From Pseudomonadota bacterium (lineage in GTDB: Bacteria; Pseudomonadota; Gammaproteobacteria; Burkholderiales; Methylophilaceae): DNA of 64,000 nucleotides. How positions within the stretch are numbered: the first letter of the stretch is position 1; every line of letters starts with the position of its first letter. The DNA is taken from NCBI GenBank assembly GCA_029556915.1, contig JAKQIT010000074.1:248001-312000 (forward strand). Reading direction: 5' to 3'. The notes beneath the pieces were generated by a model. The model had not been told where the DNA came from and did no database searches. It was given only the letters and a program-made list of their open reading frames with translations. A program made the position numbers and the translations under genes. Below are positions 1 through 64,000 of this stretch, one piece after another.

Positions 1-679
1 CAAACTCACCCATGGCGCGGGCATTACATAAAATCAAGCCATACAATAATCCCCATTTAATATTTGGCAAGGTAACATACCAAAACATCTGCAAGCCATT
101 AGCGCCCAGCACCATAGCCGCTTCTTCTTCCTCTTTACCTTGTGCTTGCATGAGTGGAATCAGCTCACGTGCCACAAATGGAAAGGTGACAAATGTGGTC
201 GCAAGTACAATACCTGGAATCGCAAAAATCACTTTAAAATCATGGTCAGACATCCATTCACCGAACCAACCTTGCGCGCCAAATATCAGCACATAAATGA
301 GACCTGCAATCACGGGTGAAACTGCAAAAGGTAAATCAATCAAAGTAATTAAAAAACTTTTGCCTTTAAACTCAAATTTTGCAATGGCCCAAGCTGCCGT
401 CACCCCAAATATTAAATTAAGCGGTAAAGAAATAGCTGCCGCAGTTAAGGTCAGTTGAATGGCTGATAACGCATCTGGTTCACTCAAAGCTGAAAAGTAG
501 GTTTCAATTCCTTTTCTTAAGGCCTCCGTAAACACGGCTGCAAGCGGCACAAATAAAAATAAACTTAAAAATAGCAAAGTAATGCCAACTAAGCTGTAGC
601 GCACCAAGGCAGGTTCTGATGTTGCTTGGTTAAGACCAACCTTGCTGTGATATTTACTATATTGTGTGGTGCTAGTCAT
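1..679 (-). CDS. cysW: Sulfate ABC transporter permease CysW (partial, C-terminus beyond left edge)
   Basis: Inner-membrane permease that pairs with CysT to import sulfate or thiosulfate using the periplasmic binding protein Sbp. Reading the minus strand from the ATG at 679 gives MTSTTQYSKYHSKVGLNQ, followed by alternating hydrophobic segments. A cytoplasmic EAA-type coupling loop (EEEEAAMVLGANGLQMFWY) and the family sequence ARAMGEF come just before the window ends, so about 225 residues are visible of roughly 290 expected. It starts only 9 bases after the cysT stop codon, so the two permeases are surely co-transcribed. CysA, the ATPase, is expected beyond the left edge. The family call is firm; the exact substrate is inferred from the neighbours. 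Confidence 0.93.
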   Translation of the reverse strand, partial: MTSTTQYSKYHSKVGLNQATSEPALVRYSLVGITLLFLSLFLFVPLAAVFTEALRKGIETYFSALSEPDALSAIQLTLTAAAISLPLNLIFGVTAAWAIAKFEFKGKSFLITLIDLPFAVSPVIAGLIYVLIFGAQGWFGEWMSDHDFKVIFAIPGIVLATTFVTFPFVARELIPLMQAQGKEEEEAAMVLGANGLQMFWYVTLPNIKWGLLYGLILCNARAMGEF

Positions 680-688
680 ATAAAACCC

Positions 689-1516
689 TTATTTAATTGA
701 GCTATAGCGGCGATTACTCCACCACTGAAAGCCATTAATCGCAAATAGGAGGATAAATGAAATCACCAACATAACTGCCGCAACAGCGGTTGCTCCTGCA
801 TAATCATATTGCTCTAGTTTGGTGATAATAATAAGCGGGGTTATTTCAGACAACATCGGCATATTGCCAGCAATAAAAATCACTGAGCCATATTCTCCAA
901 TCGCACGGGCAAATGCTAAAGCAAACCCTGTGATCACCGCAGGCCATATTGCAGGTAAAATAATTTTATAAAACACTTGCCAGCGGTTTGCACCTAAACT
1001 TGTTGCGGCTTCTTCAACCTCTGCACCTAAATCTTCAAGTACTGGCTGCACTGTACGCACCACAAAGGGTAAGCCTATAAAAGTGAGCGCCACTATCACA
1101 CCTAACGGCGTATAAGCAATGGTAATGCCGAGTGGCTCAAGCAAGCCGCCAATCCAACCGTTTTTAGCATAAATGGCCGATAGTGCAATACCTGCTACCG
1201 CGGTGGGTAGAGCAAAAGGAAAATCCACAAAAGCATCCACCAGTTTTCTGCCAAAAAACTGATAGCGCGTAAGTACCCAAGCAGTTAGCACGCCAAACAC
1301 AACATTAATAAGTGCTGCAATGAATGACGCTCCAAACGTAAGTTCGTATGAAGCTAATACGCGTGGCGAGGCCACAGCTTCTAAAAAGTCGGTCCAACTG
1401 AGCGTAAATGTTTTAAAAAACACGGCTGAAAGCGGAATTAAAACAATTAAACTCAAATACAAGAGTGCATAACCTAGCGATAAGTTGAACCCTGGAAGCG
1501 TGTTTTTTTGTGCCAT
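689..1516 (-). CDS. cysT: Sulfate ABC transporter permease CysT (CysU)
   Basis: First permease of the sulfate/thiosulfate ABC importer. The 275-residue protein is normal length for CysT. It has about six hydrophobic segments, beginning at residues 15-35, and a binding-protein-dependent transport loop near residues 165-190 (EEAATSLGANRWQVF) that contacts the ATPase CysA. It also contains the family motif AFARAIGEYGSVIFIAGN. It is followed immediately by cysW. About 100 bases separate it from the upstream EAL-domain gene, so it may have its own promoter or be read from the upstream cys genes. Sbp, the cognate binding protein, lies 2.5 kb upstream on the same strand. Confidence 0.95.
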   Translation of the reverse strand: MAQKNTLPGFNLSLGYALLYLSLIVLIPLSAVFFKTFTLSWTDFLEAVASPRVLASYELTFGASFIAALINVVFGVLTAWVLTRYQFFGRKLVDAFVDFPFALPTAVAGIALSAIYAKNGWIGGLLEPLGITIAYTPLGVIVALTFIGLPFVVRTVQPVLEDLGAEVEEAATSLGANRWQVFYKIILPAIWPAVITGFALAFARAIGEYGSVIFIAGNMPMLSEITPLIIITKLEQYDYAGATAVAAVMLVISFILLFAINGFQWWSNRRYSSIK

Positions 1517-1617
1517 TTTTTGTAAGTATTACCCAATTAGAATTAAATTTGCTGGCACTTTATCAGCATTTTATATACCGATTAAATACTTTATCGCCAT
1601 AAATTTATATCTTTTAG

Positions 1618-2517
1618 TTATATTGATTGCACTCCCACAAATCGCTTTTGTATGAAGTCTGAGGCGTGTAGTTGTGAAGTTGTGTTGGCAATGCCTAAAA
1701 AATCTCCTTGCACTAGTCCAAACCCTGCTTTTAGTGCAATTTCAAATTGTGCTTGCGTGTTCACATTGCCAATCACTGGCCTAGCCCCTAGATCTTTACT
1801 CAACTGTGCAAGTCCTTTTAATGTAGTTTGCAGACGTGGCTGCGTTTCAGCCTCTTGAATCAAACTTGGGTCAAACTTAATATAATCTGGAGACATCTTC
1901 CACAAACGACTCACTAGCGAGTGCTTATTACCAAAATAATCCACGGCAATTTTATAGCCACGGTCATGGTAATTATCAATTGCGGCGGCCAATTGACGCT
2001 CGTAAGTCACTAAGTTTTCATTTTGCTCTGTGGCACTAAAGTCGCGAATTTGAATCACCACGCGCTCAGTGGGTAATGAATATTGGTGCAAAATTCGCTC
2101 AAATACTTTGCCATGTTCATTGACGCTGATTAGCAAATCAGGGTGTACACTCAAAAATAGCAAACCTTTTTCCTGAAAAATTTGCTTGTAATTGAGCAAG
2201 TGAAGGGTGCGCACCACACGGTCAAACTTCACCAATTTACCTGTGGCTTTGGCATAAGAATATGCAAAATCTGGCGTAGTTGATTGAATATCACTTAAGC
2301 TTGCAATCAATACCGCCTCAAAACCATGCAAATCCCCTTTATCCACATCATATATTGGCTGAAAAGAAGACTTAAGTTGTATGCCTACAAATTTACTTAC
2401 ATACTCATGTTGTGTATTTGCTTCTAGGTCAAAGTCGTCCAAGTCCAGATGCAAGGCGGTGTTTAATTGCTTTTTAAGTAAATCTAGGTTTGCAAGTTGC
2501 TGTTGGTGTTTGGTCAT
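1618..2517 (-). CDS. Degenerate EAL-domain protein, probably not an active c-di-GMP phosphodiesterase
   Basis: A stand-alone EAL-fold protein of 299 residues. Fold landmarks are visible in order: FQPIYDVDKGDLHGFEAVL (about 52-70), VVIQIRDFS, KIAVDYFGNKHSLVSRL, SPDYIKFDPSLI, and PVIGNVNTQAQF near the end. Active EAL enzymes carry LEITE, DDFGTG and an E-G-V-E-T-type motif. Here these read IQIRD, DYFGN and GNVNT, so several metal-binding and catalytic acids are replaced. I infer that it binds a ligand or a partner protein rather than hydrolysing c-di-GMP. It sits between cysK and cysT on the same strand in a sulfur-assimilation locus, an unusual neighbourhood. No N-terminal sensory domain or membrane segment is seen; the first 45 residues are a leucine-rich, probably helical stretch. 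Confidence 0.82.
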   Translation of the reverse strand: MTKHQQQLANLDLLKKQLNTALHLDLDDFDLEANTQHEYVSKFVGIQLKSSFQPIYDVDKGDLHGFEAVLIASLSDIQSTTPDFAYSYAKATGKLVKFDRVVRTLHLLNYKQIFQEKGLLFLSVHPDLLISVNEHGKVFERILHQYSLPTERVVIQIRDFSATEQNENLVTYERQLAAAIDNYHDRGYKIAVDYFGNKHSLVSRLWKMSPDYIKFDPSLIQEAETQPRLQTTLKGLAQLSKDLGARPVIGNVNTQAQFEIALKAGFGLVQGDFLGIANTTSQLHASDFIQKRFVGVQSI

Positions 2518-2672
2518 GCCTTATCTTTCGTATCCTATTTAATTTTTAGCACTATAAAAATAATTGCTTAAAATGTAAAAGAATATAAAAAGATATAAAT
2601 ATAACTAAATATTATTATGAAATAAAAAGACGTGTATAGCGTCCTGTGTGAACCAAATGGTTTCTAACAATC

Positions 2673-2701
2673 AAACTAAAAAGATGCGCCACTGAGGCGC
2701 G
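2673..2701 (-). terminator. Probable intrinsic terminator after cysK
   Basis: On the minus strand a short GC hairpin (GCGCC, loop TCAGT, GGCGC) is followed by ATCTTTTTAG. It lies about 105 bases downstream of the cysK stop and upstream of the EAL-domain gene. It may separate cysK expression from the EAL/cysTW genes. The stem is only five pairs, so strength is uncertain. The remaining bases of the 2518-2805 gap are AT-rich with no other feature recognised. Confidence 0.5.
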
Positions 2702-2805
2702 AGAATCAGTTGAACTGTAACTTTAGGTGGGAAATAACACCAAAACGATATCGACACAAAATAAACAAGAATTAGGCAACATAAGTTCTAATTTAGCCTA
2801 AGGTA

Positions 2806-3783
2806 TCAAACTGTGAGACCCTGCGCATCAAACAAACCATCAAAAAGAACTGAACTCAAATACCGTTCACCTGAATCCGGCAAAATGACGACAATGGTTT
2901 TGCCAGCATTTTCCGGAAGTTTAGCATAGCGTACCGCAACAGCAACTGCTGCTCCGCAAGAGATGCCCGACAGTATGCCCTCCTCCCTAGCCAAGCGTTG
3001 CGCATATAGCACGGCTTCTTCGTTGCTTACTTGCGCAATGTCGTCTATTAAAGACAAATCTAAAACATCGGGTACAAAACCAGCACCTATGCCTTGAATT
3101 TTGTGTGGAGCAGGTTTTAACTCTTCACCTGCACGGCTTTGGCTCAGCACAGGGCTTGCGGATGGCTCTACCGCAACAGATGTGATTTTCTTACCACGCC
3201 TAACTTTGATGTAACGTGTTACTCCAGTAATCGTGCCGCCCGTGCCCACGCCAGCAACAAAAATATCAATCTTGCCATTAGTCGCATTCCAGATTTCTGG
3301 GCCTGTTGATTCTTCATGAATATACGGGTTGGCCGGGTTTTTGAACTGTTGCAAAAGTACATATTTATCGGGGTCAGAAGCTGCAATTTCTTCAGCTTTA
3401 GCAATGGCGCCACTCATGCCTTTTACGCCTTCGGTGAGTACCAGTTTTGCGCCATACGCCACTAACAGTTTACGTCGTTCTATGCTCATGGTTTCAGGCA
3501 TGGTGAGCGTGAGTGGAATGCCACGCGCTGCGGCTACGAATGCAAGCGCAATACCGGTGTTTCCACTAGTAGGTTCAACAATTTCTTTACCTTCTCCGAG
3601 CAAACCGCGTTGCTCGGCATCCCAAATCATGGCGGCACCGATGCGACATTTCACCGAATAAGCTGGGTTTCTTGCTTCAATCTTTGCCAGCACTATGGCA
3701 GGTGCGCCATCCGTTACACGATTTAGCTTAACTAATGGCGTATTGCCGATGGATTGTGCATTATCTTCAAACCAATTTGCCAT
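2806..3783 (-). CDS. cysK: Cysteine synthase A (O-acetylserine sulfhydrylase)
   Basis: Makes L-cysteine from O-acetylserine and sulfide with pyridoxal phosphate, the last step of assimilatory sulfur metabolism. The 325-residue length is typical. The PLP lysine is K45 in AYSVKCRIG. The substrate loop PTSGNTG is at 71-77, the phosphate-binding glycine loop GTGGTITG at about 178-185, and GIGAGFVP and SGISCGAA are also conserved. It belongs to the same minus-strand sulfur locus as sbp upstream and cysTW downstream, and is preceded by a degenerate copy of the palindromic repeat family. CysK and CysM are close relatives; the overall sequence favours CysK. Confidence 0.96.
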
Positions 3784-3879
3784 AAAAACCTCAGTGATAA
3801 TGATGAAAGAAATTTATTATACCTGTGCATGATACGCCATGACATTGCGCATTATCAAAAGCTTTTTGATGTCCTCAAA

Positions 3880-3940
3880 ACGCCCGAGAGAAAATGACAG
3901 CCCTGGAATCCGCGCCGTTATTGGCTTACAGAGCCGTCAC
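3880..3940 (+). repeat. Palindromic repeat family, degenerate copy (sbp-cysK gap)
   Basis: Recognisable by the left flank CGCCCGAGAG and the right arm GGCTTACAGAG. The left arm and loop have diverged (CCCTGGAATCC, then GCGCCGTTATT). It occupies most of the 192-base gap between sbp and cysK. Confidence 0.65.
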
Positions 3941-3975
3941 TATGATAATAGTAAAAATTCAGTCAAAAATATACG

Positions 3976-4986
3976 CTATTTTTGGTAAATTTGATCAAAC
4001 GTACCGCCATCAGAAAAGTGCGTTTTTTGTGCTTTTTGCCAGCCACCAAATTCTTCATCAATTTTCACTAAATTAGATTTTGGAAATTGCTTCTCATACT
4101 TCTTCGCTACAGATTCCAGCGTAGGACGATAGTAGTTTTTTGCGGCAATTTCTTGGCCTTCTTCAGTATAGAGGTAGTCCAAATAGGCTTTGGCAACCAC
4201 TTCATTGCCGTGCTTTTTGGCAAATTTATCCACCACCGTTACGGGCGGTTCGGCTAAAATTGACAGTGACGGTACCACGATTTCAAATTTACCAACGCCC
4301 AATTCTTTTTGCGCTAAAAATGCTTCATTTTCCCAAGCGAGCAACACATCGCCAATGCCGCGTTCCACAAAAGTAGTGGTTGACCCGCGCGCACCAGTAT
4401 CCAGCACAGGTACGTTTTTAAGTAGCTTGCCAACAAACTCTTTGGTTTTAGCTTCGTCACCGCCAAATTTCTTTTGTGCAAAAGCCCAAGCTGCGAGGTA
4501 ATTCCAACGCGCGCCACCTGATGTTTTAGGGTTAGGGGTAATCACCGAAATGCCCGGCTTCACTAAATCATCCCAATCTTTAATGCCTTTGGGGTTACCT
4601 TTTCGCACCAACAATACAATCGTTGAGGTGTAAGGTGAGCTATTATGGCCTAAGCGCTTTTGCCAGTCCTTAGGTATCAACTTGCCTTTTTCGCTCAATT
4701 GGTCAACGTCATAAGCCAGTGCCAATGTCGCCACATCCGCATCTAAGCCATCAATAATGGCGCGGGCTTGTTTACCAGAGCCGCCGTGAGAGGTTTTCAC
4801 AATCACGTTATCGCCCGTTTTGGTTTTCCAATAGGCGGCAAATGCTTTGTTAAAGTCTTGGTAAAGTTCGCGCGTTGGGTCATAAGAAACATTCAGCAAA
4901 TTCACATCTTTAGCGAATGCGCTCACTGGTGTTGTAATGCCATAAATTGCACTTATCAGGGCAATCGTTAATAGTGATTTTTTCAT
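3976..4986 (-). CDS. sbp: Periplasmic sulfate-binding protein
   Basis: Substrate-binding component of the sulfate/thiosulfate ABC importer. The 336-residue protein starts with a Sec signal peptide ([19 protein letters not shown], cleavage probably after a VSA or AFA site at 23-25). The mature region carries Sbp landmarks: [43 protein letters not shown] sequence, [16 protein letters not shown] and [14 protein letters not shown]. It lies just downstream of the porin gene (32-base gap), so uptake across both membranes is probably co-expressed. Sbp and CysP cannot be separated firmly by eye. Confidence 0.94.
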
Positions 4987-5018
4987 TTTAAGTCCTTAAT
5001 TTATATATTAAAAAATGT

Positions 5019-6626
5019 TTAGAATGCTACTTGGAAGCGCGCTAACAATGCGTCTTCATCTTCGCGGTCTCGTACATTGCTACCACTTGCATTGTTGTTG
5101 GTGGTTTGTGCCAAGCCTTTACGCAATGCACCGCAATCAAACGAAGTGCGTGCATAGTTAAGTGATACTTTTGCGTTAGTGTTCAGATACCAGTTCAAAC
5201 CAAGTGTCCAAGTTTCTGCTGATTTTGCACTTTTAGTTAAATCTGAGAATGCGTTGCCAATACCGCTACCTTCAGCGGCATAAACTCCAGCCGCATTTTT
5301 AAAGGTATCGCTATCAAGGTTGATTTCGCTATAGCGCGCAACCAACTCCCACGCACCCCAGCCGCCTTTATCCAAATCAAAGTCTTGTTTTGGTTTTACG
5401 CCTTTGAATGAAGCATCTTCGCCTGTAATCAGGTAAGAAACACCGACATCCCAAGCATCATGCTTTAAGTTTTTATGCGTGCCGGCGGTAATCACTGAAG
5501 CCCCAGCCGCTGCGCCACCAGCCGCAGGTGAGCCGTTATTGGCTAAACTAACATCTTGTGAAACGCGGGCATATTCCGCAATCACACCTAGAGGGCCATA
5601 ATAGTAGTTGGCTTGCGGTGACCAGCGAATACGCTTACCATCCGCAATTGCATTACTGGTATAGCGAAAGAAAGTTTGTTGACCTTCTGTTACATAACTT
5701 GGCAGGCCATTACGCGTGGCATCTGCCGCAGTTGTATCGGTAAAGTTAAGATTTTTTTCACCGGTATAATCTGTCCAAGTTGCGCCAATACCAAAGCCTA
5801 GGCCAGATAGCGCATTAGCACTATCCACAAATGGCGTGGCAAATAATCGTGCCGTATATTCTCGCTCACCGTTATATTCTGTGCCTGTACTGATGTTTCC
5901 ACCATCAGCGACACCGTTTACAATACCAACGCCGTAATTAAGTTTATTCTCAAATAAATCCCCAGAAACTGTTACACCTAAATCCCGATTTGGCAAAATT
6001 GCATTGGTCACATAGCTGCGTTCAACAAATTTAATATCACCACCACCTTGCAAACGTTCTAGGCCAACAATGCTTTTCTGCTTGCCTGCACGAATTTTTA
6101 ATCCCGGTGATAAGTTAGCCTCAACATAAGCATCCACCGCAGATGCGCTGCCACCAGCAAATTCTGGCGTAAATCTAAAACCATATTTGCCACCCACCTT
6201 TCCTTCGATAGTTGGGCGTACGCGACGTAACAAAGAAGTATCTTCGGCACTGTGAAAACCATCTGGATTTAAATTGCCTGCTCTTTCATTTGATCTCCCA
6301 CGCACATCATTGGCACCATCAGAAAAATGACGATGGTCAGCCTGTAGCAATCCTCTAAACTTAATCTCATTTTTGCCATCAGGCGATGCAAAAGAAAAAC
6401 CGCTACTACTTGCTTTAATGACAGGGGACTCTTTTTTTGCGGCAGCGGCGGCTTCATCATTATTTTCACCTTTGCGCTCAAGTATTTTTACTTTTTGGCT
6501 GAGTTCCTGAACTAAGTTTCTAAGGTCTTCTAGCTCAGCGCTATCATTCGCATGGCTAATAGCGGGAAGCGTAATGAGGCCGCTCGTTATAAGCGCTAAC
6601 GAAAATGTTGAGTAATTGAATTTCAT
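5019..6626 (-). CDS. Phosphate-selective (OprO/OprP-type) porin
   Basis: Outer-membrane trimeric porin of the OprO/OprP superfamily, 535 residues. A signal peptide (MKFNYSTFSLALITSGLIT, cleaved near SHA at 24-26) is followed by a coiled-coil-like segment (DLRNLVQELSQKVKILERK, about 34-52) typical of these porins. A 16- or 18-strand barrel rich in aromatic and glycine residues follows, ending in a terminal phenylalanine (LLARFQVAF) as outer-membrane barrels do. The start is supported by AAGGAAAAAGA just upstream. Its place directly before sbp suggests that it admits sulfate or sulfonate rather than phosphate; this is inference from context. Two cysteine-free surface loops are glycine/alanine-rich (GSPAAGGAAAGAS). 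Confidence 0.88.
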   Translation of the reverse strand: MKFNYSTFSLALITSGLITLPAISHANDSAELEDLRNLVQELSQKVKILERKGENNDEAAAAAKKESPVIKASSSGFSFASPDGKNEIKFRGLLQADHRHFSDGANDVRGRSNERAGNLNPDGFHSAEDTSLLRRVRPTIEGKVGGKYGFRFTPEFAGGSASAVDAYVEANLSPGLKIRAGKQKSIVGLERLQGGGDIKFVERSYVTNAILPNRDLGVTVSGDLFENKLNYGVGIVNGVADGGNISTGTEYNGEREYTARLFATPFVDSANALSGLGFGIGATWTDYTGEKNLNFTDTTAADATRNGLPSYVTEGQQTFFRYTSNAIADGKRIRWSPQANYYYGPLGVIAEYARVSQDVSLANNGSPAAGGAAAGASVITAGTHKNLKHDAWDVGVSYLITGEDASFKGVKPKQDFDLDKGGWGAWELVARYSEINLDSDTFKNAAGVYAAEGSGIGNAFSDLTKSAKSAETWTLGLNWYLNTNAKVSLNYARTSFDCGALRKGLAQTTNNNASGSNVRDREDEDALLARFQVAF

Positions 6627-6823
6627 TCTTTTTCCTTAATTTAAATGTCATAATTTAATTTTGCAAAGTGCAATTTTTAATACATGCACGCACTATAAAT
6701 CAGCATTTAAATAATTAAAAAGAATTTAATAATATATTTATATAACTATTATGAATATAATATTGACGAGATTTTTTGATGTTTTTATGGGGTTAATTAA
6801 ACGTTTACGAAATAGCAAAATTA
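6627..6823. promoter_or_regulatory. AT-rich upstream region of the porin-sbp-cys locus
   Basis: About 200 bases of very AT-rich DNA precede the porin start and must contain the promoter of the sulfur locus. Several TATATT- and TATTAT-like hexamers are present on the minus strand, so no single -10 can be chosen. A CysB-type site cannot be defined by eye. Confidence 0.4.
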
Positions 6824-6880
6824 GCGCGAGAAAAAATAATGCCTCTGGAAGCCGCATGGATACTGGCTTACAGAGGCGTC
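6824..6880 (+). repeat. Palindromic repeat family copy (near-consensus)
   Basis: Flank GCGCGAGAAAAA, then a 35-base core at 6842-6876: left arm CCTCTGGAAGCC, loop GCATGGATACT, right arm GGCTTACAGAGG. It lies between the lipoprotein gene end and the porin promoter region. Confidence 0.85.
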
Positions 6881-6918
6881 AAAAAGATGTTGTGCTAAAA
6901 ATAGGTTTTTTTTGTGTG

Positions 6919-7419
6919 TTAAGTCGTGCAAATATAGATGTAAATTTGTCCACTATTTTCTACACCAACCCAGCCGTTTAACCCAGTTAACGCATTCGCT
7001 TCATACATGGTCAGCTTGTGATAATTAGACTCGCTCAGCCACCAAGCTGTAGGCTGCGCTGGTGCGGGATAATGACGATTCTCCAGTTGTAAAATTGGCG
7101 TTGAGGCGAGTACGCTGCGCCACGTATTCATGGTTTGCGGCTGTACAGAAAGGGCAAAATAACGGCAATAGTCGGCAGGGCCAAAGCCATCACCAGACCC
7201 CTTTCTTTCTTCAAATAAGTGGGCATCTAGCATGCTGCTTATCAATGCTGATTTTTTATCTGCAGGCAAGTTAAAATGTTTAACAACTTGCGTGATGCGT
7301 TCTTGGCGTGTGCCTGTCAGTTCAAAGTATGGACTTTCGGTACAGCTTGATAATAGATAAAGCGCACTTACAATGATGATGCTGTTAAATTGACGCAAAA
7401 TTTGCTGACTATTCATCAT
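6919..7419 (-). CDS. Small putative lipoprotein of unknown function
   Basis: A 166-residue protein with a lipoprotein signal: a hydrophobic stretch followed by the lipobox LLSSC, giving a lipidated cysteine at about residue 26. The mature part has no family I recognise. It contains ERITQVVKHFNLPADKKSA, a GSGDGFGPADYCRYFALSV stretch and an aromatic C-terminal half (WWLSESNYHKLTMYEANAL). Its ATG overlaps the end of the pterin carbinolamine dehydratase gene by 11 bases, so it is translationally coupled to the cofactor operon. No role in cofactor synthesis is evident; an outer-membrane or periplasmic location is inferred from the lipobox. Confidence 0.72.
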   Translation of the reverse strand: MMNSQQILRQFNSIIIVSALYLLSSCTESPYFELTGTRQERITQVVKHFNLPADKKSALISSMLDAHLFEERKGSGDGFGPADYCRYFALSVQPQTMNTWRSVLASTPILQLENRHYPAPAQPTAWWLSESNYHKLTMYEANALTGLNGWVGVENSGQIYIYICTT

Positions 7420-7783
7420 ATTTTATATATTTAAATCGCGCATCGTCATTGGGTGTGCCAGTGAGCGCGCCGCCCTCTTTTGCAGGCTGCCAGCCGATTA
7501 CCTGCTCAATTTTCAAAGCCAATTCAAAATCTTTATCGGTGATGCCTTTGGCATCGTGCGTGCATAATTTAACAATAACAAACGCATAAGAAACGGTTAA
7601 ATCGGGATGGTGCCATGCCGCCTCAGCCAAATGACCAACGGTATTTACCAGCATTAAAGTGGCTTTCCAGCCGCTGGTTTTGTATTTGCGACGAATCCAG
7701 CCATCTTCTAAAAACCAGTGCGGCAATGTCTCTTTTAATTTTGCTTCCACTTCTTGCGCGCTATACACGTTATTTGTTGTCAT
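7409..7783 (-). CDS. Pterin-4a-carbinolamine dehydratase family protein
   Basis: A member of the PCD/DCoH family, 124 residues. The active-site histidine signature appears as GHLAEAAWHHPDLTVSYAFV, followed by KLCTHDAKGITDKDFELA, both hallmarks of the fold. In methylotrophs with H4MPT a family member lies in the archaeal-type cofactor cluster, where it is thought to act on a pterin intermediate rather than in phenylalanine hydroxylation. Here it follows the kinase gene by 13 bases and overlaps the lipoprotein gene. No phenylalanine hydroxylase is in the window. The family call is firm; the physiological pterin substrate is inferred. Confidence 0.9.
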   Translation of the reverse strand: MTTNNVYSAQEVEAKLKETLPHWFLEDGWIRRKYKTSGWKATLMLVNTVGHLAEAAWHHPDLTVSYAFVIVKLCTHDAKGITDKDFELALKIEQVIGWQPAKEGGALTGTPNDDARFKYIKYDE

Positions 7784-7796
7784 TATTCACCTCTGA

Positions 7797-8435
7797 TTAT
7801 TCTAAAGTGACGCCAAGGCGCACGCCTTTTTTTAACAAATACTTTGCGTCAAACCCTTGTTTAAATAGGGCGTAATCCGCTTTATTCAACACCCAAGTTT
7901 GGTATAGTTGTCCGGCAATATATTGGCTAAATTGGCTGTCAATCACCTCATCGTCCACCAAATGCTGCAAAGCACTTGGCGCTGCTTGTTGATAACGAAG
8001 TAGCGGTGCTGACTTCACCATAATCAATTGCTGCGCACCTAACTTATTCGCCAACCATGCCGCTAAACTATCAGAAGTCACTTGCCAGTTTTGTGGAATT
8101 GTTTCATCTGCCAACACCATTTTGCTGGGCAGCCAAACAATGCCGCGATGTTGCCAGCCACGCTCGGCAATTTCTAACTCGGTACTGGCGGTGACTAAAT
8201 GCGGGTTCATACTCGCCAACATCAAGCCAAACTGGTCCATCGCCAGCAAGGCCAGTTGATGCGCCACTGCATCGCTCATATTGCTAATTTGCTGCGCCTC
8301 GCGCACTGAGTTAGCAAACAAACCACCCCCCGGCACAATAATCACATGCCCATCGCAGTGATTAACAATGGTTTCTAACCATTTTGCAAGCTCTGGTGCG
8401 CCCAGCAGACTGCCGCCTAATTTAATCACCCACAT
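7797..8435 (-). CDS. Amino-acid-kinase-fold protein, COG2054/MfnE-type (H4MPT/methanofuran cluster)
   Basis: A 212-residue aspartokinase-fold kinase. The N-terminal phosphate loop MWVIKLGGSLL and the glycine-rich VIIVPGGGLFANSV are diagnostic of the amino acid kinase superfamily. Its short length and neighbours fit the archaeal COG2054 group, whose methanogen member (MfnE) phosphorylates the aminomethylfuran precursor of methanofuran. I infer the equivalent step in bacterial methylofuran synthesis. It lies between pabB (21-base gap) and the dehydratase gene (13-base gap), inside one operon. An ordinary aspartokinase is unlikely because the ACT regulatory domains are missing and the protein is about half length. 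Confidence 0.78.
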   Translation of the reverse strand: MWVIKLGGSLLGAPELAKWLETIVNHCDGHVIIVPGGGLFANSVREAQQISNMSDAVAHQLALLAMDQFGLMLASMNPHLVTASTELEIAERGWQHRGIVWLPSKMVLADETIPQNWQVTSDSLAAWLANKLGAQQLIMVKSAPLLRYQQAAPSALQHLVDDEVIDSQFSQYIAGQLYQTWVLNKADYALFKQGFDAKYLLKKGVRLGVTLE

Positions 8436-8456
8436 GATTTCCCCGCTTTCTTATTG

Positions 8457-9851
8457 TTATTGTTGAAAAAACTGCATCAGCTTCATCATGCTAGAAGCCT
8501 TATCAAAAGTTTCAGTATATTCTTTTTCCAGCTCAGAATCTGCCACAATGCCGCCACCTGCATAAAAGCTGATTTCACCATCAGCATACACCGCCGTGCG
8601 AATAGCAATATTAGTATCCATATTGCCATCAAAGCCAATATAGCCAATCGCGCCACAATACAGCCCGCGTTGGTGCGGTTCTAGCTCTTCAATAATCTGC
8701 ATCGCTCTTAATTTAGGTGCGCCGGTAATCGAACCACCAGGAAAACATCCGCGCAATAAGTCGAGCGCCGTTTTTCCCTTGGCAAGTTTGCCCATGATGA
8801 TGCTCACCAAATGATGCACATTGGCAAAACTTTGTAGCTGAAATAATTTATCCGCTTTCACCGAGCCAATTGCACAATTTTTGCCAATATCGTTACGCAA
8901 TAAATCCACAATCATCAAGTTTTCGGCACGGTCTTTTAAGCTATCTTGTAACTCTGTGGCATTTTGCGCATCTTGTTTTGCGTTGTCTGAACGCGGGCGC
9001 GTGCCTTTAATCGGACGCGTTTCAACATGCTGATTGTTGACTTGCAAAAAGCGCTCAGGCGAAGCACATAACACCTCACATTGCGGCAAACGCATATATG
9101 CCATAAATGGCGCGGGGGAAATTTCACGCAGTTTTTGGTAAGCTTGCCAGCCATCGCCTTGCGCATTTGCGCTAAAACGTTGCGCTAAGTTGACTTGGTA
9201 ACAATCGCCTTCAAGAATATATTTTTTTACCTTGTTAAAAGCATGTTCATAGTGCAGTTTTGTGAGGTTAGAAATCACTTTTGAAGTAATTTTAAACGCA
9301 GTCTTCATTTGAGCACCGCTGGAAGCCGCACAGAATAAGGCTTGCAGAGCATCAAAATTCTCTCGGGCGTTTTGATGGACATTTTGTGAGACTAAAAAAG
9401 CGGTTTTTTCTTGGTGATCCACCACCACCGCGCAGTCATAAATCCCCACCATCATTTGCGGTGTTTTTGCCTGAATTTGCTTATTTTCAGCGTGCTTTTC
9501 GATGCGCTTGCCTAAGTCGTAAGCAAAATAACCTAGCGCGCCTCCCGCAAACGGAACTTTAGGTTCAGCGTGGGCTGTATATCTTCCTAAGACATTTTTT
9601 ACGAGTTGAAATGGGTCATCATTTGATAATGTTACCTGGCCATTTTCAGTAATTTGCGTTTCATCGCCTACAGAAACAAAGGTGATTCGCGGTTTAGCCA
9701 CCAAAATATCATAATGTCCATATTGACTGCTTGGCGCACCTAAATGATTGTGCTGTTGTGCGCTGTCTAGCCACATCGCCCAGTCGCAATGCGCAATGTG
9801 CGCAAACAGTCGTGCAGTATTGTGGTGATATGGAAGCGCGTGTTTTAGCAT
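8457..9851 (-). CDS. pabB: Aminodeoxychorismate synthase component I (PabB) with a repeat-derived in-frame insert
   Basis: Converts chorismate plus ammonia to 4-amino-4-deoxychorismate for p-aminobenzoate, a precursor of folate and H4MPT. The 464-residue chain has a TrpE/PabB N-terminal domain (about 1-155) and a chorismate-binding domain (about 195-464). Motifs are LEGDCYQVNLAQRF, PERFLQ, RPIKGTRPR, DLLRNDIG, GGSITGAPKLRAM and the ending AGGGIVADSELEKEY. Residues 160-182 (QNARENFDALQALFCAASSG and onward) are encoded by a complete copy of the intergenic palindromic repeat on the minus strand. It adds a linker between the two domains without breaking the frame. The gene overlaps the upstream MfnF-like gene by 7 bases. 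PabC, the lyase partner, is encoded 9 kb away. Confidence 0.94.
   Translation of the reverse strand: MLKHALPYHHNTARLFAHIAHCDWAMWLDSAQQHNHLGAPSSQYGHYDILVAKPRITFVSVGDETQITENGQVTLSNDDPFQLVKNVLGRYTAHAEPKVPFAGGALGYFAYDLGKRIEKHAENKQIQAKTPQMMVGIYDCAVVVDHQEKTAFLVSQNVHQNARENFDALQALFCAASSGAQMKTAFKITSKVISNLTKLHYEHAFNKVKKYILEGDCYQVNLAQRFSANAQGDGWQAYQKLREISPAPFMAYMRLPQCEVLCASPERFLQVNNQHVETRPIKGTRPRSDNAKQDAQNATELQDSLKDRAENLMIVDLLRNDIGKNCAIGSVKADKLFQLQSFANVHHLVSIIMGKLAKGKTALDLLRGCFPGGSITGAPKLRAMQIIEELEPHQRGLYCGAIGYIGFDGNMDTNIAIRTAVYADGEISFYAGGGIVADSELEKEYTETFDKASSMMKLMQFFQQ
9306..9372 (-). repeat. Palindromic repeat family copy inside the pabB reading frame
   Basis: On the minus strand the flank CGCCCGAGAGAATTTTGAT is followed by arms GCTCTGCAAGCC and GGCTTCCAGCGG around loop TTATTCTGTGC (core 9316-9350). 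The right flank TGCTCAAATGA matches the flank of the copy near 61.3 kb. It is read in frame as PabB residues 160-182, in the linker between the N-terminal and chorismate-binding domains. Confidence 0.85.
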
Positions 9852-10879
9852 ATTGGTTGGTTTTGTTGCCCTAAGCTAGCCACTGCAAACGCAGGAAAGC
9901 ACATCGCGGTTACTTTTTTCATTTCTGGCTTGTTTGCGTTAATCAAATCGGTCACCGAATGGTAGTGTAAGTTAAGTTGTTGAGCGAGCTCAATCGCCAA
10001 AAAGTCCCCCGCCCCACAGCCAACAATCGTCAAGTTTTGAGCAGTGTCAACCCTCGATAACTGCCGCAATACGGCTTGCTGAATTAAACTGAGCTGTGCG
10101 TCTTTAAATGCCTTGGCCAACGCTGTCCATGTGCTTAACGGTGCATCGGCAGAGTCCATGCCCACCATGCGGGCAATACGTTTTGCGCAAGCTGCGCTAG
10201 TTTTATCTGCGCCATCGGCGGTATCGGCCATGTTTTCATTAAGCGGCAATTCGCCCGTGAGCGTGTAAATATCGGCTGTAGTGGCAAAATGTTCCGCAGC
10301 CACATTCACAGCATGGCCTTTAAATGCAATTTTTGGCGTTAAAGCCATCAGTGGGGTGCGCACCACGCCCGTGTAAACCAACTCATCGGTTTGCAGTCGC
10401 GCGGCATCATTAAAACCCAATATGCGCGGCTTACCGTAGCAAATTAAAGCAATATCAGTCGTGGTGCTGCCAATATCTAAAAATAAAGCTTGGTGGATAT
10501 TTTGCGCCACAAACTGCACGCTGGCGAGCCAATTCATGGAGGCAATGTTTACGGCATTTTCAGGCACTTGCGCCAAGCTAACATAGCCTTTTTCACCTGC
10601 GAAAAACTGGATATTCCCGCCCAATTTTTGCCGTGCGATTTGCGCAATTTGCGTAACACCTGCGTGGCGATTTTCAAAAATATCGGCGAGTTCGCCTGTC
10701 ATGGTAATGCGATGCTGCTCAGCCTTTATTGCGCTTAATATCGTGTCAAACGCTTGCGCCAATTCATGCAAACCGCGCCAGAGCGGACAATATACTTGCA
10801 TTGCAGCTTGCACCTCACCATGCACATCAATTTGCACCGCTTTCAGGTGCGCACCACCGATGTCCCAACCAATCATCAT
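9845..10879 (-). CDS. H4MPT-linked C1 pathway protein, hydantoinase/oxoprolinase-like (COG1548, MfnF-like)
   Basis: A 344-residue protein of the hydantoinase-A/actin-like ATPase fold. The N-terminus (MIGWDIGGAHLKAVQID) carries the phosphate-1 loop, LFLDIGSTTTDIALI (about 130-145) the second nucleotide loop, and TIVGCGAGDFLAIELAQ the adenosine motif. Members are restricted to organisms with H4MPT/methanofuran. The methanogen homologue MfnF couples the phosphorylated furan to glutamyl-tyramine in methanofuran synthesis, and I infer a matching role here. It overlaps the ATP-grasp gene upstream by 4 bases and pabB downstream by 7. The family call is good; the bacterial reaction is inference. Confidence 0.82.
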   Translation of the reverse strand: MMIGWDIGGAHLKAVQIDVHGEVQAAMQVYCPLWRGLHELAQAFDTILSAIKAEQHRITMTGELADIFENRHAGVTQIAQIARQKLGGNIQFFAGEKGYVSLAQVPENAVNIASMNWLASVQFVAQNIHQALFLDIGSTTTDIALICYGKPRILGFNDAARLQTDELVYTGVVRTPLMALTPKIAFKGHAVNVAAEHFATTADIYTLTGELPLNENMADTADGADKTSAACAKRIARMVGMDSADAPLSTWTALAKAFKDAQLSLIQQAVLRQLSRVDTAQNLTIVGCGAGDFLAIELAQQLNLHYHSVTDLINANKPEMKKVTAMCFPAFAVASLGQQNQPIC

Positions 10880-11946
10880 ACTGTGACATCCACCACATTT
10901 TTGGCAATTTTCGGCATCACAAAAGGCGAAGCTAACATGCCATCTAACAATAATTTTGCAGGATTCAAAACCAACGCTGCGGAGAGCCCCACATAACTGG
11001 TGGTTAAACGTGGGTTGATTTCTAGCACAACAATTTTGTCATGCTCTACATCAATAATCACATCCACTCCCACGTAACCCAGCGCATCTGGCAACATTTG
11101 GGCAATTTTTCGCGCAATGGTCTCAAAGCGTTGCCAATAGCGTGCTTGGCCATTCACCGTCACACCCGTGAGAATGAACTCAGCATTTTCGCACACCACA
11201 TGTTGCGTATTGCAGCTTAGCACCCAAGCTCTGCCATTACGACACAATATTGAAATACTGGCTGCAATGCCAGCTTGGTAAGGCTGCGCCAAGTAATTGT
11301 CTGCAAATGCATTTTCTACTAGCCAATTGCGTAACAAAGGCAGGCTATCAAACAAGCGAATACCCGCACAACCTGCGCCATCTTCAGGTTTTGCCACCCA
11401 CTTACCATCATGTTGTTTTAAGGCGTGTGCAAAAAAATCTGCATTTAACAAATCATCACCGCCAAACACTGGCAGCGTATAAATACTTGCTTTTTGTAGC
11501 GCTTCAAAGCATAAGGTTTTGCTAGTTCCCGCCAGCGTGGCATGGTAGCCACAGCCTAAAAATATCGCGCCGTTTTCTTTTTCTTCCTCTGCCAAACAAA
11601 TTTCTGTGAGTTCTATCAAGGCAGCATTGGTTTCTGGGGCTATCAACCACACATAATCAGCTTGCTTAAGCGCTTTTTTTAAGGCTTTTCTAAAGTCATT
11701 ACTATCTACGACGATGCTTTGATGCGCATCGTTTACAGGCGGTAAGCGCACATCCTGCATCACTAACAGCTCATATTGATTCAACGCGCTTAAATCGCAC
11801 AATAAAGCATCGCGCATTTTGCTACCTTCTTTAAGCAAAGTTGCAGGCAACGTTTCGCCATCCCCGCCAAAGTGGCTGTCACGCAAACCACCAGCAGTGA
11901 TAAACTCACATACTAATATTTTTTCTTTTTTTATGATCTCAGCCAT
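10876..11946 (-). CDS. ATP-grasp ligase of the H4MPT/methanofuran cluster (COG1821, MfnD-like)
   Basis: First gene of the cofactor operon. The ATP-grasp fold is shown by HDGKWVAKPEDGAGCAGI (about 190-207, nucleotide-binding lysine and glycine loop) and the metal-binding end ALGYVGVDVIID...IVVLEINPRLTTSYVG. The methanogen family member MfnD ligates glutamate to tyramine in methanofuran synthesis; a glutamate or related ligase step is inferred here. I place the start at ATG 11946 (MAEIIKKEKILV), giving 356 residues; a TTG three codons upstream is possible. The divergent HisA-like gene starts 11 bases away, so the promoter must lie within that gene. No clear ribosome-binding site is visible. Confidence 0.8.
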   Translation of the reverse strand: MAEIIKKEKILVCEFITAGGLRDSHFGGDGETLPATLLKEGSKMRDALLCDLSALNQYELLVMQDVRLPPVNDAHQSIVVDSNDFRKALKKALKQADYVWLIAPETNAALIELTEICLAEEEKENGAIFLGCGYHATLAGTSKTLCFEALQKASIYTLPVFGGDDLLNADFFAHALKQHDGKWVAKPEDGAGCAGIRLFDSLPLLRNWLVENAFADNYLAQPYQAGIAASISILCRNGRAWVLSCNTQHVVCENAEFILTGVTVNGQARYWQRFETIARKIAQMLPDALGYVGVDVIIDVEHDKIVVLEINPRLTTSYVGLSAALVLNPAKLLLDGMLASPFVMPKIAKNVVDVTV

Positions 11947-11957
11947 CGTGCGCAAAT

Positions 11958-12716
11958 ATGCAAATAATTCCTGTGATTGATTTACTGGGCGGCGTGGTGG
12001 TACATGCTAAACAAGGTGCACGACAAAGCTACCAACCTATTCAATCGCAGCTCACGCCATCGCACCAAGCGCTCGATATTGTAGCGGCTTTACTCAAGGT
12101 TTACCCGTTTAGACAACTCTATATTGCAGACCTCAACGCCATTCAAAAAACAAGCGGCATTTACAGCAACAATTATAGCGTGATAGCCGAGATTAAACAG
12201 CACTACCCTGCGCTCATCATATGGGTGGATGCTGGCATTAGCAACCCAAGTGAACTGGATATTTGGCACATGTCTGGTGTGAACTTAGTCATCGGCAGTG
12301 AAAGTTTCACTAAACTAGACGATTATCTTGTCATCAAAAACTTGTTACAAGACCACTTTATGCTGTCAATAGATTTTATGTCGCAAGGTTATGTTGGGCC
12401 GATTGAACTACTGGAAAATGCCCAACTGTGGCCAAAAGATGTGATTGTGATGTCGCTCGCTAATGTCGGCGCGCATTTGGGCGTTAATACGGATTTAGTC
12501 AGCACGATTCAACAAAGTGCGCCACAGCAGCGCATTTATGCGGCAGGTGGCGTGCGCCACATAGAAGACTTAAATTTGCTACGAGAAATGGGTGTGTATG
12601 GGGCGCTGGTTGCAAGCGCACTGCACCAAAAGCAAATCACGCCGGCGCAGCTTTTAAGCTTGAACTCACCTCATTTAAACCTTCAACACTCAGGAACATT
12701 ACCGCAGAATACATGA
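11958..12716 (+). CDS. HisA/HisF-related TIM-barrel protein of the H4MPT cluster
   Basis: A 252-residue half-barrel-duplicated fold related to ProFAR isomerase. N-terminal MQIIPVIDLLGGVVVHAKQG and ANVGAHLGVNTDL with YAAGGVRHIEDLNLL keep the HisA pattern of aspartates and phosphate-binding glycines. The rest differs from housekeeping HisA (for example LYIADLNAIQKTSG). Such HisA-like proteins (COG1411) travel with archaeal-type C1 cofactor genes in methylotrophs; the reaction is unknown to me. It is transcribed divergently from the ATP-grasp gene with an 11-base interval. No Shine-Dalgarno sequence is visible before its ATG. It is less likely to be true HisA because no other his genes are nearby. 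Confidence 0.8.
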   Translation: MQIIPVIDLLGGVVVHAKQGARQSYQPIQSQLTPSHQALDIVAALLKVYPFRQLYIADLNAIQKTSGIYSNNYSVIAEIKQHYPALIIWVDAGISNPSELDIWHMSGVNLVIGSESFTKLDDYLVIKNLLQDHFMLSIDFMSQGYVGPIELLENAQLWPKDVIVMSLANVGAHLGVNTDLVSTIQQSAPQQRIYAAGGVRHIEDLNLLREMGVYGALVASALHQKQITPAQLLSLNSPHLNLQHSGTLPQNT

Positions 12717-12782
12717 AGCAATGCCAGCATTTTTCATCCAGCAATTTTCAGAAAAAAAAGTAATAAAAAACGCCCTAAAACT

Positions 12783-12840
12783 GCCGAGCGATTTTTAATG
12801 CCTCTGCAAGCCGCATGGATACTGGCTTACAGAGGTGCAC
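12783..12840 (+). repeat. Palindromic repeat family copy (consensus-like)
   Basis: Flank GCCGAGCGATTTTTAATG, core 12801-12835 with left arm CCTCTGCAAGCC, loop GCATGGATACT and right arm GGCTTACAGAGG. It lies between the converging HisA-like and infA genes. The arms pair perfectly except for one C-A position, which becomes G-U in RNA read from the other strand. Confidence 0.88.
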
Positions 12841-12899
12841 AAAAGAAGTGCGAATGAAATTTGCCAATAATTAAATAAAATTAACTGGCTAAATTGTGG

Positions 12900-13160
12900 C
12901 TAATAACTGCGTTTTTTCGGGGTGAAAGTTGCACCACTAGATTCAATATGCCTAAACGTAATACGGCCATTGTTAATATCGTAAGGAGATAGCTCAAGCG
13001 TGACTTTATCGCCCGCCAAAATACGAATATGATTCTTTTTCATTTTGCCACCAGTGTAAGCCACCAGCGTATGTCCGTTGTCCAACGTTACGCGATAACG
13101 TGAGTCTGGCAAAATTTCCATCACCACACCATTCATTTCAATTAACTCTTCTTTAGCCAA
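12900..13160 (-). CDS. infA: Translation initiation factor IF-1 (TTG start)
   Basis: Binds the A site of the 30S subunit with IF-2 and IF-3 during initiation. The 86-residue S1-like OB fold begins [19 protein letters not shown] and contains [19 protein letters not shown] and the basic end FTPKKRSY. The start is a TTG at 13160: a GGAG motif sits six bases upstream and translation from it gives the family's standard M-A-K-E-E-L-I-E beginning. A further TTG at 13172 would overlap that ribosome-binding site. This is the second, betaproteobacterial type of InfA; it is not in a ribosomal operon here and is divergent from cspA. Confidence 0.93.
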
Positions 13161-13386
13161 TACATGCTCCAATCATTTGATTATTAAGAAAGCTAGTAGC
13201 CCTCTTGTGTGGTTTAATCAAATTTTCATGTCTATAGAAAAGCAATTAAACTACGCGCGCGCATTATAGTGCGATAAAGCAGATTTAGCAATGCAAAAAT
13301 GTGCTTGCGATGCACCATAAATTGCCAAGAAAACGGTCTAAAATGCGCCATTAACAGCACGCCGACAAATTAACTAAAAATAACAC
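13161..13386 (-). promoter_or_regulatory. infA promoter and leader
   Basis: On the minus strand TTGCTA (13286-13291) and a perfect TATAAT (13263-13268) are separated by 17 bases. This predicts a start near 13256 and a leader of about 95 bases ahead of the TTG start codon. A GCGCGCGCG tract lies just downstream of the -10 element. The rest of the 363-base infA-cspA gap is the cspA promoter and leader. Confidence 0.55.
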
Positions 13387-13523
13387 TTGACACAAAGCGG
13401 TTTTACCAGTAAAAAGGCGGCTAGGCGTTTGGATGTTTAATGTGGTTTAAGTTGCAAGACTGAATTATTTGTTAAAAACCCAATCTTTTAGGGTGCCTCC
13501 CTTTTTAAGTATGGATATAAGAT
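13387..13523 (+). promoter_or_regulatory. cspA promoter and long 5' leader
   Basis: A consensus -35 TTGACA (13387-13392) is followed 17 bases later by TAAAAA (13410-13415). The predicted start near 13422 leaves a leader of about 100 bases before the cspA ATG. Long, structured leaders acting as RNA thermosensors are typical of cold-shock genes. That function is inferred here from length only. Confidence 0.5.
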
Positions 13524-13727
13524 ATGGCTACAGGTTTAGTTAAATGGTTTAATGATTCTAAAGGTTTTGGTTTCATTACTCCTGATGAAGGCGGCGATGA
13601 TTTATTCGCGCATTTCTCTGCAATTGTTGACTCAGGTTACAAAAGCTTGAAAGAAAACGAGCGCGTAAGTTTTGATGTTACTGAAGGCCCAAAAGGCAAA
13701 CAAGCTTCAAACATTCAAAAACTATAA
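13524..13727 (+). CDS. cspA: Cold-shock protein, CspA family
   Basis: A 67-residue single cold-shock domain that binds single-stranded RNA and DNA and melts RNA structure. Both RNA-binding motifs are intact: KGFGFITP (RNP1, about 14-21) and [10 protein letters not shown] (RNP2, about 26-35). The start ATGGCTACAGGTTTAG gives [17 protein letters not shown], the normal family beginning. It is monocistronic, with its own -35/-10 and a strong terminator 30 bases downstream. Whether it is cold-induced or constitutive cannot be told; the long leader favours post-transcriptional control. Confidence 0.95.
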
Positions 13728-13758
13728 GTGTTTTGGCTTAATGTTTAATTAAGCATCC

Positions 13759-13790
13759 AAAAAAAATGACCCTTTATGGGTCATTTTTTT
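13759..13790. terminator. Bidirectional terminator between cspA and the secreted-protein gene
   Basis: Stem AATGACCC with GGGTCATT around a short loop, flanked by A-run and T-run on the two sides. It therefore works in both directions. It serves cspA on the plus strand and the convergent gene ending at 13807. Confidence 0.88.
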
Positions 13791-13806
13791 ATCTTAACAC
13801 TTGCTT

Positions 13807-14220
13807 TTAACGATTGTTAAAAAACGCAATATTCATCACCTTGTCATTCACCAAGGTCAGCTCTGTTTCTTTGTATTTATTTTTTGGGTCATAATTAACC
13901 AAATCTTTGTAGTACCACATTTCCACATTTACGCGTTTTGAATTTTTTTCATCTGCACCCGCTTTAGCTAAAAAAGTTGTTGCGCCTGCTGGTTTAACTG
14001 AAACTTCTTTTTTTGCTGGGTTTCCTAATTTAGCCAACACCACACTTTTCATTTTGCCGCTAAATTCATTTAAAAACTGATCTTCTGTATAAGCAACCTT
14101 GCTCGATGTTTTGGTACTGGCCTTTTTATTGGCATCAGCAGCTTGCGCTACATTAAATACCAACATTGTGGCAGCCACAAGCCCGATATTTAATGTTAAT
14201 TTTCTAATATTCAACTGCAT
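13807..14220 (-). CDS. Hypothetical secreted protein
   Basis: A 137-residue protein with a clear Sec signal peptide (hydrophobic LNIGLVAATMLVFNVAQAAD, cleavage after AQA at about 26-28). A short lysine/threonine-rich linker (KKASTKTSSKVAYTED) follows, then a compact domain with VVLAKLGNPAKKEVSVKP and VEMWYYKDLVNYDPKNKYK. I do not recognise the family; the layout LGxP...W.Y resembles small lipoprotein/SmpA-like folds that assist outer-membrane assembly, but that is only a resemblance. It is monocistronic, ending at the bidirectional terminator shared with cspA. Confidence 0.7.
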   Translation of the reverse strand: MQLNIRKLTLNIGLVAATMLVFNVAQAADANKKASTKTSSKVAYTEDQFLNEFSGKMKSVVLAKLGNPAKKEVSVKPAGATTFLAKAGADEKNSKRVNVEMWYYKDLVNYDPKNKYKETELTLVNDKVMNIAFFNNR

Positions 14221-14294
14221 GGGAAATCTCCAAATAATGTTATTTTTTGCTCATTAATGCGATGAGTATAACGCATCAAGCGCTAATCCGATGA

Positions 14295-15059
14295 CTAAAC
14301 CAGCGAAATTTTAAGCCCGTCATAACCAACCAACACGTTGTTAGGCAACTGTGCGCTTAAGGCGCAGTATTCTAACTCATGTGTCATGTGAATTAAATAA
14401 GTAGTTGCTGCCCCTATCAGACTCGCATAGCGCAAGCTTTGTTCCACATTAATATGGGTAAAGTGAGGTGTAGGACGCAAACAATCTAACAACAACACCT
14501 TTAAGCCGCGCAAAAGCGACATTGATGTTTCTGGAATCGCGGACACGTCTGTTAAATATGCGAAATCACTAATACGATAACCATAAATATCACTATGTCC
14601 ATGCTTAATGGGTATTGGTGTAATAGTTTGTCCAAACAGACTAAATGGCGTTTCTACCGCATGGGTTTTGAGCACGGGTAAATCCCAAAAGTCACTAGGC
14701 TCACGCAAGGCATAGCCAAATTTCTCAGCAATATGTTTACACGTTGTCGTGCTGCCATATAGCGGAATTTGTGCGCGCTGACGTTGGCAAAAACCGCGCA
14801 AATCATCAATGCCATGCAAATGATCTGCATGTGTGTGCGTATATAGCACGGCATCAACATGCGTTAACTTTTCTCTTAATGCTTGTTGACGTAAATCTGG
14901 CCCTGTATCAATCAAAATATGTTGACCAGTAGCTAGCGTTATCAGACTTGAGCAGCGCGTGCGCTGATTGCGCGGATGACTAGAGGTGCAAGTCGTACAA
15001 GCACAGCCTATCATCGGCGTACCTCCACTAGAACCAACGCCCAGCATGGTGAGTTGCAT
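14295..15059 (-). CDS. Metallo-beta-lactamase-fold hydrolase, PhnP-like
   Basis: A 254-residue metal-dependent hydrolase. The motif THTHADHLHGIDDLR (about 95-110) supplies the HxHxDH metal ligands. IKHGHSDIYGYRI and YLTDVSAIP give further ligands, and the N-terminus MLGVGSSGGTPMIGCACTTC has the cysteine-containing insert of the PhnP/cyclic-phosphodiesterase branch. Many such proteins are phosphodiesterases. It follows tatD by 15 bases, as often seen in betaproteobacteria, so it is probably the last gene of the pabC-to-tatD operon. The physiological substrate is unknown. Confidence 0.85.
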   Translation of the reverse strand: MQLTMLGVGSSGGTPMIGCACTTCTSSHPRNQRTRCSSLITLATGQHILIDTGPDLRQQALREKLTHVDAVLYTHTHADHLHGIDDLRGFCQRQRAQIPLYGSTTTCKHIAEKFGYALREPSDFWDLPVLKTHAVETPFSLFGQTITPIPIKHGHSDIYGYRISDFAYLTDVSAIPETSMSLLRGLKVLLLDCLRPTPHFTHINVEQSLRYASLIGAATTYLIHMTHELEYCALSAQLPNNVLVGYDGLKISLV

Positions 15060-15074
15060 TATCGCTAATCCCGC

Positions 15075-15851
15075 TTAGGACGCTTTTGCATGTGCAAATA
15101 AGCGAAAAAAGTTTTCAGTGGTCGCCGAGGCAACGGCTTCTACTGATATACCCCGCAAGGCTGCTATTTCTTCTGCCACATATTTTACATAGCTGGGTTG
15201 ATTGATTTTACCGCGATACGGAACGGGGGCTAGGTAAGGTGAATCAGTTTCAATCAAAATTCGATTAAGCGGCACATGTTGAGCGACTTCTTTTATTGTG
15301 CGTGCATTTTTGAAAGTCACAATCCCTGAGAATGAAATATAAAACCCTAGTGCAATCGCGCGCATGGCGATGTCTATATTTTCTGTAAAACAGTGCATAA
15401 CCCCGCCCACTTGCTGCGCATTTTCTTCGGTCATGATTTGCAATGTATCTTCTGCCGCGTTTCGTGTATGAATGACTAAAGGCTTACCACAGGCAATAGC
15501 GGCACGAATGTGCGTACGAAAGCGCTCACGCTGCCAAGCCAAATCTCCTGTGAGCCGAAAGTAATCTAAGCCCGTTTCACCAATCGCAATCACTTTAGGA
15601 TGACTCGCTAACGCAACTAAGCCATCAACGCTAGGTTCATCTATATTTTCGTAATCTGGATGCACACCCACTGAAGCAAAGAAATGGCTATTACTTTCTG
15701 CAAGAGCTAGTACTTGCGGAAAGTCAGGCAATGTAACGGATATACAAAGCGCGTATCCAACATCGTTTTCGAGCATAGCCTGCTTAATGGAAGGTAAGTT
15801 TGCTTGTAACTCTGGAAAATTTAGGTGGCAATGAGAGTCAACAAACATCAC
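15075..15851 (-). CDS. tatD: TatD-family metal-dependent DNase (YcfH-like)
   Basis: A 258-residue amidohydrolase-like barrel. Metal and active-site motifs are FVDSHCHLNF (3-12), IGETGLDYF (about 91-99), KPLVIHTRNA (about 125-134), GVMHCFTEN and LIETDSPYLAP (about 200-210). All expected histidines and acids are present. Family members are 3'-exonucleases on DNA or RNA and may act in oxidative-damage repair. Gene order holB-pilZ-tatD matches the conserved cluster of gamma- and betaproteobacteria. Confidence 0.93.
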   Translation of the reverse strand: MMFVDSHCHLNFPELQANLPSIKQAMLENDVGYALCISVTLPDFPQVLALAESNSHFFASVGVHPDYENIDEPSVDGLVALASHPKVIAIGETGLDYFRLTGDLAWQRERFRTHIRAAIACGKPLVIHTRNAAEDTLQIMTEENAQQVGGVMHCFTENIDIAMRAIALGFYISFSGIVTFKNARTIKEVAQHVPLNRILIETDSPYLAPVPYRGKINQPSYVKYVAEEIAALRGISVEAVASATTENFFRLFAHAKAS

Positions 15852-15873
15852 TATTGGTTAAATACTTTAAAAA

Positions 15874-16251
15874 CTACAACGTATGGGTTGGGCGAGATGA
15901 TTTTAACGCACCAGCTAGTAAAGTTTCAATTTTATTCTTCGCTTCAATACCACCATCTTTTTCGCTAAATTGCACGCCTACACCTTGCGGCTTACCAGCT
16001 TGAGAAGTTGGCGTCACCCATACCACATGCCCCATTACACGCAGTTTCATCGGATCATCCACCAAGCTGAGCAACATGAATATTTCTTCACCTATTTTAA
16101 ATGGTTTAGCTGTCGGAATAAATAAACCACCGCCTTTAATGAACGGCATGTATGCAGCATAAAGCGCCGCTTTTTCTTTAATGGCCAGCGACAATATGCC
16201 TGATTTACCACTTGTGGTGTTTTTAAATTCGCTTTGGGTGTCTTCTGCCAT
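15874..16251 (-). CDS. pilZ: Type IV pilus protein PilZ (non-canonical PilZ domain)
   Basis: A 125-residue PilZ-domain protein in its conserved place between holB and tatD. This identifies it as the orthologue of the PilZ needed for type IV pilus assembly. The N-terminus (SGKSGILSLAIKEKAALYAA) lacks the RxxxR motif used to bind c-di-GMP, as in the classical PilZ protein. The later beta-strand core (FKIGEEIFMLLSLVDD, VVWVTPTSQAGKPQGVGVQF) is intact. It probably binds the assembly ATPase and regulators rather than the nucleotide; this is known for the family and inferred here. No pil structural genes are in the window. Confidence 0.87.
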   Translation of the reverse strand: MAEDTQSEFKNTTSGKSGILSLAIKEKAALYAAYMPFIKGGGLFIPTAKPFKIGEEIFMLLSLVDDPMKLRVMGHVVWVTPTSQAGKPQGVGVQFSEKDGGIEAKNKIETLLAGALKSSRPTHTL

Positions 16252-16274
16252 TTTAGCCTCTTTAAACAGCGTAA

Positions 16275-17285
16275 TTATTTCGTAACAAACAGTTTTGTAT
16301 AATCAACCAGCAAGGTTTCCATCTGCAACTCATGGTTGAGTGGATGCAATGCTAATTGACGTAATGCATCTAGTTTTTTTTGTAGTTGGAACAAAGCACT
16401 TAAGTTTACCTTGTCAGCCAAAACTTGCAAAGTATTTACTTGCGCCAAATGATAGCGCGCTTGTTTGGCCAACCGCATTGCGGCCAAATCATACAACCAT
16501 TTTTGCAGTGCCATAATGCCTGTTTCAACGGAGTTAACTTGCAACATCGGTGCAACGGTGGAAGGTTGTAATGTTGCCCCTAGCGCCAGTTGCTTCCAAA
16601 CTTCAGTCAATTGGGGAAACTGCGATTGTTCAGCAAACACCCGTATTGGAGAACCATCTGAATAAGCTAATTGCTGCTTAGCATTGGGTATATTTTGCGC
16701 GTTTAGCCATGCTAGCGCTTGCGCTTCACTTGGGATTGGCATGTTCACTTTTTGGCAACGGCTAATAATAGTCGGTAATAATCGCTGCAATTGGTGTGCC
16801 ACAAGGATAAAAATGACACCAGAAGCTGGTTCTTCAAGCATTTTTAGTAAGGCGTTTGCAGAGGCAATATTGAGAGATTCTGCTGGATGAATCAAGACCA
16901 CGCGCACACCGCCACTGCGATGGCTGCTTAGGTTTAAAAACCCACTGAGCTCGCGAATCTGCGCCACAGAAATTTGCGTTTTCTTTTTTGTTTTTTTAGC
17001 GGGTGCGCCCTCTTCCTCTGTCTCACTTTCTTGCTCTGGACTCAATGTCCGAAAGTCTGGGTGACTATCATCTTTAAACCAATGACAACTTGCGCAATCA
17101 CCACAGGCATGGCCTGTAGCATTTTTGTTTACACATAATAATGATTGGCTGAAATGCTTAGCAAACTCAAACTTACCAATACCTGCGCGACCATGAAATA
17201 GCAGTGCGTGCGCTTGCCGTGATGGGTCATGGTTTAAATGCTGCCAAACCCCATTTTGCCACGGATATAATTTATTTGAATTCAT
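16275..17285 (-). CDS. holB: DNA polymerase III delta-prime subunit
   Basis: Clamp-loader subunit of the replicative polymerase. The 336-residue chain has an AAA+ Walker A motif FHGRAGIGKFEFAKHF (about 29-44) and a zinc module with cysteines in CVNKNATGHACGDCASC (about 52-68). SNASANALLKMLEEP-type sequence (here NIASANALLKMLEEPA) provides the sensor-1 region, and SRCQKVNMP the SRC arginine-finger motif. A lysine-rich insert (EEGAPAKKTKKKTQ) after the zinc module is unusual but hydrophilic. Its ATG overlaps the tmk stop (ATGA). Confidence 0.93.
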   Translation of the reverse strand: MNSNKLYPWQNGVWQHLNHDPSRQAHALLFHGRAGIGKFEFAKHFSQSLLCVNKNATGHACGDCASCHWFKDDSHPDFRTLSPEQESETEEEGAPAKKTKKKTQISVAQIRELSGFLNLSSHRSGGVRVVLIHPAESLNIASANALLKMLEEPASGVIFILVAHQLQRLLPTIISRCQKVNMPIPSEAQALAWLNAQNIPNAKQQLAYSDGSPIRVFAEQSQFPQLTEVWKQLALGATLQPSTVAPMLQVNSVETGIMALQKWLYDLAAMRLAKQARYHLAQVNTLQVLADKVNLSALFQLQKKLDALRQLALHPLNHELQMETLLVDYTKLFVTK

Positions 17286-17884
17286 ACTGTTGAGATTATT
17301 TCTTCAACTAATTTCTTAACTTCAGATAAAGGTTTATTTGCGTCAATAATGCGAAATCTAGCTGGGTTATCAAAAGCTCTTTGCAAGTATATTGTGCGAA
17401 TTTTACTAAAAAAATCGGCACTTTCACGCTCGAATTTATCTGGTGTTCTGGCACTTGCCAAACGTTGCACGCTCACTTCAACAGGCACATCAAACAACAA
17501 TGTCACATCTGGCTGTAAATCTGCTTGCACCCAACGCTCTAACTGTGCAATTTTCTCAACATCCACGCCCTTTGCTCCAGCTTGATAAGCATAAGTAGCA
17601 TCGGTAAAACGGTCTGACAACACATACGCACCACGCGCTAGCGCGGGCGCTATGACGCGGGCAATATGCTCACGCCTAGCCGCAAACATTAGTAAGGTTT
17701 CAGTTTCAGCGTCCATCGACTCATGTAACAAAAGCGCACGCAAACGCTCACCAAGTGGTGTGCCGCCAGGCTCGCGCGTCGAAATCACCTCATGACCACG
17801 CGACGCTAACAAAGCAATGATATTAGGAATATGCGTACTTTTACCCGCACCATCCATGCCTTCTAAAGTAATAAACTTACCCAT
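17282..17884 (-). CDS. tmk: Thymidylate kinase
   Basis: Phosphorylates dTMP to dTDP with ATP. The 200-residue protein has the P-loop GMDGAGKST (9-17), the nucleotide motif TREPGGTPLGE (36-46), the DR motif LSDRFTDATYAYQ (about 89-101) and a lid region ASARTPDKFERESADF. It lies 6 bases after mltG and overlaps holB by 4 bases, as in the conserved pabC-mltG-tmk-holB order. Confidence 0.96.
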   Translation of the reverse strand: MGKFITLEGMDGAGKSTHIPNIIALLASRGHEVISTREPGGTPLGERLRALLLHESMDAETETLLMFAARREHIARVIAPALARGAYVLSDRFTDATYAYQAGAKGVDVEKIAQLERWVQADLQPDVTLLFDVPVEVSVQRLASARTPDKFERESADFFSKIRTIYLQRAFDNPARFRIIDANKPLSEVKKLVEEIISTV

Positions 17885-17890
17885 AATAGA

Positions 17891-18886
17891 TTATTTTTTT
17901 AATTGATATTTAACAACAGCACGGTTGTGGTCTTGTAAATTATTAGTAAATGCATGGCTACCATCACCCTTACCTACAAAATATAAAGCCTTGGTTTCTT
18001 CTGGGTGCAAGGCGGCCTCAATCGCTGCCAAGCCTGGCATTGCAATAGGCGTTGGTGGCAATCCCTCTCGCGTATAAGTATTGTAGGGCGTGTCCGTTAA
18101 TAAATCCTTTTTACGAATATTACCGTCATAATCTTCGCCCATGCCATAAATGACGGTGGGATCCGTTTGCAAACGCATCCCCTTGCGTAAACGGTTTATA
18201 AATACCCCTGCAATCATCGGACGTTCGCTTGCTTTGCCAGTTTCTTTTTCTACGATAGAAGCCATGATGAGTGCTTCGTAACTGTTTTTATAAGGCAAAT
18301 TAGCTGCACGCCCTTCCCACGCTTTGGCTAGCTTAGTTTGCATGGCATCATAACTACGCTGTAACACTACGGTGTCTGCCGTGCCTCTATCAAAATAAAA
18401 GGTATCGGGAAAAAATAAGCCTTCTGCTTTGCTATAGCTTGAACCCATTTGTTTTAATATTTCCGATTCAGACAAAGTTGCTACGGTTTGTTTAAGCGCA
18501 TCGTTTTGTTTCATTTTTTTGCGCATTTGGGCAAAAGTACGCCCTTCGATGAAAGTTAAGCTTCCCTGGGTGGCCTTGCCGTTATTGAGTGAAAGCAATA
18601 ATTGATACGGTGAAACATTTTTATTCAGCGTGTAATTACCCGCCTGTAAACTTGGCTCTTTACGTAACAATTTTGCCAAAATAATAAATCCCCATGGCTC
18701 TTTGAGCACCTCTTGTTGCACAAGTTGTTGTGCGATGCTTTTTAGGCTGCTTTTGGGCGCAATGGTAATTTCTTGGCTAGTTGGCTTTAAATTGAGCGGC
18801 GTGACCGCATAATATGCTAACCAAGCGCTAGCAATAAGTATTGCCAGCACTCCTATAATGAACAGCTTTTTAAATAATCGCATCAT
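17891..18886 (-). CDS. mltG: Endolytic murein transglycosylase MltG
   Basis: A bitopic inner-membrane lytic transglycosylase that cuts nascent glycan strands and sets their length. The 331-residue protein has one N-terminal transmembrane helix (FIIGVLAILIASAWLAYYAV, about 9-28), a LysM-like segment, and the YceG catalytic domain. The catalytic glutamate is in MASIVEKETG, and the family sequences LQTDPTVIYGMG and PYNTYTREGLPPTPIAMPG are present. It follows pabC by 21 bases. Confidence 0.95.
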   Translation of the reverse strand: MMRLFKKLFIIGVLAILIASAWLAYYAVTPLNLKPTSQEITIAPKSSLKSIAQQLVQQEVLKEPWGFIILAKLLRKEPSLQAGNYTLNKNVSPYQLLLSLNNGKATQGSLTFIEGRTFAQMRKKMKQNDALKQTVATLSESEILKQMGSSYSKAEGLFFPDTFYFDRGTADTVVLQRSYDAMQTKLAKAWEGRAANLPYKNSYEALIMASIVEKETGKASERPMIAGVFINRLRKGMRLQTDPTVIYGMGEDYDGNIRKKDLLTDTPYNTYTREGLPPTPIAMPGLAAIEAALHPEETKALYFVGKGDGSHAFTNNLQDHNRAVVKYQLKK

Positions 18887-18907
18887 ATTTTTGTATCTAA
18901 AAATATA

Positions 18908-19741
18908 TTACTGCCGAAGCAAACTTCTGAAGTTAGTTGCCAAGGCCTGCGCTTGCCATGTGTGATTGTTAACTGAAACCACTTGAAAAGTGCCAATTAA
19001 ACTATTGCAAATCAACACCTCATCTGCTTTCAGCAAATCGGCAAATGACACAGGCTTAACTTCAGTTTGCAAATTGAGTACATTTGCCAGCCCTAAAATG
19101 CGTTGCCGCGTGACACCTGCTACCCCACATTGACTTAAATCTGGCGTAACGAGCAGATTTTTATACCGCGCAAAAATATTACTCATGGTGCATTCAATCA
19201 CATTTTCCTGCGTATCTAGCATTAAGCCATCAAAAATCGCCTCATTGCTCCACTCCATGCGCGCCAGCACATTTTCTAGGCGGTTGAGATGCTTGATACC
19301 AGCCAACTTAGCTTGCATACTCAAACGCGTTTCGCACAAGTGCAAGCGCACGCCATCTTTAGCATATGTGCTTGGATACTCCGGCATGGCAGATTTTATT
19401 AGCACCCGCGTGGGCGAGGTCACCGCTGGCGGCTTATAGCCACGCTCACCTTCACCACGGGTAATAATGATTTTAGCTACGGCTAGACGATTTTCTGCAA
19501 TATCTTCTGCACTAAAATTCTGTTGAAAATCGCTCATCAATAACTCTGCACTCGGGCAAACAATGCCAATCGCAGCACAATCCGCCACTAATTTTTGATA
19601 ATGTAGCGGCCAATCCACTGGCAAACCGCCACGCATTAGCATCGTGCGAAAAACGCCATCGCCATAAGAAAACCCGCGATCAAGCGGCGAAATCGTATGG
19701 CTAAAACTGCCGTTAATCAGATAAGTTGGAGAAACTGACAT
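18908..19741 (-). CDS. pabC: Aminodeoxychorismate lyase
   Basis: PLP enzyme that releases p-aminobenzoate and pyruvate from aminodeoxychorismate, completing the work of PabB. It has 277 residues of the class IV aminotransferase fold. The N-terminal NGSFSHTISPLDRGFSYGDG, the catalytic lysine in IKHLNRLENVLAR, and the phosphate-binding ECTMSNIFARY and GVAGVTRQRIL are all present. It heads the pabC-mltG-tmk-holB-pilZ-tatD-MBL operon. Because H4MPT also contains a PABA-derived unit, its output may feed both folate and H4MPT. Confidence 0.94.
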   Translation of the reverse strand: MSVSPTYLINGSFSHTISPLDRGFSYGDGVFRTMLMRGGLPVDWPLHYQKLVADCAAIGIVCPSAELLMSDFQQNFSAEDIAENRLAVAKIIITRGEGERGYKPPAVTSPTRVLIKSAMPEYPSTYAKDGVRLHLCETRLSMQAKLAGIKHLNRLENVLARMEWSNEAIFDGLMLDTQENVIECTMSNIFARYKNLLVTPDLSQCGVAGVTRQRILGLANVLNLQTEVKPVSFADLLKADEVLICNSLIGTFQVVSVNNHTWQAQALATNFRSLLRQ

Positions 19742-19785
19742 GCAAGCATTATAAACGATAGTGCTGGCTGGTTGTTGGCAAAACG

Positions 19786-19801
19786 ACTGGTTTTACAGAG
19801 G
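19786..19801 (+). repeat. Possible remnant right arm of the palindromic repeat
   Basis: GACTGGTTTTACAGAGGC resembles the loop end plus right arm of the family (ACTGGCTTACAGAGGC) with one inserted base. It lies 55 bases before a complete copy. No left arm or flank is recognisable. Confidence 0.35.
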
Positions 19802-19855
19802 CTAAAAATGCAATTGATAGGCCAATAAATGTTCAATAAAAAACTTAATAAAATA

Positions 19856-19913
19856 CCCGAGAGATTTTGATGCCTCTGCAAGCCGCGTAGATACTGGCTT
19901 ACAGAGGCATCAT
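19856..19913 (+). repeat. Palindromic repeat family copy (pabC-fabF gap)
   Basis: Flank CCCGAGAGATTTTGATG, core 19873-19907 with arms CCTCTGCAAGCC and GGCTTACAGAGG around loop GCGTAGATACT. It lies between the fabF 3' end and the pabC promoter region. Confidence 0.87.
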
Positions 19914-19943
19914 TAGGATAACTAAAAAATAATGCTGGTTAAA

Positions 19944-21185
19944 CTAAACTTTTTTAAACACTAAACTACCATTGGTGCCGCCAAAACCAAAGTTGTTTTT
20001 AAGCGCGTATTCAATGTGCATATCACGCGCGGTATTCGCGCAAAAATCTAAATCACAATCAGGATCTTGGTTGAATATGTTGATGGTTGGCGGGGAAACT
20101 TGGTTATAGATTGACAGCACGATAAACACTGATTCTAATCCACCAGCACCGCCCAATAAGTGCCCTGTCATTGATTTAGTGGAGTTCACCACCAACTTAT
20201 AGGCGTGGTCGCCAAAAGCTGCTTTTATGGCATTGGTTTCATTGGCATCGCCCAATGGCGTGGACGTACCATGCGCGTTGACAAATTGCACTTCACTTGG
20301 GTTAATGCCAGCGTTGTTCATGGCGTTGCGCATTGATCTACGCGGGCCATCCATATTGGGGGCGGTCATGTGGTAGGCATCCGCGCTCATGCCGTAACCA
20401 GCGAGTTCTGCATAGATTTTTGCACCGCGCGCTTTGGCATGCTCATACTCCTCTAGCACCATCACGCCTGCGCCCTCACCTATCACAAAGCCGTCGCGGT
20501 CTTTATCCCAAGGACGGCTTGCAGTGGCTGGGTCATCATTGCGGGTTGAAAGCGCGCGCGCTGCGGCAAAGCCGCCCACGCTTAAGCGGGTAATCGCCGC
20601 TTCTGCACCACCGGCGACCATCACATCGGCATCTCCGTATTCAATCATGCGTGCGGCATCGCCAATCGAGTGTGTACCTGTTGTACAAGCCGTAACAATG
20701 GCAACATTCGGGCCTTTTAAGCCAAACATGATGCTTAAATTACCTGAAATCATATTAATAATGGTGCCAGGAATAAAAAATGGCGAGATTTTACGCGGGC
20801 CAGATTCTTGATACAGAATATCAGTATCTTCAATCAACTGCATACCACCAATACCAGAGCCAATCGAAACACCAATGCGCTCTGCATTTTCTTCCGTCAC
20901 CTCAATACCAGAGTCTTTAAAGGCTTCAATGCCCGCAGCTAGCCCATATTGAATAAACGTATCCATACGGCGCGCGTCTTTGGCTGAAATATAGTCCTCT
21001 GGGTTGAAGTTTTTCACTTCACCAGCGACCGTTGAAGCGAAAGCGCTCGCATCAAATTTGGTAATTTGTGTAATGCCAGATTGACCTGCAAGCAGATTAT
21101 CCCAAGCGTTTTTTACGCCATTACCCACTGGTGAAATAACACCCAATCCAGTCACCACAACTCTACGTTTTGAACTATTAGCCAT
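19944..21185 (-). CDS. fabF: 3-oxoacyl-[acyl-carrier-protein] synthase II
   Basis: Elongating condensing enzyme of fatty acid synthesis, also needed for cis-vaccenate. The catalytic triad is visible: cysteine 167 in VTACTTG, histidines in [11 protein letters not shown] and [12 protein letters not shown]; the glycine-rich end is [15 protein letters not shown] start at ATG 21185 ([15 protein letters not shown], 413 residues), preceded by AAAGG. An upstream TTG in frame would run translation through the acpP terminator hairpin and is rejected. It is separated from acpP by a 34-base perfect palindrome. Confidence 0.95.
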
Positions 21186-21210
21186 GAAAAAAGCCTTTGA
21201 AAGCCCTGCA

Positions 21211-21253
21211 AAAATGAAAAAGGCAATAAACTCCAATTGGAGTTTATTGCCTT
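21211..21253 (-). terminator. Intercistronic terminator/attenuator between acpP and fabF
   Basis: A perfect 34-base palindrome (220-253 within the 21,000s): left half AAGGCAATAAACTCCAA and its exact complement. On the minus strand it is followed by TTTTTCATTTTT. It begins just after the acpP stop codon and ends about 30 bases before the fabF ATG. It should end most acpP transcripts and let a fraction through to fabF. Confidence 0.85.
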
Positions 21254-21265
21254 ACGGAATGCGAA

Positions 21266-21502
21266 TTACTTCAGGTTGGTATTGATGTAATCAATCGCCA
21301 ATTGTACTGTGGTGATTTTTTCTGCTTCTTCGTCAGGAATTTCGCAGTCAAATTCTTCTTCTAGTGCCATCACTAACTCTACTGTATCCAGTGAATCAGC
21401 ACCCAAATCATCAACAAATGATGATGCGTTTTTAACGTCAGCCTCATTTGCACCTAATTGTTCAGCAACAATTTTTTTAACACGTTGTTCGATGTCAGAC
21501 AT
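21266..21502 (-). CDS. acpP: Acyl carrier protein
   Basis: Carries growing acyl chains on a 4'-phosphopantetheine arm. The 78-residue acidic protein has the attachment serine S37 in [13 protein letters not shown]. It begins [17 protein letters not shown], standard for the family. It is flanked by fabG upstream (110-base gap) and fabF downstream, with a strong terminator hairpin directly after its stop codon, which fits the high level of ACP needed relative to the enzymes. Confidence 0.97.
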
Positions 21503-21612
21503 CTAATTACCCCTTCAATATGAAAAATAGCCTTACAGCCAATGCGTATTCTATCAAATTTATAAAAGAATACAAAAAAACTTAAATACCGTTAATTTAA
21601 CGCAATAAATAA

Positions 21613-22368
21613 TTAAACCATTAACATGCCACCGTTAACGTGAATCGTTTCACCCGTTATATACGCGGCACTAGGTGAGGCTAAAAACGCTACGGTTGCA
21701 GCAATCTCATTCACATGCCCCAAGCGGCCTAGCGGCACGCGCTCTAGCATTTTGGTTTTAATATTTTCGGGCAACTCTGCTGTCATGTCCGTTTCAATAA
21801 AGCCTGGCGCTACACAGTTCACAGTAATATTGCGACTACCCACTTCTTGGGCAAGCGATTTAGTAAAGCCTGTCATGCCAGCCTTTGCCGCGGCATAATT
21901 CACTTGTCCCGCATTACCCATATGGCCCACTACGCTTGAAATGCTAATAATGCGACCTACGCGCGCCTTCATCATCGGGCGCAACACGGCTTGGCTCATC
22001 CGATAAACTGAAGTTAAATTAGTGCTAATCACGGCATTCCAATCTTCATCGCTCATCCGCATGAGTAAAGTATCTTTAGTGATACCAGCGTTATTCACTA
22101 AAATAGATACATCACCAAACTCTGTAGCAATCTGCTTGAGCACCGATTCGATTTGTGTAGCATCGTTCACATCTAGCGCTAATCCTTTGCCTTTAATGCC
22201 AGCAGCTTGCAAGCTGGCGTTGATATTATCAGCACCTGCTGCACTGGTGGCAGTGCCAATGACAGTTGCGCCTTGCTTGCCTAGCTCTTGTGCAATAGCG
22301 GCGCCAATCCCCCTACTTGCCCCAGTGACCAAAGCGATTTGACCTGCTAACAGTGAAATATTTGCCAT
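21613..22368 (-). CDS. fabG: 3-oxoacyl-[acyl-carrier-protein] reductase
   Basis: NADPH-dependent short-chain dehydrogenase that reduces 3-oxoacyl-ACP. The 251-residue protein has the cofactor loop TGASRGIGAAIAQEL (15-29), NNAGITKDTLL (about 91-101), the catalytic serine in ISISSVVGHMG, and YAAAKAGM (Tyr-x3-Lys). The end GETIHVNGGMLMV is typical. It follows fabD by 10 bases in the fabH-fabD-fabG-acpP order found in many proteobacteria. Confidence 0.95.
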   Translation of the reverse strand: MANISLLAGQIALVTGASRGIGAAIAQELGKQGATVIGTATSAAGADNINASLQAAGIKGKGLALDVNDATQIESVLKQIATEFGDVSILVNNAGITKDTLLMRMSDEDWNAVISTNLTSVYRMSQAVLRPMMKARVGRIISISSVVGHMGNAGQVNYAAAKAGMTGFTKSLAQEVGSRNITVNCVAPGFIETDMTAELPENIKTKMLERVPLGRLGHVNEIAATVAFLASPSAAYITGETIHVNGGMLMV

Positions 22369-22378
22369 ATATTATTCC

Positions 22379-23299
22379 TTACATTGCTATCTCTAAAAAT
22401 GCTTCATTGGAGGTAAAGGCCACACAAGGCAACTCTGCCACAATACGTTTGGTAAGACCCGCTAACACTTTACCTGGGCCACATTCAGCCGCTTGCATAA
22501 CGCCTTGCGCATGCACAGCCTGAACGGTTTCTACCCAACGCACAGGACTATAAAGTTGACGCACTAACGCGTCCTTGATTTTATCGACTTCGCTATAACT
22601 TGCAACATCCGCATTATGGATGACCGAAATTTGTGGCGTATGCACCGCAACATTTTCTAGATACGCTGCCAGCTTTACTGCCGCTGGTTTCATTAGTGCG
22701 CAATGGGATGGCACGCTCACGGGCAGCGGTAATGCGCGTTTTGCCCCTTTTTCTTTAGCAACAGCCATACCACGCTCTACAGCGGCTTTATTGCCTGCAA
22801 TCACTACTTGGCCTGGCGAATTAAAGTTTACAGCTTCACAAACTTCATTTTGCGTGGCTTCGGCACACACGGCGCGCACCACATGATCTTCTAACCCCAA
22901 AATAGCCGCCATAGCGCCCACACCTTCGGGGACGGCATTTTGCATCGCTTCGGCACGAAATTTCACTAAAGGTAGCGCATCGGCAAAGCTTAAAGCATTA
23001 GCCGCCACTAATGCCGTATATTCACCCAAACTATGGCCAGCCAAAACGTTAGGCTGACTCGCATTTGTAGCTTGATAAGCGCGCCACGTGGCAATGCCTG
23101 CTGTGAGCATTAAAGGTTGCGTGTGCTGCGTAAGATTTAATAGCTCATTTGGCTCAGTTGCCATCGCCCAAAAATCTACACCTAATATATCCGAAGCCTC
23201 AACAAAGGTTTTTTTTATCACTGGATTGTCACCAAATCCTGCCATCATGCCTACCGACTGTGAACCTTGACCAGGAAAGAAAATTGCAAGTTTACTCAT
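22379..23299 (-). CDS. fabD: Malonyl-CoA:ACP transacylase
   Basis: Loads malonate onto ACP. The 306-residue protein has the nucleophile serine S90 in LAGHSLGEYTAL, the N-terminal FFPGQGSQSVGM (oxyanion region, 8-19), the arginine in VKFRAEAMQ and the histidine in PVSVPSHCALM. All catalytic residues are present. It lies between fabH (66-base gap) and fabG on the same strand. Confidence 0.96.
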   Translation of the reverse strand: MSKLAIFFPGQGSQSVGMMAGFGDNPVIKKTFVEASDILGVDFWAMATEPNELLNLTQHTQPLMLTAGIATWRAYQATNASQPNVLAGHSLGEYTALVAANALSFADALPLVKFRAEAMQNAVPEGVGAMAAILGLEDHVVRAVCAEATQNEVCEAVNFNSPGQVVIAGNKAAVERGMAVAKEKGAKRALPLPVSVPSHCALMKPAAVKLAAYLENVAVHTPQISVIHNADVASYSEVDKIKDALVRQLYSPVRWVETVQAVHAQGVMQAAECGPGKVLAGLTKRIVAELPCVAFTSNEAFLEIAM

Positions 23300-23365
23300 A
23301 ATAATTTACTTTAAATAAAATTTTTAACTTAATGAATATTATAATATTTGTATTACTAATACTAC

Positions 23366-24325
23366 CTAATATTTAATCAGCGCAGAACCCCAGGTAAAAC
23401 CGCCACCAAACGCTTCCATCAAAATAATTTCATCACGTTTAATACGTCCATCCCGCACAGCCACGTCTAAAGCCAATGGAATAGATGCCGCTGAAGTATT
23501 ACCGTGCTCACTTACCGTCACCACAACATGATCCATGCTCATATCTAGTTTTTTAGCAGTGGCTTGCAAAATACGAATATTGGCCTGATGCGGCACCAAC
23601 CAGTCTATATCAGACTTTTGCATACCGTTGGCAGTTAAAGTTTCGTCCACAATTTGGTCTAAGGTATTCACCGCCATTTTAAATACAGCGTTACCTTCCA
23701 TCATCACGGTATCTTTGCCCTCAGCATTACGCGGCACATGCAACATGTTTTCATAATTGCCATCTGCATGTAAGTGGGTAGAAATAATGCCTTGCGTTTC
23801 ACTCGCCTGTAAAATCACTGCGCCCGCACCATCACCCCATAAAATGCAATTACTTCTGTCGGTGTAATCGGTGATGCGCGAAAAAGTTTCCGCACCAATC
23901 ACCAAGGCACACTTGCTTGTGCCAACTTTAATGAAGTTATCCGCCGTCGCTAGCGCATAAATAAAACCACTACAAACTGCCTGCACATCAAATGCTGGGC
24001 AGCCTGAAATCCCTAATTTACGCTGAACAATTGTGGCTACGCTGGGAAATACTTTATCTGGGGTCGTGGTAGCAACAACGATTAAATCTATTTGGCTGGC
24101 ATCAATCCCCGCGCTGGCAATGGCGTTTTGCGCTGCCTTAAAAGCCAAATCACTGGTAAATTCATCATCAGCGGCAATATGGCGCTCTCGAATACCAGTA
24201 CGGGCAAAAATCCACTCATCAGTGGTCTCTACCATGTGCTCCAAATCGGCATTAGTGAGCAATTTTTCAGGCAAATAACTGCCTGTGCCCATGATTTTAG
24301 AATAAGTATTTTTTGAGTAACTCAT
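23366..24325 (-). CDS. fabH: 3-oxoacyl-[acyl-carrier-protein] synthase III
   Basis: Starts fatty acid synthesis by condensing acetyl-CoA with malonyl-ACP. The 319-residue protein carries the Cys-His-Asn triad: C118 in [11 protein letters not shown], histidine in [11 protein letters not shown] and asparagine in [14 protein letters not shown]. The ending [16 protein letters not shown] is characteristic. Its ATG overlaps the plsX stop by four bases (ATGA), so the two are translationally coupled. Confidence 0.96.
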
Positions 24326-25377
24326 TGAATTTCCGTGTTATTCGCATCGGCATTTGCTGGGCTTTGCGATTGTATATGTTCAATTTCCAACTGTTCGGTA
24401 ATGCGGCGTAGCACACCGCTACGCGCCTCTTCAACCGCCACATGAATGGCATTTTCAAAACCAATAATATCTGCCCCGCCATGACTTTTTACCACAATGC
24501 CACGTAAGCCCAAAAAGCTCGCACCATTATAAAGCCTTGGGTCTAAGCGCTTTTTAAACGCCTTAAGTACAGGCATAGCAATCAACCCCATCAGCTTAGT
24601 CAGCCAGTTGCGCTTAAACTCTTCTGACAAAAAACGCCCCATCATCTGCGCAACACCTTCAGATGCTTTTAAAGTGACATTACCCACAAAGCCATCACAC
24701 ACTACTAAATCTGTAGTGCCTTTAAAAATATCGTTACCCTCAACATTGCCGTAAAAATTCAAATGGCTGGCGCGTAGTAATTCGCCGGCTTGTTTAACCA
24801 CTTCATTGCCCTTAATGTCTTCACTACCAATATTTAACAATCCAACTGTTGGGCGCTCTTTATGTGCAACACACGCCACTAGCATGCTACCCATCACAGC
24901 AAATTGTAACAATTGCTCAGGGGTACTATCAGCATTAGCCCCTAAATCCATAATGTAAGTTTTGCCTTTTTGGCTAGGAAACACGCCTGCAATAGCTGGG
25001 CGGTCAATGCCAGGCAAGGTTTTGAGTACAAAACGCGCTGTTGCCATCAATGCGCCTGTGTTGCCCGCGCTTACACATGCATTAGCTTCGCCGCTTTTGA
25101 CAAGGTTAATCGCCACGCGCATGGAAGAATCTTTTTTGTTCTTTAAAGCGCTTTGTGGCGACTCGTCCATCGTCACCACCTCAGTGGCTGGATGAATGCG
25201 CAAACGCGCACTGGTGGTAGCTTTGCGCGCTTTGAGTTCTGCTTCAATTGCATCAGCCAAGCCCACCAGCACCACATTGAGCTGATCATCCTCCTTCAGT
25301 GCTTTTAACACAGCAGGAATTGTGACATGCGGGCCATGATCGCCGCCCATCGCATCTACTGAGAGAGTAATATCCAT
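24322..25377 (-). CDS. plsX: Phosphate acyltransferase PlsX
   Basis: Converts acyl-ACP to acyl-phosphate for phospholipid synthesis. I start at ATG 25377, giving 351 residues beginning [16 protein letters not shown], the normal family N-terminus; an in-frame TTG four codons upstream is less likely. Further landmarks are [31 protein letters not shown] and [15 protein letters not shown]. It sits between rpmF and fabH in the widely conserved yceD-rpmF-plsX-fabHDG-acpP-fabF order. Confidence 0.95.
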
Positions 25378-25458
25378 GACATTAAGCAACCTGATTGAAA
25401 ATTAAACGATAACGCATCATATAAGAAGCATACTACAAATACGTGCCATACATACACC

Positions 25459-25486
25459 AACGCCGCACCAAAAATGGCGCGGCGTT
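25459..25486 (-). promoter_or_regulatory. Hairpin between rpmF and plsX
   Basis: AACGCCGC and GCGGCGTT enclose ACCAAAAATGGC, which can pair further (CCA with TGG), giving a GC-rich hairpin. No T-run follows on the minus strand, so it is unlikely to be a simple terminator. It may be a processing or mRNA-stability element separating the abundant rpmF message from plsX. Confidence 0.5.
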
Positions 25487-25562
25487 AATTTTTAAAGCAT
25501 TTAAAACAATAGCTATAAAACTAAGACTATTTATTTTATTTAACCCAAACTGGGTAAATATA

Positions 25563-25742
25563 TTAGTCGTTTTTAGTTGCTAATACTTTACGACCACGGT
25601 AGTAGCCATTTGGGCTGATGTGGTGGCGTAAGTGTGCTTCACCTGTAGTTGGCTCAACCGCCAAAGCTGGGTTAGTTAAAAAGTCATGTGAACGGTGCAT
25701 GCCGCGTTTTGACGGTGTTTTTTTGTTTTGCTGAACTGCCAT
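25563..25742 (-). CDS. rpmF: 50S ribosomal protein L32
   Basis: A 59-residue ribosomal protein read on the minus strand from ATG 25742 to TAA 25563. It begins [20 protein letters not shown] and ends [14 protein letters not shown]. The basic N-terminus and the [14 protein letters not shown] motif are diagnostic of L32. The zinc-binding cysteines of some L32 forms are absent, so this is the zinc-free type. It lies between yceD and plsX, its usual position. Confidence 0.96.
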
Positions 25743-26028
25743 AATGTGTACTCCGCTATCGAATAAAACTTAGTTGCAATTTTCAAGTGATTAAGTGACG
25801 CCACCGAAAATCTAAAACCAGTAAAAATTTAAATATAGTAAAACTTAAAATAAATCAAAATGCGCCGCAACAAAACCCTGAAACCGCACACGTAAAATAA
25901 GTAATCCGCAATTATATTACAAATTTAAAACCATGTCAGCTAAATTTGACAAGCGAATACATGCAAAACAAGCCGTATTTTTCCGTCAGAAAAGCAGCAT
26001 TATTTACACCAATTTTAACAACTAAAAA
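25743..26028 (-). promoter_or_regulatory. Upstream region of rpmF (yceD-rpmF gap)
   Basis: The 409-base yceD-rpmF gap is AT-rich and has no recognisable gene. Its yceD-proximal part holds a palindromic repeat copy (26029-26095). The length suggests that rpmF-plsX has its own promoter here, but I cannot choose one -35/-10 pair. Confidence 0.35.
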
Positions 26029-26095
26029 CGCCCCGAGAAAAATTTTCGCCTCTGCAAGCCAGTATCCATGCGGCTTACAGGACATCAAAAAGAAG
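26029..26095 (+). repeat. Palindromic repeat family copy with inverted loop
   Basis: Flank CGCCCCGAGAAAAATTTTCG, core 26049-26082 with arms CCTCTGCAAGCC and GGCTTACAGG. The 11-base loop reads AGTATCCATGC, the reverse complement of the usual GCATGGATACT. The right flank CATCAAAAAGAAGTG resembles that of the copies at 6.8 and 12.8 kb. Confidence 0.87.
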
Positions 26096-26151
26096 TGTGT
26101 GGTTTTTAGCTTGTTTTTTCATGTTTTTTGCACCGCTATAAAACATCAAAA

Positions 26152-26712
26152 TTATGGCGTATTTTTATCTTTAATCAACCCCTTTAAAACAGCAAACGGG
26201 TTTGGTTTTTCACCACTTTGCATCACCAACTTCGCACAATCATGCGCATGTGTGGGCGCAATCGGCATTGCCATTAAAATTTCATCCTCTATCAGCTGCA
26301 CAATATCCATTTCTTTGCTGGCTTGCTGACAATCCACTTCATCATCAACATCTAACGCGTCCGCATCCGCACTATCAATATCACTCACAATTAAGTATTT
26401 AAAATTTAAATGCAGTTTAAGCGGCATCAAACTCAAGCAACGCTGACAAATCACGCTAAAATTGCAGCTAATCGACAGACTAATAAATCGTTGCGCACTC
26501 GCATCCGTGCTACCCTGCAAAACATAGTGTACAGTTTCAGCATCGGTAGCATTACCTGCAACAGGCAGGCTCGCTTTTAATCGCGGACATTCTAATAAGT
26601 TCAATGCACCCGACATTCGCTCGCCTTTTTGTGCGAATGCCACGTTATCAATGCGTAGTGAGCTAGGAGAGGCGCGGCTATAACCCACGTCAATATATCC
26701 CATATTTTCCAT
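26152..26712 (-). CDS. yceD: YceD family (DUF177) protein, 23S rRNA accumulation
   Basis: A 186-residue DUF177 protein linked to 23S rRNA accumulation and conserved beside rpmF. The metal-type motif VICQRCLSLM (CxxC), and the acidic middle SDIDSADADALDVDDEVDC are as expected; the end NPFAVLKGLIKDK is the family signature. It is the first gene of the yceD-rpmF-plsX-fab series on the minus strand, although a 409-base gap with a palindromic repeat separates it from rpmF. It is divergent from pycA. Confidence 0.88.
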   Translation of the reverse strand: MENMGYIDVGYSRASPSSLRIDNVAFAQKGERMSGALNLLECPRLKASLPVAGNATDAETVHYVLQGSTDASAQRFISLSISCNFSVICQRCLSLMPLKLHLNFKYLIVSDIDSADADALDVDDEVDCQQASKEMDIVQLIEDEILMAMPIAPTHAHDCAKLVMQSGEKPNPFAVLKGLIKDKNTP

Positions 26713-26811
26713 TGCAAAAACCTTTCATCTCAATCTTCTCACATCATTACCACTTATCCAAAAATCATTACTCACGCTATAAAATCGCAGGTAAATTTAA
26801 CGTTTAGCCTT

Positions 26812-26839
26812 TTAGCAAAAAGCATGTGCATGATACAAT
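26812..26839 (+). promoter_or_regulatory. Probable pycA promoter
   Basis: TTAGCA (26812-26817) and TACAAT (26834-26839) are 16 bases apart, with TGA before the -10 (extended type). Transcription would start near 26846, after the first in-frame ATG at 26824. This supports the downstream GTG as the real start of pycA. Confidence 0.5.
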
Positions 26840-26895
26840 CGCAATGTTTTTTGTCTGAAATTCCAGTTTTGTGCCAGAAATTAAAGGGTCGTTGC

Positions 26896-28314
26896 GTGTT
26901 CAAAAAAATTCTAGTCGCTAATCGTGGTGAAATTGCAGTGCGTATTGTACGCGCTTGCTCAGAAATGGGCATTAAATCTGTGGCCATTTATGCTGACGCA
27001 GACCGCCAAGCTTTGCATGTTAAAAAAGCAGATGAAGCCTACAACATTGGCGCTGACCCAGTTGCAGGCTACTTAAATGCACACAACATTGTCAATTTGG
27101 CTGTGGCTTCTGGCTGCGACGCATTGCACCCAGGCTATGGATTTTTATCTGAAAACCCAGAGTTGGCTGAAATTTGCGCACGACGCGGCATAAAATTTAT
27201 CGGTCCTAAAGCCTCGGTAATTCGCCAAATGGGTGACAAAATTCTAGCCAGAAATGCCATGACCAAGGCTGGCATCCCCTGCACACCTGGCAGCGATGGT
27301 AATTTAGAGAGCTTAGAAGAAGCCGTTGCTTTAGCCACGAAAATTGGCTACCCCATCATGCTTAAAGCCACCAACGGCGGTGGTGGGCGCGGCATCCGCC
27401 GCTGCGATAGCGAAAAAGAATTACTCAGTAATTATGATCGGGTGATTAGCGAAGCGAGCAAAGCCTTTGGCAAACCTGAGGTTTTTATTGAAAAATGTGT
27501 GGTTGCGCCGCGCCATATCGAAGTACAAGTGATGGCAGATGCGATTGGCAATGTCATTCACCTATTTGAACGCGATTGTTCAATTCAACGACGCAACCAA
27601 AAATTGATTGAAATCGCACCATCACCACAACTAACCCAAGCGCAACGTGATTATATTGGCGGCTTAGCGGTAAAAGCTGCGAAGGCAGTTGGTTATGAAA
27701 ATGCTGGTACGGTAGAATTTTTGCTCGATTCAGACAATACATTTTACTTTATGGAGATGAACACCCGTTTGCAAGTAGAGCATACCGTAACTGAAACCAT
27801 TACAGGTATTGATATTGTGCAAGAGCAAATTCGTGTGGCTTATGGCTTGCCCTTGCAATATGAGCAAAAAGAGATTCAGTTTCGCGGCTATGCAATGGAG
27901 TTTCGCATCAATGCAGAAGACCCTAAAAATGACTTTTTGCCCAGTTTTGGCAAAATCTCACGCTATTATGCACCGGGTGGCCCTGGCGTGCGGATGGATG
28001 CAGCGATTTATAGTGGCTACGTGATTCCGCCTTACTACGACTCCATGTGTGCAAAACTAACCGTATGGGCACTCGACTGGGAAGATGTCATTGCACGTGG
28101 ACGTCGCGCACTAGACGACATGTTGATTTATGGAGTTAAAACCACGATTCCCTATTATCAACAAATTTTGCAACACCCAGATTTTAAAAATGCTGAATTT
28201 AACACCAGCTTTGTTGAGACTCACCCTGAGCTTACCAATTATGCAAATGAAGTACCACCAGATGTCATTGCAGCAGCCATAGCAGCTGCAATTGCAGCGC
28301 ACGAAGGTATTTAG
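26896..28314 (+). CDS. pycA: Pyruvate carboxylase subunit A (biotin carboxylase)
   Basis: Carboxylates biotin with bicarbonate and ATP. The start is GTG 26896 (FKKILVANRGEIAVRIVRAC, 472 residues), with AAAGGG eight bases upstream. Motifs are ANRGEIAVR (6-14), GYGFLSENPELA (about 80-91), the ATP-grasp glycine loop KATNGGGGRGIR, the histidine motif ERDCSIQRRNQKLIE, and EMNTRLQVEHTVTE. The overall family includes AccC; the gene directly downstream encodes the carboxyltransferase-biotin subunit, so the pair is a two-subunit pyruvate carboxylase (oxaloacetate from pyruvate), an anaplerotic step important in methylotrophs with an incomplete TCA cycle. Confidence 0.9.
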   Translation: MFKKILVANRGEIAVRIVRACSEMGIKSVAIYADADRQALHVKKADEAYNIGADPVAGYLNAHNIVNLAVASGCDALHPGYGFLSENPELAEICARRGIKFIGPKASVIRQMGDKILARNAMTKAGIPCTPGSDGNLESLEEAVALATKIGYPIMLKATNGGGGRGIRRCDSEKELLSNYDRVISEASKAFGKPEVFIEKCVVAPRHIEVQVMADAIGNVIHLFERDCSIQRRNQKLIEIAPSPQLTQAQRDYIGGLAVKAAKAVGYENAGTVEFLLDSDNTFYFMEMNTRLQVEHTVTETITGIDIVQEQIRVAYGLPLQYEQKEIQFRGYAMEFRINAEDPKNDFLPSFGKISRYYAPGGPGVRMDAAIYSGYVIPPYYDSMCAKLTVWALDWEDVIARGRRALDDMLIYGVKTTIPYYQQILQHPDFKNAEFNTSFVETHPELTNYANEVPPDVIAAAIAAAIAAHEGI

Positions 28315-28372
28315 AAGTTAAGATATAAAGCGAATCAAACCCATTTTGAACTTAAAGTGATAGATTAAAAAT

Positions 28373-30223
28373 ATGGCAAAAGTATATGTTTCTGAATTAG
28401 TTTTACGTGATGGTCACCAGTCTGTTATTGCTACACGTATGCGTATCGCTGATATGCTGCCAATTTGCGCCAAATTGGATGCTGTTGGATTTTGGTCACT
28501 CGAAGCTTGGGGTGGTGCAACTTTCGATGCTTGCGTGCGCTTTCTTAAGGAAGACCCTTGGGAACGCTTAGTTAAACTCCGCAAGGCACTCCCTAACAGC
28601 CGTATTCAGATGCTATTGCGCGGGCAAAATTTGCTAGGTTATCGCCACTATTCCGATGACGTAGTGCGTGCTTTTGTGCAAAAATCTGCCGATAACGGGG
28701 TTGATGTGTTCCGCATATTTGATGCCATGAACGATATGCGCAACCTCAGAACATCCGTTGATGCGGTTAAAAAAGCAGGCAAGCATGCTGAAGGTGCGAT
28801 TAGCTATACCACTAGCCCGGTGCACGATATTGCACATTTTGTTAGCCTTGCTAAAGAGCTTGAAGGCTTTGGCTGCGACACCATCGCCATTAAAGATATG
28901 GCTGGTTTACTTACACCGCAAAGCACGCATGATTTAGTCACAGCATTGCGTGCTGCAGTAAGTTTGCCAATACACTTGCACAGCCATGCCACTTCTGGTT
29001 TATCCGCAATGTGTTTTTTAAAAGGCGTAGAAGCAGGAGCAACCATTTTAGACACTTGCAATTCGTCTTTTGGTGAAGGCGCAAGTCATAGCTCCACCGA
29101 GAGCATTGTGGCGGCACTTAAAGGCACCGAATATGACACAGGCTTAAATTTAGTGGCCTTGCAAGAAATCACTGCTTATTTCCGTGATGTACGAAAAAAA
29201 TATTGGCAGTTTGAGAGTGAATTTACTGGGGTAGATACACGCGTGTTGGTCAACCAAGTGCCAGGTGGCATGATTTCAAATTTAAGTAACCAGCTTAAAG
29301 AGCAAGGCGCGCTTAACCGCATGGATGAAGTTCTAGCCGAAATCCCACGTGTGCGTGAAGACTTGGGCTATCCACCGCTGGTCACCCCCACCTCGCAAAT
29401 TGTGGGCACACAAGCCGTACTCAATGTCATGACCGGTGGGCGCTACAAATCTATAACCAACGAAGTAAAAAACTATTTGCTTGGGCAATACGGTAAATCG
29501 CCAGCACCGGTGAACGACAAAATCAAGCAACTTGCTGTCGGTGATGGTGAGGTCATTACATGCCGCCCTGCCGATTTATTAGCGGATGAAATGCCAAAAT
29601 TAACCGGTGAAGCCGAGCGCTTTGCGCAGTCTGAAGAAGATGTGCTGACGTATGCCATGTTCCCGGATATTGGTAAAACTTTTCTACAAGAGCGCAATGC
29701 TGGCTCGCTTGTACCAGAAGCATTGCTAGACAAAACAGCTATTAGTGCCGCTGCGCCACGTTATGCCCCTAGCGAATTTAAAATCACATTGCATGGCGAA
29801 ACTTTCCACGTCAACCTCACCGGCAGCGGCCACGCTGGGCAAGAAAAACGTCCGTTCTATGTTTCAATTGATGGCATTGCAGAAGAGGTCATGGTAGAAA
29901 CATTGAGCGAAATTGAAGTTTCAAGTGGCAACACAAGTAGCGGTGGCAAGAAAAAATCCGTTGCCAGCAAAAATAGTGGAAATGGTCGCCCCCGCCCAAG
30001 CCATGCTGGACATGTGACCACCTCCATGCCAGGTACCATTGTGGCGGTGAAAGCCAAAGTGGGTGATAAAGTCAAAGCGGGTGATGGCGTGCTAGTGATT
30101 GAAGCAATGAAAATGGAAAATGAAATTCAAGCAGCAACCGCAGGCGTTGTCGTGGCCGTACACGTGGTAAAAGGCGATAGCGTTACGCCTGATGAATCAT
30201 TACTTGAAATTCAACCAGAGTAG
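28373..30223 (+). CDS. pycB: Pyruvate carboxylase subunit B (carboxyltransferase and biotin carrier)
   Basis: Transfers the carboxyl group from biotin to pyruvate. The 616-residue protein has an N-terminal carboxyltransferase barrel (VLRDGHQSVIATRM at 8-21, IKDMAGLLTP, and HLHSHATSGLS metal ligands), a PYC_OADA domain, a Ser/Lys/Gly-rich linker (SSGNTSSGGKKKSVASKNSG) and a C-terminal biotinyl domain with EAMKMENEIQ (biotin lysine at about 582). Oxaloacetate decarboxylase alpha has the same layout, but there are no oadB/G genes here and the biotin carboxylase gene lies directly upstream, favouring pyruvate carboxylase. A strong terminator follows. Confidence 0.9.
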   Translation: MAKVYVSELVLRDGHQSVIATRMRIADMLPICAKLDAVGFWSLEAWGGATFDACVRFLKEDPWERLVKLRKALPNSRIQMLLRGQNLLGYRHYSDDVVRAFVQKSADNGVDVFRIFDAMNDMRNLRTSVDAVKKAGKHAEGAISYTTSPVHDIAHFVSLAKELEGFGCDTIAIKDMAGLLTPQSTHDLVTALRAAVSLPIHLHSHATSGLSAMCFLKGVEAGATILDTCNSSFGEGASHSSTESIVAALKGTEYDTGLNLVALQEITAYFRDVRKKYWQFESEFTGVDTRVLVNQVPGGMISNLSNQLKEQGALNRMDEVLAEIPRVREDLGYPPLVTPTSQIVGTQAVLNVMTGGRYKSITNEVKNYLLGQYGKSPAPVNDKIKQLAVGDGEVITCRPADLLADEMPKLTGEAERFAQSEEDVLTYAMFPDIGKTFLQERNAGSLVPEALLDKTAISAAAPRYAPSEFKITLHGETFHVNLTGSGHAGQEKRPFYVSIDGIAEEVMVETLSEIEVSSGNTSSGGKKKSVASKNSGNGRPRPSHAGHVTTSMPGTIVAVKAKVGDKVKAGDGVLVIEAMKMENEIQAATAGVVVAVHVVKGDSVTPDESLLEIQPE

Positions 30224-30248
30224 CCTCTCGCTATTTTAATTAACCATC

Positions 30249-30280
30249 AAGCCGATAAACTACCCCTTATCGGCTTTTTT
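30249..30280 (+). terminator. Intrinsic terminator after pycB
   Basis: Arms AAGCCGATAA and TTATCGGCTT around ACTACCCC, followed by a run of Ts. It lies 25 bases after the pycB stop codon. Confidence 0.9.
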
Positions 30281-30297
30281 AATTTAAAATAAAGCTC

Positions 30298-30879
30298 ATG
30301 AAACAAACACTCATCTTAGCTTCTTCTTCTAAATTCAGGCGCGAGCTTTTGCGTAAACTGGATATTCCATTTAACAGCATTTCGCCTAAAATTGATGAAA
30401 CGCCACTTGCTGACGAAAAACCATTTGAGCTAGCCTTACGTCTATCGCAAGAAAAAGCCAAAAAAATTGGCAAAAGGCATCCACACGCTTTAATTATCGG
30501 TTGCGATCAAGTGGCAACACTGGATGGTACCTCTCTCGGCAAGCCGATGAACCACCAAAACGCCACTAAGCAATTGCAAATGATGCGTGGCCGTGAAGTG
30601 GTTTTTCATAGTGCATTGTGTCTGTATAACGCCACCACAGGCAATATGCAGGCTGAAGTGGTGCCTTATAGTGTGCGTTTTAGGCAACTGACGGACGCGC
30701 AAATTGAAAACTATTTAACCAAAGAGCAACCATATGACTGCGCAGGGAGCGCAAAATCAGAAGGCCTAGGCATTGCACTGATTGAGCGCATGATAGGCGA
30801 AGACCCGAACGCGCTGATTGGCTTACCTCTTATTAAACTCATTACCATGCTGCAAAATGAAGGTGTAGCAGTCATCTAA
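30298..30879 (+). CDS. Maf-family nucleotide pyrophosphatase (YceF subtype)
   Basis: A house-cleaning nucleoside triphosphate pyrophosphatase of 193 residues. The N-terminal [16 protein letters not shown] (5-20) is the Maf signature; [11 protein letters not shown] provides the catalytic acid and [16 protein letters not shown] the second conserved region. The last two motifs (GCDQVA and CAGSAKSEG) fit the YceF branch, which prefers 7-methyl-GTP, rather than the YhdE dTTP/UTP branch. It starts right after the pycB terminator. Fourteen bases before its ATG lie T-rich sequences and no strong ribosome-binding site. Confidence 0.9.
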
Positions 30880-30989
30880 ACATTATATTCTAAAAATATT
30901 TTATTATTTTTAACCCCATTTTGACATGCGCAACGTTTAATGAATTGTAGTAGCAATTTACTCATTCATTAAATGCAAAGGATACCCAC

Positions 30990-32438
30990 ATGTTTAAACG
31001 CAAACTCATCACACTTGCCACATTATCGACCTTAGTTTCAGGAGCCATTGCGATGGATTTAGAAGAATCACGTAGCACGCTTAACGAACAACAAACGGTT
31101 GCTGTGACTATCTATAACGGCGATTTAGCTTTGGTTAAAGATACGCGTCAAGTGAACTTAAAAAAAGGCTTAAACGCACTAGCATTGCGCGATGTCAGCG
31201 CACAAATTCGCCCAGAAACCGCGCTTTTGCGCAGCATTACCGCCCCGGGAAGCCTCACTTTGCTTGAGCAAAATTTTGATTTTGACTTACTCACGCCTGA
31301 AAAAATGCTGCAAAAATACGTGGGTAAAACCGTGAGCATCGTTAAAACACACCCCACCACAGGGGTTGAAACCACTGAAAAAGCCACGGTATTATCTGCT
31401 AACAATGGCGTAGTGCTCAAAATGGGTAACCGCATTGAAACAGGCTTGCCGGGCAGAATTGTGTATGATGACGTGCCAGAAAACCTGCGTGACCGCCCAA
31501 CATTGGTGACGCAAATTGATAACAAAGGTGCAGCAAAGCAAACGGTAGAGCTTAGTTATTTAACTGGCGGCTTGGGTTGGAAAGCAGATTACGTGGCAGA
31601 ACTCAGCCCAAAAGAAGACAGCATTGATTTATCTGGCTGGGTAACACTCACCAACACCAGCGGCGCAACCTACAAAAATGCCAAATTGCAATTAGTAGCA
31701 GGTGATGTGAACCGCGTGCAACCCGAATACCCACGCGCTGCCATGATGCGTAAAAATATGGATATGGCAATGGAAGCCGCCGCCCCAGCACCGATGGCTG
31801 AAGAATCTTTGCTTGAATATCATCTTTACACCCTCGACCGCCCCACCACCATTGCTGAAAGCCAAACCAAGCAAGTAGCGCTTCTTTCTGCCAGCAATAT
31901 CCCTGCGCGCAAAGAGCTAGTGTTGCGTGGCGCGGAATATTATTACACCGCCCAATATGGCGAAATTGGCACCAAATTAAAAGTAAGCACTTTTGTGGAA
32001 TTTGAAAATAAAGAAGCCAGTAAATTAGGCATGCCATTGCCTAAAGGCGTGTTGCGCGTGTATAAAAAAGATAAAGCCGGCAACGCGCAATTTGTGGGTG
32101 AAGATAACATCGACCACACCCCAAAAAACGAAACTGTGCGTATTAAACTAGGCGAATCTTTTGACGTGACCGCCGATAAAAAACAAACCGAATTTAAACT
32201 ACTACCTAACCCACAAAAAGGCCATAGCGCGTTTGAAAGCGCATTTGAATTTACCCTTAAAAATGCCAAAAAAGAGAAAATGACGGTGCTGGTGCAAGAG
32301 CCGATTGGTGGCGATTGGAAAGTTGTGGATGAAAGCCACCCACACAAAAAAGCCAATAGTCACTTAGCTGTATGGAAAGTTGAAATTCCAGCAGAAGGTA
32401 AAACCACGCTGACTTATCGTGTGCAAACCAAGTACTAA
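30990..32438 (+). CDS. Secreted DUF4139 domain-containing protein
   Basis: A 482-residue exported protein with a signal peptide (MFKRKLITLATLSTLVSGA, cleaved near AIA at 20-22). The mature part begins with a mucoidy-inhibitor-A-like N-terminal region (VAVTIYNGDLALVKDTRQVN) and continues into the DUF4139 beta domain (AELSYLTGGLGWKADYVAEL-like, LSGWVTLTNTSGATYKNAKL), ending in a beta-sandwich (VWKVEIPAEGKTTLTYRVQTKY). The start is preceded by AAAGGA. Function of the family is unknown. A methionine/alanine-rich hydrophilic insert (MRKNMDMAMEAAAPAPMAEE) lies in the middle. It stands alone, between Maf and an interrupted repeat. Confidence 0.85.
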   Translation: MFKRKLITLATLSTLVSGAIAMDLEESRSTLNEQQTVAVTIYNGDLALVKDTRQVNLKKGLNALALRDVSAQIRPETALLRSITAPGSLTLLEQNFDFDLLTPEKMLQKYVGKTVSIVKTHPTTGVETTEKATVLSANNGVVLKMGNRIETGLPGRIVYDDVPENLRDRPTLVTQIDNKGAAKQTVELSYLTGGLGWKADYVAELSPKEDSIDLSGWVTLTNTSGATYKNAKLQLVAGDVNRVQPEYPRAAMMRKNMDMAMEAAAPAPMAEESLLEYHLYTLDRPTTIAESQTKQVALLSASNIPARKELVLRGAEYYYTAQYGEIGTKLKVSTFVEFENKEASKLGMPLPKGVLRVYKKDKAGNAQFVGEDNIDHTPKNETVRIKLGESFDVTADKKQTEFKLLPNPQKGHSAFESAFEFTLKNAKKEKMTVLVQEPIGGDWKVVDESHPHKKANSHLAVWKVEIPAEGKTTLTYRVQTKY

Positions 32439-32475
32439 CACTGTGTAATAAATTGGATAAATTAGGGCGTTTTTT

Positions 32476-32590
32476 GCGCCGAGAAAAAATCATCGCCCTG
32501 TACCAGTTCTTGGCATCACCATTCTCACTAAGTGCTAAAGCACTAAGTCGAATGCGAAAGCCGCATGGATACTGGCTTGCAGGGCATGTG
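32476..32590 (+). repeat. Palindromic repeat family copy split by a ~55-base insertion
   Basis: Flank GCGCCGAGAAAAAATCAT, then a left arm start CGCCCTG. About 55 unrelated bases follow (from TACCAGTTC to GAATGCG), then the rest: AAGCC, loop GCATGGATACT, right arm GGCTTGCAGGGC. The insert contains its own palindrome AGTGCT-AA-AGCACT. Confidence 0.75.
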
Positions 32591-32637
32591 TTTTGATATC
32601 GTGTAAAATAAGTGCAAAATTTAGAAATAATTAACCC

Positions 32638-33348
32638 GTGAAACTAGGCACGCTTTACTTCATTCCCGTCACTTTGGGTGACGACAATATTAACCGCGTT
32701 TTACCGCAAGAAGTAGTCACCATTGCCCAAAAGTTAGACACTTTTATTGTTGAGAATGAAAAAACCGCGCGGCATTTTTTAAGCACCATTAAAACCGCCA
32801 AGCCCGTACGCGAACTCACACTACTCACCTTAAACGAGCACACCGAAGATAAAAACATCCCAGCCCTACTCGCGCCACTATTAGCCGACCAAGATGTTGG
32901 CTTGATGAGTGAAGCAGGCTGCCCTGGCATTGCCGACCCTGGCGCTAAACTCGCCGCCCTCGCCCATGCGAAAGGCATCCGCGTTGCGCCACTGGTTGGC
33001 CCCAGCTCGATATTACTCAGCCTTATGGCAAGTGGCTTAAATGGGCAGCGCTTTACTTTTTTAGGCTATATTCCACAGGATAAAGCCGCGCGCATTAACC
33101 GCTTAAAAGAAATTGAAAAGCAATCCGCAAAAAATAATGAAACACAAATTTTTATAGAAACCCCCTACCGCAACCAACATTTACTAGAAGATATTTTGGC
33201 GCACTGCCAAGCGAATACAAGGCTATGCGTAGCGTGTAATATTAGTCTTGAGAGTGAACTGATTGTAACTAAAACGGTAGCACAGTGGAAGAAGTCACCA
33301 CTGCCTGATTTGCATAAGAAGCCGACGGTGTTTTTACTTTTACATTAA
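32638..33348 (+). CDS. RsmI-like SAM-dependent methyltransferase (tetrapyrrole methylase fold)
   Basis: A 236-residue member of the tetrapyrrole/rRNA 2'-O-methyltransferase fold. The start is GTG (KLGTLYFIPVTLGDDNINRV). Landmarks are GLMSEAGCPGIADPGAKLA (about 85-103), PLVGPSSILLSLMASGLNGQRFTF and IFIETPYRNQHLLEDIL. These match RsmI, which methylates C1402 of 16S rRNA, but this protein lacks the long C-terminal region and belongs to a shorter, uncharacterised branch common in betaproteobacteria. The rRNA target is therefore uncertain. Confidence 0.83.
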   Translation: MKLGTLYFIPVTLGDDNINRVLPQEVVTIAQKLDTFIVENEKTARHFLSTIKTAKPVRELTLLTLNEHTEDKNIPALLAPLLADQDVGLMSEAGCPGIADPGAKLAALAHAKGIRVAPLVGPSSILLSLMASGLNGQRFTFLGYIPQDKAARINRLKEIEKQSAKNNETQIFIETPYRNQHLLEDILAHCQANTRLCVACNISLESELIVTKTVAQWKKSPLPDLHKKPTVFLLLH

Positions 33349-33370
33349 GGATAGTTATTTAATTTATATC

Positions 33371-33799
33371 ATGAATGATAAAACAAAAAACTCTAAACTT
33401 GATACCCAGATTGTTGGCAACATCGGTATGTTTTATGCCTGCTATCATTTATCCCTCAGAGGCTGGAATGTGATGCCAACCTCAAGGAACGCTAGAGGTG
33501 TTGATATTATCGCCTACAACTCAAGTGCAACCGAATATATTGGTGTACAAGTCAAAACACTATCCAATAGAAACGCCGTACCGTTAGGCAATTCTCTGGA
33601 AAAGATAATGGGAGATTTCTGGATTATCATTGATAAAGTCTCAAGCGAACCCAGAGTTTTCATATTGTTGCCCAACGACATAAAAGGGTTAGCGAAGTAT
33701 AATGAAAAAGATGGTAAGCGCAGTTATTGGCTAAATCCTCAAGAATATGACCAACCTTGCTTTGCAGACGCGTGGAAATCGATTGGCCTTGGTTTTTAA
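33371..33799 (+). CDS. Orphan PD-(D/E)XK-like protein
   Basis: A 142-residue protein whose first half fits the nuclease fold: an opening helix (GNIGMFYACYHLSLRGWNV, about 17-35), then RGVDIIAYN (metal aspartate at about 45) and GVQVKTLS (Q-x-K, about 58-65). The pattern G-x-D...Q-x-K is that of small endonuclease-like proteins. The usual helical glutamate is not obvious, so activity is uncertain. It follows the methyltransferase gene by 22 bases on the same strand. It has no partner methylase, toxin or phage gene nearby. I do not assign a biological role. Confidence 0.6.
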   Translation: MNDKTKNSKLDTQIVGNIGMFYACYHLSLRGWNVMPTSRNARGVDIIAYNSSATEYIGVQVKTLSNRNAVPLGNSLEKIMGDFWIIIDKVSSEPRVFILLPNDIKGLAKYNEKDGKRSYWLNPQEYDQPCFADAWKSIGLGF

Positions 33800-33853
33800 A
33801 CTATTTATTACCAGCAAGCCTAGGATGGGCTTAGCAATGCGTTACCCACACTA

Positions 33854-34453
33854 CTATTCTAACAACGCCTTAACAGGCCCATAACTCAACCGATGCTCCA
33901 CACAAATCCCATGCACCGCAAGTGCTGCTAAATGCGCTGACGTTGGGTAACCTTTATGTTGTGCAAAACCGTATTGCGGGTATAGTTTATCCAGTTCGTA
34001 AAGTTCCGCATCCCGCGCGGTTTTGGCTAAAATACTCGCGGCTGAAATCGCTTGCACCTTGCTATCGCCTTTCACTATCGCCTCGCACAGCAGGTTAATT
34101 TTCGGGCATTTATTACCATCTACTTGCACCAAAATTTCATGCCCATTTAACACCGCGCTAAACTGCGCTTGCATGGCTTCTATCGCGCGCTTCATTGCCA
34201 GCAAGCTGGCTTGTAGAATATTAATCTGGTCAATTTCTTTAGCAGTGCAGCTGGCAATGGCCCAAGCCAGTGCTTTTTGCTTAATCTCAATCGCCAGTGC
34301 ACCGCGCTTTTTTTCACTGAGTTTTTTTGAGTCTGCCAAGCCAATAATGGGGTTGTTGCCATCTAAAATCACGGCGGCGGCATATACACTGCCTGCCAGT
34401 GGGCCGCGCCCTGCTTCATCTACCCCGCAAATAAGTTGGCTGCTTTGCATCAT
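33854..34453 (-). CDS. rnhB: Ribonuclease HII
   Basis: Cuts the RNA strand of RNA-DNA hybrids and removes ribonucleotides from DNA. The N-terminal [20 protein letters not shown] carries the first catalytic D-E pair; [23 protein letters not shown] and [11 protein letters not shown] complete the family. I start at ATG 34453 (199 residues). A longer in-frame start at 34552 would run through a palindromic repeat copy, which supplies that ATG by chance, and is rejected. In many bacteria rnhB sits beside lipid A or dnaE genes; here it stands alone. Confidence 0.94.
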
Positions 34454-34517
34454 CAAAACACCTGTAAAAAGTAGTGCATATTTTAAGCGAAAAATGCTTA
34501 TTTTAAATGCTGATTTT

Positions 34518-34586
34518 CGCCCGAGAAAAATTTTCTCCTCTGCGAGCCGCATGCAGACTGGCTTACAGAGGTGGTGAAATGATATG
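34518..34586 (+). repeat. Palindromic repeat family copy (upstream of rnhB)
   Basis: Flank CGCCCGAGAAAAATTTTCT, core 34537-34571 with arms CCTCTGCGAGCC and GGCTTACAGAGG and loop GCATGCAGACT. The right flank TGGTGAAATGATATGTG is shared with the copy at 38.4 kb. On the minus strand it contributes a false start codon in frame with rnhB. Confidence 0.87.
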
Positions 34587-34589
34587 TGT

Positions 34590-34842
34590 TAAAAACTAGG
34601 CAATTTTATGCGTTTTTAAAAGGGATTTTAAACGTGCTTTAAGTGTGTTTACTGCAATAAATGGTTGCATACAACCATTGGCTGAATTCAGCCAAAATTG
34701 AGTTTGCTTGTGTTTTTGTAACTGATTGAATGAAAAGAGTAATTTAATTGGCATAGGTTTTGCTAATAATACATAGCGTAGATCTCCAAAATTTCGCTCC
34801 CTTCGCCCGCAATGCACTGCGTATGTATTGCGGGATTTTTTT
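34590..34842 (+). ncRNA. Candidate structured RNA upstream of map
   Basis: In the 499-base rnhB-map gap the plus strand carries two touching perfect palindromes: AATGGTTG-CATA-CAACCATT (34660-34679) and TTGGCTGAATTCAGCCAA (34678-34695). It ends in an intrinsic terminator at 34806-34842. No plus-strand gene precedes it. A small RNA or a map leader with an attenuator is possible; no promoter could be chosen. A 73-codon minus-strand open frame covers the same bases but looks fortuitous. Confidence 0.35.
34806..34842 (+). terminator. Plus-strand intrinsic terminator upstream of map
   Basis: Arms CCCGCAAT and ATTGCGGG around a 13-base loop, then ATTTTTTT. It points in the plus direction, 110 bases before the map start, with no recognised plus-strand gene immediately upstream. 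Confidence 0.75.
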
Positions 34843-34952
34843 ACCTCACTATTGTAGCCACTCGTCTAACAAAAATGCTTTTTAGTCGAATGAAAAATCA
34901 CTTGCTAGGCTATGCTAAAATAGCGTCTGTTATTTATCCTATTTTTAAGCCC

Positions 34953-35756
34953 ATGGCCGTTACAATCAAAAATCAGCAAGACATCGAAAAAATGCGCATC
35001 GCCGGTAAATTGGCGTCCGAAGTGCTAGATTACATCGCGCCGTTTGTGGTGCATGGCGTCACTACAGATCAACTCGATAAGCTTTGCCATGATTACATGG
35101 TGGATGTGCAAAAAACGATTCCCGCGCCGCTTAATTACGCGCCTGATGGCCATAAACCTTATCCAAAGTCTATTTGCACTTCGATTAACCAGCAAATTTG
35201 TCACGGTGTGCCCAGTGATAAAGCCTTGAAAAATGGCGATATTTTAAATATTGACATCACAGTAATAAAAGATGGCTACCACGGCGACACCAGCCGTATG
35301 TTTTATGTGGGCGAAGTCACCAATCAAGCCAAACGCTTGTGCGAAATTACCTACCAAGCCATGTGGATTGGCATTAGCAAGGTTAAGCCCGGCTCAACGC
35401 TAGGCGATATTGGCTACGCCATTCAAACCTTTGCTGAAAAAAGCGGCTATAGCGTGGTGCGCGAGTTTTGCGGGCACGGCATTGGCAAAGTGTTTCATGA
35501 AGAGCCGCAAGTGCTGCACTATGGCAAGCCAGGCGCAGGTTTGGTGCTTAAAGCCGGCATGATGTTTACCATTGAGCCCATGATTAACGCGGGCAAGCGC
35601 GATATTAAACAAATGCCCGATGGCTGGACGATTGTGACCAAAGACCGCAGCTTATCCGCGCAGTGGGAACACACCCTTTTAGTCACAGAAACTGGCTTTG
35701 AGGTGATGACATTATCCAGTGGCTCACCTGCGATACCTGATTTTGTGAAGCAATAA
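34953..35756 (+). CDS. map: Methionine aminopeptidase
   Basis: Removes N-terminal methionine from new proteins. I start at ATG 34953 (MAVTIKNQQDIEKMRIAGKL, 267 residues), the normal type I length; the longer in-frame start at 34812 would pass through the upstream terminator and is rejected. Metal ligands are in DITVIKDGYHGDTSRMF (two aspartates), GHGIGKVFHEEP (histidine) and FTIEPMINAG and WEHTLLVTE (glutamates). A basal substrate histidine is in NQQICHGVPSD. Its stop codon overlaps the glnD start (TAATG). Confidence 0.95.
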   Translation: MAVTIKNQQDIEKMRIAGKLASEVLDYIAPFVVHGVTTDQLDKLCHDYMVDVQKTIPAPLNYAPDGHKPYPKSICTSINQQICHGVPSDKALKNGDILNIDITVIKDGYHGDTSRMFYVGEVTNQAKRLCEITYQAMWIGISKVKPGSTLGDIGYAIQTFAEKSGYSVVREFCGHGIGKVFHEEPQVLHYGKPGAGLVLKAGMMFTIEPMINAGKRDIKQMPDGWTIVTKDRSLSAQWEHTLLVTETGFEVMTLSSGSPAIPDFVKQ

Positions 35757-38356
35757 TGTCAAAAAGCGTTGCCGACTATATCCCCGCATGGCGGCAACAG
35801 CTTAAAACAGGCTTTGAGGTACTCAAGGCCGACTTTACCCAAAAACCTAACGCCAAACGATTATTTAAACAGCATTGTCTGCTGATTGATGATTTACTGG
35901 CGCAAATGTGGGCGCAAACAGGCATTGATGCGCAATGCTGCCTGATTGCAGTGGGTGGCTATGGGCGTGGCGAGCTATACCCACATTCTGACATTGATTT
36001 GCTCATTTTACTGCCCGAAACTGCGCAAAATAATGCCGCAATTAACAGCCGCATAGAAACGCTGATTGGCCTATTTTGGGATATTGGCTTGCAAGTGGGC
36101 AATAGCGTGCGCACCTTAAGCGAGTGCATTATTGAGGCAAAAAAAGACCTGACCGTACAAACTAACTTGATGGAGTCGCGCTTTTTAACTGGCAACAATC
36201 CACTTTATGATCAATTTGCGCAAGCCATTGATGAAACGCTTGCCAGCCCTGAAATCAAACGCAAGTTTTACAACTCAAAATGCAAAGAGCAAACGCAGCG
36301 CCACCAAAAATTTAACGACACCGCTTATAACTTAGAACCCAATATTAAGGAAAGCCCTGGTGGACTGCGCGATTTACACACCATTTTGTGGATTGCGCAT
36401 AGCCTCAATATGCCAGATGCAAGGCGTACACCGAACACTTGGGGGCATTTAACCAAGCTTAATATTCTCACCCCATTAGAAGCAAGGCAAATTCAGCGCC
36501 ATCAACTAAGTTTGCAATTACTGCGCATTCGCCTACATTTTTTAAGTAACCGTCGTGAAGACCGCCTGCTATTTGACTATCAAAATACGCTGGCCGCCGA
36601 TTTAGGTTTTATCAACACGCCACGCAAACGCGCCAGCGAGCAGTTGATGCAAAATTACTACCGCAGCGTAAAGTTTGTACGGCTCATCAATGAGATTTTG
36701 CTGAAATCGTTTGAGGTGATTATGACTAAATCACCTAGCATTCAACCAATTAACGCGCGATTTATTGCCTATAACCACTTGCTAGAAGCTAAAAATGCTA
36801 ACTTGCTACAGCGTCAACCCAGCGCCATTTTAGAAGCGTTTTTATTGCTACAACAACACCCAGAACTGACTGGCATGGGGGCAACTTTGCTACGCAACTT
36901 GCAACGGGTTAAACCGTTAGTAAATCGTGAATTTAGACAAGATGCCCACAATAAAAAATTGTTCATCAACATTTTATCTCAGCCAAATGGCGTTAACCAT
37001 GCCTTGCGCGCCATGAATCGCTATGGCATTTTAGGAGCGTATATCCCGGCGTTTGGGCGCATTATTGGCCAAATGCAGCATGATTTATTTCATGTTTATA
37101 CCGTTGATGAACATATATTAAATGTGCTGGCCAATTTACGCCGCTTTAGCAAGCCTGAGCTCAAACACGAGTTTCCTGTTTGTAGCCAATTATTTGCTCA
37201 ATTTGATGCACCGCATTTACTCTACTTAGCAGCACTATTTCATGACATTGCTAAAGGTCGCGGTGGCGACCACTCCACGCTCGGCACGGTGGATGCACTA
37301 AAATTTTGCAAATTACACCACTTACCCAAGGCAGATAGCGCCCTGGTGGCTTGGTTGGTTGAATCGCATCTTAAAATGTCCGCCACTGCGCAAAAGTCAG
37401 ATTTATCTGACCCTAACGTGATTGAGCATTTTGCACAATTTGTGCATAACGAGCGCCAACTCACCGCGCTGTACTTACTCACCGTGGCGGATATTCGCGG
37501 TACCAGCCCATTAGTATGGAACGCATGGAAAGCCCGTTTGCTAGAGAGCCTATTTAACGCCACCAAAAAAGCCTTGGCGAATCAAGCCGAATACGTGCAA
37601 CAAGCCACCAATACGCGCAAGCAAGAAGCCGCCAGCAAACTCAAGCAATATGGCCTCAGCGCGCACTCTTACGAGCAGCTTTGGCAAACATTTGGCACAC
37701 ACTATTTTATCCGCCATGAAAGCGATGAAATTGCATGGCATAGCCGCTTGCTCACGCCCCATTTAAATGCGGCTAAAGCCATAGTACGCGCCCGATTAAG
37801 CCCTAGTGGTGATGGCATACAAGTGATGATTTACGCCAAAGATAAGCACGATTTATTTGCGCGCATTTGTAACTTTTTTGACCACATGAGCTACAGCATT
37901 GTAGAGGCAAAAATTTACACCACCAACCACGATTACGCGCTAGATACCTTTATTGTGCTGGACCAATCAGGCAAATCAGTCAGTTACAGCGGCTTGCTTA
38001 AATTTATTGAGCAAGAACTCACGCAAAAATTAGTCAGCGATGCGCCACTTGAAGCCCCGCTTAAAGGCCGCGTGAGCCGCCAAGTAAAACACATGCCAAT
38101 TGAAACACAAGTGCTGATTACCCAAGAAGCCAACCAAAAACAGCATAAGCTCGATATTGTGGCCAACGATAGACCCGGCTTGCTGGCGACGCTGGCGCGC
38201 ATTTTTTGGCTACATGGCATTGATTTACACAACGCTAAAATTAATACGCTAGGCAAGCGCGCCGAAGATAGCTTTATTATTTCTGCGCAAAAAAACCAAA
38301 CACTAGACACCCCAAAAATTGACGCACTTAAAACCGCTATTTTGGCTGAAATATAA
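35756..38356 (+). CDS. glnD: PII uridylyltransferase/uridylyl-removing enzyme GlnD
   Basis: Senses glutamine and modifies PII proteins to control nitrogen assimilation. The 866-residue protein has all four domains: nucleotidyltransferase (GGYGRGELYPHSDIDLLI, 67-84), HD hydrolase (LAALFHDIAKGRGGDHS, about 490-506), and two C-terminal ACT domains (about 685-760 and 795-866, with DRPGLLATLARIFW in the second). It overlaps map by one base, so map-glnD forms a coupled pair, as in many proteobacteria. Confidence 0.96.
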   Translation: MSKSVADYIPAWRQQLKTGFEVLKADFTQKPNAKRLFKQHCLLIDDLLAQMWAQTGIDAQCCLIAVGGYGRGELYPHSDIDLLILLPETAQNNAAINSRIETLIGLFWDIGLQVGNSVRTLSECIIEAKKDLTVQTNLMESRFLTGNNPLYDQFAQAIDETLASPEIKRKFYNSKCKEQTQRHQKFNDTAYNLEPNIKESPGGLRDLHTILWIAHSLNMPDARRTPNTWGHLTKLNILTPLEARQIQRHQLSLQLLRIRLHFLSNRREDRLLFDYQNTLAADLGFINTPRKRASEQLMQNYYRSVKFVRLINEILLKSFEVIMTKSPSIQPINARFIAYNHLLEAKNANLLQRQPSAILEAFLLLQQHPELTGMGATLLRNLQRVKPLVNREFRQDAHNKKLFINILSQPNGVNHALRAMNRYGILGAYIPAFGRIIGQMQHDLFHVYTVDEHILNVLANLRRFSKPELKHEFPVCSQLFAQFDAPHLLYLAALFHDIAKGRGGDHSTLGTVDALKFCKLHHLPKADSALVAWLVESHLKMSATAQKSDLSDPNVIEHFAQFVHNERQLTALYLLTVADIRGTSPLVWNAWKARLLESLFNATKKALANQAEYVQQATNTRKQEAASKLKQYGLSAHSYEQLWQTFGTHYFIRHESDEIAWHSRLLTPHLNAAKAIVRARLSPSGDGIQVMIYAKDKHDLFARICNFFDHMSYSIVEAKIYTTNHDYALDTFIVLDQSGKSVSYSGLLKFIEQELTQKLVSDAPLEAPLKGRVSRQVKHMPIETQVLITQEANQKQHKLDIVANDRPGLLATLARIFWLHGIDLHNAKINTLGKRAEDSFIISAQKNQTLDTPKIDALKTAILAEI

Positions 38357-38364
38357 GGCAAAAA

Positions 38365-38435
38365 TCGCCCGAGGATTTTTTATGCCTCTGCAAGCCGCAT
38401 AGAATAAGGCTCGCAGAGGTGGTGAAATGATGTTG
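38365..38435 (+). repeat. Palindromic repeat family copy (glnD-cupin gap)
   Basis: Flank CGCCCGAGGATTTTTTATG, core 38384-38418 with arms CCTCTGCAAGCC and GGCTCGCAGAGG and loop GCATAGAATAA. The right flank TGGTGAAATGATGTTGTG matches the copy upstream of rnhB. The loop is shared, inverted, with the copy inside pabB. Confidence 0.87.
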
Positions 38436-38454
38436 TGTTATTTCAATACATTTT

Positions 38455-38727
38455 TTAATCAAAATGATAATGCTTGCGCAGGGCTTTTTTAACCTGCCAA
38501 GTGCAACTTAGCCCAGTGGGAAAAGTCACTAAATCGCCCGCGCCAAAGCTCACCGATTCGCCACCTTTTTCTATCACCGTGACTTCGCCTTCTAAAATAT
38601 AGGCGATTTCTTGCGAGCTATAACTCCACGGAAACTCGGAAACTTCTTTGGTCCAAATCGGCCAGCTAGTGACCCCTAAAGACTTCAACTTTTCTGCACT
38701 CGGTTTTTCTACGGTAATTTTAGGCAT
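38455..38727 (-). CDS. Cupin-domain protein (DUF861 type), paralogue 1
   Basis: A 90-residue single-cupin protein. Its start is ATG 38727 (MPKITVEKPSAEKLKSLGVT), with AAGGAG eight bases upstream. The fold is shown by SQEIAYILEGEVTVIEKGGESVSFGAGDLVTFPTGLS-type sequence: tyrosine-leucine-glutamate-glycine turn and the G-D-x-V-x-F-P strand. The DUF861 cupins have lost most metal-binding histidines, as here. It is a paralogue of the next gene upstream. Substrate unknown; a sugar- or small-carboxylate-binding role is only a guess from the fold. Confidence 0.85.
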   Translation of the reverse strand: MPKITVEKPSAEKLKSLGVTSWPIWTKEVSEFPWSYSSQEIAYILEGEVTVIEKGGESVSFGAGDLVTFPTGLSCTWQVKKALRKHYHFD

Positions 38728-38750
38728 GGCGCGCACTCCTTACAAAAACA

Positions 38751-38785
38751 AATAAAGCCTTGATAAATATCTCAAGGCTTTATTT
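38751..38785 (-). terminator. Terminator between the two cupin genes
   Basis: AATAAAGCCTTGA and TCAAGGCTTTATT form a 13-pair stem around a short loop. On the minus strand T-rich sequence follows. It ends transcription of paralogue 2, so the two cupins are probably separate transcripts. Confidence 0.82.
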
Positions 38786-38822
38786 TATGCCACCTTTAAA
38801 AAATGGCAACTACAAACAATAA

Positions 38823-39101
38823 TTAAGAATGTTTGTAGTGTTTTTTCAATTGTTTAGTCACTTCCCAGTTTGATTTCAAACCTTTTGGAAATACCACAAA
38901 ATCGCCCGCTTTAACGACAACGGTTTCGCCGCCTACTGGCGTTACGCGAATTTCACCTTCAAGCAAATAAGCGCTTTCTGTAGCTGAGTCAAAATTCAAT
39001 GGGAATTTTGATGGTGCGCAATCCCAGATAGACCAGTTTGCTACGCCGAGTGATTTTAGTTTTTCTTCAGATGGATTATGGTCGATGATAATTTGTGTCA
39101 T
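38823..39101 (-). CDS. Cupin-domain protein (DUF861 type), paralogue 2
   Basis: A 92-residue cupin closely related to the downstream gene: both open with S-x-E-KLKSLGV and a W-x-I-W motif and share the AYLLEGE/AYILEGE strand and VVFPKGL/VTFPTGL end. MTQIIIDHNPSEEKLKSLGV is the start. The pair looks like a tandem duplication followed by divergence, with a terminator between the copies. Function unknown. The gene is read away from tRNA-Ser on the same strand. Confidence 0.85.
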   Translation of the reverse strand: MTQIIIDHNPSEEKLKSLGVANWSIWDCAPSKFPLNFDSATESAYLLEGEIRVTPVGGETVVVKAGDFVVFPKGLKSNWEVTKQLKKHYKHS

Positions 39102-39130
39102 GTGATTTCCTTAAATAAAAAACGATGTCT

Positions 39131-39160
39131 TTAAAAATAAATGCCGCTTAAAGCGGCATT
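39131..39160 (-). terminator. Terminator of tRNA-Ser
   Basis: AATGCCGCTT and AAGCGGCATT form a perfect stem; on the minus strand TTATTTTT follows. It starts seven bases after the encoded CCA end of the tRNA. Confidence 0.88.
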
Positions 39161-39166
39161 AAAATT

Positions 39167-39256
39167 TGGCGGAAGAGGTGAGATTCGAACTCACGGTGGG
39201 CGTGAACCCACGACAGTTTTCAAGACTGTAGCATTAAACCGCTCTGCCACTCTTCC
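39167..39256 (-). tRNA. tRNA-Ser (TGA anticodon)
   Basis: A 90-base minus-strand tRNA with acceptor stem GGAAGAG paired to CTCTTCC, an encoded CCA end, a long variable arm (CGTGGGTTCACGCCCACCG) typical of serine tRNAs, and the T arm GAGTTCGAATCTC. The anticodon stem ACAGT/ACTGT encloses CTTGAAA, giving anticodon TGA. Confidence 0.94.
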
Positions 39257-39300
39257 TATTACTATTTATAACATTTTTTGCCGTAACGACTTTCACCATC

Positions 39301-39355
39301 ACAGTCTTGCAAGACTATAGCATGCCATTTATTCAAACGCGCTCTGCCACTCTTA
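39301..39355 (-). pseudogene. Degenerate tRNA-Ser remnant
   Basis: Just upstream of the intact tRNA-Ser the sequence CGCTCTGCCACTCTT and an ACAGTCTTGCAAGACT anticodon-arm-like stretch recur, in the same order and orientation. The variable arm, T arm and 3' acceptor half are missing. It looks like the remains of a tandem tRNA duplication. Confidence 0.7.
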
Positions 39356-39461
39356 CATTTTTGTTCGCTTGACTAATCACTCAGCCCGCGAGATAAGGCG
39401 GCATTATAGCAAAGAAATGTGGCTTTGAATATTGAGCTGGAAAATATTTAGAAGAATAAGC

Positions 39462-39499
39462 AAATAAAAAAGTCATGGTTAAAAGTTTAACCATGACTT
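39462..39499 (-). terminator. Terminator of the surface-protein operon
   Basis: AAGTCATGGTTAAA and TTTAACCATGACTT form a perfect 14-pair stem around AG. On the minus strand TTTTTTATTT follows. It lies 45 bases beyond the OmpA-family gene stop. The rest of the gap back to the tRNA remnant holds nothing I recognise. Confidence 0.9.
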
Positions 39500-39544
39500 G
39501 ATGTGACAACTAAAACGCTAGTTTAAGCGTATTGAAGTTTACAA

Positions 39545-40657
39545 TTATTGGTTAGGGTTGCGCTTTTTAACACCTTGTACTTCAACAAGAACTCTACGGT
39601 TAGGCTGTAAACATTCAGTCAACGCTTTTGTAACTTTAGTTGATGTTCCACAATCCGCCACTTGATCAGCCTCACCCTTGCCTACTGCCTCAATATCACT
39701 AGCAACACCTTTGCTCTGCAGGTAACTTTTTACAGTCTGCGCACGGCGCTCAGAAAGTGCCTGATTGTATTCCTCACTGCCTAAGCGATCTGTATAGCCT
39801 GTTAGTTTAATATGATCGATGGTAATAAACGTGCTATTGATGCGCTCTGCCAATTCATCTAAGGTTTTTTTACCAGCTGGTAATAAATCATTACCTGTGG
39901 ATTTATCAAACTTAAACAAGGCATCTGCGGCTAAATCTATATGCTCTACCATTAATGGTTCAAGTACAACTGGTTCAGTAGCAGGTGCTGCTGGCGGTGG
40001 CAGGCAACTATCACCGATAGCTTCTGCTTCTGCAATTAAATCTTCAGCAATTTGCACATAAGGTTTGGCATGACGCCAGCCCTGTTGTTTATGCTCATTA
40101 CCAGCGTGCGCTAATTCCACTTCAGCACAAGCAACTTTTTGTGCATAGCATACTTTTGCTGGGGCTTGCATTAACGTACCAGCCTTAGCCCACAAATCTT
40201 CACGCAATTTATCTGCATTATTTACCAGTGGCGTTTGCTCTGCCGGGTTTGGCGAGCTGTTACTTTCTAGTGCAGTCAATATGGCTGCAGATTGACTCAA
40301 TGCCTCTTGTGGAAAAGCTGAGCGATCATTACGCGTGTACTCATGAAGTGAAACATCTAACCAACATTGTGCTTTTGATAGGGCGTAATCTTTTACAGGT
40401 ATTCCGGTGTCATTTAACGCTTTAATGCGTGCTTGTGTGGCTGTATAAGTAGCCTGATCTGCCTTAATCGCCTGGTCTGTAATACGATCTTTAGCAGCAT
40501 TGAGCGTTGGTTCTGCTTTGGCTTCAACTGCAACAGCTTCTACCGCTTTTGTCGTTGCAGCCGCCTCATCCGCTTGCGCAGGGTTAATCAGTGCAACTAA
40601 CAAACCTACAGTTGTTACGGCACTCAGGCCTGCACGTGTTATCAATTGTTTTTTCAT
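39545..40657 (-). CDS. OmpA-family outer-membrane/peptidoglycan-binding protein
   Basis: A 370-residue exported protein, last gene of the surface operon. A signal peptide (GLSAVTTVGLLVALINPAQA, cleaved at about 29) precedes an alanine-rich helical region (30-110), a cysteine-containing helical domain (KAQCWLDVSLHEYTRND, LMQAPAKVCYAQKVACAEV), and a proline linker (PPPAAPATEPVVLEP). The C-terminal OmpA domain (about 250-365) has LFKFDKSTGNDLLPAGKKTL and LTGYTDRLGSEEYNQALSER, with the aspartate and arginine used to bind peptidoglycan. It probably anchors the operon's surface complex to the wall; that link is inferred from operon position. Confidence 0.88.
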   Translation of the reverse strand: MKKQLITRAGLSAVTTVGLLVALINPAQADEAAATTKAVEAVAVEAKAEPTLNAAKDRITDQAIKADQATYTATQARIKALNDTGIPVKDYALSKAQCWLDVSLHEYTRNDRSAFPQEALSQSAAILTALESNSSPNPAEQTPLVNNADKLREDLWAKAGTLMQAPAKVCYAQKVACAEVELAHAGNEHKQQGWRHAKPYVQIAEDLIAEAEAIGDSCLPPPAAPATEPVVLEPLMVEHIDLAADALFKFDKSTGNDLLPAGKKTLDELAERINSTFITIDHIKLTGYTDRLGSEEYNQALSERRAQTVKSYLQSKGVASDIEAVGKGEADQVADCGTSTKVTKALTECLQPNRRVLVEVQGVKKRNPNQ

Positions 40658-40697
40658 ATTTGCCTCTAAATCAGTCTATAAGTGTTATTTTTTAATA

Positions 40698-43600
40698 TTA
40701 GTTTTTAATTTCTGGTGCGCTATCTGTGCGTTCAAGTGCGCGATTAACCTGCTCATTTTTACCAGCAAATAAATTCTCATCAAATTTTAAGCGCAATCTT
40801 GCATACAACCCTTGCGCGGTGTAATCAGAGCCACTTAAGTCTCTATCAGTAAAGCCTGACCAGTTAAAGCCCACTGAAGCCCATAAATTTGTTTGTAATT
40901 GATAGCCAGCTTCTAAACCGGCAGCCCACTGTTTAGAACTACCTTGTGGGCTATACAACACACTGCCTAGTACGCCTAAGTCCCATTTTTCAGTAATGTC
41001 ATACACCACACGACCACCCAATAAGTAGGCACTGTAGGCTTTGTCTGTTGGCAAAGTGTCATCCGTTGTACGTTTACCCGCCACGCGACCTGTCATCCAC
41101 CATGGTCGGCTTGGATGATAATCCATATGTGCAGACACAATATGGCTATGATAATCTTCACCCATATTGCCTGTAATTGGGTCATCGGCTATTGATTTAT
41201 CATTCACTTTTTTGTATTCATAACGTGCCAAACCATTCCACTGATTATGATCAACAGGTCGCCAAGCGGCACCAATTTGGAAGCGATCTTGGAAAGTATT
41301 ACCCTTATTATTTCCGCTGCTATCCTCGTTATTACGCGTCACCAACAAATAGTTTCGAGTGAGTAATGTCCAATTGCGATCTAACTTACGTGCAAAAGAT
41401 AAAGTATTAAGCCACTGATTCGTTGCCTGATTACCTGGATTTGCATTGTTATCAAATAGACGTCTAAACTCAATCCGTCCTGAAGCTTTCCACAATGGAT
41501 TAACAGCATAATCTACGCCGCCAGTCAGTGCTAAGGCGTTTTGCTGTTCACCTTTAAATATTTTTAGGTATTCAATGCCTGTATTAGCCGTAATGCCTTC
41601 TGCAATATTCCATGTGTTGCGTGCGCCATTGGCTAATTGCATATCACGAATATCAGCTTGCTGCCCAGATAAAGCATCGCGCAGACGATACTCTGTAAAC
41701 AAATTACCGTTTTTCATATAGCTTGTATCAACGCCCGCTGAAAAACTGGTGCTTCGGTCAGCCGCATCTAAAGAATAACTTGACGCTAAACCTGTTTGCG
41801 TTTCTGCACGAGCATATAATCGTGTGCGCTCGGCAATTTGATATTGCGTGCCTAAGACAATACGTTTTTGGTCTTCACCACCGCGCTCTAATAAACCGTC
41901 AAAATTCAGTTTTTCTGTTGCTTGGTAATGAGCCCCTACACCAACGGTAGTTGCATCTAAGCTGTCTGATAAACCTGGACCTCTGCTTGAAACACCAGTT
42001 GAGGCAAACCCATTTTGATCTTGACCTAGCCCATAAAAGCCGCCTGTTTGATTTAACGTGCCACCTAATGGTGTATTATTACCGCCCACTAAAGCTTGTG
42101 GCTCAAAGTTTTCATCCTCTTGAATATGACGCACAAAGCCATCTAAAGTGAGTTTATCTGTCACTTTTGCAGTTACACCAAGTTTTTCACCTGTACGAAC
42201 AGCATCGCCCGCTAGCGCGCGGTCTTCACTGCGAAGGGCTTCACCATACACACCGATGATTTCGCTAAGTTGAATTTTTGCTTTAGCTCCAGCCTCACCT
42301 TTACCGTGTGTATAACCTGTAGCACTGTTGTCAAAGTCTTCGTCAGACCTTGCCCACCAAGCTTTAGCCGACCAAGGTTTTAATGCATCTTGCGCACTTT
42401 TACTAACCAACTCAACTCGATATGCATTTCCATTAACTTCATCTTCAACACTTGCCCCAGATACAGGTGTTGCATAAACATTGCCGTTACTATCGGTATA
42501 AGTTGAAGAGTTAGAGCGTGCAATTTCACCTACCAACATCGTATCTTCACCCAACTTAACGCCGGTGTTGACACTTTGTAAACGATATTTAGATAAAGGG
42601 TTGCGATCCTCAACCCAAGTTCCACCTACCTCGAGGTTATTGGTTAATTTAACCTGACCATCAATACCACCTACCCAGAATTGCTCGCCGTCTTCTTGCT
42701 CGACTTCATAAGTGATTCGTAAAGATTGTCTGTCACCATTTGGTGTTAATGCCATCAATGGTGTTTTAAGTAAAATACGGCCACTAAAAGGTTCAAACAC
42801 GTAATCTTCATAGCGTGCTAAGGTAATCACCTCTTTAATGACATTCAGTTGATCTTTATCACGAATAATAATTTCAACTTTTTCTGAGTTTTCTAATGCA
42901 GAGTTGTTTTTTACCGCAAACGGGCCTGATGTACCGTTACCAGGGTATTCTTCAATTGCTTGTTTTAAGTTGTCACGCACCAAAAAGGCGTTTCCTAGAA
43001 CAGTGCTTTTTTCATAATGCCCTCTAAACCCTGTGGCTGTGCGGTTATATTGACCCAAGTTACGTAATTGCAAACTGGCCACATTACCACCTCCAGTCAT
43101 CTGACTAAAGCCGCTCCCTGTATTAAAATCTCCATACAGAGCATAACTTTTGTCTTTATCTAATCTTACATAAAGCCTGTCACTTGAACGCGCATCGAAT
43201 CCATGAATAGAGCTATCACCATATACTGGGTAAAACTCATCAGGGCGTATGTCGCGCAGTAAGCGCGCACGGGTTTCTTTGTCAGAATCAAAAGCGGCAG
43301 TCAAAAGCACATCACCTTTAATTTTGCCTTTAATAAAGAATGCCGTACGCATTGCAGCATTCGCTTTACCACTTTGGAATTGATTACTCCAACGGCGAAT
43401 TTGTTGTTCAAAGCCATCTTCATTACGATGCGGCGACAAACTGCCAGCAGAAATATTACGTTTACTAATAATACCTTCAATCAAACCTGCAGCTACCATC
43501 TCACGTAATTCAGGTAAAAAACTCACCGTGCCAGCCGCAGTAACATCGCCAGAGGTTATTCTAACTTGCACATCTTGCGGCTCGGCAGGGGCAAGCAGCT

Positions 43601-44312
43601 TGAATGTTGCCACGCCGTTTTTAACTTTTACTTGTGTGCCAGGTGTTACTTTATCTAAATCACCACCCTCAGGGCCTAGTTCGTCTGTATTTTGGCCTGG
43701 CAATAAAATACGTCCGCCACTTACCTCTACCGTTATATAGGCCACATCGGTCATTGCTTGGGCTTTAAGGTCAGAAAGTTTAACTGTAACTTCAACTGCA
43801 CTTTGCCCATCGGCTGGTAAACCATCTTTATCAATTTCAACTGCAATTTTGCCTACGTTCACATTCGCTTTGTAATCCACTGCACCTTTGCTATCAGCGT
43901 AAACTCCTACCGGTTTAATAGCATCAGGGTCAGTAACTCGTGTTTTAGGCGTAACTCCATGAGAAATTTCGCTTGATTCAGTAGTTCCTGCAACACTTTC
44001 AAAACGGACATCCTCTTTTGCTGTGGCCTCGGAAGTTTCTGTTACGACTTCTGAAGCTGTTGATTCTGTGGTCTCAGCTGGCAGTTGATTTTCAGGCTGA
44101 ACTTGAGCTTCAACCTGAGTTTGCTCAGTTAATTCAATCGCCTCTTCAGCATAAATATTTGGAACATATGTAGCAAACGTACCCGCAATCGCTAACACGA
44201 TCGCACGTGTACGCATAACATCTAACGCTTTTTGTTTAGGTAAATTCTTGTGTTTCAGTTTCATAGCATTATCTCGTGATTGAGTCAGTGTAAAAAGGTT
44301 GAGCAATTTCAT
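40698..44312 (-). CDS. Large outer-membrane protein with Ig-like N-terminus and predicted beta-barrel
   Basis: A 1204-residue protein translated from ATG 44312, overlapping the upstream stop by four bases; AAGGAGGTG six bases upstream decides this start. A long basic lead (1-32) comes before the hydrophobic signal AIVLAIAGTFATYVPNIYAEE (about 36-56). An acidic Ser/Thr/Glu region follows, then an Ig-like domain (VNVGKIAVEIDKDGLPADGQ to VSFLPELREMVAAG, about 145-275) of invasin type. From about 320 to the end, many alternating amphipathic strands (for example LYVRLDKDKSYALYGDFNTG, LRITYEVEQEDGEQFWVGGI) suggest an outer-membrane barrel. It could display or export its partner. No homologue function is known to me. 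Confidence 0.72.
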   Translation of the reverse strand: MKLLNLFTLTQSRDNAMKLKHKNLPKQKALDVMRTRAIVLAIAGTFATYVPNIYAEEAIELTEQTQVEAQVQPENQLPAETTESTASEVVTETSEATAKEDVRFESVAGTTESSEISHGVTPKTRVTDPDAIKPVGVYADSKGAVDYKANVNVGKIAVEIDKDGLPADGQSAVEVTVKLSDLKAQAMTDVAYITVEVSGGRILLPGQNTDELGPEGGDLDKVTPGTQVKVKNGVATFKLLAPAEPQDVQVRITSGDVTAAGTVSFLPELREMVAAGLIEGIISKRNISAGSLSPHRNEDGFEQQIRRWSNQFQSGKANAAMRTAFFIKGKIKGDVLLTAAFDSDKETRARLLRDIRPDEFYPVYGDSSIHGFDARSSDRLYVRLDKDKSYALYGDFNTGSGFSQMTGGGNVASLQLRNLGQYNRTATGFRGHYEKSTVLGNAFLVRDNLKQAIEEYPGNGTSGPFAVKNNSALENSEKVEIIIRDKDQLNVIKEVITLARYEDYVFEPFSGRILLKTPLMALTPNGDRQSLRITYEVEQEDGEQFWVGGIDGQVKLTNNLEVGGTWVEDRNPLSKYRLQSVNTGVKLGEDTMLVGEIARSNSSTYTDSNGNVYATPVSGASVEDEVNGNAYRVELVSKSAQDALKPWSAKAWWARSDEDFDNSATGYTHGKGEAGAKAKIQLSEIIGVYGEALRSEDRALAGDAVRTGEKLGVTAKVTDKLTLDGFVRHIQEDENFEPQALVGGNNTPLGGTLNQTGGFYGLGQDQNGFASTGVSSRGPGLSDSLDATTVGVGAHYQATEKLNFDGLLERGGEDQKRIVLGTQYQIAERTRLYARAETQTGLASSYSLDAADRSTSFSAGVDTSYMKNGNLFTEYRLRDALSGQQADIRDMQLANGARNTWNIAEGITANTGIEYLKIFKGEQQNALALTGGVDYAVNPLWKASGRIEFRRLFDNNANPGNQATNQWLNTLSFARKLDRNWTLLTRNYLLVTRNNEDSSGNNKGNTFQDRFQIGAAWRPVDHNQWNGLARYEYKKVNDKSIADDPITGNMGEDYHSHIVSAHMDYHPSRPWWMTGRVAGKRTTDDTLPTDKAYSAYLLGGRVVYDITEKWDLGVLGSVLYSPQGSSKQWAAGLEAGYQLQTNLWASVGFNWSGFTDRDLSGSDYTAQGLYARLRLKFDENLFAGKNEQVNRALERTDSAPEIKN

Positions 44313-47300
44313 TTTGCACCTCCTTCTTGATCACGCAGATTATTACCTCGCGTATTTCCGCTAGACTCCGATAATGGTTGTACGGGGTTATCGTTCACCG
44401 TGTTAGAGACAGGCGCTTCGCCTGCTCCTCCCCGCGGTTTCACCAGCCTTTGGTTAGCACTATCAGTACCCTGCTGTGGATAAGCAGGCGATTTACCCTC
44501 AAACTTAATGGCTGGGCCGCCTTTTTTCTCGGTTTCTGGTGCGCGCACCTCACCTTGTGTACGGCGTGCTTTCACTTGCTCAAGCACTGTATTTGAGCAA
44601 GTACCCTCTGCAAAGTCAGCGCGAATTAACTCACCATTTTTTGTATCTAAGAACAAACTGTTAGCATCACCTGCATTGCGGTTGCTAGTTGTCGTTAAAC
44701 GGCTTCCTCGCGGCATAGTTAAACTATCTACTTTAAGTACGTGTGTTTTCGGGCTAATACCGCAATAGCTGAATTTGCCCTCAACATCACTAATAAAGTA
44801 AGTACCATCTTCCATGTACATGCGTACGCCCGGAATACCTAGTTCTTCAGCGTCTTGAATGTGGTTATTATTGCAATCCACAAATACCTTACCAGCAAGA
44901 CATGCATCGTTAGTAAAGACGCCGCCAGTTACTTTTACTTTAAATTGAGCCGTGTTTGACGTAGCAAACGGTGATCTACCTTGTACCCTATTGATACCAT
45001 CGCCTTGCATTGCGCCAACACCCACGCGCACTTTATAAGTGACAGTTGCATCTGTAACTTGGGCCGCAAACGTTGGTTTGAAAGTCAGTTGCGGACCTAA
45101 GTTTCCAGCTGGCAATGGATCAGCCAACGGTGTTTGTGCTACGCCGCCAGTTGATTGCGTTGCAGTTCCAGGAATATACCTAAAACCTGCAGGTAAATTA
45201 TCCACTAAATCAAAGGTGGCCAACCTTAAACCTTGCGTCATTCTCGCCTTAACTGTATAGGTCACCACATCACCAATCTCCGCGATTGATTTATTACCAG
45301 TTTTGGTTACGATGAAAGAGTTAGACAGTACTGGATCAAGTGGAATATGGTTATTGACCACTCCTCTGCCACCCACTAAGTCAAAGTTGAAATCAAAGTA
45401 ATACAATGTTGATTGCGCACCAGTAGGTGGAGTTGATTGCGCTTGAATCGCATCTACGCCAACGCCAGCTGTTGGTGTATAAGTGCCAGCTGGGGCAGTC
45501 ACGCCGCCTTGTTGAGCATTAGGTGGCAAGTATCCACTTGGTTCATCTACCTGTATTCTGTAAGCGCCGGTTCCTGGGCAACCAACTGGCACAGGTCGAA
45601 TCAACAAGTATTGATAAGTACCTAGTGGACCAGTCACTTGTGTATTTAGGTTACCAATCAAGCAATTATTAGGCACAGCTACTCCACCGCTGTACAGAGT
45701 TACAGTTGCTCCTGGCACTGGCTCACGTGTAATGGAGTTATACACAACCCCTGATGGGTCAAAAGGTAGCGACTGTTTTACCAGTTCTTGGTTTGCAATT
45801 AGGCTAACTTTTAGCGTTTGCCCAATGGTGTCAATATTAGAGCTACCTATCGGCGTTGCACCCGTACCGGCACCTGGCAAAGTATTGGCAACTTGATCAT
45901 CATAGGTAGGTGAACCCAAAATAATTCCACCTGTCGCATTATCGCGGAAGCGAACTGTATAGTCACCTGGCGCTAAACCCGTCATCACATAATGTCCACT
46001 GGCATCTGTTACAGCCGTTTTAACAACTGCAGTGCCAGCAGAATTAAGCAATTCTACAGTGATACCTTGTACTGCTGTTTCACCAGCACCTAATGCACGA
46101 TTGTGGTCTAAATCACGCCAAACATTGCCTGAAACTGCAGCAGTAGGCTGAGCAATACCGAAGTTCACATTAATTCTATCCACCACACCTGTAGTAACAG
46201 TTTGCCTGCTGTCTGGGTTATTTTCTACTACTCCTGCGAGATTTTCGCCAGTGGTTACCCAACCAGCAGGTAAGCTGACAGGAACTGAGGTCGCACCTAT
46301 TGCAGGATTAGCCAATGTAATTACGACGCTATAAGTGGTATTGGGTGATGCTGGCAAACTATAGTTACCAGAAGCATCAACCGAAACCACCGCAATCACC
46401 ACGCCTGCGGCATCAGTCAACACCGCATTTAAACCTGCTGGTATCACTGAATTTTCAGCGCCATTTTTAACTTTACTACCATCTAAGTCATTAAATACAT
46501 TGCCACTAATAATCAATTGCGAGAATGGAATTGTGACAGTATTAGGTGTTAAATCTGCCACGCCGGCAGCATCTACGCTAGCCACTGTGAACACCGCTGA
46601 TAATGCGCCATCTACAGGATCTATCGTCAAAAGTGTTGGGTCGTAATTAACAATTGTTTGACCAGCTGTCACCAATACGCCATTATAATAGAGTAAGCCC
46701 ATAGTTGCCGGATTAGGCAATGTAGAGATAATGAATGTATTACCTGCTCCTTTGGGTCCGTCCTCGGTATCACCACCAACAAGAGTTGGTACCTGTACCT
46801 GAATTGCACCGCCTGGATTTGGCTGCACCACACCTGTTACATCTGTTGTCGTTGGTCGATGATCTATGCCAAAATTTCGATCGATAACATCTACACCAAT
46901 AACATCAAATTGGGCTGAGATGCCATTTACTGTGCCATCACTACCCACCACAGAACTTGCAGCATTATTTTCGCCCGTATTTACCCAGTCTGCGGGCAAA
47001 CTTGGAGCTGGTGGTGGCGCACCAAGTACGCCAGTTGCGCTATTTGAAAGCACAACAGTATAACCTGTAGCAGAAGTTACTCCACCAAAACTAAACACGC
47101 CGCTTGCCAAGACGGGGCTGACGCCAGCAATATTACCTGCGCTATTAACCAAGTAAGCCGTTAACGTGCCAGAGCTAGCATTTGTGCCAGTGCCATCAAC
47201 AGTGTTAGCTGGAGCACCAAGTAAACCATTGGCATCGTCATACACATTTCCACTGACAGTCACTCCTGTGAACGGCAATATCACATGACCAAGGTTAGAC

Positions 47301-50300
47301 TCTTGACCCGCAGCATCAATCGCCACGTAAGGAATATCTATCGTGTTAAGCCCATCTATTGGATCCACATTCATGCCAGCAAGCTCAGCTATAGTTACTG
47401 TGACGCCTCCTGGTGGGAATGTACCTGCCGTATATGTTGTGCCATTAATAGTGATTGAAGTTACATTGCTAGGGAACGCAGTGATCCTTATATTAGTTAC
47501 TGCAGTTGGGTCAGTCGCGTTTGAACCAACTACGCCTCCAGGTAAAGCACCTGTAAATGCGCCAGCACCTACTGGTAATGTCCCTGTGCCACCAGGATTC
47601 GTTTGTACAGGATATGTTGCTGTACCAGCTGTTGGTGGTCTCTCAATACCAAAGTTACGGTTAGGTACTGTCGCCAAAAGAACGTCAAATGATGCTGAAA
47701 CACCATTTATAGTGCCATCACTACCTGCGTTAGTTGGCAAGTCGTTATTTTCACCCGTATTCACCCAACCAGCAGGCAAGCTTGTTGCAGGTGGAGCGGT
47801 GCCTACGGCCACGCCTGCGGTATTTGATAATACTACTGTGTAACCAGTTGTGTTGGCCGCAGCTGCTAAACTAAATGTGCCATTCACCGCAACTGTATTA
47901 CTTGATACCACTAACCCACCTCGAACAAGGTAAGCCGTTAATGTCCCCGATCCAGCATTGGTACCAGTCCCGTTAACAAAGGTATCATTCAATCCATTTG
48001 TATCGTTAAATACTGTACCACTGACTGTGACTGGCGGTAATTCACCAAATAGATAACCCGTAGCAGCAGTATTTGCAGGCAGTATAGCCCCACTAATAAT
48101 GTCAGTAGTATAGTTTGCACCAGGCGTTCCGCCCACGCTTCCAGCCGTCTCTTTACCATCTGTAAAGCCAGTTGGCTGAGCAACTTCAGTTATTGTATAA
48201 CCCGCACCATTACTTGGTGGCAAGTTATCAAATAGGTATGTACCACCTGCAATAGTAGTGACAGTTCTCGTAACAGCATTACCGTAAGCATCTGTGCCAG
48301 CTAATTGCATTTGCACACCAACAATGCCCGTTTCACCTGCACCAAGCTGTGCACCATCATCGTTCACATCGCGGTAAACTACACCCGCTAAGCTAGACTT
48401 GTTCACAGTGACAGGCACTGTTTTAAAGTTATTACCTGCAGTTGGATTGCTACCACCATTAATATCTAATGACGATGTTAAAACAGAGGCAGTATTATTA
48501 AATACTCCGCCTGAACTTACTACCCGAACTGGTACAGAAATATCAACAACAGCAGCTAAATTCACTGTGCCTAAATTACAAGTGAGTGCAGTACCACCTG
48601 CTATGCCTGTACAAGCAACGGGAACAGCAGGAATTGTCGTTCCAGATACAACTGTCGCTACAGGCGTACCTGTAAGCTGCATTCCCGCTGGCAAAGTATC
48701 TGATACCACAACATCATCAGCCTCGTTTGGGCCATTATTTCTCACCTTCACCACGTAGGTAAATGGCTCATTTAGATTAACAGTAGCTGCTGATGGCGTT
48801 TTGCTTACCACCTCCATGTCTGCTTTTGTGCGCACTGTAGTGGTTTCTCCACCACCACTATTATCGGCTACGCCGTTACCCGCAATAATCTCGCTAGAGG
48901 TTACAGTAGCGACATTGTTATCCACCCCTTTGGCGGTGCCCTGCATAGTCACGGTAAAATTAGTTACCGCGCCAGCAGCTAAATAAGGTACGCTACAAGT
49001 CAACACATTTCCAGCCAAGCCACAACCACCTCCAGCTGGAACAGTATGAGATATATAGTTTAAATTGGTCGTTGGTAAGGTATCAGTTACGGTTACATTT
49101 TCTGCAGCTGATAATCCAGAGTTAGTCACTTGAATGGTATAGACAACATTGTCACCCACCGCTACAGGGTCCACGTTATCAACTTTATCAATAAACAAAC
49201 CAACCACAGGTGCAGTTATGTTGGTTGGTCTTTCAGCGTGATTAGTAAGACCACCATCTATTATGGCAAGCTCAGGAGTAGTGGTGGTCACATCTACTAC
49301 GTTAGTAATAGTTGTTACACTTAATGCAGTTTTTGGCCTAACAACAACTGTTACTGTTTGTTGTGCACCATTAGCAATAGTACCTAAATTACAGTTGATT
49401 ATATTATTGGTTGCCGCTCCAGTAGTACTATTAGCAGTCGGCGTTGTACCGCAAGCACCTGAACTTGGTGAAGCTGATATAAAGAGCAAGTCAGCCGGAA
49501 GCGTATCTACAATTGTGACGTTATCGGCTGAGCTCATCCCATTTGCGACGTTTTGCGCAGTAATAACATAAGTTAAATTTTGACCTGCAGGCACACTTGC
49601 AGGACCTACCTTAGTAACAGTTACGTCCGTCTTTGCAGTAACTTCACTTGTTACAGTATCACTATTGTTTGACAAATCAGGGTCGTGCGTTGTGCTGGAA
49701 ATAGCACTCGCTGTGTTAGCTCTAGCCAAGTCAGCATTGCCGCCTGGGCGAATTCTCACTTCGATAGTTGGACAATCAACCCCATTGGTACAAACTGGGA
49801 TAGTTGCAAAAGTACAGGTCAGGTCTCTACGTGTAGCACCGTTTGCAACGCTACTACAGCTTCCACCTGTGGCAACGCCTGCAGTAATCGTGGCACTGAT
49901 AAAACCTGCACCAGTAGGACCAGCATTACTGTTAATCAGATTTTGCAGGGCATCCGTCATCGTTACATTATTTGAAGTCACTGAGCCAGAATTAATAATT
50001 TCAACTTTGTACCAAACATCTTGACCAGACTCTGCCGCAAAATTGGGTGGGGTAAACGGATGAGCAATCGTTTTAACAACACTGATGTCCGCTGACGCTG
50101 CATTAGCCGCACTATCCACGTTGTAAGTGATATTGTCATTTGCAGGGTTTAAGTCAGCAATATTGGCATCAGGCGAACTCACTGTTAATCCATTGGCAAT
50201 GTTACCTGTGCCAGTTACAGTGGTATTTAACACAACTGATGGTGTAGTTCCATTAATCCCCAATGGAGAACCTACCGTGTAAGTACGTGTACATGTAATG

Positions 50301-51826
50301 TCTTGAGGCGTTGACACTGGCGCAGCCGGTGAACATGCCCAGCCATTGAGCGTATAGCTATTTACAGTCAAACCAGCAGGTAAGTGATCAACCATCGTAG
50401 CGGTACCATAAAACACTGAGGTACCAATATTGCTCATGCTAATGTTATAAGCATATGAACTACCCACTACCACTAAGGCAGGATTGCTCGGGCCAGTTTT
50501 GTTGGCTTGCAGGTCAACTGTTGGGTTTACCAAAGTCATTGCTGGGCTACTTGACGTATTATTGCCCGCATTTGGGTCTTGACCTACTGGCCCCGTAATC
50601 GTTGCCGTATTGATAATGCCTGCACCCGCAGTTGCTGCTGTTGTTGGAATAGAGACAACACCCAAAGCAACATTAAGTCCTGTAACAGTTCCCGTAGGCT
50701 TTGTACACGTCACCACCTGCCCTGCGACACCACAAGTCCAGCCATTTTGAGGACTAGCGACTGCACCAACGGTGTAATTGGATGGAATAGTGTCAGAAAT
50801 CGTCATTGCCCCTGGCACATCGCCAGTGTATGTCGGCGTTAGAGTAAACGTAACCGCCGAACCCACTAGTTGTGTACCACCAGAGGGTGAACTGGATTTT
50901 TGAATGCGCAAATCACTGCCTGCTGTTACAGTTGTGTTGAAAGTATTTGCATTATTTGCAGCCACAGGATCTGGTGTAGCACCAGATGCAACAATTGTTC
51001 CCTGAGGTGAAACTGTTGACGGCGAGGCAGCAGAAATTTGCCCTGTAAAATTGATTGCCGACGTGCCATTAACCGCTAAAGCACCAATATTACATGTGTA
51101 AGTTGACCCACCAAGCGTACAACCTGCTGGAGTAGTAATGTTATCCAAACCCGTTGGTTTTGGAATGCTTAAAACGCTACCCGTACTCGGACTTGGGCCT
51201 AAATTAGTAGCGGTATAGATATAGGTTACTGAACTCCCTGACTGGGCTGTCGCTGGGCCAGTAATATCAAGTCTAACATCAGCACCAGCACTAACAGGCG
51301 TAGGTTCATTAGCAACGTTATTGCCTGGTAAACCACCTACTTCTCCACCAGTGGGCACACTAGCGCCAAGCGTAACAGGAGAAGCTAAGGTGCTTGTGTT
51401 AACCACTACAACCACACCCACTTCATCACCAGCACTGCCAGCAACAGCTAATGCTGGCACAGTACATAATACTGGGCCAGTGCCAGAACAAGCCAAACCA
51501 GTTGCACTAACAAATGTGGTTGCTGGATCAATCGTTAAGGTTAGTGTTGTGCCAGGCGCAGGGTCACTACCATTATTTGCCACAGTGACGTTGTAAGTAA
51601 TATTTGAGCCAGCAGGAACCGATGCGCCAGCATCGTCATTATTAACCACCCAATCAATATTTGCCATTGCGCTTAATGGCAACATTAACAATACCGTTAA
51701 TATATGTTTACGGCTCTTATTTAGCGCTGTTGGTGAAACAGTAACATTGTGGCCTGTGGCTGTTTGCAAAATCACTCTTGACCACCCTCTAGTGTTATTA
51801 ATTAGATTTTTGAGTTTCACCAACAT
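44309..51826 (-). CDS. Giant DUF11/SdrD-like surface protein (2505 residues)
   Basis: A very large exported, repeat-rich protein. A long lead (1-40) precedes a hydrophobic signal (HILTVLLMLPLSAMA, about 41-55). Eight DUF11 repeats fill about 58-1130 (each with a pattern such as NITYNVTVANNGSDPAPGTT and a DTLPAG turn); a ninth lies at about 2170-2225. SdrD B-type domains follow near 1146, 1265, 1524, 1774, 1897 and 2307 (GVVYRDVNDDGAQLG, GNVWRDLDHNRALGAGE, GKVFVDCNNNHIQD), with calcium-type aspartates. The C-terminal 100 residues are Gly/Pro/Asn-rich. It overlaps the barrel gene (ATGA). A stalk-like adhesin is the best guess; no ligand is known. Confidence 0.8.
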   Translation of the reverse strand: MLVKLKNLINNTRGWSRVILQTATGHNVTVSPTALNKSRKHILTVLLMLPLSAMANIDWVVNNDDAGASVPAGSNITYNVTVANNGSDPAPGTTLTLTIDPATTFVSATGLACSGTGPVLCTVPALAVAGSAGDEVGVVVVVNTSTLASPVTLGASVPTGGEVGGLPGNNVANEPTPVSAGADVRLDITGPATAQSGSSVTYIYTATNLGPSPSTGSVLSIPKPTGLDNITTPAGCTLGGSTYTCNIGALAVNGTSAINFTGQISAASPSTVSPQGTIVASGATPDPVAANNANTFNTTVTAGSDLRIQKSSSPSGGTQLVGSAVTFTLTPTYTGDVPGAMTISDTIPSNYTVGAVASPQNGWTCGVAGQVVTCTKPTGTVTGLNVALGVVSIPTTAATAGAGIINTATITGPVGQDPNAGNNTSSSPAMTLVNPTVDLQANKTGPSNPALVVVGSSYAYNISMSNIGTSVFYGTATMVDHLPAGLTVNSYTLNGWACSPAAPVSTPQDITCTRTYTVGSPLGINGTTPSVVLNTTVTGTGNIANGLTVSSPDANIADLNPANDNITYNVDSAANAASADISVVKTIAHPFTPPNFAAESGQDVWYKVEIINSGSVTSNNVTMTDALQNLINSNAGPTGAGFISATITAGVATGGSCSSVANGATRRDLTCTFATIPVCTNGVDCPTIEVRIRPGGNADLARANTASAISSTTHDPDLSNNSDTVTSEVTAKTDVTVTKVGPASVPAGQNLTYVITAQNVANGMSSADNVTIVDTLPADLLFISASPSSGACGTTPTANSTTGAATNNIINCNLGTIANGAQQTVTVVVRPKTALSVTTITNVVDVTTTTPELAIIDGGLTNHAERPTNITAPVVGLFIDKVDNVDPVAVGDNVVYTIQVTNSGLSAAENVTVTDTLPTTNLNYISHTVPAGGGCGLAGNVLTCSVPYLAAGAVTNFTVTMQGTAKGVDNNVATVTSSEIIAGNGVADNSGGGETTTVRTKADMEVVSKTPSAATVNLNEPFTYVVKVRNNGPNEADDVVVSDTLPAGMQLTGTPVATVVSGTTIPAVPVACTGIAGGTALTCNLGTVNLAAVVDISVPVRVVSSGGVFNNTASVLTSSLDINGGSNPTAGNNFKTVPVTVNKSSLAGVVYRDVNDDGAQLGAGETGIVGVQMQLAGTDAYGNAVTRTVTTIAGGTYLFDNLPPSNGAGYTITEVAQPTGFTDGKETAGSVGGTPGANYTTDIISGAILPANTAATGYLFGELPPVTVSGTVFNDTNGLNDTFVNGTGTNAGSGTLTAYLVRGGLVVSSNTVAVNGTFSLAAAANTTGYTVVLSNTAGVAVGTAPPATSLPAGWVNTGENNDLPTNAGSDGTINGVSASFDVLLATVPNRNFGIERPPTAGTATYPVQTNPGGTGTLPVGAGAFTGALPGGVVGSNATDPTAVTNIRITAFPSNVTSITINGTTYTAGTFPPGGVTVTIAELAGMNVDPIDGLNTIDIPYVAIDAAGQESNLGHVILPFTGVTVSGNVYDDANGLLGAPANTVDGTGTNASSGTLTAYLVNSAGNIAGVSPVLASGVFSFGGVTSATGYTVVLSNSATGVLGAPPPAPSLPADWVNTGENNAASSVVGSDGTVNGISAQFDVIGVDVIDRNFGIDHRPTTTDVTGVVQPNPGGAIQVQVPTLVGGDTEDGPKGAGNTFIISTLPNPATMGLLYYNGVLVTAGQTIVNYDPTLLTIDPVDGALSAVFTVASVDAAGVADLTPNTVTIPFSQLIISGNVFNDLDGSKVKNGAENSVIPAGLNAVLTDAAGVVIAVVSVDASGNYSLPASPNTTYSVVITLANPAIGATSVPVSLPAGWVTTGENLAGVVENNPDSRQTVTTGVVDRINVNFGIAQPTAAVSGNVWRDLDHNRALGAGETAVQGITVELLNSAGTAVVKTAVTDASGHYVMTGLAPGDYTVRFRDNATGGIILGSPTYDDQVANTLPGAGTGATPIGSSNIDTIGQTLKVSLIANQELVKQSLPFDPSGVVYNSITREPVPGATVTLYSGGVAVPNNCLIGNLNTQVTGPLGTYQYLLIRPVPVGCPGTGAYRIQVDEPSGYLPPNAQQGGVTAPAGTYTPTAGVGVDAIQAQSTPPTGAQSTLYYFDFNFDLVGGRGVVNNHIPLDPVLSNSFIVTKTGNKSIAEIGDVVTYTVKARMTQGLRLATFDLVDNLPAGFRYIPGTATQSTGGVAQTPLADPLPAGNLGPQLTFKPTFAAQVTDATVTYKVRVGVGAMQGDGINRVQGRSPFATSNTAQFKVKVTGGVFTNDACLAGKVFVDCNNNHIQDAEELGIPGVRMYMEDGTYFISDVEGKFSYCGISPKTHVLKVDSLTMPRGSRLTTTSNRNAGDANSLFLDTKNGELIRADFAEGTCSNTVLEQVKARRTQGEVRAPETEKKGGPAIKFEGKSPAYPQQGTDSANQRLVKPRGGAGEAPVSNTVNDNPVQPLSESSGNTRGNNLRDQEGGAK
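46850..48030 (-). repeat. Internal duplication in the DUF11/SdrD protein gene
   Basis: Two adjacent modules of about 260 residues share GTGTNAGSGTLTAYLV / GTGTNASSGTLTAYLV, TGYTVVLSN, LPAGWVNTGENN / LPADWVNTGENN and NRNFGIE / DRNFGID, each followed by a P-N-P-G-G and D-P-x-D-G module. The period is about 790 bases. It is a tandem module duplication with divergence. Confidence 0.75.
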
Positions 51827-52102
51827 ATTGTTATTCCCTAAACTTATTTCTTGATTTTATGTTTCTTGCGCACCTAAAAATGTGTTGTGCGAAATAGATT
51901 TGTCTCATATAAACCACTACTTACAGCTAATTTTAAATGCAATTTCTTTGAGTCTATTCTCTAACATTATATTTTGCAATGAAAATTTACATAGAAATTA
52001 CATGAATTTACATTGGGTTAACATATACCCAAGTGAAAATTTGTATTTTTACAACAGTAGCTTAATTTCGGCGAGTTAAGCGCCTAGAACACCAGCTAGG
52101 AA
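51827..52102 (-). promoter_or_regulatory. Upstream region of the surface operon with phased TTACAT repeats
   Basis: This 276-base gap contains the operon's promoter. Three direct TTACAT repeats at 51987, 51998 and 52008 are 11 and 10 bases apart, about one helical turn, all on the plus-strand reading. They sit about 160 bases before the 2505-residue gene's start. Phased half-sites are typical of OmpR/PhoB-class response regulators; that is inference. The remainder is AT-rich with no unique -10. Confidence 0.5.
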
Positions 52103-52669
52103 TCAATCGTCTTGAATATCTTGATTGGGAAATAATACGCGAGTGTAGCCAAATTTCGATAAGTCTTGTATTCGCATAGGATACAAAACGCCCTCTAAAT
52201 GGTCGCACTCATGTTGCACTACGCGTGCATGAAAGCCGCTCACTAATCGGTCAATATTATTTCCATATTGATCAACACCTGTATAGTGAATGCGGGTGTA
52301 TCTGGGGACAACGCCGCGCAATCCTGGCACAGACAAGCAACCTTCCCAGCCGTCTTCCATCGCCTCACCTAAAGGCGTAACAGTTGGATTAATGAGCACG
52401 GTATAAGGTACCTCATCTGCATCAGGGTAGCGAGGATTTTTAACTTCCTCCCCTACTGCATTGATTGGCATTCGCTTTTGACCAAAAATCACTACGCGAG
52501 CGCCCACGCCAATTTGAGGAGCTGCGATGCCCGCGCCATTCATAAAACGCATAGTATCTTCTAAGTCTTGTATTAGAGTATGCAGTTCAGGATCATCTAA
52601 ACGCTCTACTGGTGAAGCTTTTTGTAATAAAAAAGGGTCGCCCATACGTAAAACTGCCTTAACTGCCAT
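52103..52669 (-). CDS. def: Peptide deformylase
   Basis: Removes the formyl group from nascent proteins using Fe2+. The 188-residue chain has the three motifs [11 protein letters not shown] (about 46-56), EGCLSVPG (about 113-120) and QHECDHLEG (about 153-161), giving the cysteine and two histidine metal ligands and the catalytic glutamate. It is not paired with fmt here, so it may be the second deformylase of the genome. Its start overlaps the end of the phosphorylase gene by 11 bases. Confidence 0.95.
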
Positions 52670-53450
52670 GTTGACTCACTTTCATTTTACGTGGATTGAT
52701 TTTGCATAAACCATTGTATTTGACCAAAGCCGCAATGATATTGCGCACGCGTGCCATTGTTTTATTTAAGTTTTCAATGACATCTTCATATTGAATACCA
52801 TGTTCGCTATTACCACGCCCCGCAGCGTGATTAGCCACTGGGCAAATAGCAGCATAACTAATACCCAACTCGCGGGCCAAAGCAGCTTCTGGCATACCCG
52901 TCATACCCACTATTGTTGCACCATCACGGTCTAAGCGATTGATTTCTGCAGCCGTTTCTAAGCGTGGGCCTTGTGTGGCTGCATAAATACCGCGTGTTAC
53001 CAATGACTCATGAATACTTTGAGCAGCTTCTAGCCAAATAGCACGCATGTCCTCACAATAGGGATGCGTAAAATCTATATGCTTGACTGGCATATCAATG
53101 CCATCAAAAAAGCTGCTTTTGCGTCCATTAGTATAGTCAATGATTTGGTCAGGCATCACAATAGTGCCAGGCGTTAAATCTGCTGCAATACCACCCACCG
53201 TTGCAACAGCGGCAATTTCTGTAACACCTTGTAAATGCAATGCAAATATATTAGCCCTATAGTTAACCGCGTGCGGCGGAATAGTATGGCCATTTCCGTG
53301 ACGTGCCAAAAAAATCACTTCTCTGCCCTCTATTTCTCCAAAAATGAGCGGCTGAGAAGGTTCTCCATACGGAGTTCTCACAATTAAGCGCTTTGTAATT
53401 TCTAGATTATCAAGTTGCGTCAACCCTGTACCACCAATGATTGCTAACAT
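52659..53450 (-). CDS. S-methyl-5'-thioinosine phosphorylase (MTA/MTI phosphorylase family)
   Basis: A purine nucleoside phosphorylase-family protein, 263 residues from ATG 53450 ([20 protein letters not shown]). [52 protein letters not shown] and [15 protein letters not shown] match the phosphorylase fold and particularly the pseudomonad methylthioinosine enzyme, used where methylthioadenosine is first deaminated. It recycles methylthioadenosine, a by-product of polyamine synthesis. A hypoxanthine/adenine preference cannot be settled by eye. Confidence 0.85.
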
Positions 53451-53569
53451 GTGTTTTCTTTGAAAGTGTCGATATGGTGAATATTCTAACAAAGCTTTTA
53501 ACTTATGCCTGATAAATTATCAAGGTCTTTGCTAAGCTAGGCATGTTGTTTTTATGGCATACTTTCGCT

Positions 53570-54457
53570 ATGACAACCACGCAAGCAACTGAAACGGTAA
53601 TTTCTGCAAGCCTAGCCCTCACGCGCCAGCATTATGAAAACTTTCCAGTCGCCTCTATTTTTTTACCTAAGCACTTACGCGTACCCGTCAGTTTAATATA
53701 TCAATTTGCCAGACAAGCAGACGATTTTGCCGATGAAGGGCCTTTTTCTGTTGATCAGCGCTTAGCTGCACTCAATAATTACCGCGATGAACTCGCTTTA
53801 TTACAAGCATATATCAAACCTAAAACCACTTTTTTTTCAGCATTAGGCGCAACGATTAAAGATAATCAATTATCTTTTGCACCATTTTTTGATTTACTTG
53901 ATGCCTTTAGTCAAGACGTCACCAAAACACGCTATATTAATTTTGAAGAAGTGCTAGATTATTGCAAGCGCTCTGCCAACCCGGTTGGCAGGCTTATGCT
54001 AGAACTTTACGGGCAATCTAACCAAAAAAACATTTACTTTTCTGACCATATTTGCACTGCTCTGCAGCTCATTAATTTTTTGCAAGATGTTGCAATTGAC
54101 TTTAATAAAAATGCTGGTAAACAACGCATTTATATGTGCCAAGATGAACTGGAAAAATACAATATTGACGAGCAAGATATTGCCAATTTAGTAGCACAAT
54201 CTAAGAATATAGATGAAAAATGGCAACAATTTATGCAATTTAATTGTCAACGTGCAAGTACATTAATGCAAATAGGCAAACCGCTTGGGCGCGTTCTTAA
54301 AGGACGCATCGGATTTGAATTGCGAATGATGATTGCTGGTGGTGAGCGCATTATTGATAAAATAACCGCTGTACGTGGCGATGTTTTTAAACTTCGGCCA
54401 ACGTTGCATGTTGGCGATTGGCTCATAATTTTTTTCAAGGCACTTTTAAAACGGTAA
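53570..54457 (+). CDS. hpnC: Squalene-synthase-like HpnC
   Basis: First of three genes that together make squalene for hopanoids. The 295-residue chain starts at ATG 53570 (MTTTQATETVISASLALTRQ); an ATG nine codons earlier cannot be excluded and neither has a strong ribosome-binding site. The prenyl-diphosphate motifs are QADDFADE (first aspartate-rich) and INFLQDVAIDFNKN (second). HpnC converts presqualene diphosphate to hydroxysqualene in characterised bacteria. It runs divergently from the phosphorylase gene and is followed by hpnD after 4 bases. Confidence 0.9.
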   Translation: MTTTQATETVISASLALTRQHYENFPVASIFLPKHLRVPVSLIYQFARQADDFADEGPFSVDQRLAALNNYRDELALLQAYIKPKTTFFSALGATIKDNQLSFAPFFDLLDAFSQDVTKTRYINFEEVLDYCKRSANPVGRLMLELYGQSNQKNIYFSDHICTALQLINFLQDVAIDFNKNAGKQRIYMCQDELEKYNIDEQDIANLVAQSKNIDEKWQQFMQFNCQRASTLMQIGKPLGRVLKGRIGFELRMMIAGGERIIDKITAVRGDVFKLRPTLHVGDWLIIFFKALLKR

Positions 54458-54461
54458 CCGT

Positions 54462-55298
54462 ATGACCCCTTTACAATATTGCCAAGATAAAGTTGCTAAT
54501 AGCAATTCGAGCTTCACTGGTAGCTTTAGATTTTTGCACGCCGAAAAACGCGAAGCCATGACAGCTTTATACGCGTTTTGTCGTGAAGTGGATGATATTG
54601 TAGATGAAATTACAGATTTGACCGTTGCGCAAACTAAACTTAATTGGTGGCGCGGTGAAGTAGATAATATATATCAAAACAAACCCCAACACCCTGTTTC
54701 CAAAGCACTTTTGCAACCCACCAAAACCTACCACCTCAGTGCTGAGCATTTTCATGAAATCATCGATGGGATGGAAATGGATTTAAAATTTAACCGTTAC
54801 GAAGACTTCAAACAACTACAACTCTATTGTTATCGGGTTGCCAGCGTGGTTGGTCTATTATCGTCACAAATATTTGGCTTTACTAACCGAAAAACATTGA
54901 AATATGCGCATGATTTAGGCATGGCTTTTCAATTAACTAATATTATTCGTGATGTAGGCGAAGATGCACGTCGTAACCGCATTTATTTGCCCTTAGATGA
55001 ATTGGCAAAATTTAACGTTACCGAGCAAGATATTTTGCAAAGTGTTGAAAGTGAATCCGTTAAACTGCTGCTTGAGGCACAAATAGAACGTGCGGAAAGC
55101 TATTATGACCGCGCCTTAAACGAGCTACCCGCGGAAGACCGCAAAGCACAGCGTGCAGGCTTAATGATGGCGGCTATTTATCGCACTTTATTGCGCGAAA
55201 TTAAGCAGGATGGCGCGCAAAAAGTATTGAACGCACGGACTTCATTAGGTAAATTACGCAAATTGTTTTTAGCGATGCACGTTTGGCTAAAAAATTAA
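54462..55298 (+). CDS. hpnD: Presqualene diphosphate synthase HpnD
   Basis: Condenses two farnesyl diphosphates to presqualene diphosphate. The 278-residue squalene/phytoene synthase fold contains FCREVDDIVDEI (first aspartate motif, about 38-49) and TNIIRDVGEDARRNRIYLP (second, about 155-173), both intact. It lies between hpnC and hpnE in the order of the HpnCDE squalene pathway, which is sequential HpnD, HpnC, HpnE in biochemistry. YRVASVVGLLSSQIFG in the middle is the usual family sequence. Confidence 0.93.
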   Translation: MTPLQYCQDKVANSNSSFTGSFRFLHAEKREAMTALYAFCREVDDIVDEITDLTVAQTKLNWWRGEVDNIYQNKPQHPVSKALLQPTKTYHLSAEHFHEIIDGMEMDLKFNRYEDFKQLQLYCYRVASVVGLLSSQIFGFTNRKTLKYAHDLGMAFQLTNIIRDVGEDARRNRIYLPLDELAKFNVTEQDILQSVESESVKLLLEAQIERAESYYDRALNELPAEDRKAQRAGLMMAAIYRTLLREIKQDGAQKVLNARTSLGKLRKLFLAMHVWLKN

Positions 55299-55342
55299 CT
55301 ATTTTTATATTTTAAAGTTTCTATTGAAAGTTCATCATTAAC

Positions 55343-56668
55343 ATGCGTAAACCTAACATTGCGATTATCGGTGGTGGCTGTGCAGGCCTAAGCGCGGCAG
55401 TTGCATTGGTTGATAAGGGCTATGATGTCACCGTGTTTGAAGCGAGCCCGCATTTGGGTGGGCGCGCGCGCACAGTGCTGGTAGAGCACAATAGCTTGAT
55501 GAATTTGCTAGATAATGGCCAGCATATTTTGCTGGGGGCGTATCGCGAAACGCTAGCCTTGCTGCGCACGGTTGGCATAGCTGAAAATGAAGCTTTTTTA
55601 CGCTTGCCGCTACACATTCGCATGCGTTCCAGTGCTGATAAGCCTGAGTTTTTACTCAAATCTGAGCATTTACTTCCTGCCCCATTTAATTTACTTTTTG
55701 GCTTGTTTGGCTGCGAAGGTTTAACTTTAACCGAGCGTGCTTCTGCCATTAAATTTATGGCGCAACTTAAATTAGCTGGTTACCAAGTTGCTGAAGATGG
55801 CTTTTTAGGGGCTTATTTAACAGATAAGAAGCAAAGCCGAAAATTGATTGAATTATTATGGGAGCCACTTTGCCTCGCAGCACTCAATACGCCAATTGCT
55901 GTTGCGAGTACCCGCATTTTTTTAAATGTGCTGCGCGATACATTTACGGGGAGCAAAAAAAATAGTGATTTTTTACTGCCCAAAGCTGATTTATCCAAAT
56001 TTTTAGCCAATCCTTTAGCCCAACATATTCAAGCTAAAGGTGGCACTGTGTTATTAAATCAGCAAGTGCGCAAAATAGCAGCAAATCACTCTGAATTTAT
56101 TGTTTCTACTAAAGAAAATAACACGCAATTTAGCCACGTGATTGTTGCCACATCACCATCTAACATTGCCAAATTGCTTAGTAATTTCAATCAGTTAAAT
56201 CATGTACTCAGTCAAACAGAAGCGTTTGGCTACCAGCCCATTTATACCATTTATATTCAGTACCCTGCTGATATTGAATTACCCAACATTATGACGGGGT
56301 TTACAAATAAACTCAGCCAGTGGGCATTTGATCGCGGTCAACTTTGCGGGCAAAAAGGCTTAGTGGCGGTGGTGTTAAGTGGCACAGGCGCGCATCAGCA
56401 ATTGAGTCACGACGAATTGGCGCTAAAAGTTGCCAACGAATTACATCAAACCTTTCACCATTTACCTAAACCTTTGTGGCATAAGGTGATTGCTGAAAAG
56501 CGCGCAACTTTTTCATGCGTACCCAACCTAGCCAGACCCACGCACAAAACCAATCATCCCAACTTATTCTTAGCGGGCGATTACACTTATGCGCCCTATC
56601 CTTCTACCATTGAGGGTGCTGTGCGAAGCGGCAACGCCTGCGCAAAACTGGTAGAAAAATCCAACTAA
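55343..56668 (+). CDS. hpnE: Hydroxysqualene dehydroxylase HpnE
   Basis: FAD-dependent amine-oxidase-like enzyme, 441 residues, that removes the hydroxyl of hydroxysqualene to form squalene. The N-terminal IAIIGGGCAGLSAAVAL (6-22) is the dinucleotide-binding fold; GGRARTV follows, and the end NLFLAGDYTYAPYPSTIEGAV binds FAD. It is the last gene of hpnCDE. No squalene-hopene cyclase gene is present in the window, so cyclisation must be encoded elsewhere. A bidirectional terminator follows at 56.9 kb. Confidence 0.92.
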   Translation: MRKPNIAIIGGGCAGLSAAVALVDKGYDVTVFEASPHLGGRARTVLVEHNSLMNLLDNGQHILLGAYRETLALLRTVGIAENEAFLRLPLHIRMRSSADKPEFLLKSEHLLPAPFNLLFGLFGCEGLTLTERASAIKFMAQLKLAGYQVAEDGFLGAYLTDKKQSRKLIELLWEPLCLAALNTPIAVASTRIFLNVLRDTFTGSKKNSDFLLPKADLSKFLANPLAQHIQAKGGTVLLNQQVRKIAANHSEFIVSTKENNTQFSHVIVATSPSNIAKLLSNFNQLNHVLSQTEAFGYQPIYTIYIQYPADIELPNIMTGFTNKLSQWAFDRGQLCGQKGLVAVVLSGTGAHQQLSHDELALKVANELHQTFHHLPKPLWHKVIAEKRATFSCVPNLARPTHKTNHPNLFLAGDYTYAPYPSTIEGAVRSGNACAKLVEKSN

Positions 56669-56695
56669 ATTGCGCTTTTTAACAGCGCATTTTTT

Positions 56696-56765
56696 CGCCG
56701 AGAGAAATTCATCGGCCTGCGAGCCAGTATCCATGAGGCTTCCAGAGGTGCTGTTTGGATGTTAA
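56696..56765 (+). repeat. Palindromic repeat family copy with inverted loop
   Basis: Flank CGCCGAGAGAAATTCATC, left arm GGCCTGCGAGCC, loop AGTATCCATGA (reverse of the usual loop), right arm GGCTTCCAGAGG, then TGCTGTTTGGATG. It lies just after hpnE. Confidence 0.8.
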
Positions 56766-56908
56766 AACTAAAAGCTGATTTTAAAGCATATTTTTTCCTC
56801 TAAATAATTTCACATTTTCACTATCCAAAGACCTTCTGATTTATTGGCTAACAGTCCTATTATTTGCCTGATTATGTCGTCGTTATGTATCACTTTAAGC
56901 GAATAAAA

Positions 56909-56940
56909 TAAAAAAGGCCTGCTCTGGCAGGCCTTTTTTA
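56909..56940. terminator. Bidirectional terminator between hpnE and radA
   Basis: AAAAAAGGCCTGC and GCAGGCCTTTTTT around TCTG. The A-run and T-run on either side allow use in both directions for the converging hpnE and radA genes. Confidence 0.9.
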
Positions 56941-56957
56941 TTTATTAGCGTGGCGTT

Positions 56958-58331
56958 TCAAAGGTTTCTCATGTGATTAAGCGCCTGCTCTAAGCGCTCC
57001 ACACCAATCACTTCTAGCCCTTCCATTTTTTGCTTGGGCGCATTGCTTTTAGGCACAATCGCGTGGGTAAAACCCAACTTCGCCGCTTCTTTTAAGCGCA
57101 CCTGTCCGCCTTGCACAGGGCGGACTTCGCCCGCCAAGCCGACTTCACCAAACACAACTAATTTACGCTCAAGCGGCTTGTTTTTGAGGGATGACACAAT
57201 CGCCAGCAATACCGCCAAATCTACAGCCGGCTCGCTGATTTTCACCCCGCCCACGGCGTTAATAAACACATCTTGGTCAAAACACGGAATCCCCGCGTGG
57301 CGGTTCAACACTGCCAGCAACATCGCCAAGCGATTTTGCTCCAGCCCAGTCGCCAGCCGCTTGGCATTGGGTGCGTGGCTTTCATCCACCAGTGCTTGAA
57401 TTTCAATCAATAAGGGACGTGTACCTTCCATCGTTACCGTGATGCAGCTACCCGCCACTTGGTTTTCGTGGTGCGATAGAAACAACGCAGATGGGTTGCT
57501 CACTTCACGCAACCCTTTTTCGGTCATGGCGAATACGCCAAGCTCATTGACCGCGCCAAAGCGGTTTTTAAACGCGCGAATCAAGCGAAAACTCGAATTT
57601 TGGTCGCCTTCAAAGTACAGCACAGTATCCACGATATGTTCCAGCACGCGCGGGCCAGCCAAACTACCCTCTTTGGTAACATGCCCGACCAAAATCACGG
57701 TAATCCCAAGCTGTTTGGCTAGTCGGGTGAGCTGCGCCGAACATTCGCGCACTTGCGCCACCGAGCCAGGCGCAGATTGCAAAGCTTCTGAATAGACTGT
57801 TTGAATTGAATCAATCACTGCGATATTGGGCTTGTGTGCTTGTAAGGTAGCGAGAATTTTTTCTAGGTTAATTTCGGCCAACAGTTCAACTTCATTCGCA
57901 TCCAGCCCTAAACGCTTGGCGCGCATGGCGATTTGTTGAGGAGACTCTTCACCGCTTACATATATTGCTGGGCTGACTTTGCCCAGATGACACAGCACTT
58001 GCAGCAACAAAGTGGATTTACCAATGCCTGGGTCACCACCAATGAGAATCACGCCACCTTCGACCAAACCACCGCCCAGCACGCGGTCAAACTCACTAAT
58101 ACCCGTCGGTTGACGCGCCACGTCAGCCGCTTGCACACTACGCAATTTTTGCAATTGCCCAGTGGCCGCCAAACCTTCAAACTTGTTTGCGTAACGGTTA
58201 GCGGAGGTGCTAGCTTCTTCCATACTTTCAACCAAAGTGTTCCAAGCCATGCAGCTTGGGCATTGCCCCTGCCATTTAGGCTCAGATGCGCCGCATTCAG
58301 TGCAACTATAAATGGTTTTTGCTTTAGCCAT
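56958..58331 (-). CDS. radA: DNA repair protein RadA
   Basis: A RecA-like, Lon-fused ATPase that aids branch migration in recombination. The start is ATG 58331 ([20 protein letters not shown]), overlapping the alr stop (TGATG). The 457-residue chain has a zinc finger (C10, C13, C24, C27), Walker A GGDPGIGKST (about 97-106), the RadA-specific KNRFG motif and the C-terminal Lon-protease-like domain with PALIEIQALVDES-type sequence. All usual motifs are intact. Confidence 0.95.
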   Translation of the reverse strand: MAKAKTIYSCTECGASEPKWQGQCPSCMAWNTLVESMEEASTSANRYANKFEGLAATGQLQKLRSVQAADVARQPTGISEFDRVLGGGLVEGGVILIGGDPGIGKSTLLLQVLCHLGKVSPAIYVSGEESPQQIAMRAKRLGLDANEVELLAEINLEKILATLQAHKPNIAVIDSIQTVYSEALQSAPGSVAQVRECSAQLTRLAKQLGITVILVGHVTKEGSLAGPRVLEHIVDTVLYFEGDQNSSFRLIRAFKNRFGAVNELGVFAMTEKGLREVSNPSALFLSHHENQVAGSCITVTMEGTRPLLIEIQALVDESHAPNAKRLATGLEQNRLAMLLAVLNRHAGIPCFDQDVFINAVGGVKISEPAVDLAVLLAIVSSLKNKPLERKLVVFGEVGLAGEVRPVQGGQVRLKEAAKLGFTHAIVPKSNAPKQKMEGLEVIGVERLEQALNHMRNL

Positions 58332-59416
58332 CAATCCACCGTCTTAAATGGCACGCGCGGCGCAACAGCACACAACAATTCATAGCCTATCGTACCGCAT
58401 GCCTCGGCCACGGCATCTACAGGTACCGTGTTGCCCCAAAGCTCCACAGGTGCGCCAATATTAGCTTCTGGAATATCGGTTAAATCTGCAAATAACATAT
58501 CCATTGAAACGCGCCCTAGTGTTTGCGTAACTTTGCCAGCAACAGCAATGGGTACGCCTTGCAACTGTCCGCTGTTTGAGAGCTGCCCAGCATGACGCGG
58601 ATAGCCATCGGCATAACCACAAGCCACCACTCCCACACGCGTAGGTTTAGTAGCGGTGAAACGGTTGCCATAGCCCAATGTGTCACCCGCTTGCAAGGTT
58701 TGCACGCTAATAATCTCACTTGTGAAGTGCATGACAGGCTTTAAGCCAAATTGTGCCGCTGGTACACCAGTGGCAGGTGTTGCGCCATAGAGCATAATGC
58801 CTGGGCGTACCCAATCTGCATGGGTGTGCGGTTGGCATAAGATGGCTGCTGAGTTGGCTAGCGTGGTGGGGTAAGCAAACTCATTTGTTGTTTGCCTGAA
58901 AATAGTAAACGCTGCATCAACCCCTTGTTGCGCATCGGCGGCGGCAAAGTGGGTCATTAGGGTAATGTGGGGGGTGATTTTTTCTATACGATTTAAAGCA
59001 GATAAATACGCACTTGGCACAAAACCTAACCGATTCATGCCTGTATTCATTTTAATAAAAACAGAATAAGGCTTGGATGAAGACGATTGTTCAAGCATTT
59101 CAAGCTGCGCAAAACTATGTACGACCATACTTAAGTTGTACGCCTTGACAATTGCCAAATCGCTAGGAGAAAAAATACCTTCAAGCAACAAAATAGATTG
59201 ATCGAAACCCATTTCACGTAATGAAATAGCTTCAGCTAAATCTAACACAGCAAAACCATCTACCCCCTTTAGAGCATAGGCAATATTGGCTAGCCCATGC
59301 CCATAGCCATTGGCTTTTACTGCCGCCATAATTTTTGAATGAGGCGCGTGCTGTTTTACCACGGCAAGATTATGCCGTAACGCACCTTGTGAAATGGTAG
59401 CTAAAATGGGGCGCAT
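58331..59416 (-). CDS. alr: Alanine racemase
   Basis: PLP enzyme that interconverts L- and D-alanine for peptidoglycan. The 361-residue protein has the PLP lysine K34 in [12 protein letters not shown] and the catalytic tyrosine region [11 protein letters not shown], plus the substrate-side [12 protein letters not shown] region and the end [16 protein letters not shown]. It lies between the small membrane protein gene and radA; the dnaB-alr-radA order is common in betaproteobacteria. Confidence 0.95.
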
Positions 59417-59419
59417 ATG

Positions 59420-59800
59420 CTAAAAGCGCCACCAAAGTAACAACACTATACCAGTGCCGAAACCAACTAAAGCAAAAGCTTTTAAATGACTTAACATATC
59501 ATCTTCGTAAATAGGCGGCAGATCGTGACGTCTATAATAACCAGGAATATATGTAGAAAGTCCACGCACCATACCCCAAATAAAATGCAAAAAGGCCAAA
59601 AATGCCTCTAAAATAAAATTACCGAACATCATGCCAAGCACGCTGAAAACGGCTATTGACCAAGTAATGATGCTTGAATGATAAGATTCTGTGATATAAA
59701 AAGCGATTAACCACAATATAAACCCATACAAGCCACCAGTTATCCCACCAAAAAACGTCATAACAATTCGTTCTGTAATAGTAATTTTAGTTTCTGGCAT
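59420..59800 (-). CDS. Small integral membrane protein of unknown function
   Basis: A 126-residue protein with about four transmembrane segments: MTFFGGITGGLYGFILWLIA (about 14-33), IITWSIAVFSVLGMMFGNF (about 44-62), FLAFLHFIWGMVRGLS (about 67-82) and FALVGFGTGIVLLLWW (about 109-124). A cytoplasmic-looking segment with PGYYRRHDLPPIYEDD lies between the last two. No family recognised. It follows dnaB by 17 bases and precedes alr by 3, so it is an operon member without a known role. Confidence 0.72.
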   Translation of the reverse strand: MPETKITITERIVMTFFGGITGGLYGFILWLIAFYITESYHSSIITWSIAVFSVLGMMFGNFILEAFLAFLHFIWGMVRGLSTYIPGYYRRHDLPPIYEDDMLSHLKAFALVGFGTGIVLLLWWRF

Positions 59801-59816
59801 CGTTACTTATTGAAGA

Positions 59817-61199
59817 CTAATATTCATCCGCCATATAACTGCTACCTGCAAAATTCTCAAACCGCGTATGTTGCCCAATAAAGGTGAGACGTACACGACC
59901 AATGGGGCCATTACGTTGTTTGGCGATGATAATTTCAGCCGTGCCTTTATCTTCGCTATCCGGGTTATACACCTCATCACGATAGATAAATAAAATCACG
60001 TCGGCATCTTGCTCAATGGCGCCAGATTCACGTAAATCACTCATCACCGGGCGCTTATCGGGGCGTTGTTCCACTGAACGGTTGAGTTGTGAAAGTGCTA
60101 CTACTGGCACATCTAACTCTTTGGCTAATGCTTTAAGTGAACGTGAAATTTCAGAAATTTCAGTAGCGCGATTTTCACCTTGCCTGCCAGCTGGGGCCGC
60201 CATCAATTGTAAATAATCCACCACAATCAAGCCCAATTTTCCGGTTTGTCGATGCAATCTGCGCGCTCTCGCCCGTACGTCAAAGCTACTTAAGCCTGCA
60301 CCTTCATCAATAAAAATAGGCGCTTCATTGAGTTTGCCCAGTGCGGTGGTGAGTTTTTCCCAATCTTCATCTTCAAGGTTGCCGTTACGCATACGGTGTT
60401 GGTCTAGCCGCCCAACTGAGCCTATCATCCGCATTGCTAACTGCGTAGAAGCCATCTCCATCGAGAACACCGCCACGGGCAATTTGGTATCCAGCGCTAC
60501 ATTTTCGGCAATATTGAGTGAAAAAGCGGTTTTACCCATTGATGGTCGCCCCGCGACAATAATTAAATCCCCCGGTTGAAAACCTGAGGTTTTTTCGTCT
60601 AAATCAGTAAACCCTGTTGGCACGCCTGTCACATCATTGGGGTTATCGCGTGAATATAAATAATCAATACGGTCAGCCACTTGCGGCAACAAGGTTTTTA
60701 TATCTTGAAAACCTTCAGAGCTACGCTTGCCGCCTTCAGCAATTTGAAAAATTTTAGCTTCGGCTTCATCCAGCAACTGCTGCGCATCGCGACCATTTGG
60801 CAAATAAGCGCTTTCGGCAATTTCACTGCCCACCGAAACCAATTTACGCATCACGGCACGTTCGCGCACAATCTCTGCATATCGGCGTATATTCGCCGCT
60901 GTTGGCGTATTTTGTGCAAGTGCACCTAAATAAGCAATACCTCCCACCCCTGAGAGTTCAGCCGAGCTTTCTAGCGACTCGGCCACTGTCACAATATCCG
61001 CAGGGCGGTTATGTTCAATCAGCTTTGAAATATGCTCAAAAATAAGCTTGTGGTCATAGCGGTAAAAATCCGCTGCACGCAAAATATCGGCAATTCTATC
61101 CAGCGCCTCATTTTCCAGCAGCAAACCACCGATAACAGATTGCTCTGCTTCAACCGAATGGGGGGGGATTTTTAGTGCATCTAATTGTTCATCAGCCAT
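59817..61199 (-). CDS. dnaB: Replicative DNA helicase DnaB
   Basis: Hexameric helicase that unwinds DNA at replication forks. I start at ATG 61199 (MADEQLDALKIPPHSVEAEQ, 460 residues), the usual family beginning. The N-terminal collar domain (to about 165) is followed by the RecA-like motor with Walker A AGRPSMGKTAF (about 215-225), SMEMASTQLAMR and VVDYLQLMAAP (Walker B). A TATAAT box ends six bases before this ATG, so the transcript may be leaderless. Confidence 0.96.
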   Translation of the reverse strand: MADEQLDALKIPPHSVEAEQSVIGGLLLENEALDRIADILRAADFYRYDHKLIFEHISKLIEHNRPADIVTVAESLESSAELSGVGGIAYLGALAQNTPTAANIRRYAEIVRERAVMRKLVSVGSEIAESAYLPNGRDAQQLLDEAEAKIFQIAEGGKRSSEGFQDIKTLLPQVADRIDYLYSRDNPNDVTGVPTGFTDLDEKTSGFQPGDLIIVAGRPSMGKTAFSLNIAENVALDTKLPVAVFSMEMASTQLAMRMIGSVGRLDQHRMRNGNLEDEDWEKLTTALGKLNEAPIFIDEGAGLSSFDVRARARRLHRQTGKLGLIVVDYLQLMAAPAGRQGENRATEISEISRSLKALAKELDVPVVALSQLNRSVEQRPDKRPVMSDLRESGAIEQDADVILFIYRDEVYNPDSEDKGTAEIIIAKQRNGPIGRVRLTFIGQHTRFENFAGSSYMADEY

Positions 61200-61205
61200 G
61201 CGTAG

Positions 61206-61211
61206 ATTATA
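61206..61211 (-). promoter_or_regulatory. dnaB -10 element very close to the start codon
   Basis: TATAAT on the minus strand, with only CTACGC between it and the dnaB ATG. The expected start of transcription falls at or within a base or two of the A of ATG. The -35 region is weak (TTGGCA lies 21 bases upstream). A Shine-Dalgarno sequence is not present. Confidence 0.5.
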
Positions 61212-61276
61212 CCCAACGTTCAACGCTTCTGTTGCCAAATTTTAGATATTTAACAACTGTAATTTTGGCTAATTTT

Positions 61277-61350
61277 TAGCACATATCATTTGAGCACCTC
61301 TGCAAGCCTCTATCCATGCGGCTTACAAAGGCATGATTTTTTCTCGGGCA
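61277..61350 (-). repeat. Palindromic repeat family copy (minus orientation)
   Basis: On the minus strand flank TGCCCGAGAAAAAATCATG, arms CCTTTGTAAGCC and GGCTTGCAGAGG, loop GCATGGATAGA, right flank TGCTCAAATGATATGTG (core 61297-61331). It lies between dnaB and the DUF1801 gene. Confidence 0.85.
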
Positions 61351-61737
61351 TTATTTGCGCTTCATTAAAGCAGATTTTGACTGATTTTCTAACACCCTAA
61401 ACGCTACGATTTTGCTGATTAAATCCAATGGCATTTGCTGAGCAAATGGAAACTGCACCGAACCTTTTGCACTTTTATAAGCAGCAAGTTCATGTTTAAA
61501 TTTTTCAATACCTGAAGGTGCAGGATAAAAGCCAATATGTTGTTTGCAAGCGGCAAAATGCACCAAATTACCATTCAATCTAAAGGTTGGAATTTGATAG
61601 CGAATGGCCTCTTCAGCTTGCGGCGCGGCTTGCTGAATGGTTTGTCTCACTTCTTCAAGCAGTTGCTGGGTGTCTGCGGGAAATTGCGCAATGTATGCGT
61701 CTATATTGTGCACAGCATCTTGTTCAGTTTTCGTCAC
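61351..61737 (-). CDS. DUF1801 (YdhG-like) protein
   Basis: A 128-residue protein of the DUF1801 fold: VHNIDAYIAQFPADTQQLLE at the N-terminus, AIRYQIPTFRLNGNLVHFA in the centre, and HIGFYPAPSGIEKF, the best family signature. It ends in a basic tail (KSALMKRK). Function unknown; members are often beside SRPBCC proteins, as here. It follows the SRPBCC gene by 33 bases. Confidence 0.87.
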   Translation of the reverse strand: MTKTEQDAVHNIDAYIAQFPADTQQLLEEVRQTIQQAAPQAEEAIRYQIPTFRLNGNLVHFAACKQHIGFYPAPSGIEKFKHELAAYKSAKGSVQFPFAQQMPLDLISKIVAFRVLENQSKSALMKRK

Positions 61738-61770
61738 GTATCTTTTGCCTAATGGGTAAGCGAAGATAAG

Positions 61771-62280
61771 TCATGACTGGTTTTTAATCATCGCGACCAG
61801 TTGGTCTAAACACGCGCCCCAACCTGCTTCAAAACCCATATTTTCATGCTGAAGGCGATGCGCTACATTGTTGTGTTGCACATAAGCGGTGTATTTTGTG
61901 CCGTTAGCGAGCGGCTCTAGCAAAATGGTGGCGGTCATTAAAAATTCCGCGCATTCATGTCCCGGGCTGGCTTCAGGCGGCTTAGACGGGCGAAAGCCAG
62001 GTTCAAGCGCATTCGTCCATACGAGCTTTTCATTGGGGATAATTTCTAGATAACAACCCTGATTAGGAAAAGTTTGCCCTTCTGGCGATTGCATCACCGT
62101 GTAAAACCTTCCACCTAGGCGCAAATCAATTTCACATTTCACGGTTTTCCAAGGCAGCGGACAAAACCAAGGCATCAACTTTTCAGGCGTCGTCCACGCT
62201 TGCCATATTTTTTCACGCGGCACGTCCACCACGCGTTCTAACATTAGGTCTAGCTCCGGATTGAATGTTGCAATAGACAT
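61771..62280 (-). CDS. SRPBCC (AHSA1-type) domain protein
   Basis: A 169-residue START/Bet v1-like fold. The start is ATG 62280 ([20 protein letters not shown]), with a strong GGAGGT five bases upstream that excludes the longer in-frame start at 62310. Landmarks are [37 protein letters not shown] and [17 protein letters not shown], all typical of the activator-of-Hsp90-homology-1 family. It may bind a hydrophobic ligand. No partner is evident except the DUF1801 gene downstream. Confidence 0.86.
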
Positions 62281-62371
62281 GTGACCTCCAGTGACTAAAA
62301 ATAACGGCAAAGGCTATGTTGCTACGAATGGTGTGCATAGTCAACCAAAGCGGTTGAAATTAATATGCAAT

Positions 62372-62400
62372 AAAAAAGGCGACTAAAAGTCGCCTTTTTT
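62372..62400 (-). terminator. Terminator of the rpsF-priB-rpsR-rplI operon
   Basis: AAAAAAGGCGACT and AGTCGCCTTTTTT around AAA, 22 bases beyond the rplI stop codon. The symmetrical A/T runs make it usable in both directions. Confidence 0.92.
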
Positions 62401-62421
62401 ATTGTCGTTTAAGACTAAGTC

Positions 62422-62871
62422 TTAGGCTTCGGCAACTACCGTTACAGTAATATCCACTACTACATCATGGTGCAATGCCACCGTTACAGGGTGATCACCA
62501 ATCGTTTTTAATGGACCATTTGGCATACGAACATCCGCTTTAGCCACTTCATGACCCGCTGTTTTTAAGCTTTCAGCAATATCGCCATTGGTCACAGAAC
62601 CAAACAAACGACCATCTACGCCTGCTTTTTGTGCGATAGTCACAACAAAACCAGTGAGTTTTTCACCACGCGCTTGCGCAGCTACCAAGATAGCAGCTTG
62701 TTGTTTTTCTAACTCAGCACGACGGGCGGCGATTTCCGCTTTGTTCGCTTCAGTTGCGCGTTTTGCCTTGCCTTGTGGAATCAAAAAGTTGCGACCAAAA
62801 CCGTCTTTAACTTTAACGATGTCGCCCAAGTTGCCGAGTTTACCTACTTTTTCTAACAAAATAACTTGCAT
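62422..62871 (-). CDS. rplI: 50S ribosomal protein L9
   Basis: A 149-residue ribosomal protein with the N-terminal domain [21 protein letters not shown] (1-21), the [13 protein letters not shown] signature, a long connecting helix ([17 protein letters not shown]), and the C-terminal rRNA-binding domain ([17 protein letters not shown]). It is the last gene of the rpsF-priB-rpsR-rplI operon and ends before a strong terminator. Confidence 0.97.
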
Positions 62872-62883
62872 GGGTTTCTCCTA

Positions 62884-63117
62884 TTAGCCTGGGTGCTTGT
62901 CAGTGTATGGAAGCAAAGCCAAGAAACGCGCTAATTTAACAGCGGTGGTTAATTGACGTTGATAACGTGCTTTTGTGCCCGTCATACGTGCTGGAATAAT
63001 TTTATAGTTTTCAGAAATAAAGTCTTTTAATAACTCTACATCCTTGTAATCCACTTCTTTAATGCCTTCTGCAGAAAAACGGCAGTAACGGCGGCGTTTG
63101 TACATATCTCTTGCCAT
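62884..63117 (-). CDS. rpsR: 30S ribosomal protein S18
   Basis: A 77-residue protein that pairs with S6 on the small subunit. The sequence [21 protein letters not shown] begins it, and [20 protein letters not shown] and [22 protein letters not shown] are diagnostic. It lies 12 bases before rplI and 25 bases after priB. Confidence 0.97.
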
Positions 63118-63142
63118 GATGTAACTCCTAATTTTTTTAATG

Positions 63143-63445
63143 TCAGCTAGTTGCTGGCATGTTAACTATTTCAATTTGGTTAATATGCATCACCAGTTGT
63201 GTGCTTTTAAGGCTGCGATTGGCTAAAAAACCAGAGGCTTGAATATGTGCGCCAACCTGCAAATTCACTTTGGTTAAATCACCCAAAATTACTGCATTCA
63301 CTTCACACGCTACTCTTCGCCTCATGCCTGCCTCGACTTGCTCAGACACATGTTGCAACACAACACTTAACAACGGGATGCCTGCTGGTGTGTAACGAAG
63401 CGGCGCGATATGCACCACCTGCGCTTGCAACAGCAGCTTATTCAC
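63143..63445 (-). CDS. priB: Primosomal replication protein PriB
   Basis: A 100-residue single-stranded-DNA-binding OB-fold protein that helps restart stalled replication forks with PriA and DnaT. The sequence [20 protein letters not shown] and [14 protein letters not shown], with [18 protein letters not shown], is the betaproteobacterial type. Its position between rpsF and rpsR is characteristic. The start is an ATG one base after the rpsF stop codon. Confidence 0.92.
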
Positions 63446-63823
63446 TTATGCAGCTGCAGCCTCAGCAGCTGGTGCGGCTTCTTTATTCAACACTGATTTA
63501 GATTTTTCTTCTTTCATCATTGGTGATGGCGCTGTTACTGCTGCTTTTTTAGAGATTAACAAATGGCGTAAAACGGCATCGTTAAATTTAAAGCCGTGTT
63601 CTAACTCAGCAAGCACTTCAAGGCTGCACTCAATGTTCATGAGCACATAATGCGCTTTGTGGATTTTTTGGATTTGGTAAGCCAATTGACGACGACCCCA
63701 GTCTTCTAAACGATGCACTGCACCACCGTTGCTGGTAATCAGTGTGCGATAACGTTCAATCATCGCTGGCACTTGTTCGCTTTGGTCTGGATGAACAATA
63801 AATACGAGTTCATAATGACGCAT
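63446..63823 (-). CDS. rpsF: 30S ribosomal protein S6
   Basis: A 125-residue ribosomal protein that binds S18 and 16S rRNA. The beginning [21 protein letters not shown], the central [23 protein letters not shown] and [11 protein letters not shown] are diagnostic. A C-terminal alanine/lysine extension ([17 protein letters not shown]) is longer than in enterobacteria. It heads the rpsF-priB-rpsR-rplI operon, preceded by AAGGAG. Confidence 0.97.
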
Positions 63824-63982
63824 AGATAATACTCCTTTTGGGTTAAAGCCACCTGCAAAGCCCTTTAAAATCTGGGCAGCAACCGTATGTTGCGTTGCAG
63901 TGTGACAAGGTTAAATTTCTTGCCTTTATTTCAATAGCAAAGGCAAGCGCGCGATTATAGGTAAATTCGCATCTCAGTGCAA
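63824..63982 (-). promoter_or_regulatory. Promoter and structured leader of the rpsF operon
   Basis: On the minus strand TTGCAC (63977-63982) and TATAAT (63954-63959) are separated by 17 bases. The predicted start near 63947 falls at a perfect hairpin CTTGCCTTT/AAAGGCAAG (63919-63947), so the mRNA would begin with a stem. A second hairpin with GCAAC and GGTTGC follows. Leaders of this operon often carry an S6:S18 autoregulatory site; I cannot confirm that motif here. Confidence 0.5.
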
Positions 63983-64000
63983 GTAAAACAATTAAAAAAG

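Follow-up and report, generated by a model that had tools for sequence, protein, structure and literature searches.

A dispersed palindrome translated in frame in the PabB linker of a Methylophilaceae bacterium matches its own genome's repeat family and probably overwrote an older linker of similar length

A copy of a dispersed palindromic repeat is read in frame as part of PabB (aminodeoxychorismate synthase component I) in the bacterium considered here. The repeat adds no residues to the protein, it occupies the same site in the PabB of several relatives, and there, as in PolA and MutL, its sequence matches the version of the repeat dispersed through the host's own genome. The window, that is, the whole stretch of 64,000 nucleotides that was analysed, is G000:C14:248001-312000 in a 3.28-Mb assembly, G000, with an estimated contamination of 5.65%.

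The pabB gene of the window is an uninterrupted reading frame of 464 amino acids. Its product matches E. coli PabB (1k0e) with an E value of 1.5e-123 and, among the 21 loci compared, is closest to that of Methylotenera sp. WB-IL-03 (L009), with 85% protein identity. On the coding strand the 63-nt repeat copy reads CCCGAGAGAATTTTGATGCT-CTGCAAGCC-TTATTCTGTGC-GGCTTCCAG-CGGTGCTCAAATGA (Table 1). A sequence-only reading had placed a minus-strand copy here with flank, arms and loop intact, and a profile HMM trained with pabB masked agrees: the copy gets 54.5 bits and comes 17th among the 70 copies in 464 kb, whose median is 49.0. The same HMM scores at best 8.1 on 864 kb of the genome reversed and 12.0 bits on three first-order resamples, and chance resemblance was rejected on this ground as the origin of the copy. 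Its position is also the best ungapped offset of the whole gene against the family profile. The arms pair at eight of nine positions, and the loop, GCACAGAATAA on the plus strand, is one base away from GCATAGAATAA at 38.4 kb, which bears out the claim that the two loops are near reverse complements. Neither a stop codon nor a frameshift interrupts the frame, again as had been read, though the residues are 162-183 rather than 160-182. Since the Pfam domains end at 153 (Anth_synt_I_N, 13-153) and resume at 199 (Chorismate_bind, 199-451), the repeat is an inter-domain segment, between the N-terminal and chorismate-binding domains where it had been said to lie.

Table 1. Positions of the pabB repeat, its parts, dispersed copies in the window and related loci
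Feature	Position	Strand	Basis
pabB, whole gene (464 codons, no interruption)	8457..9851	-	ORF, Pfam, 1k0e match
In-frame repeat copy (PabB residues 162-183), matching positions 1-63 of the 64-position model	9305..9367	-	54.5 bits, pabB masked
5' arm, coding strand, CTGCAAGCC, residues L-Q-A	9339..9347	-	sequence
Loop TTATTCTGTGC, encodes ancestral L-F	9328..9338	-	sequence
3' arm GGCTTCCAG, within residues A-A-S-S	9319..9327	-	sequence
Family left flank CGCCCGAGAG, residues A-R-E	9360..9369	-	sequence
Tail CGGTGCTCAAATGA, of the type of the window genome's family	9305..9318	-	comparison with family copies
Dispersed family copy	3877..3948	+	
Dispersed family copy	6821..6912	+	
Dispersed family copy	12780..12871	+	
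Dispersed family copy	19852..19943	+	
Dispersed copy, loop inverted relative to flanks	26032..26091	+	
Partial dispersed copy	32556..32596	+	
Dispersed family copy	34520..34583	+	
Dispersed copy with AGAATAA loop, the one compared with pabB in the sequence-only reading	38364..38455	+	
Dispersed copy, inverted loop	56714..56748	+	
Dispersed family copy	61265..61349	-	
PolA with TTCGCCCTGAGCCTGTCGAAGGGC-type sequence	L101 (G008), L106 (G038), L089 (G044), L095 (G041)		
Second-repeat and palindrome junctions	L067 14967, L071 17892, L073 10034 and 16395, L342		

The family to which this copy belongs is abundant. There are 132 distinct copies in 864 kb of G000, and 286 places in that genome match one core loop variant (GCATGGATACT-type) with three mismatches or fewer; a reversed control pattern of that core finds no place in the whole genome. 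Copies are about 60-100 bp long, with a CCCGAGAAAAATTT flank, arms of 9-12 nt, a loop of about 11 nt and a host-specific tail, and in G000 they follow the plan CCCGAGAAAAATTTnATGCC-TCTGnAAGCC-loop-GGCTTnCAGAG, then GGTGnTGAAATGATG or similar. Loops with TTATTC or GAATAA occur in 13 of the 106 non-coding G000 copies examined. A known structured RNA family was considered and rejected as the repeat's identity, because Rfam at gathering cut-offs finds one tRNA in the window and no match for the repeat.

It would be natural to suppose that a mobile palindrome was inserted into pabB, and the sequence-only reading had supposed just that, with an insert of 20-25 residues limited to this lineage. The relatives say otherwise. 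The spanning segment of PabB was recovered from 50 of 52 genomes of the genus, many of the comparison genomes being incomplete. Five of the 50 genes (in G000, G019, G020, G032 and G033) carry the repeat, at 26.7-54.5 bits and in an identical register, and the other 45 have no HMM match above 9.7 bits anywhere in the gene. Measured from one fixed anchor to the other, the segment is 57-58 residues long in the carriers and 55-64 (median 59) in 44 non-carriers, leaving aside the truncated match of G023, which starts inside the anchors. On these lengths a simple insertion in pabB was rejected. The further idea that a mobile insertion created the linker is unsupported, as orthologues free of the repeat have a segment of about equal length. 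That reading had also held that it would fail if all orthologues had a diverged segment unlike the repeat; 45 of the 50 do, and five do not. Where the repeat is absent, and in outgroup genera, the protein reads RENWDALCALFDAP or W..LCALFDAP and variants; where it is present, ARENFDALQALFCAASSG and variants. In the carriers the conserved Trp (as in RENWDALCALFDAP) has become F or L and ALF is kept, the ALF of non-carriers aligning with that inside the repeat. Because the lengths are much alike and ALF aligns while Trp is lost, the older linker appears to have been overwritten in register. Upstream, at PabB residue 140 (window 9432-9434), a near-invariant Trp (GIYDW) is Cys in G000 and G019.

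I propose that, in an ancestor which the window's species shares with some close relatives, the palindrome replaced a pre-existing inter-domain linker of pabB in register and left the number of residues as it was. The route would be recombination or template switching that swapped a linker stretch of approximately equal length. Afterwards the pabB copy would have been rewritten to follow each genome's dispersed version, a case of concerted evolution, most likely through gene conversion between coding and many non-coding copies. Selection would keep the frame open and discard versions that break it or lose needed residues, and these residues would lie mainly in the loop: L-F in PabB and K-Y-K in a ZIP transporter. 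The sequences show that the copy belongs to the family, is in frame, comes with no insert, occupies the same site in relatives and matches own-genome versions. That there was one event in an ancestor, that conversion was the route, that selection preserved certain residues and that the linker tolerates change are inferences beyond that comparison, and I judge the account as a whole (overwriting in an ancestor, later rewriting after the genome's own family, residues kept by selection) to be reasonably probable. A broader claim could go either way: that linkers evolve in concert with non-coding repeats, that residues of PabB, PolA and MutL record the repeat version of their genome, and that coding copies may be reservoirs when the family shrinks.

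The dispersed families differ from genome to genome, and the coding copies differ with them. Those of G000 have mostly GCATGGATACT-type loops and a AAATGATG-type tail. Loops of TTTATTTATAA type are found at 229 places in G032 and 276 in G033, as against 34 in G000, 29 in G013 and between 1 and 16 in each of the remaining 48 genomes, and the tail AAAGGTTG is found in 18 of 24 G032/G033 copies as against none of 106 G000 copies. The PabB copies of G032 and G033 have the AAAAAGGTTG tail and a TTTTAyAA loop, that of G000 has the TCAAATGA tail, and that of G020 has a GGGCATC tail like the copies of its own family. Two comparisons put numbers to this. With two models, one from G000 copies (drawn from 106 full-length ones taken as non-coding) and one from G032/G033 (the 24 of 28 non-coding copies that could be oriented), each of the eight coding copies from G000, G032 and G033 does better on the model of its own genome, with a margin of 13-47 bits. 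Held-out non-coding copies serve as the yardstick: their own model wins in 76 of 82 cases for G000 and in 48 of 48 for G032/G033 (repeated halves). With three models (G000, G020 and pooled G032/G033, from 24 copies each, those of G000 being the training copies of the held-out test), 11 of 11 coding copies score best on the model of their own genome, these being PabB and PolA of G000, G020, G032 and G033 and MutL of G000, G020 and G033, and so not independent tests, with three genes in four genomes of which two are sisters sharing the pooled model. The smallest margin is 1.3 bits, for PolA of G000 over the G020 model. The G020 model copies were unscreened for coding ones, but the stretches used exclude pabB, polA and mutL of G020. 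When scored on two models alone, PabB of G020 fits both equally and its PolA prefers that of G032/G033; given their own model both prefer it. Genomes without a model of their own are uncounted: PabB of G019, a genome close to G000, has its highest score on the G032/G033 model (28.0 vs 15.7 and 18.6), and PolA and MutL of G021 prefer the G020 model.

PolA and MutL add to the picture. The PolA copies of G000, G032 and G033 have an atypical left flank in common (CCGAGGGCAAA, then CACCTGCCC) and different tails, so they may well come from one old insertion that was later rewritten. The MutL copy of G044 (L138) has the exact core GAGCCAATAGGGACGGGCTT of its own family; in that genome AATAGGGAC-type loops occur at 36 places, one of which is the MutL copy. 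The loop of G021 MutL, AGTATCCATGC, is the loop type of its own dispersed family, and MutL of G034, G035, G036, G041 and G051, genomes near G021 in the tree, has an ATAGGGA-type loop. The root of that tree is weak, with two outgroup rows that hold PabB only, and the position of G020 is therefore not interpreted. In G051, G045 (G045:C330) and G030 (G030:C211) the only genome match to the AATAGGGAC pattern is the MutL copy, which may be a fossil of the family or a seed.

The translation of the palindrome is not peculiar to pabB, and the likeness to the palindromic elements (RPEs) of Rickettsia proteins that had been drawn from this one gene extends to unrelated genes. MutL, PolA, a ZIP transporter, GluQ and TyrA of G000 contain translated copies too, six counting PabB, and the peptide ALQAS..(A)ASSGA or something near it is read in all of them but GluQ. 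The MutL copy is in the linker preceding the MutL_C domain, that of PolA between the 5'-nuclease and 3'-5' exonuclease domains, and that of the ZIP transporter in a histidine-rich stretch. Nine of the 132 loci in 864 kb of G000 pass the coding filter. L067 (28.5 bits, no Pfam match), L175 (21.7 bits) and L071 were left uncounted; by my own reading L067 is FmdB-like and L175 Mpl-like, and L071 probably precedes the true start. L069 was excluded as well, its position being ahead of the likely start codon.

Orthologues were fetched from 29 genomes beside G000 for PolA, MutL, ZIP and TyrA and from 21 for GluQ. TyrA is clearly a true in-frame insertion. It has about 34 extra residues that none of the 29 orthologues has, and the matches of other genomes break off at the insert point. 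The composite (L186 ~10230-10400; G000:C14 ~402 kb) consists of the in-frame palindrome and a second repeat, CACATTCGACTTAGTGC...GCACTTAGCGAGAATGG. In GluQ the gain is about 12 residues, which none of its 21 orthologues shows. There are two GluQ genes in G000, at G000:C161:959-1831 (shorter by the length of the insert) and G000:C14:383014-384012. The ZIP linker looks to have been overwritten much as that of PabB was, to judge by its sequence. All 29 orthologues have K-(Y/F)-(K/R) at the site of the palindrome loop and none has repeat-like DNA there; in G000 K-Y-K is encoded across the loop, and both arms are repeat sequence. The linker is 53 residues long in G000 and 42-56 in the orthologues (median 48), so a small net gain of residues is possible. 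The PolA linker of other species holds a different palindrome-like sequence, also in frame, of the TTCGCCCTGAGCCTGTCGAAGGGC type (Table 1), which, on a weak check, may be a dispersed repeat in those species.

How else might the PabB linker have come to be what it is? TyrA and GluQ show that true in-frame insertions do occur in G000, and PabB could be one more, its linker created by a mobile palindrome in the manner of the RPEs. It is unlikely, since no residues are added in any of the five carriers and ALF aligns inside the repeat, and an insertion would then require a compensating deletion of about equal size. A more serious possibility, if still a doubtful one, is that each lineage had its linkers replaced independently at the same sites of PabB, PolA and MutL, the linkers being tolerant and no conversion continuing. 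The TTCGCCCTGAGCCTGTCGAAGGGC sequence in the PolA linker of other species such as G008, and the PolA copy of G020, which lies in the same linker in a different register, do speak of permissive linkers. Independent events would hardly be expected, however, to give the identical PabB register in five genomes, or the atypical left flank that PolA of G000, G032 and G033 have in common.

There remain the weak resemblances to the repeat in pabB genes that do not carry it. In seven non-carriers (G009, G030, G031, G022, G011, G024 and G037) no other offset in the gene, of approximately 1320-1370, fits the intergenic profile as well as the in-register one; it ranks second in G035 and G036, with a recoding p of 0.012. 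Some segments beat their synonymous recodings (G009, p 0.008; G030, p 0.005). Such resemblances are not independent, because orthologues share ancestry, and they may mean that a weak prior likeness guided the exchange, or that pabB donated the left flank (CCCGAGAAAAATTT) of the family, a hairpin having landed in pabB, taken up neighbouring coding DNA and spread again. The rank-1 segments favour such a donation, and so do eight G044 copies and most G021 copies, which were seen without the flank. Against it, non-carriers score low on the profile (9.6 for G009 and below zero for the others), the in-register rank elsewhere is ordinary (209 of 1347 in G044, 217 of 1347 in G001) or the recoding test fails (G029, p 0.965; G031, p 0.162), exchange could simply be easier at a site similar by chance, and the flank is also in eight of 10 copies of G013, whose PabB was not recovered. 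I consider flank donation improbable, slightly more so than insertion. That pabB was the sole progenitor of the whole family is unlikely too, because hairpin families with the same arms exist in G044 and G021, where PabB is free of the copy, and because related copies are present in MutL, among the genes fetched, in many genomes. Nor is prior resemblance a general precondition: it is seen for pabB and not for the ZIP site, where the best orthologue ranks 18 of 819. Least credible of all, to the point of being negligible, is that the coding segment came to resemble the repeat by chance or convergence. Some non-carrier segments do weakly resemble the profile, but besides the bit score of the pabB copy, flank, arms, loop and host-specific tail match in several species. 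Overwriting followed by rewriting is the reading I prefer.

REPINs come in genome-specific versions. The present family has in common with the REPIN/RAYT system, as the available text of PMC3116915 describes it, that many short palindromes are dispersed in the genome, but it consists of single hairpins with asymmetric flanks and has no clear link to a transposase. One weak Y1_Tnp (RAYT-like) match, of 26.2 bits, is found in G000 (G000:C14:239783-240094, about 8 kb before the window) and none in G020 (57 repeat places) or G033 (276 places), and a RAYT transposase is an unlikely driver, no correlation with copy number being seen in these three genomes. The family resembles REPs as a small palindrome in many copies, mostly outside genes, yet its two consensus sequences contain neither GTAG nor CGTC nor the complement. 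Intragenic REPs, in the available text of PMC3733652, likewise lie inside reading frames, many in genes of DNA synthesis and repair that include DNA polymerase I, and two Xanthomonas species have different REPs at roughly one position of recB; that text contains no occurrence of Methylotenera and does not compare coding copies with the repeat family of their host. Similar, too, are the RPEs of Rickettsia, palindromes translated in frame inside unrelated housekeeping proteins (PMC10969869, PMC3767692, in their passages on RPEs). They belong to another group of organisms and are 100-150 bp long against about 60-100 bp here; the PabB copy adds no residues, whereas those of TyrA and GluQ do and that of ZIP falls within the orthologues' range. 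Tracking of the own genome by coding copies is not described in those passages. Lacking a GTAG/CGTC end and a consistent RAYT, the repeat is filed as neither RPE-type nor REP. Inverted repeats are also embedded in the protein-coding genes of Nematomorpha mitochondria, but these, in the text available from PMC6649704, are mitochondrial, long and perfect, with no dispersed bacterial family. A literature search, with subscription papers mostly outside it, found no description of this repeat family or of coding palindromes that track their host. Length-neutral overwriting in register and tracking of the own genome are apparently new; REPs inside genes and the RPEs of Rickettsia are established.

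A translated palindrome is commonly described as a one-off insertion. Here the same sites of the same genes hold different repeat versions in several species, and one can ask whether mobile repeats go on reshaping proteins, by what route of recombination, and what share of linker evolution in repeat-rich genomes is owed to non-coding copies rather than to point mutation. Different RPE types can occupy one site in orthologous Rickettsia genes, and for RPE-4, -6 and -7 the paper on Rickettsia japonica, in its passages on these elements, left it open whether this reflects a hotspot or divergence (PMC3767692). Several species with distinct versions at the same sites make that question testable here.

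Two further features of the palindrome deserve mention. Both orientations of the loop relative to the asymmetric flanks occur in the family, with two inverted examples in the window (Table 1), which suggests that the loop may invert between the arms. And a second repeat (TTCGCATTCGACTTAGTGC..GCACTTAGCGAGAATGGTGATGC) abuts one arm of the palindrome in several copies of G000 and G021, as if it targeted the hairpin.
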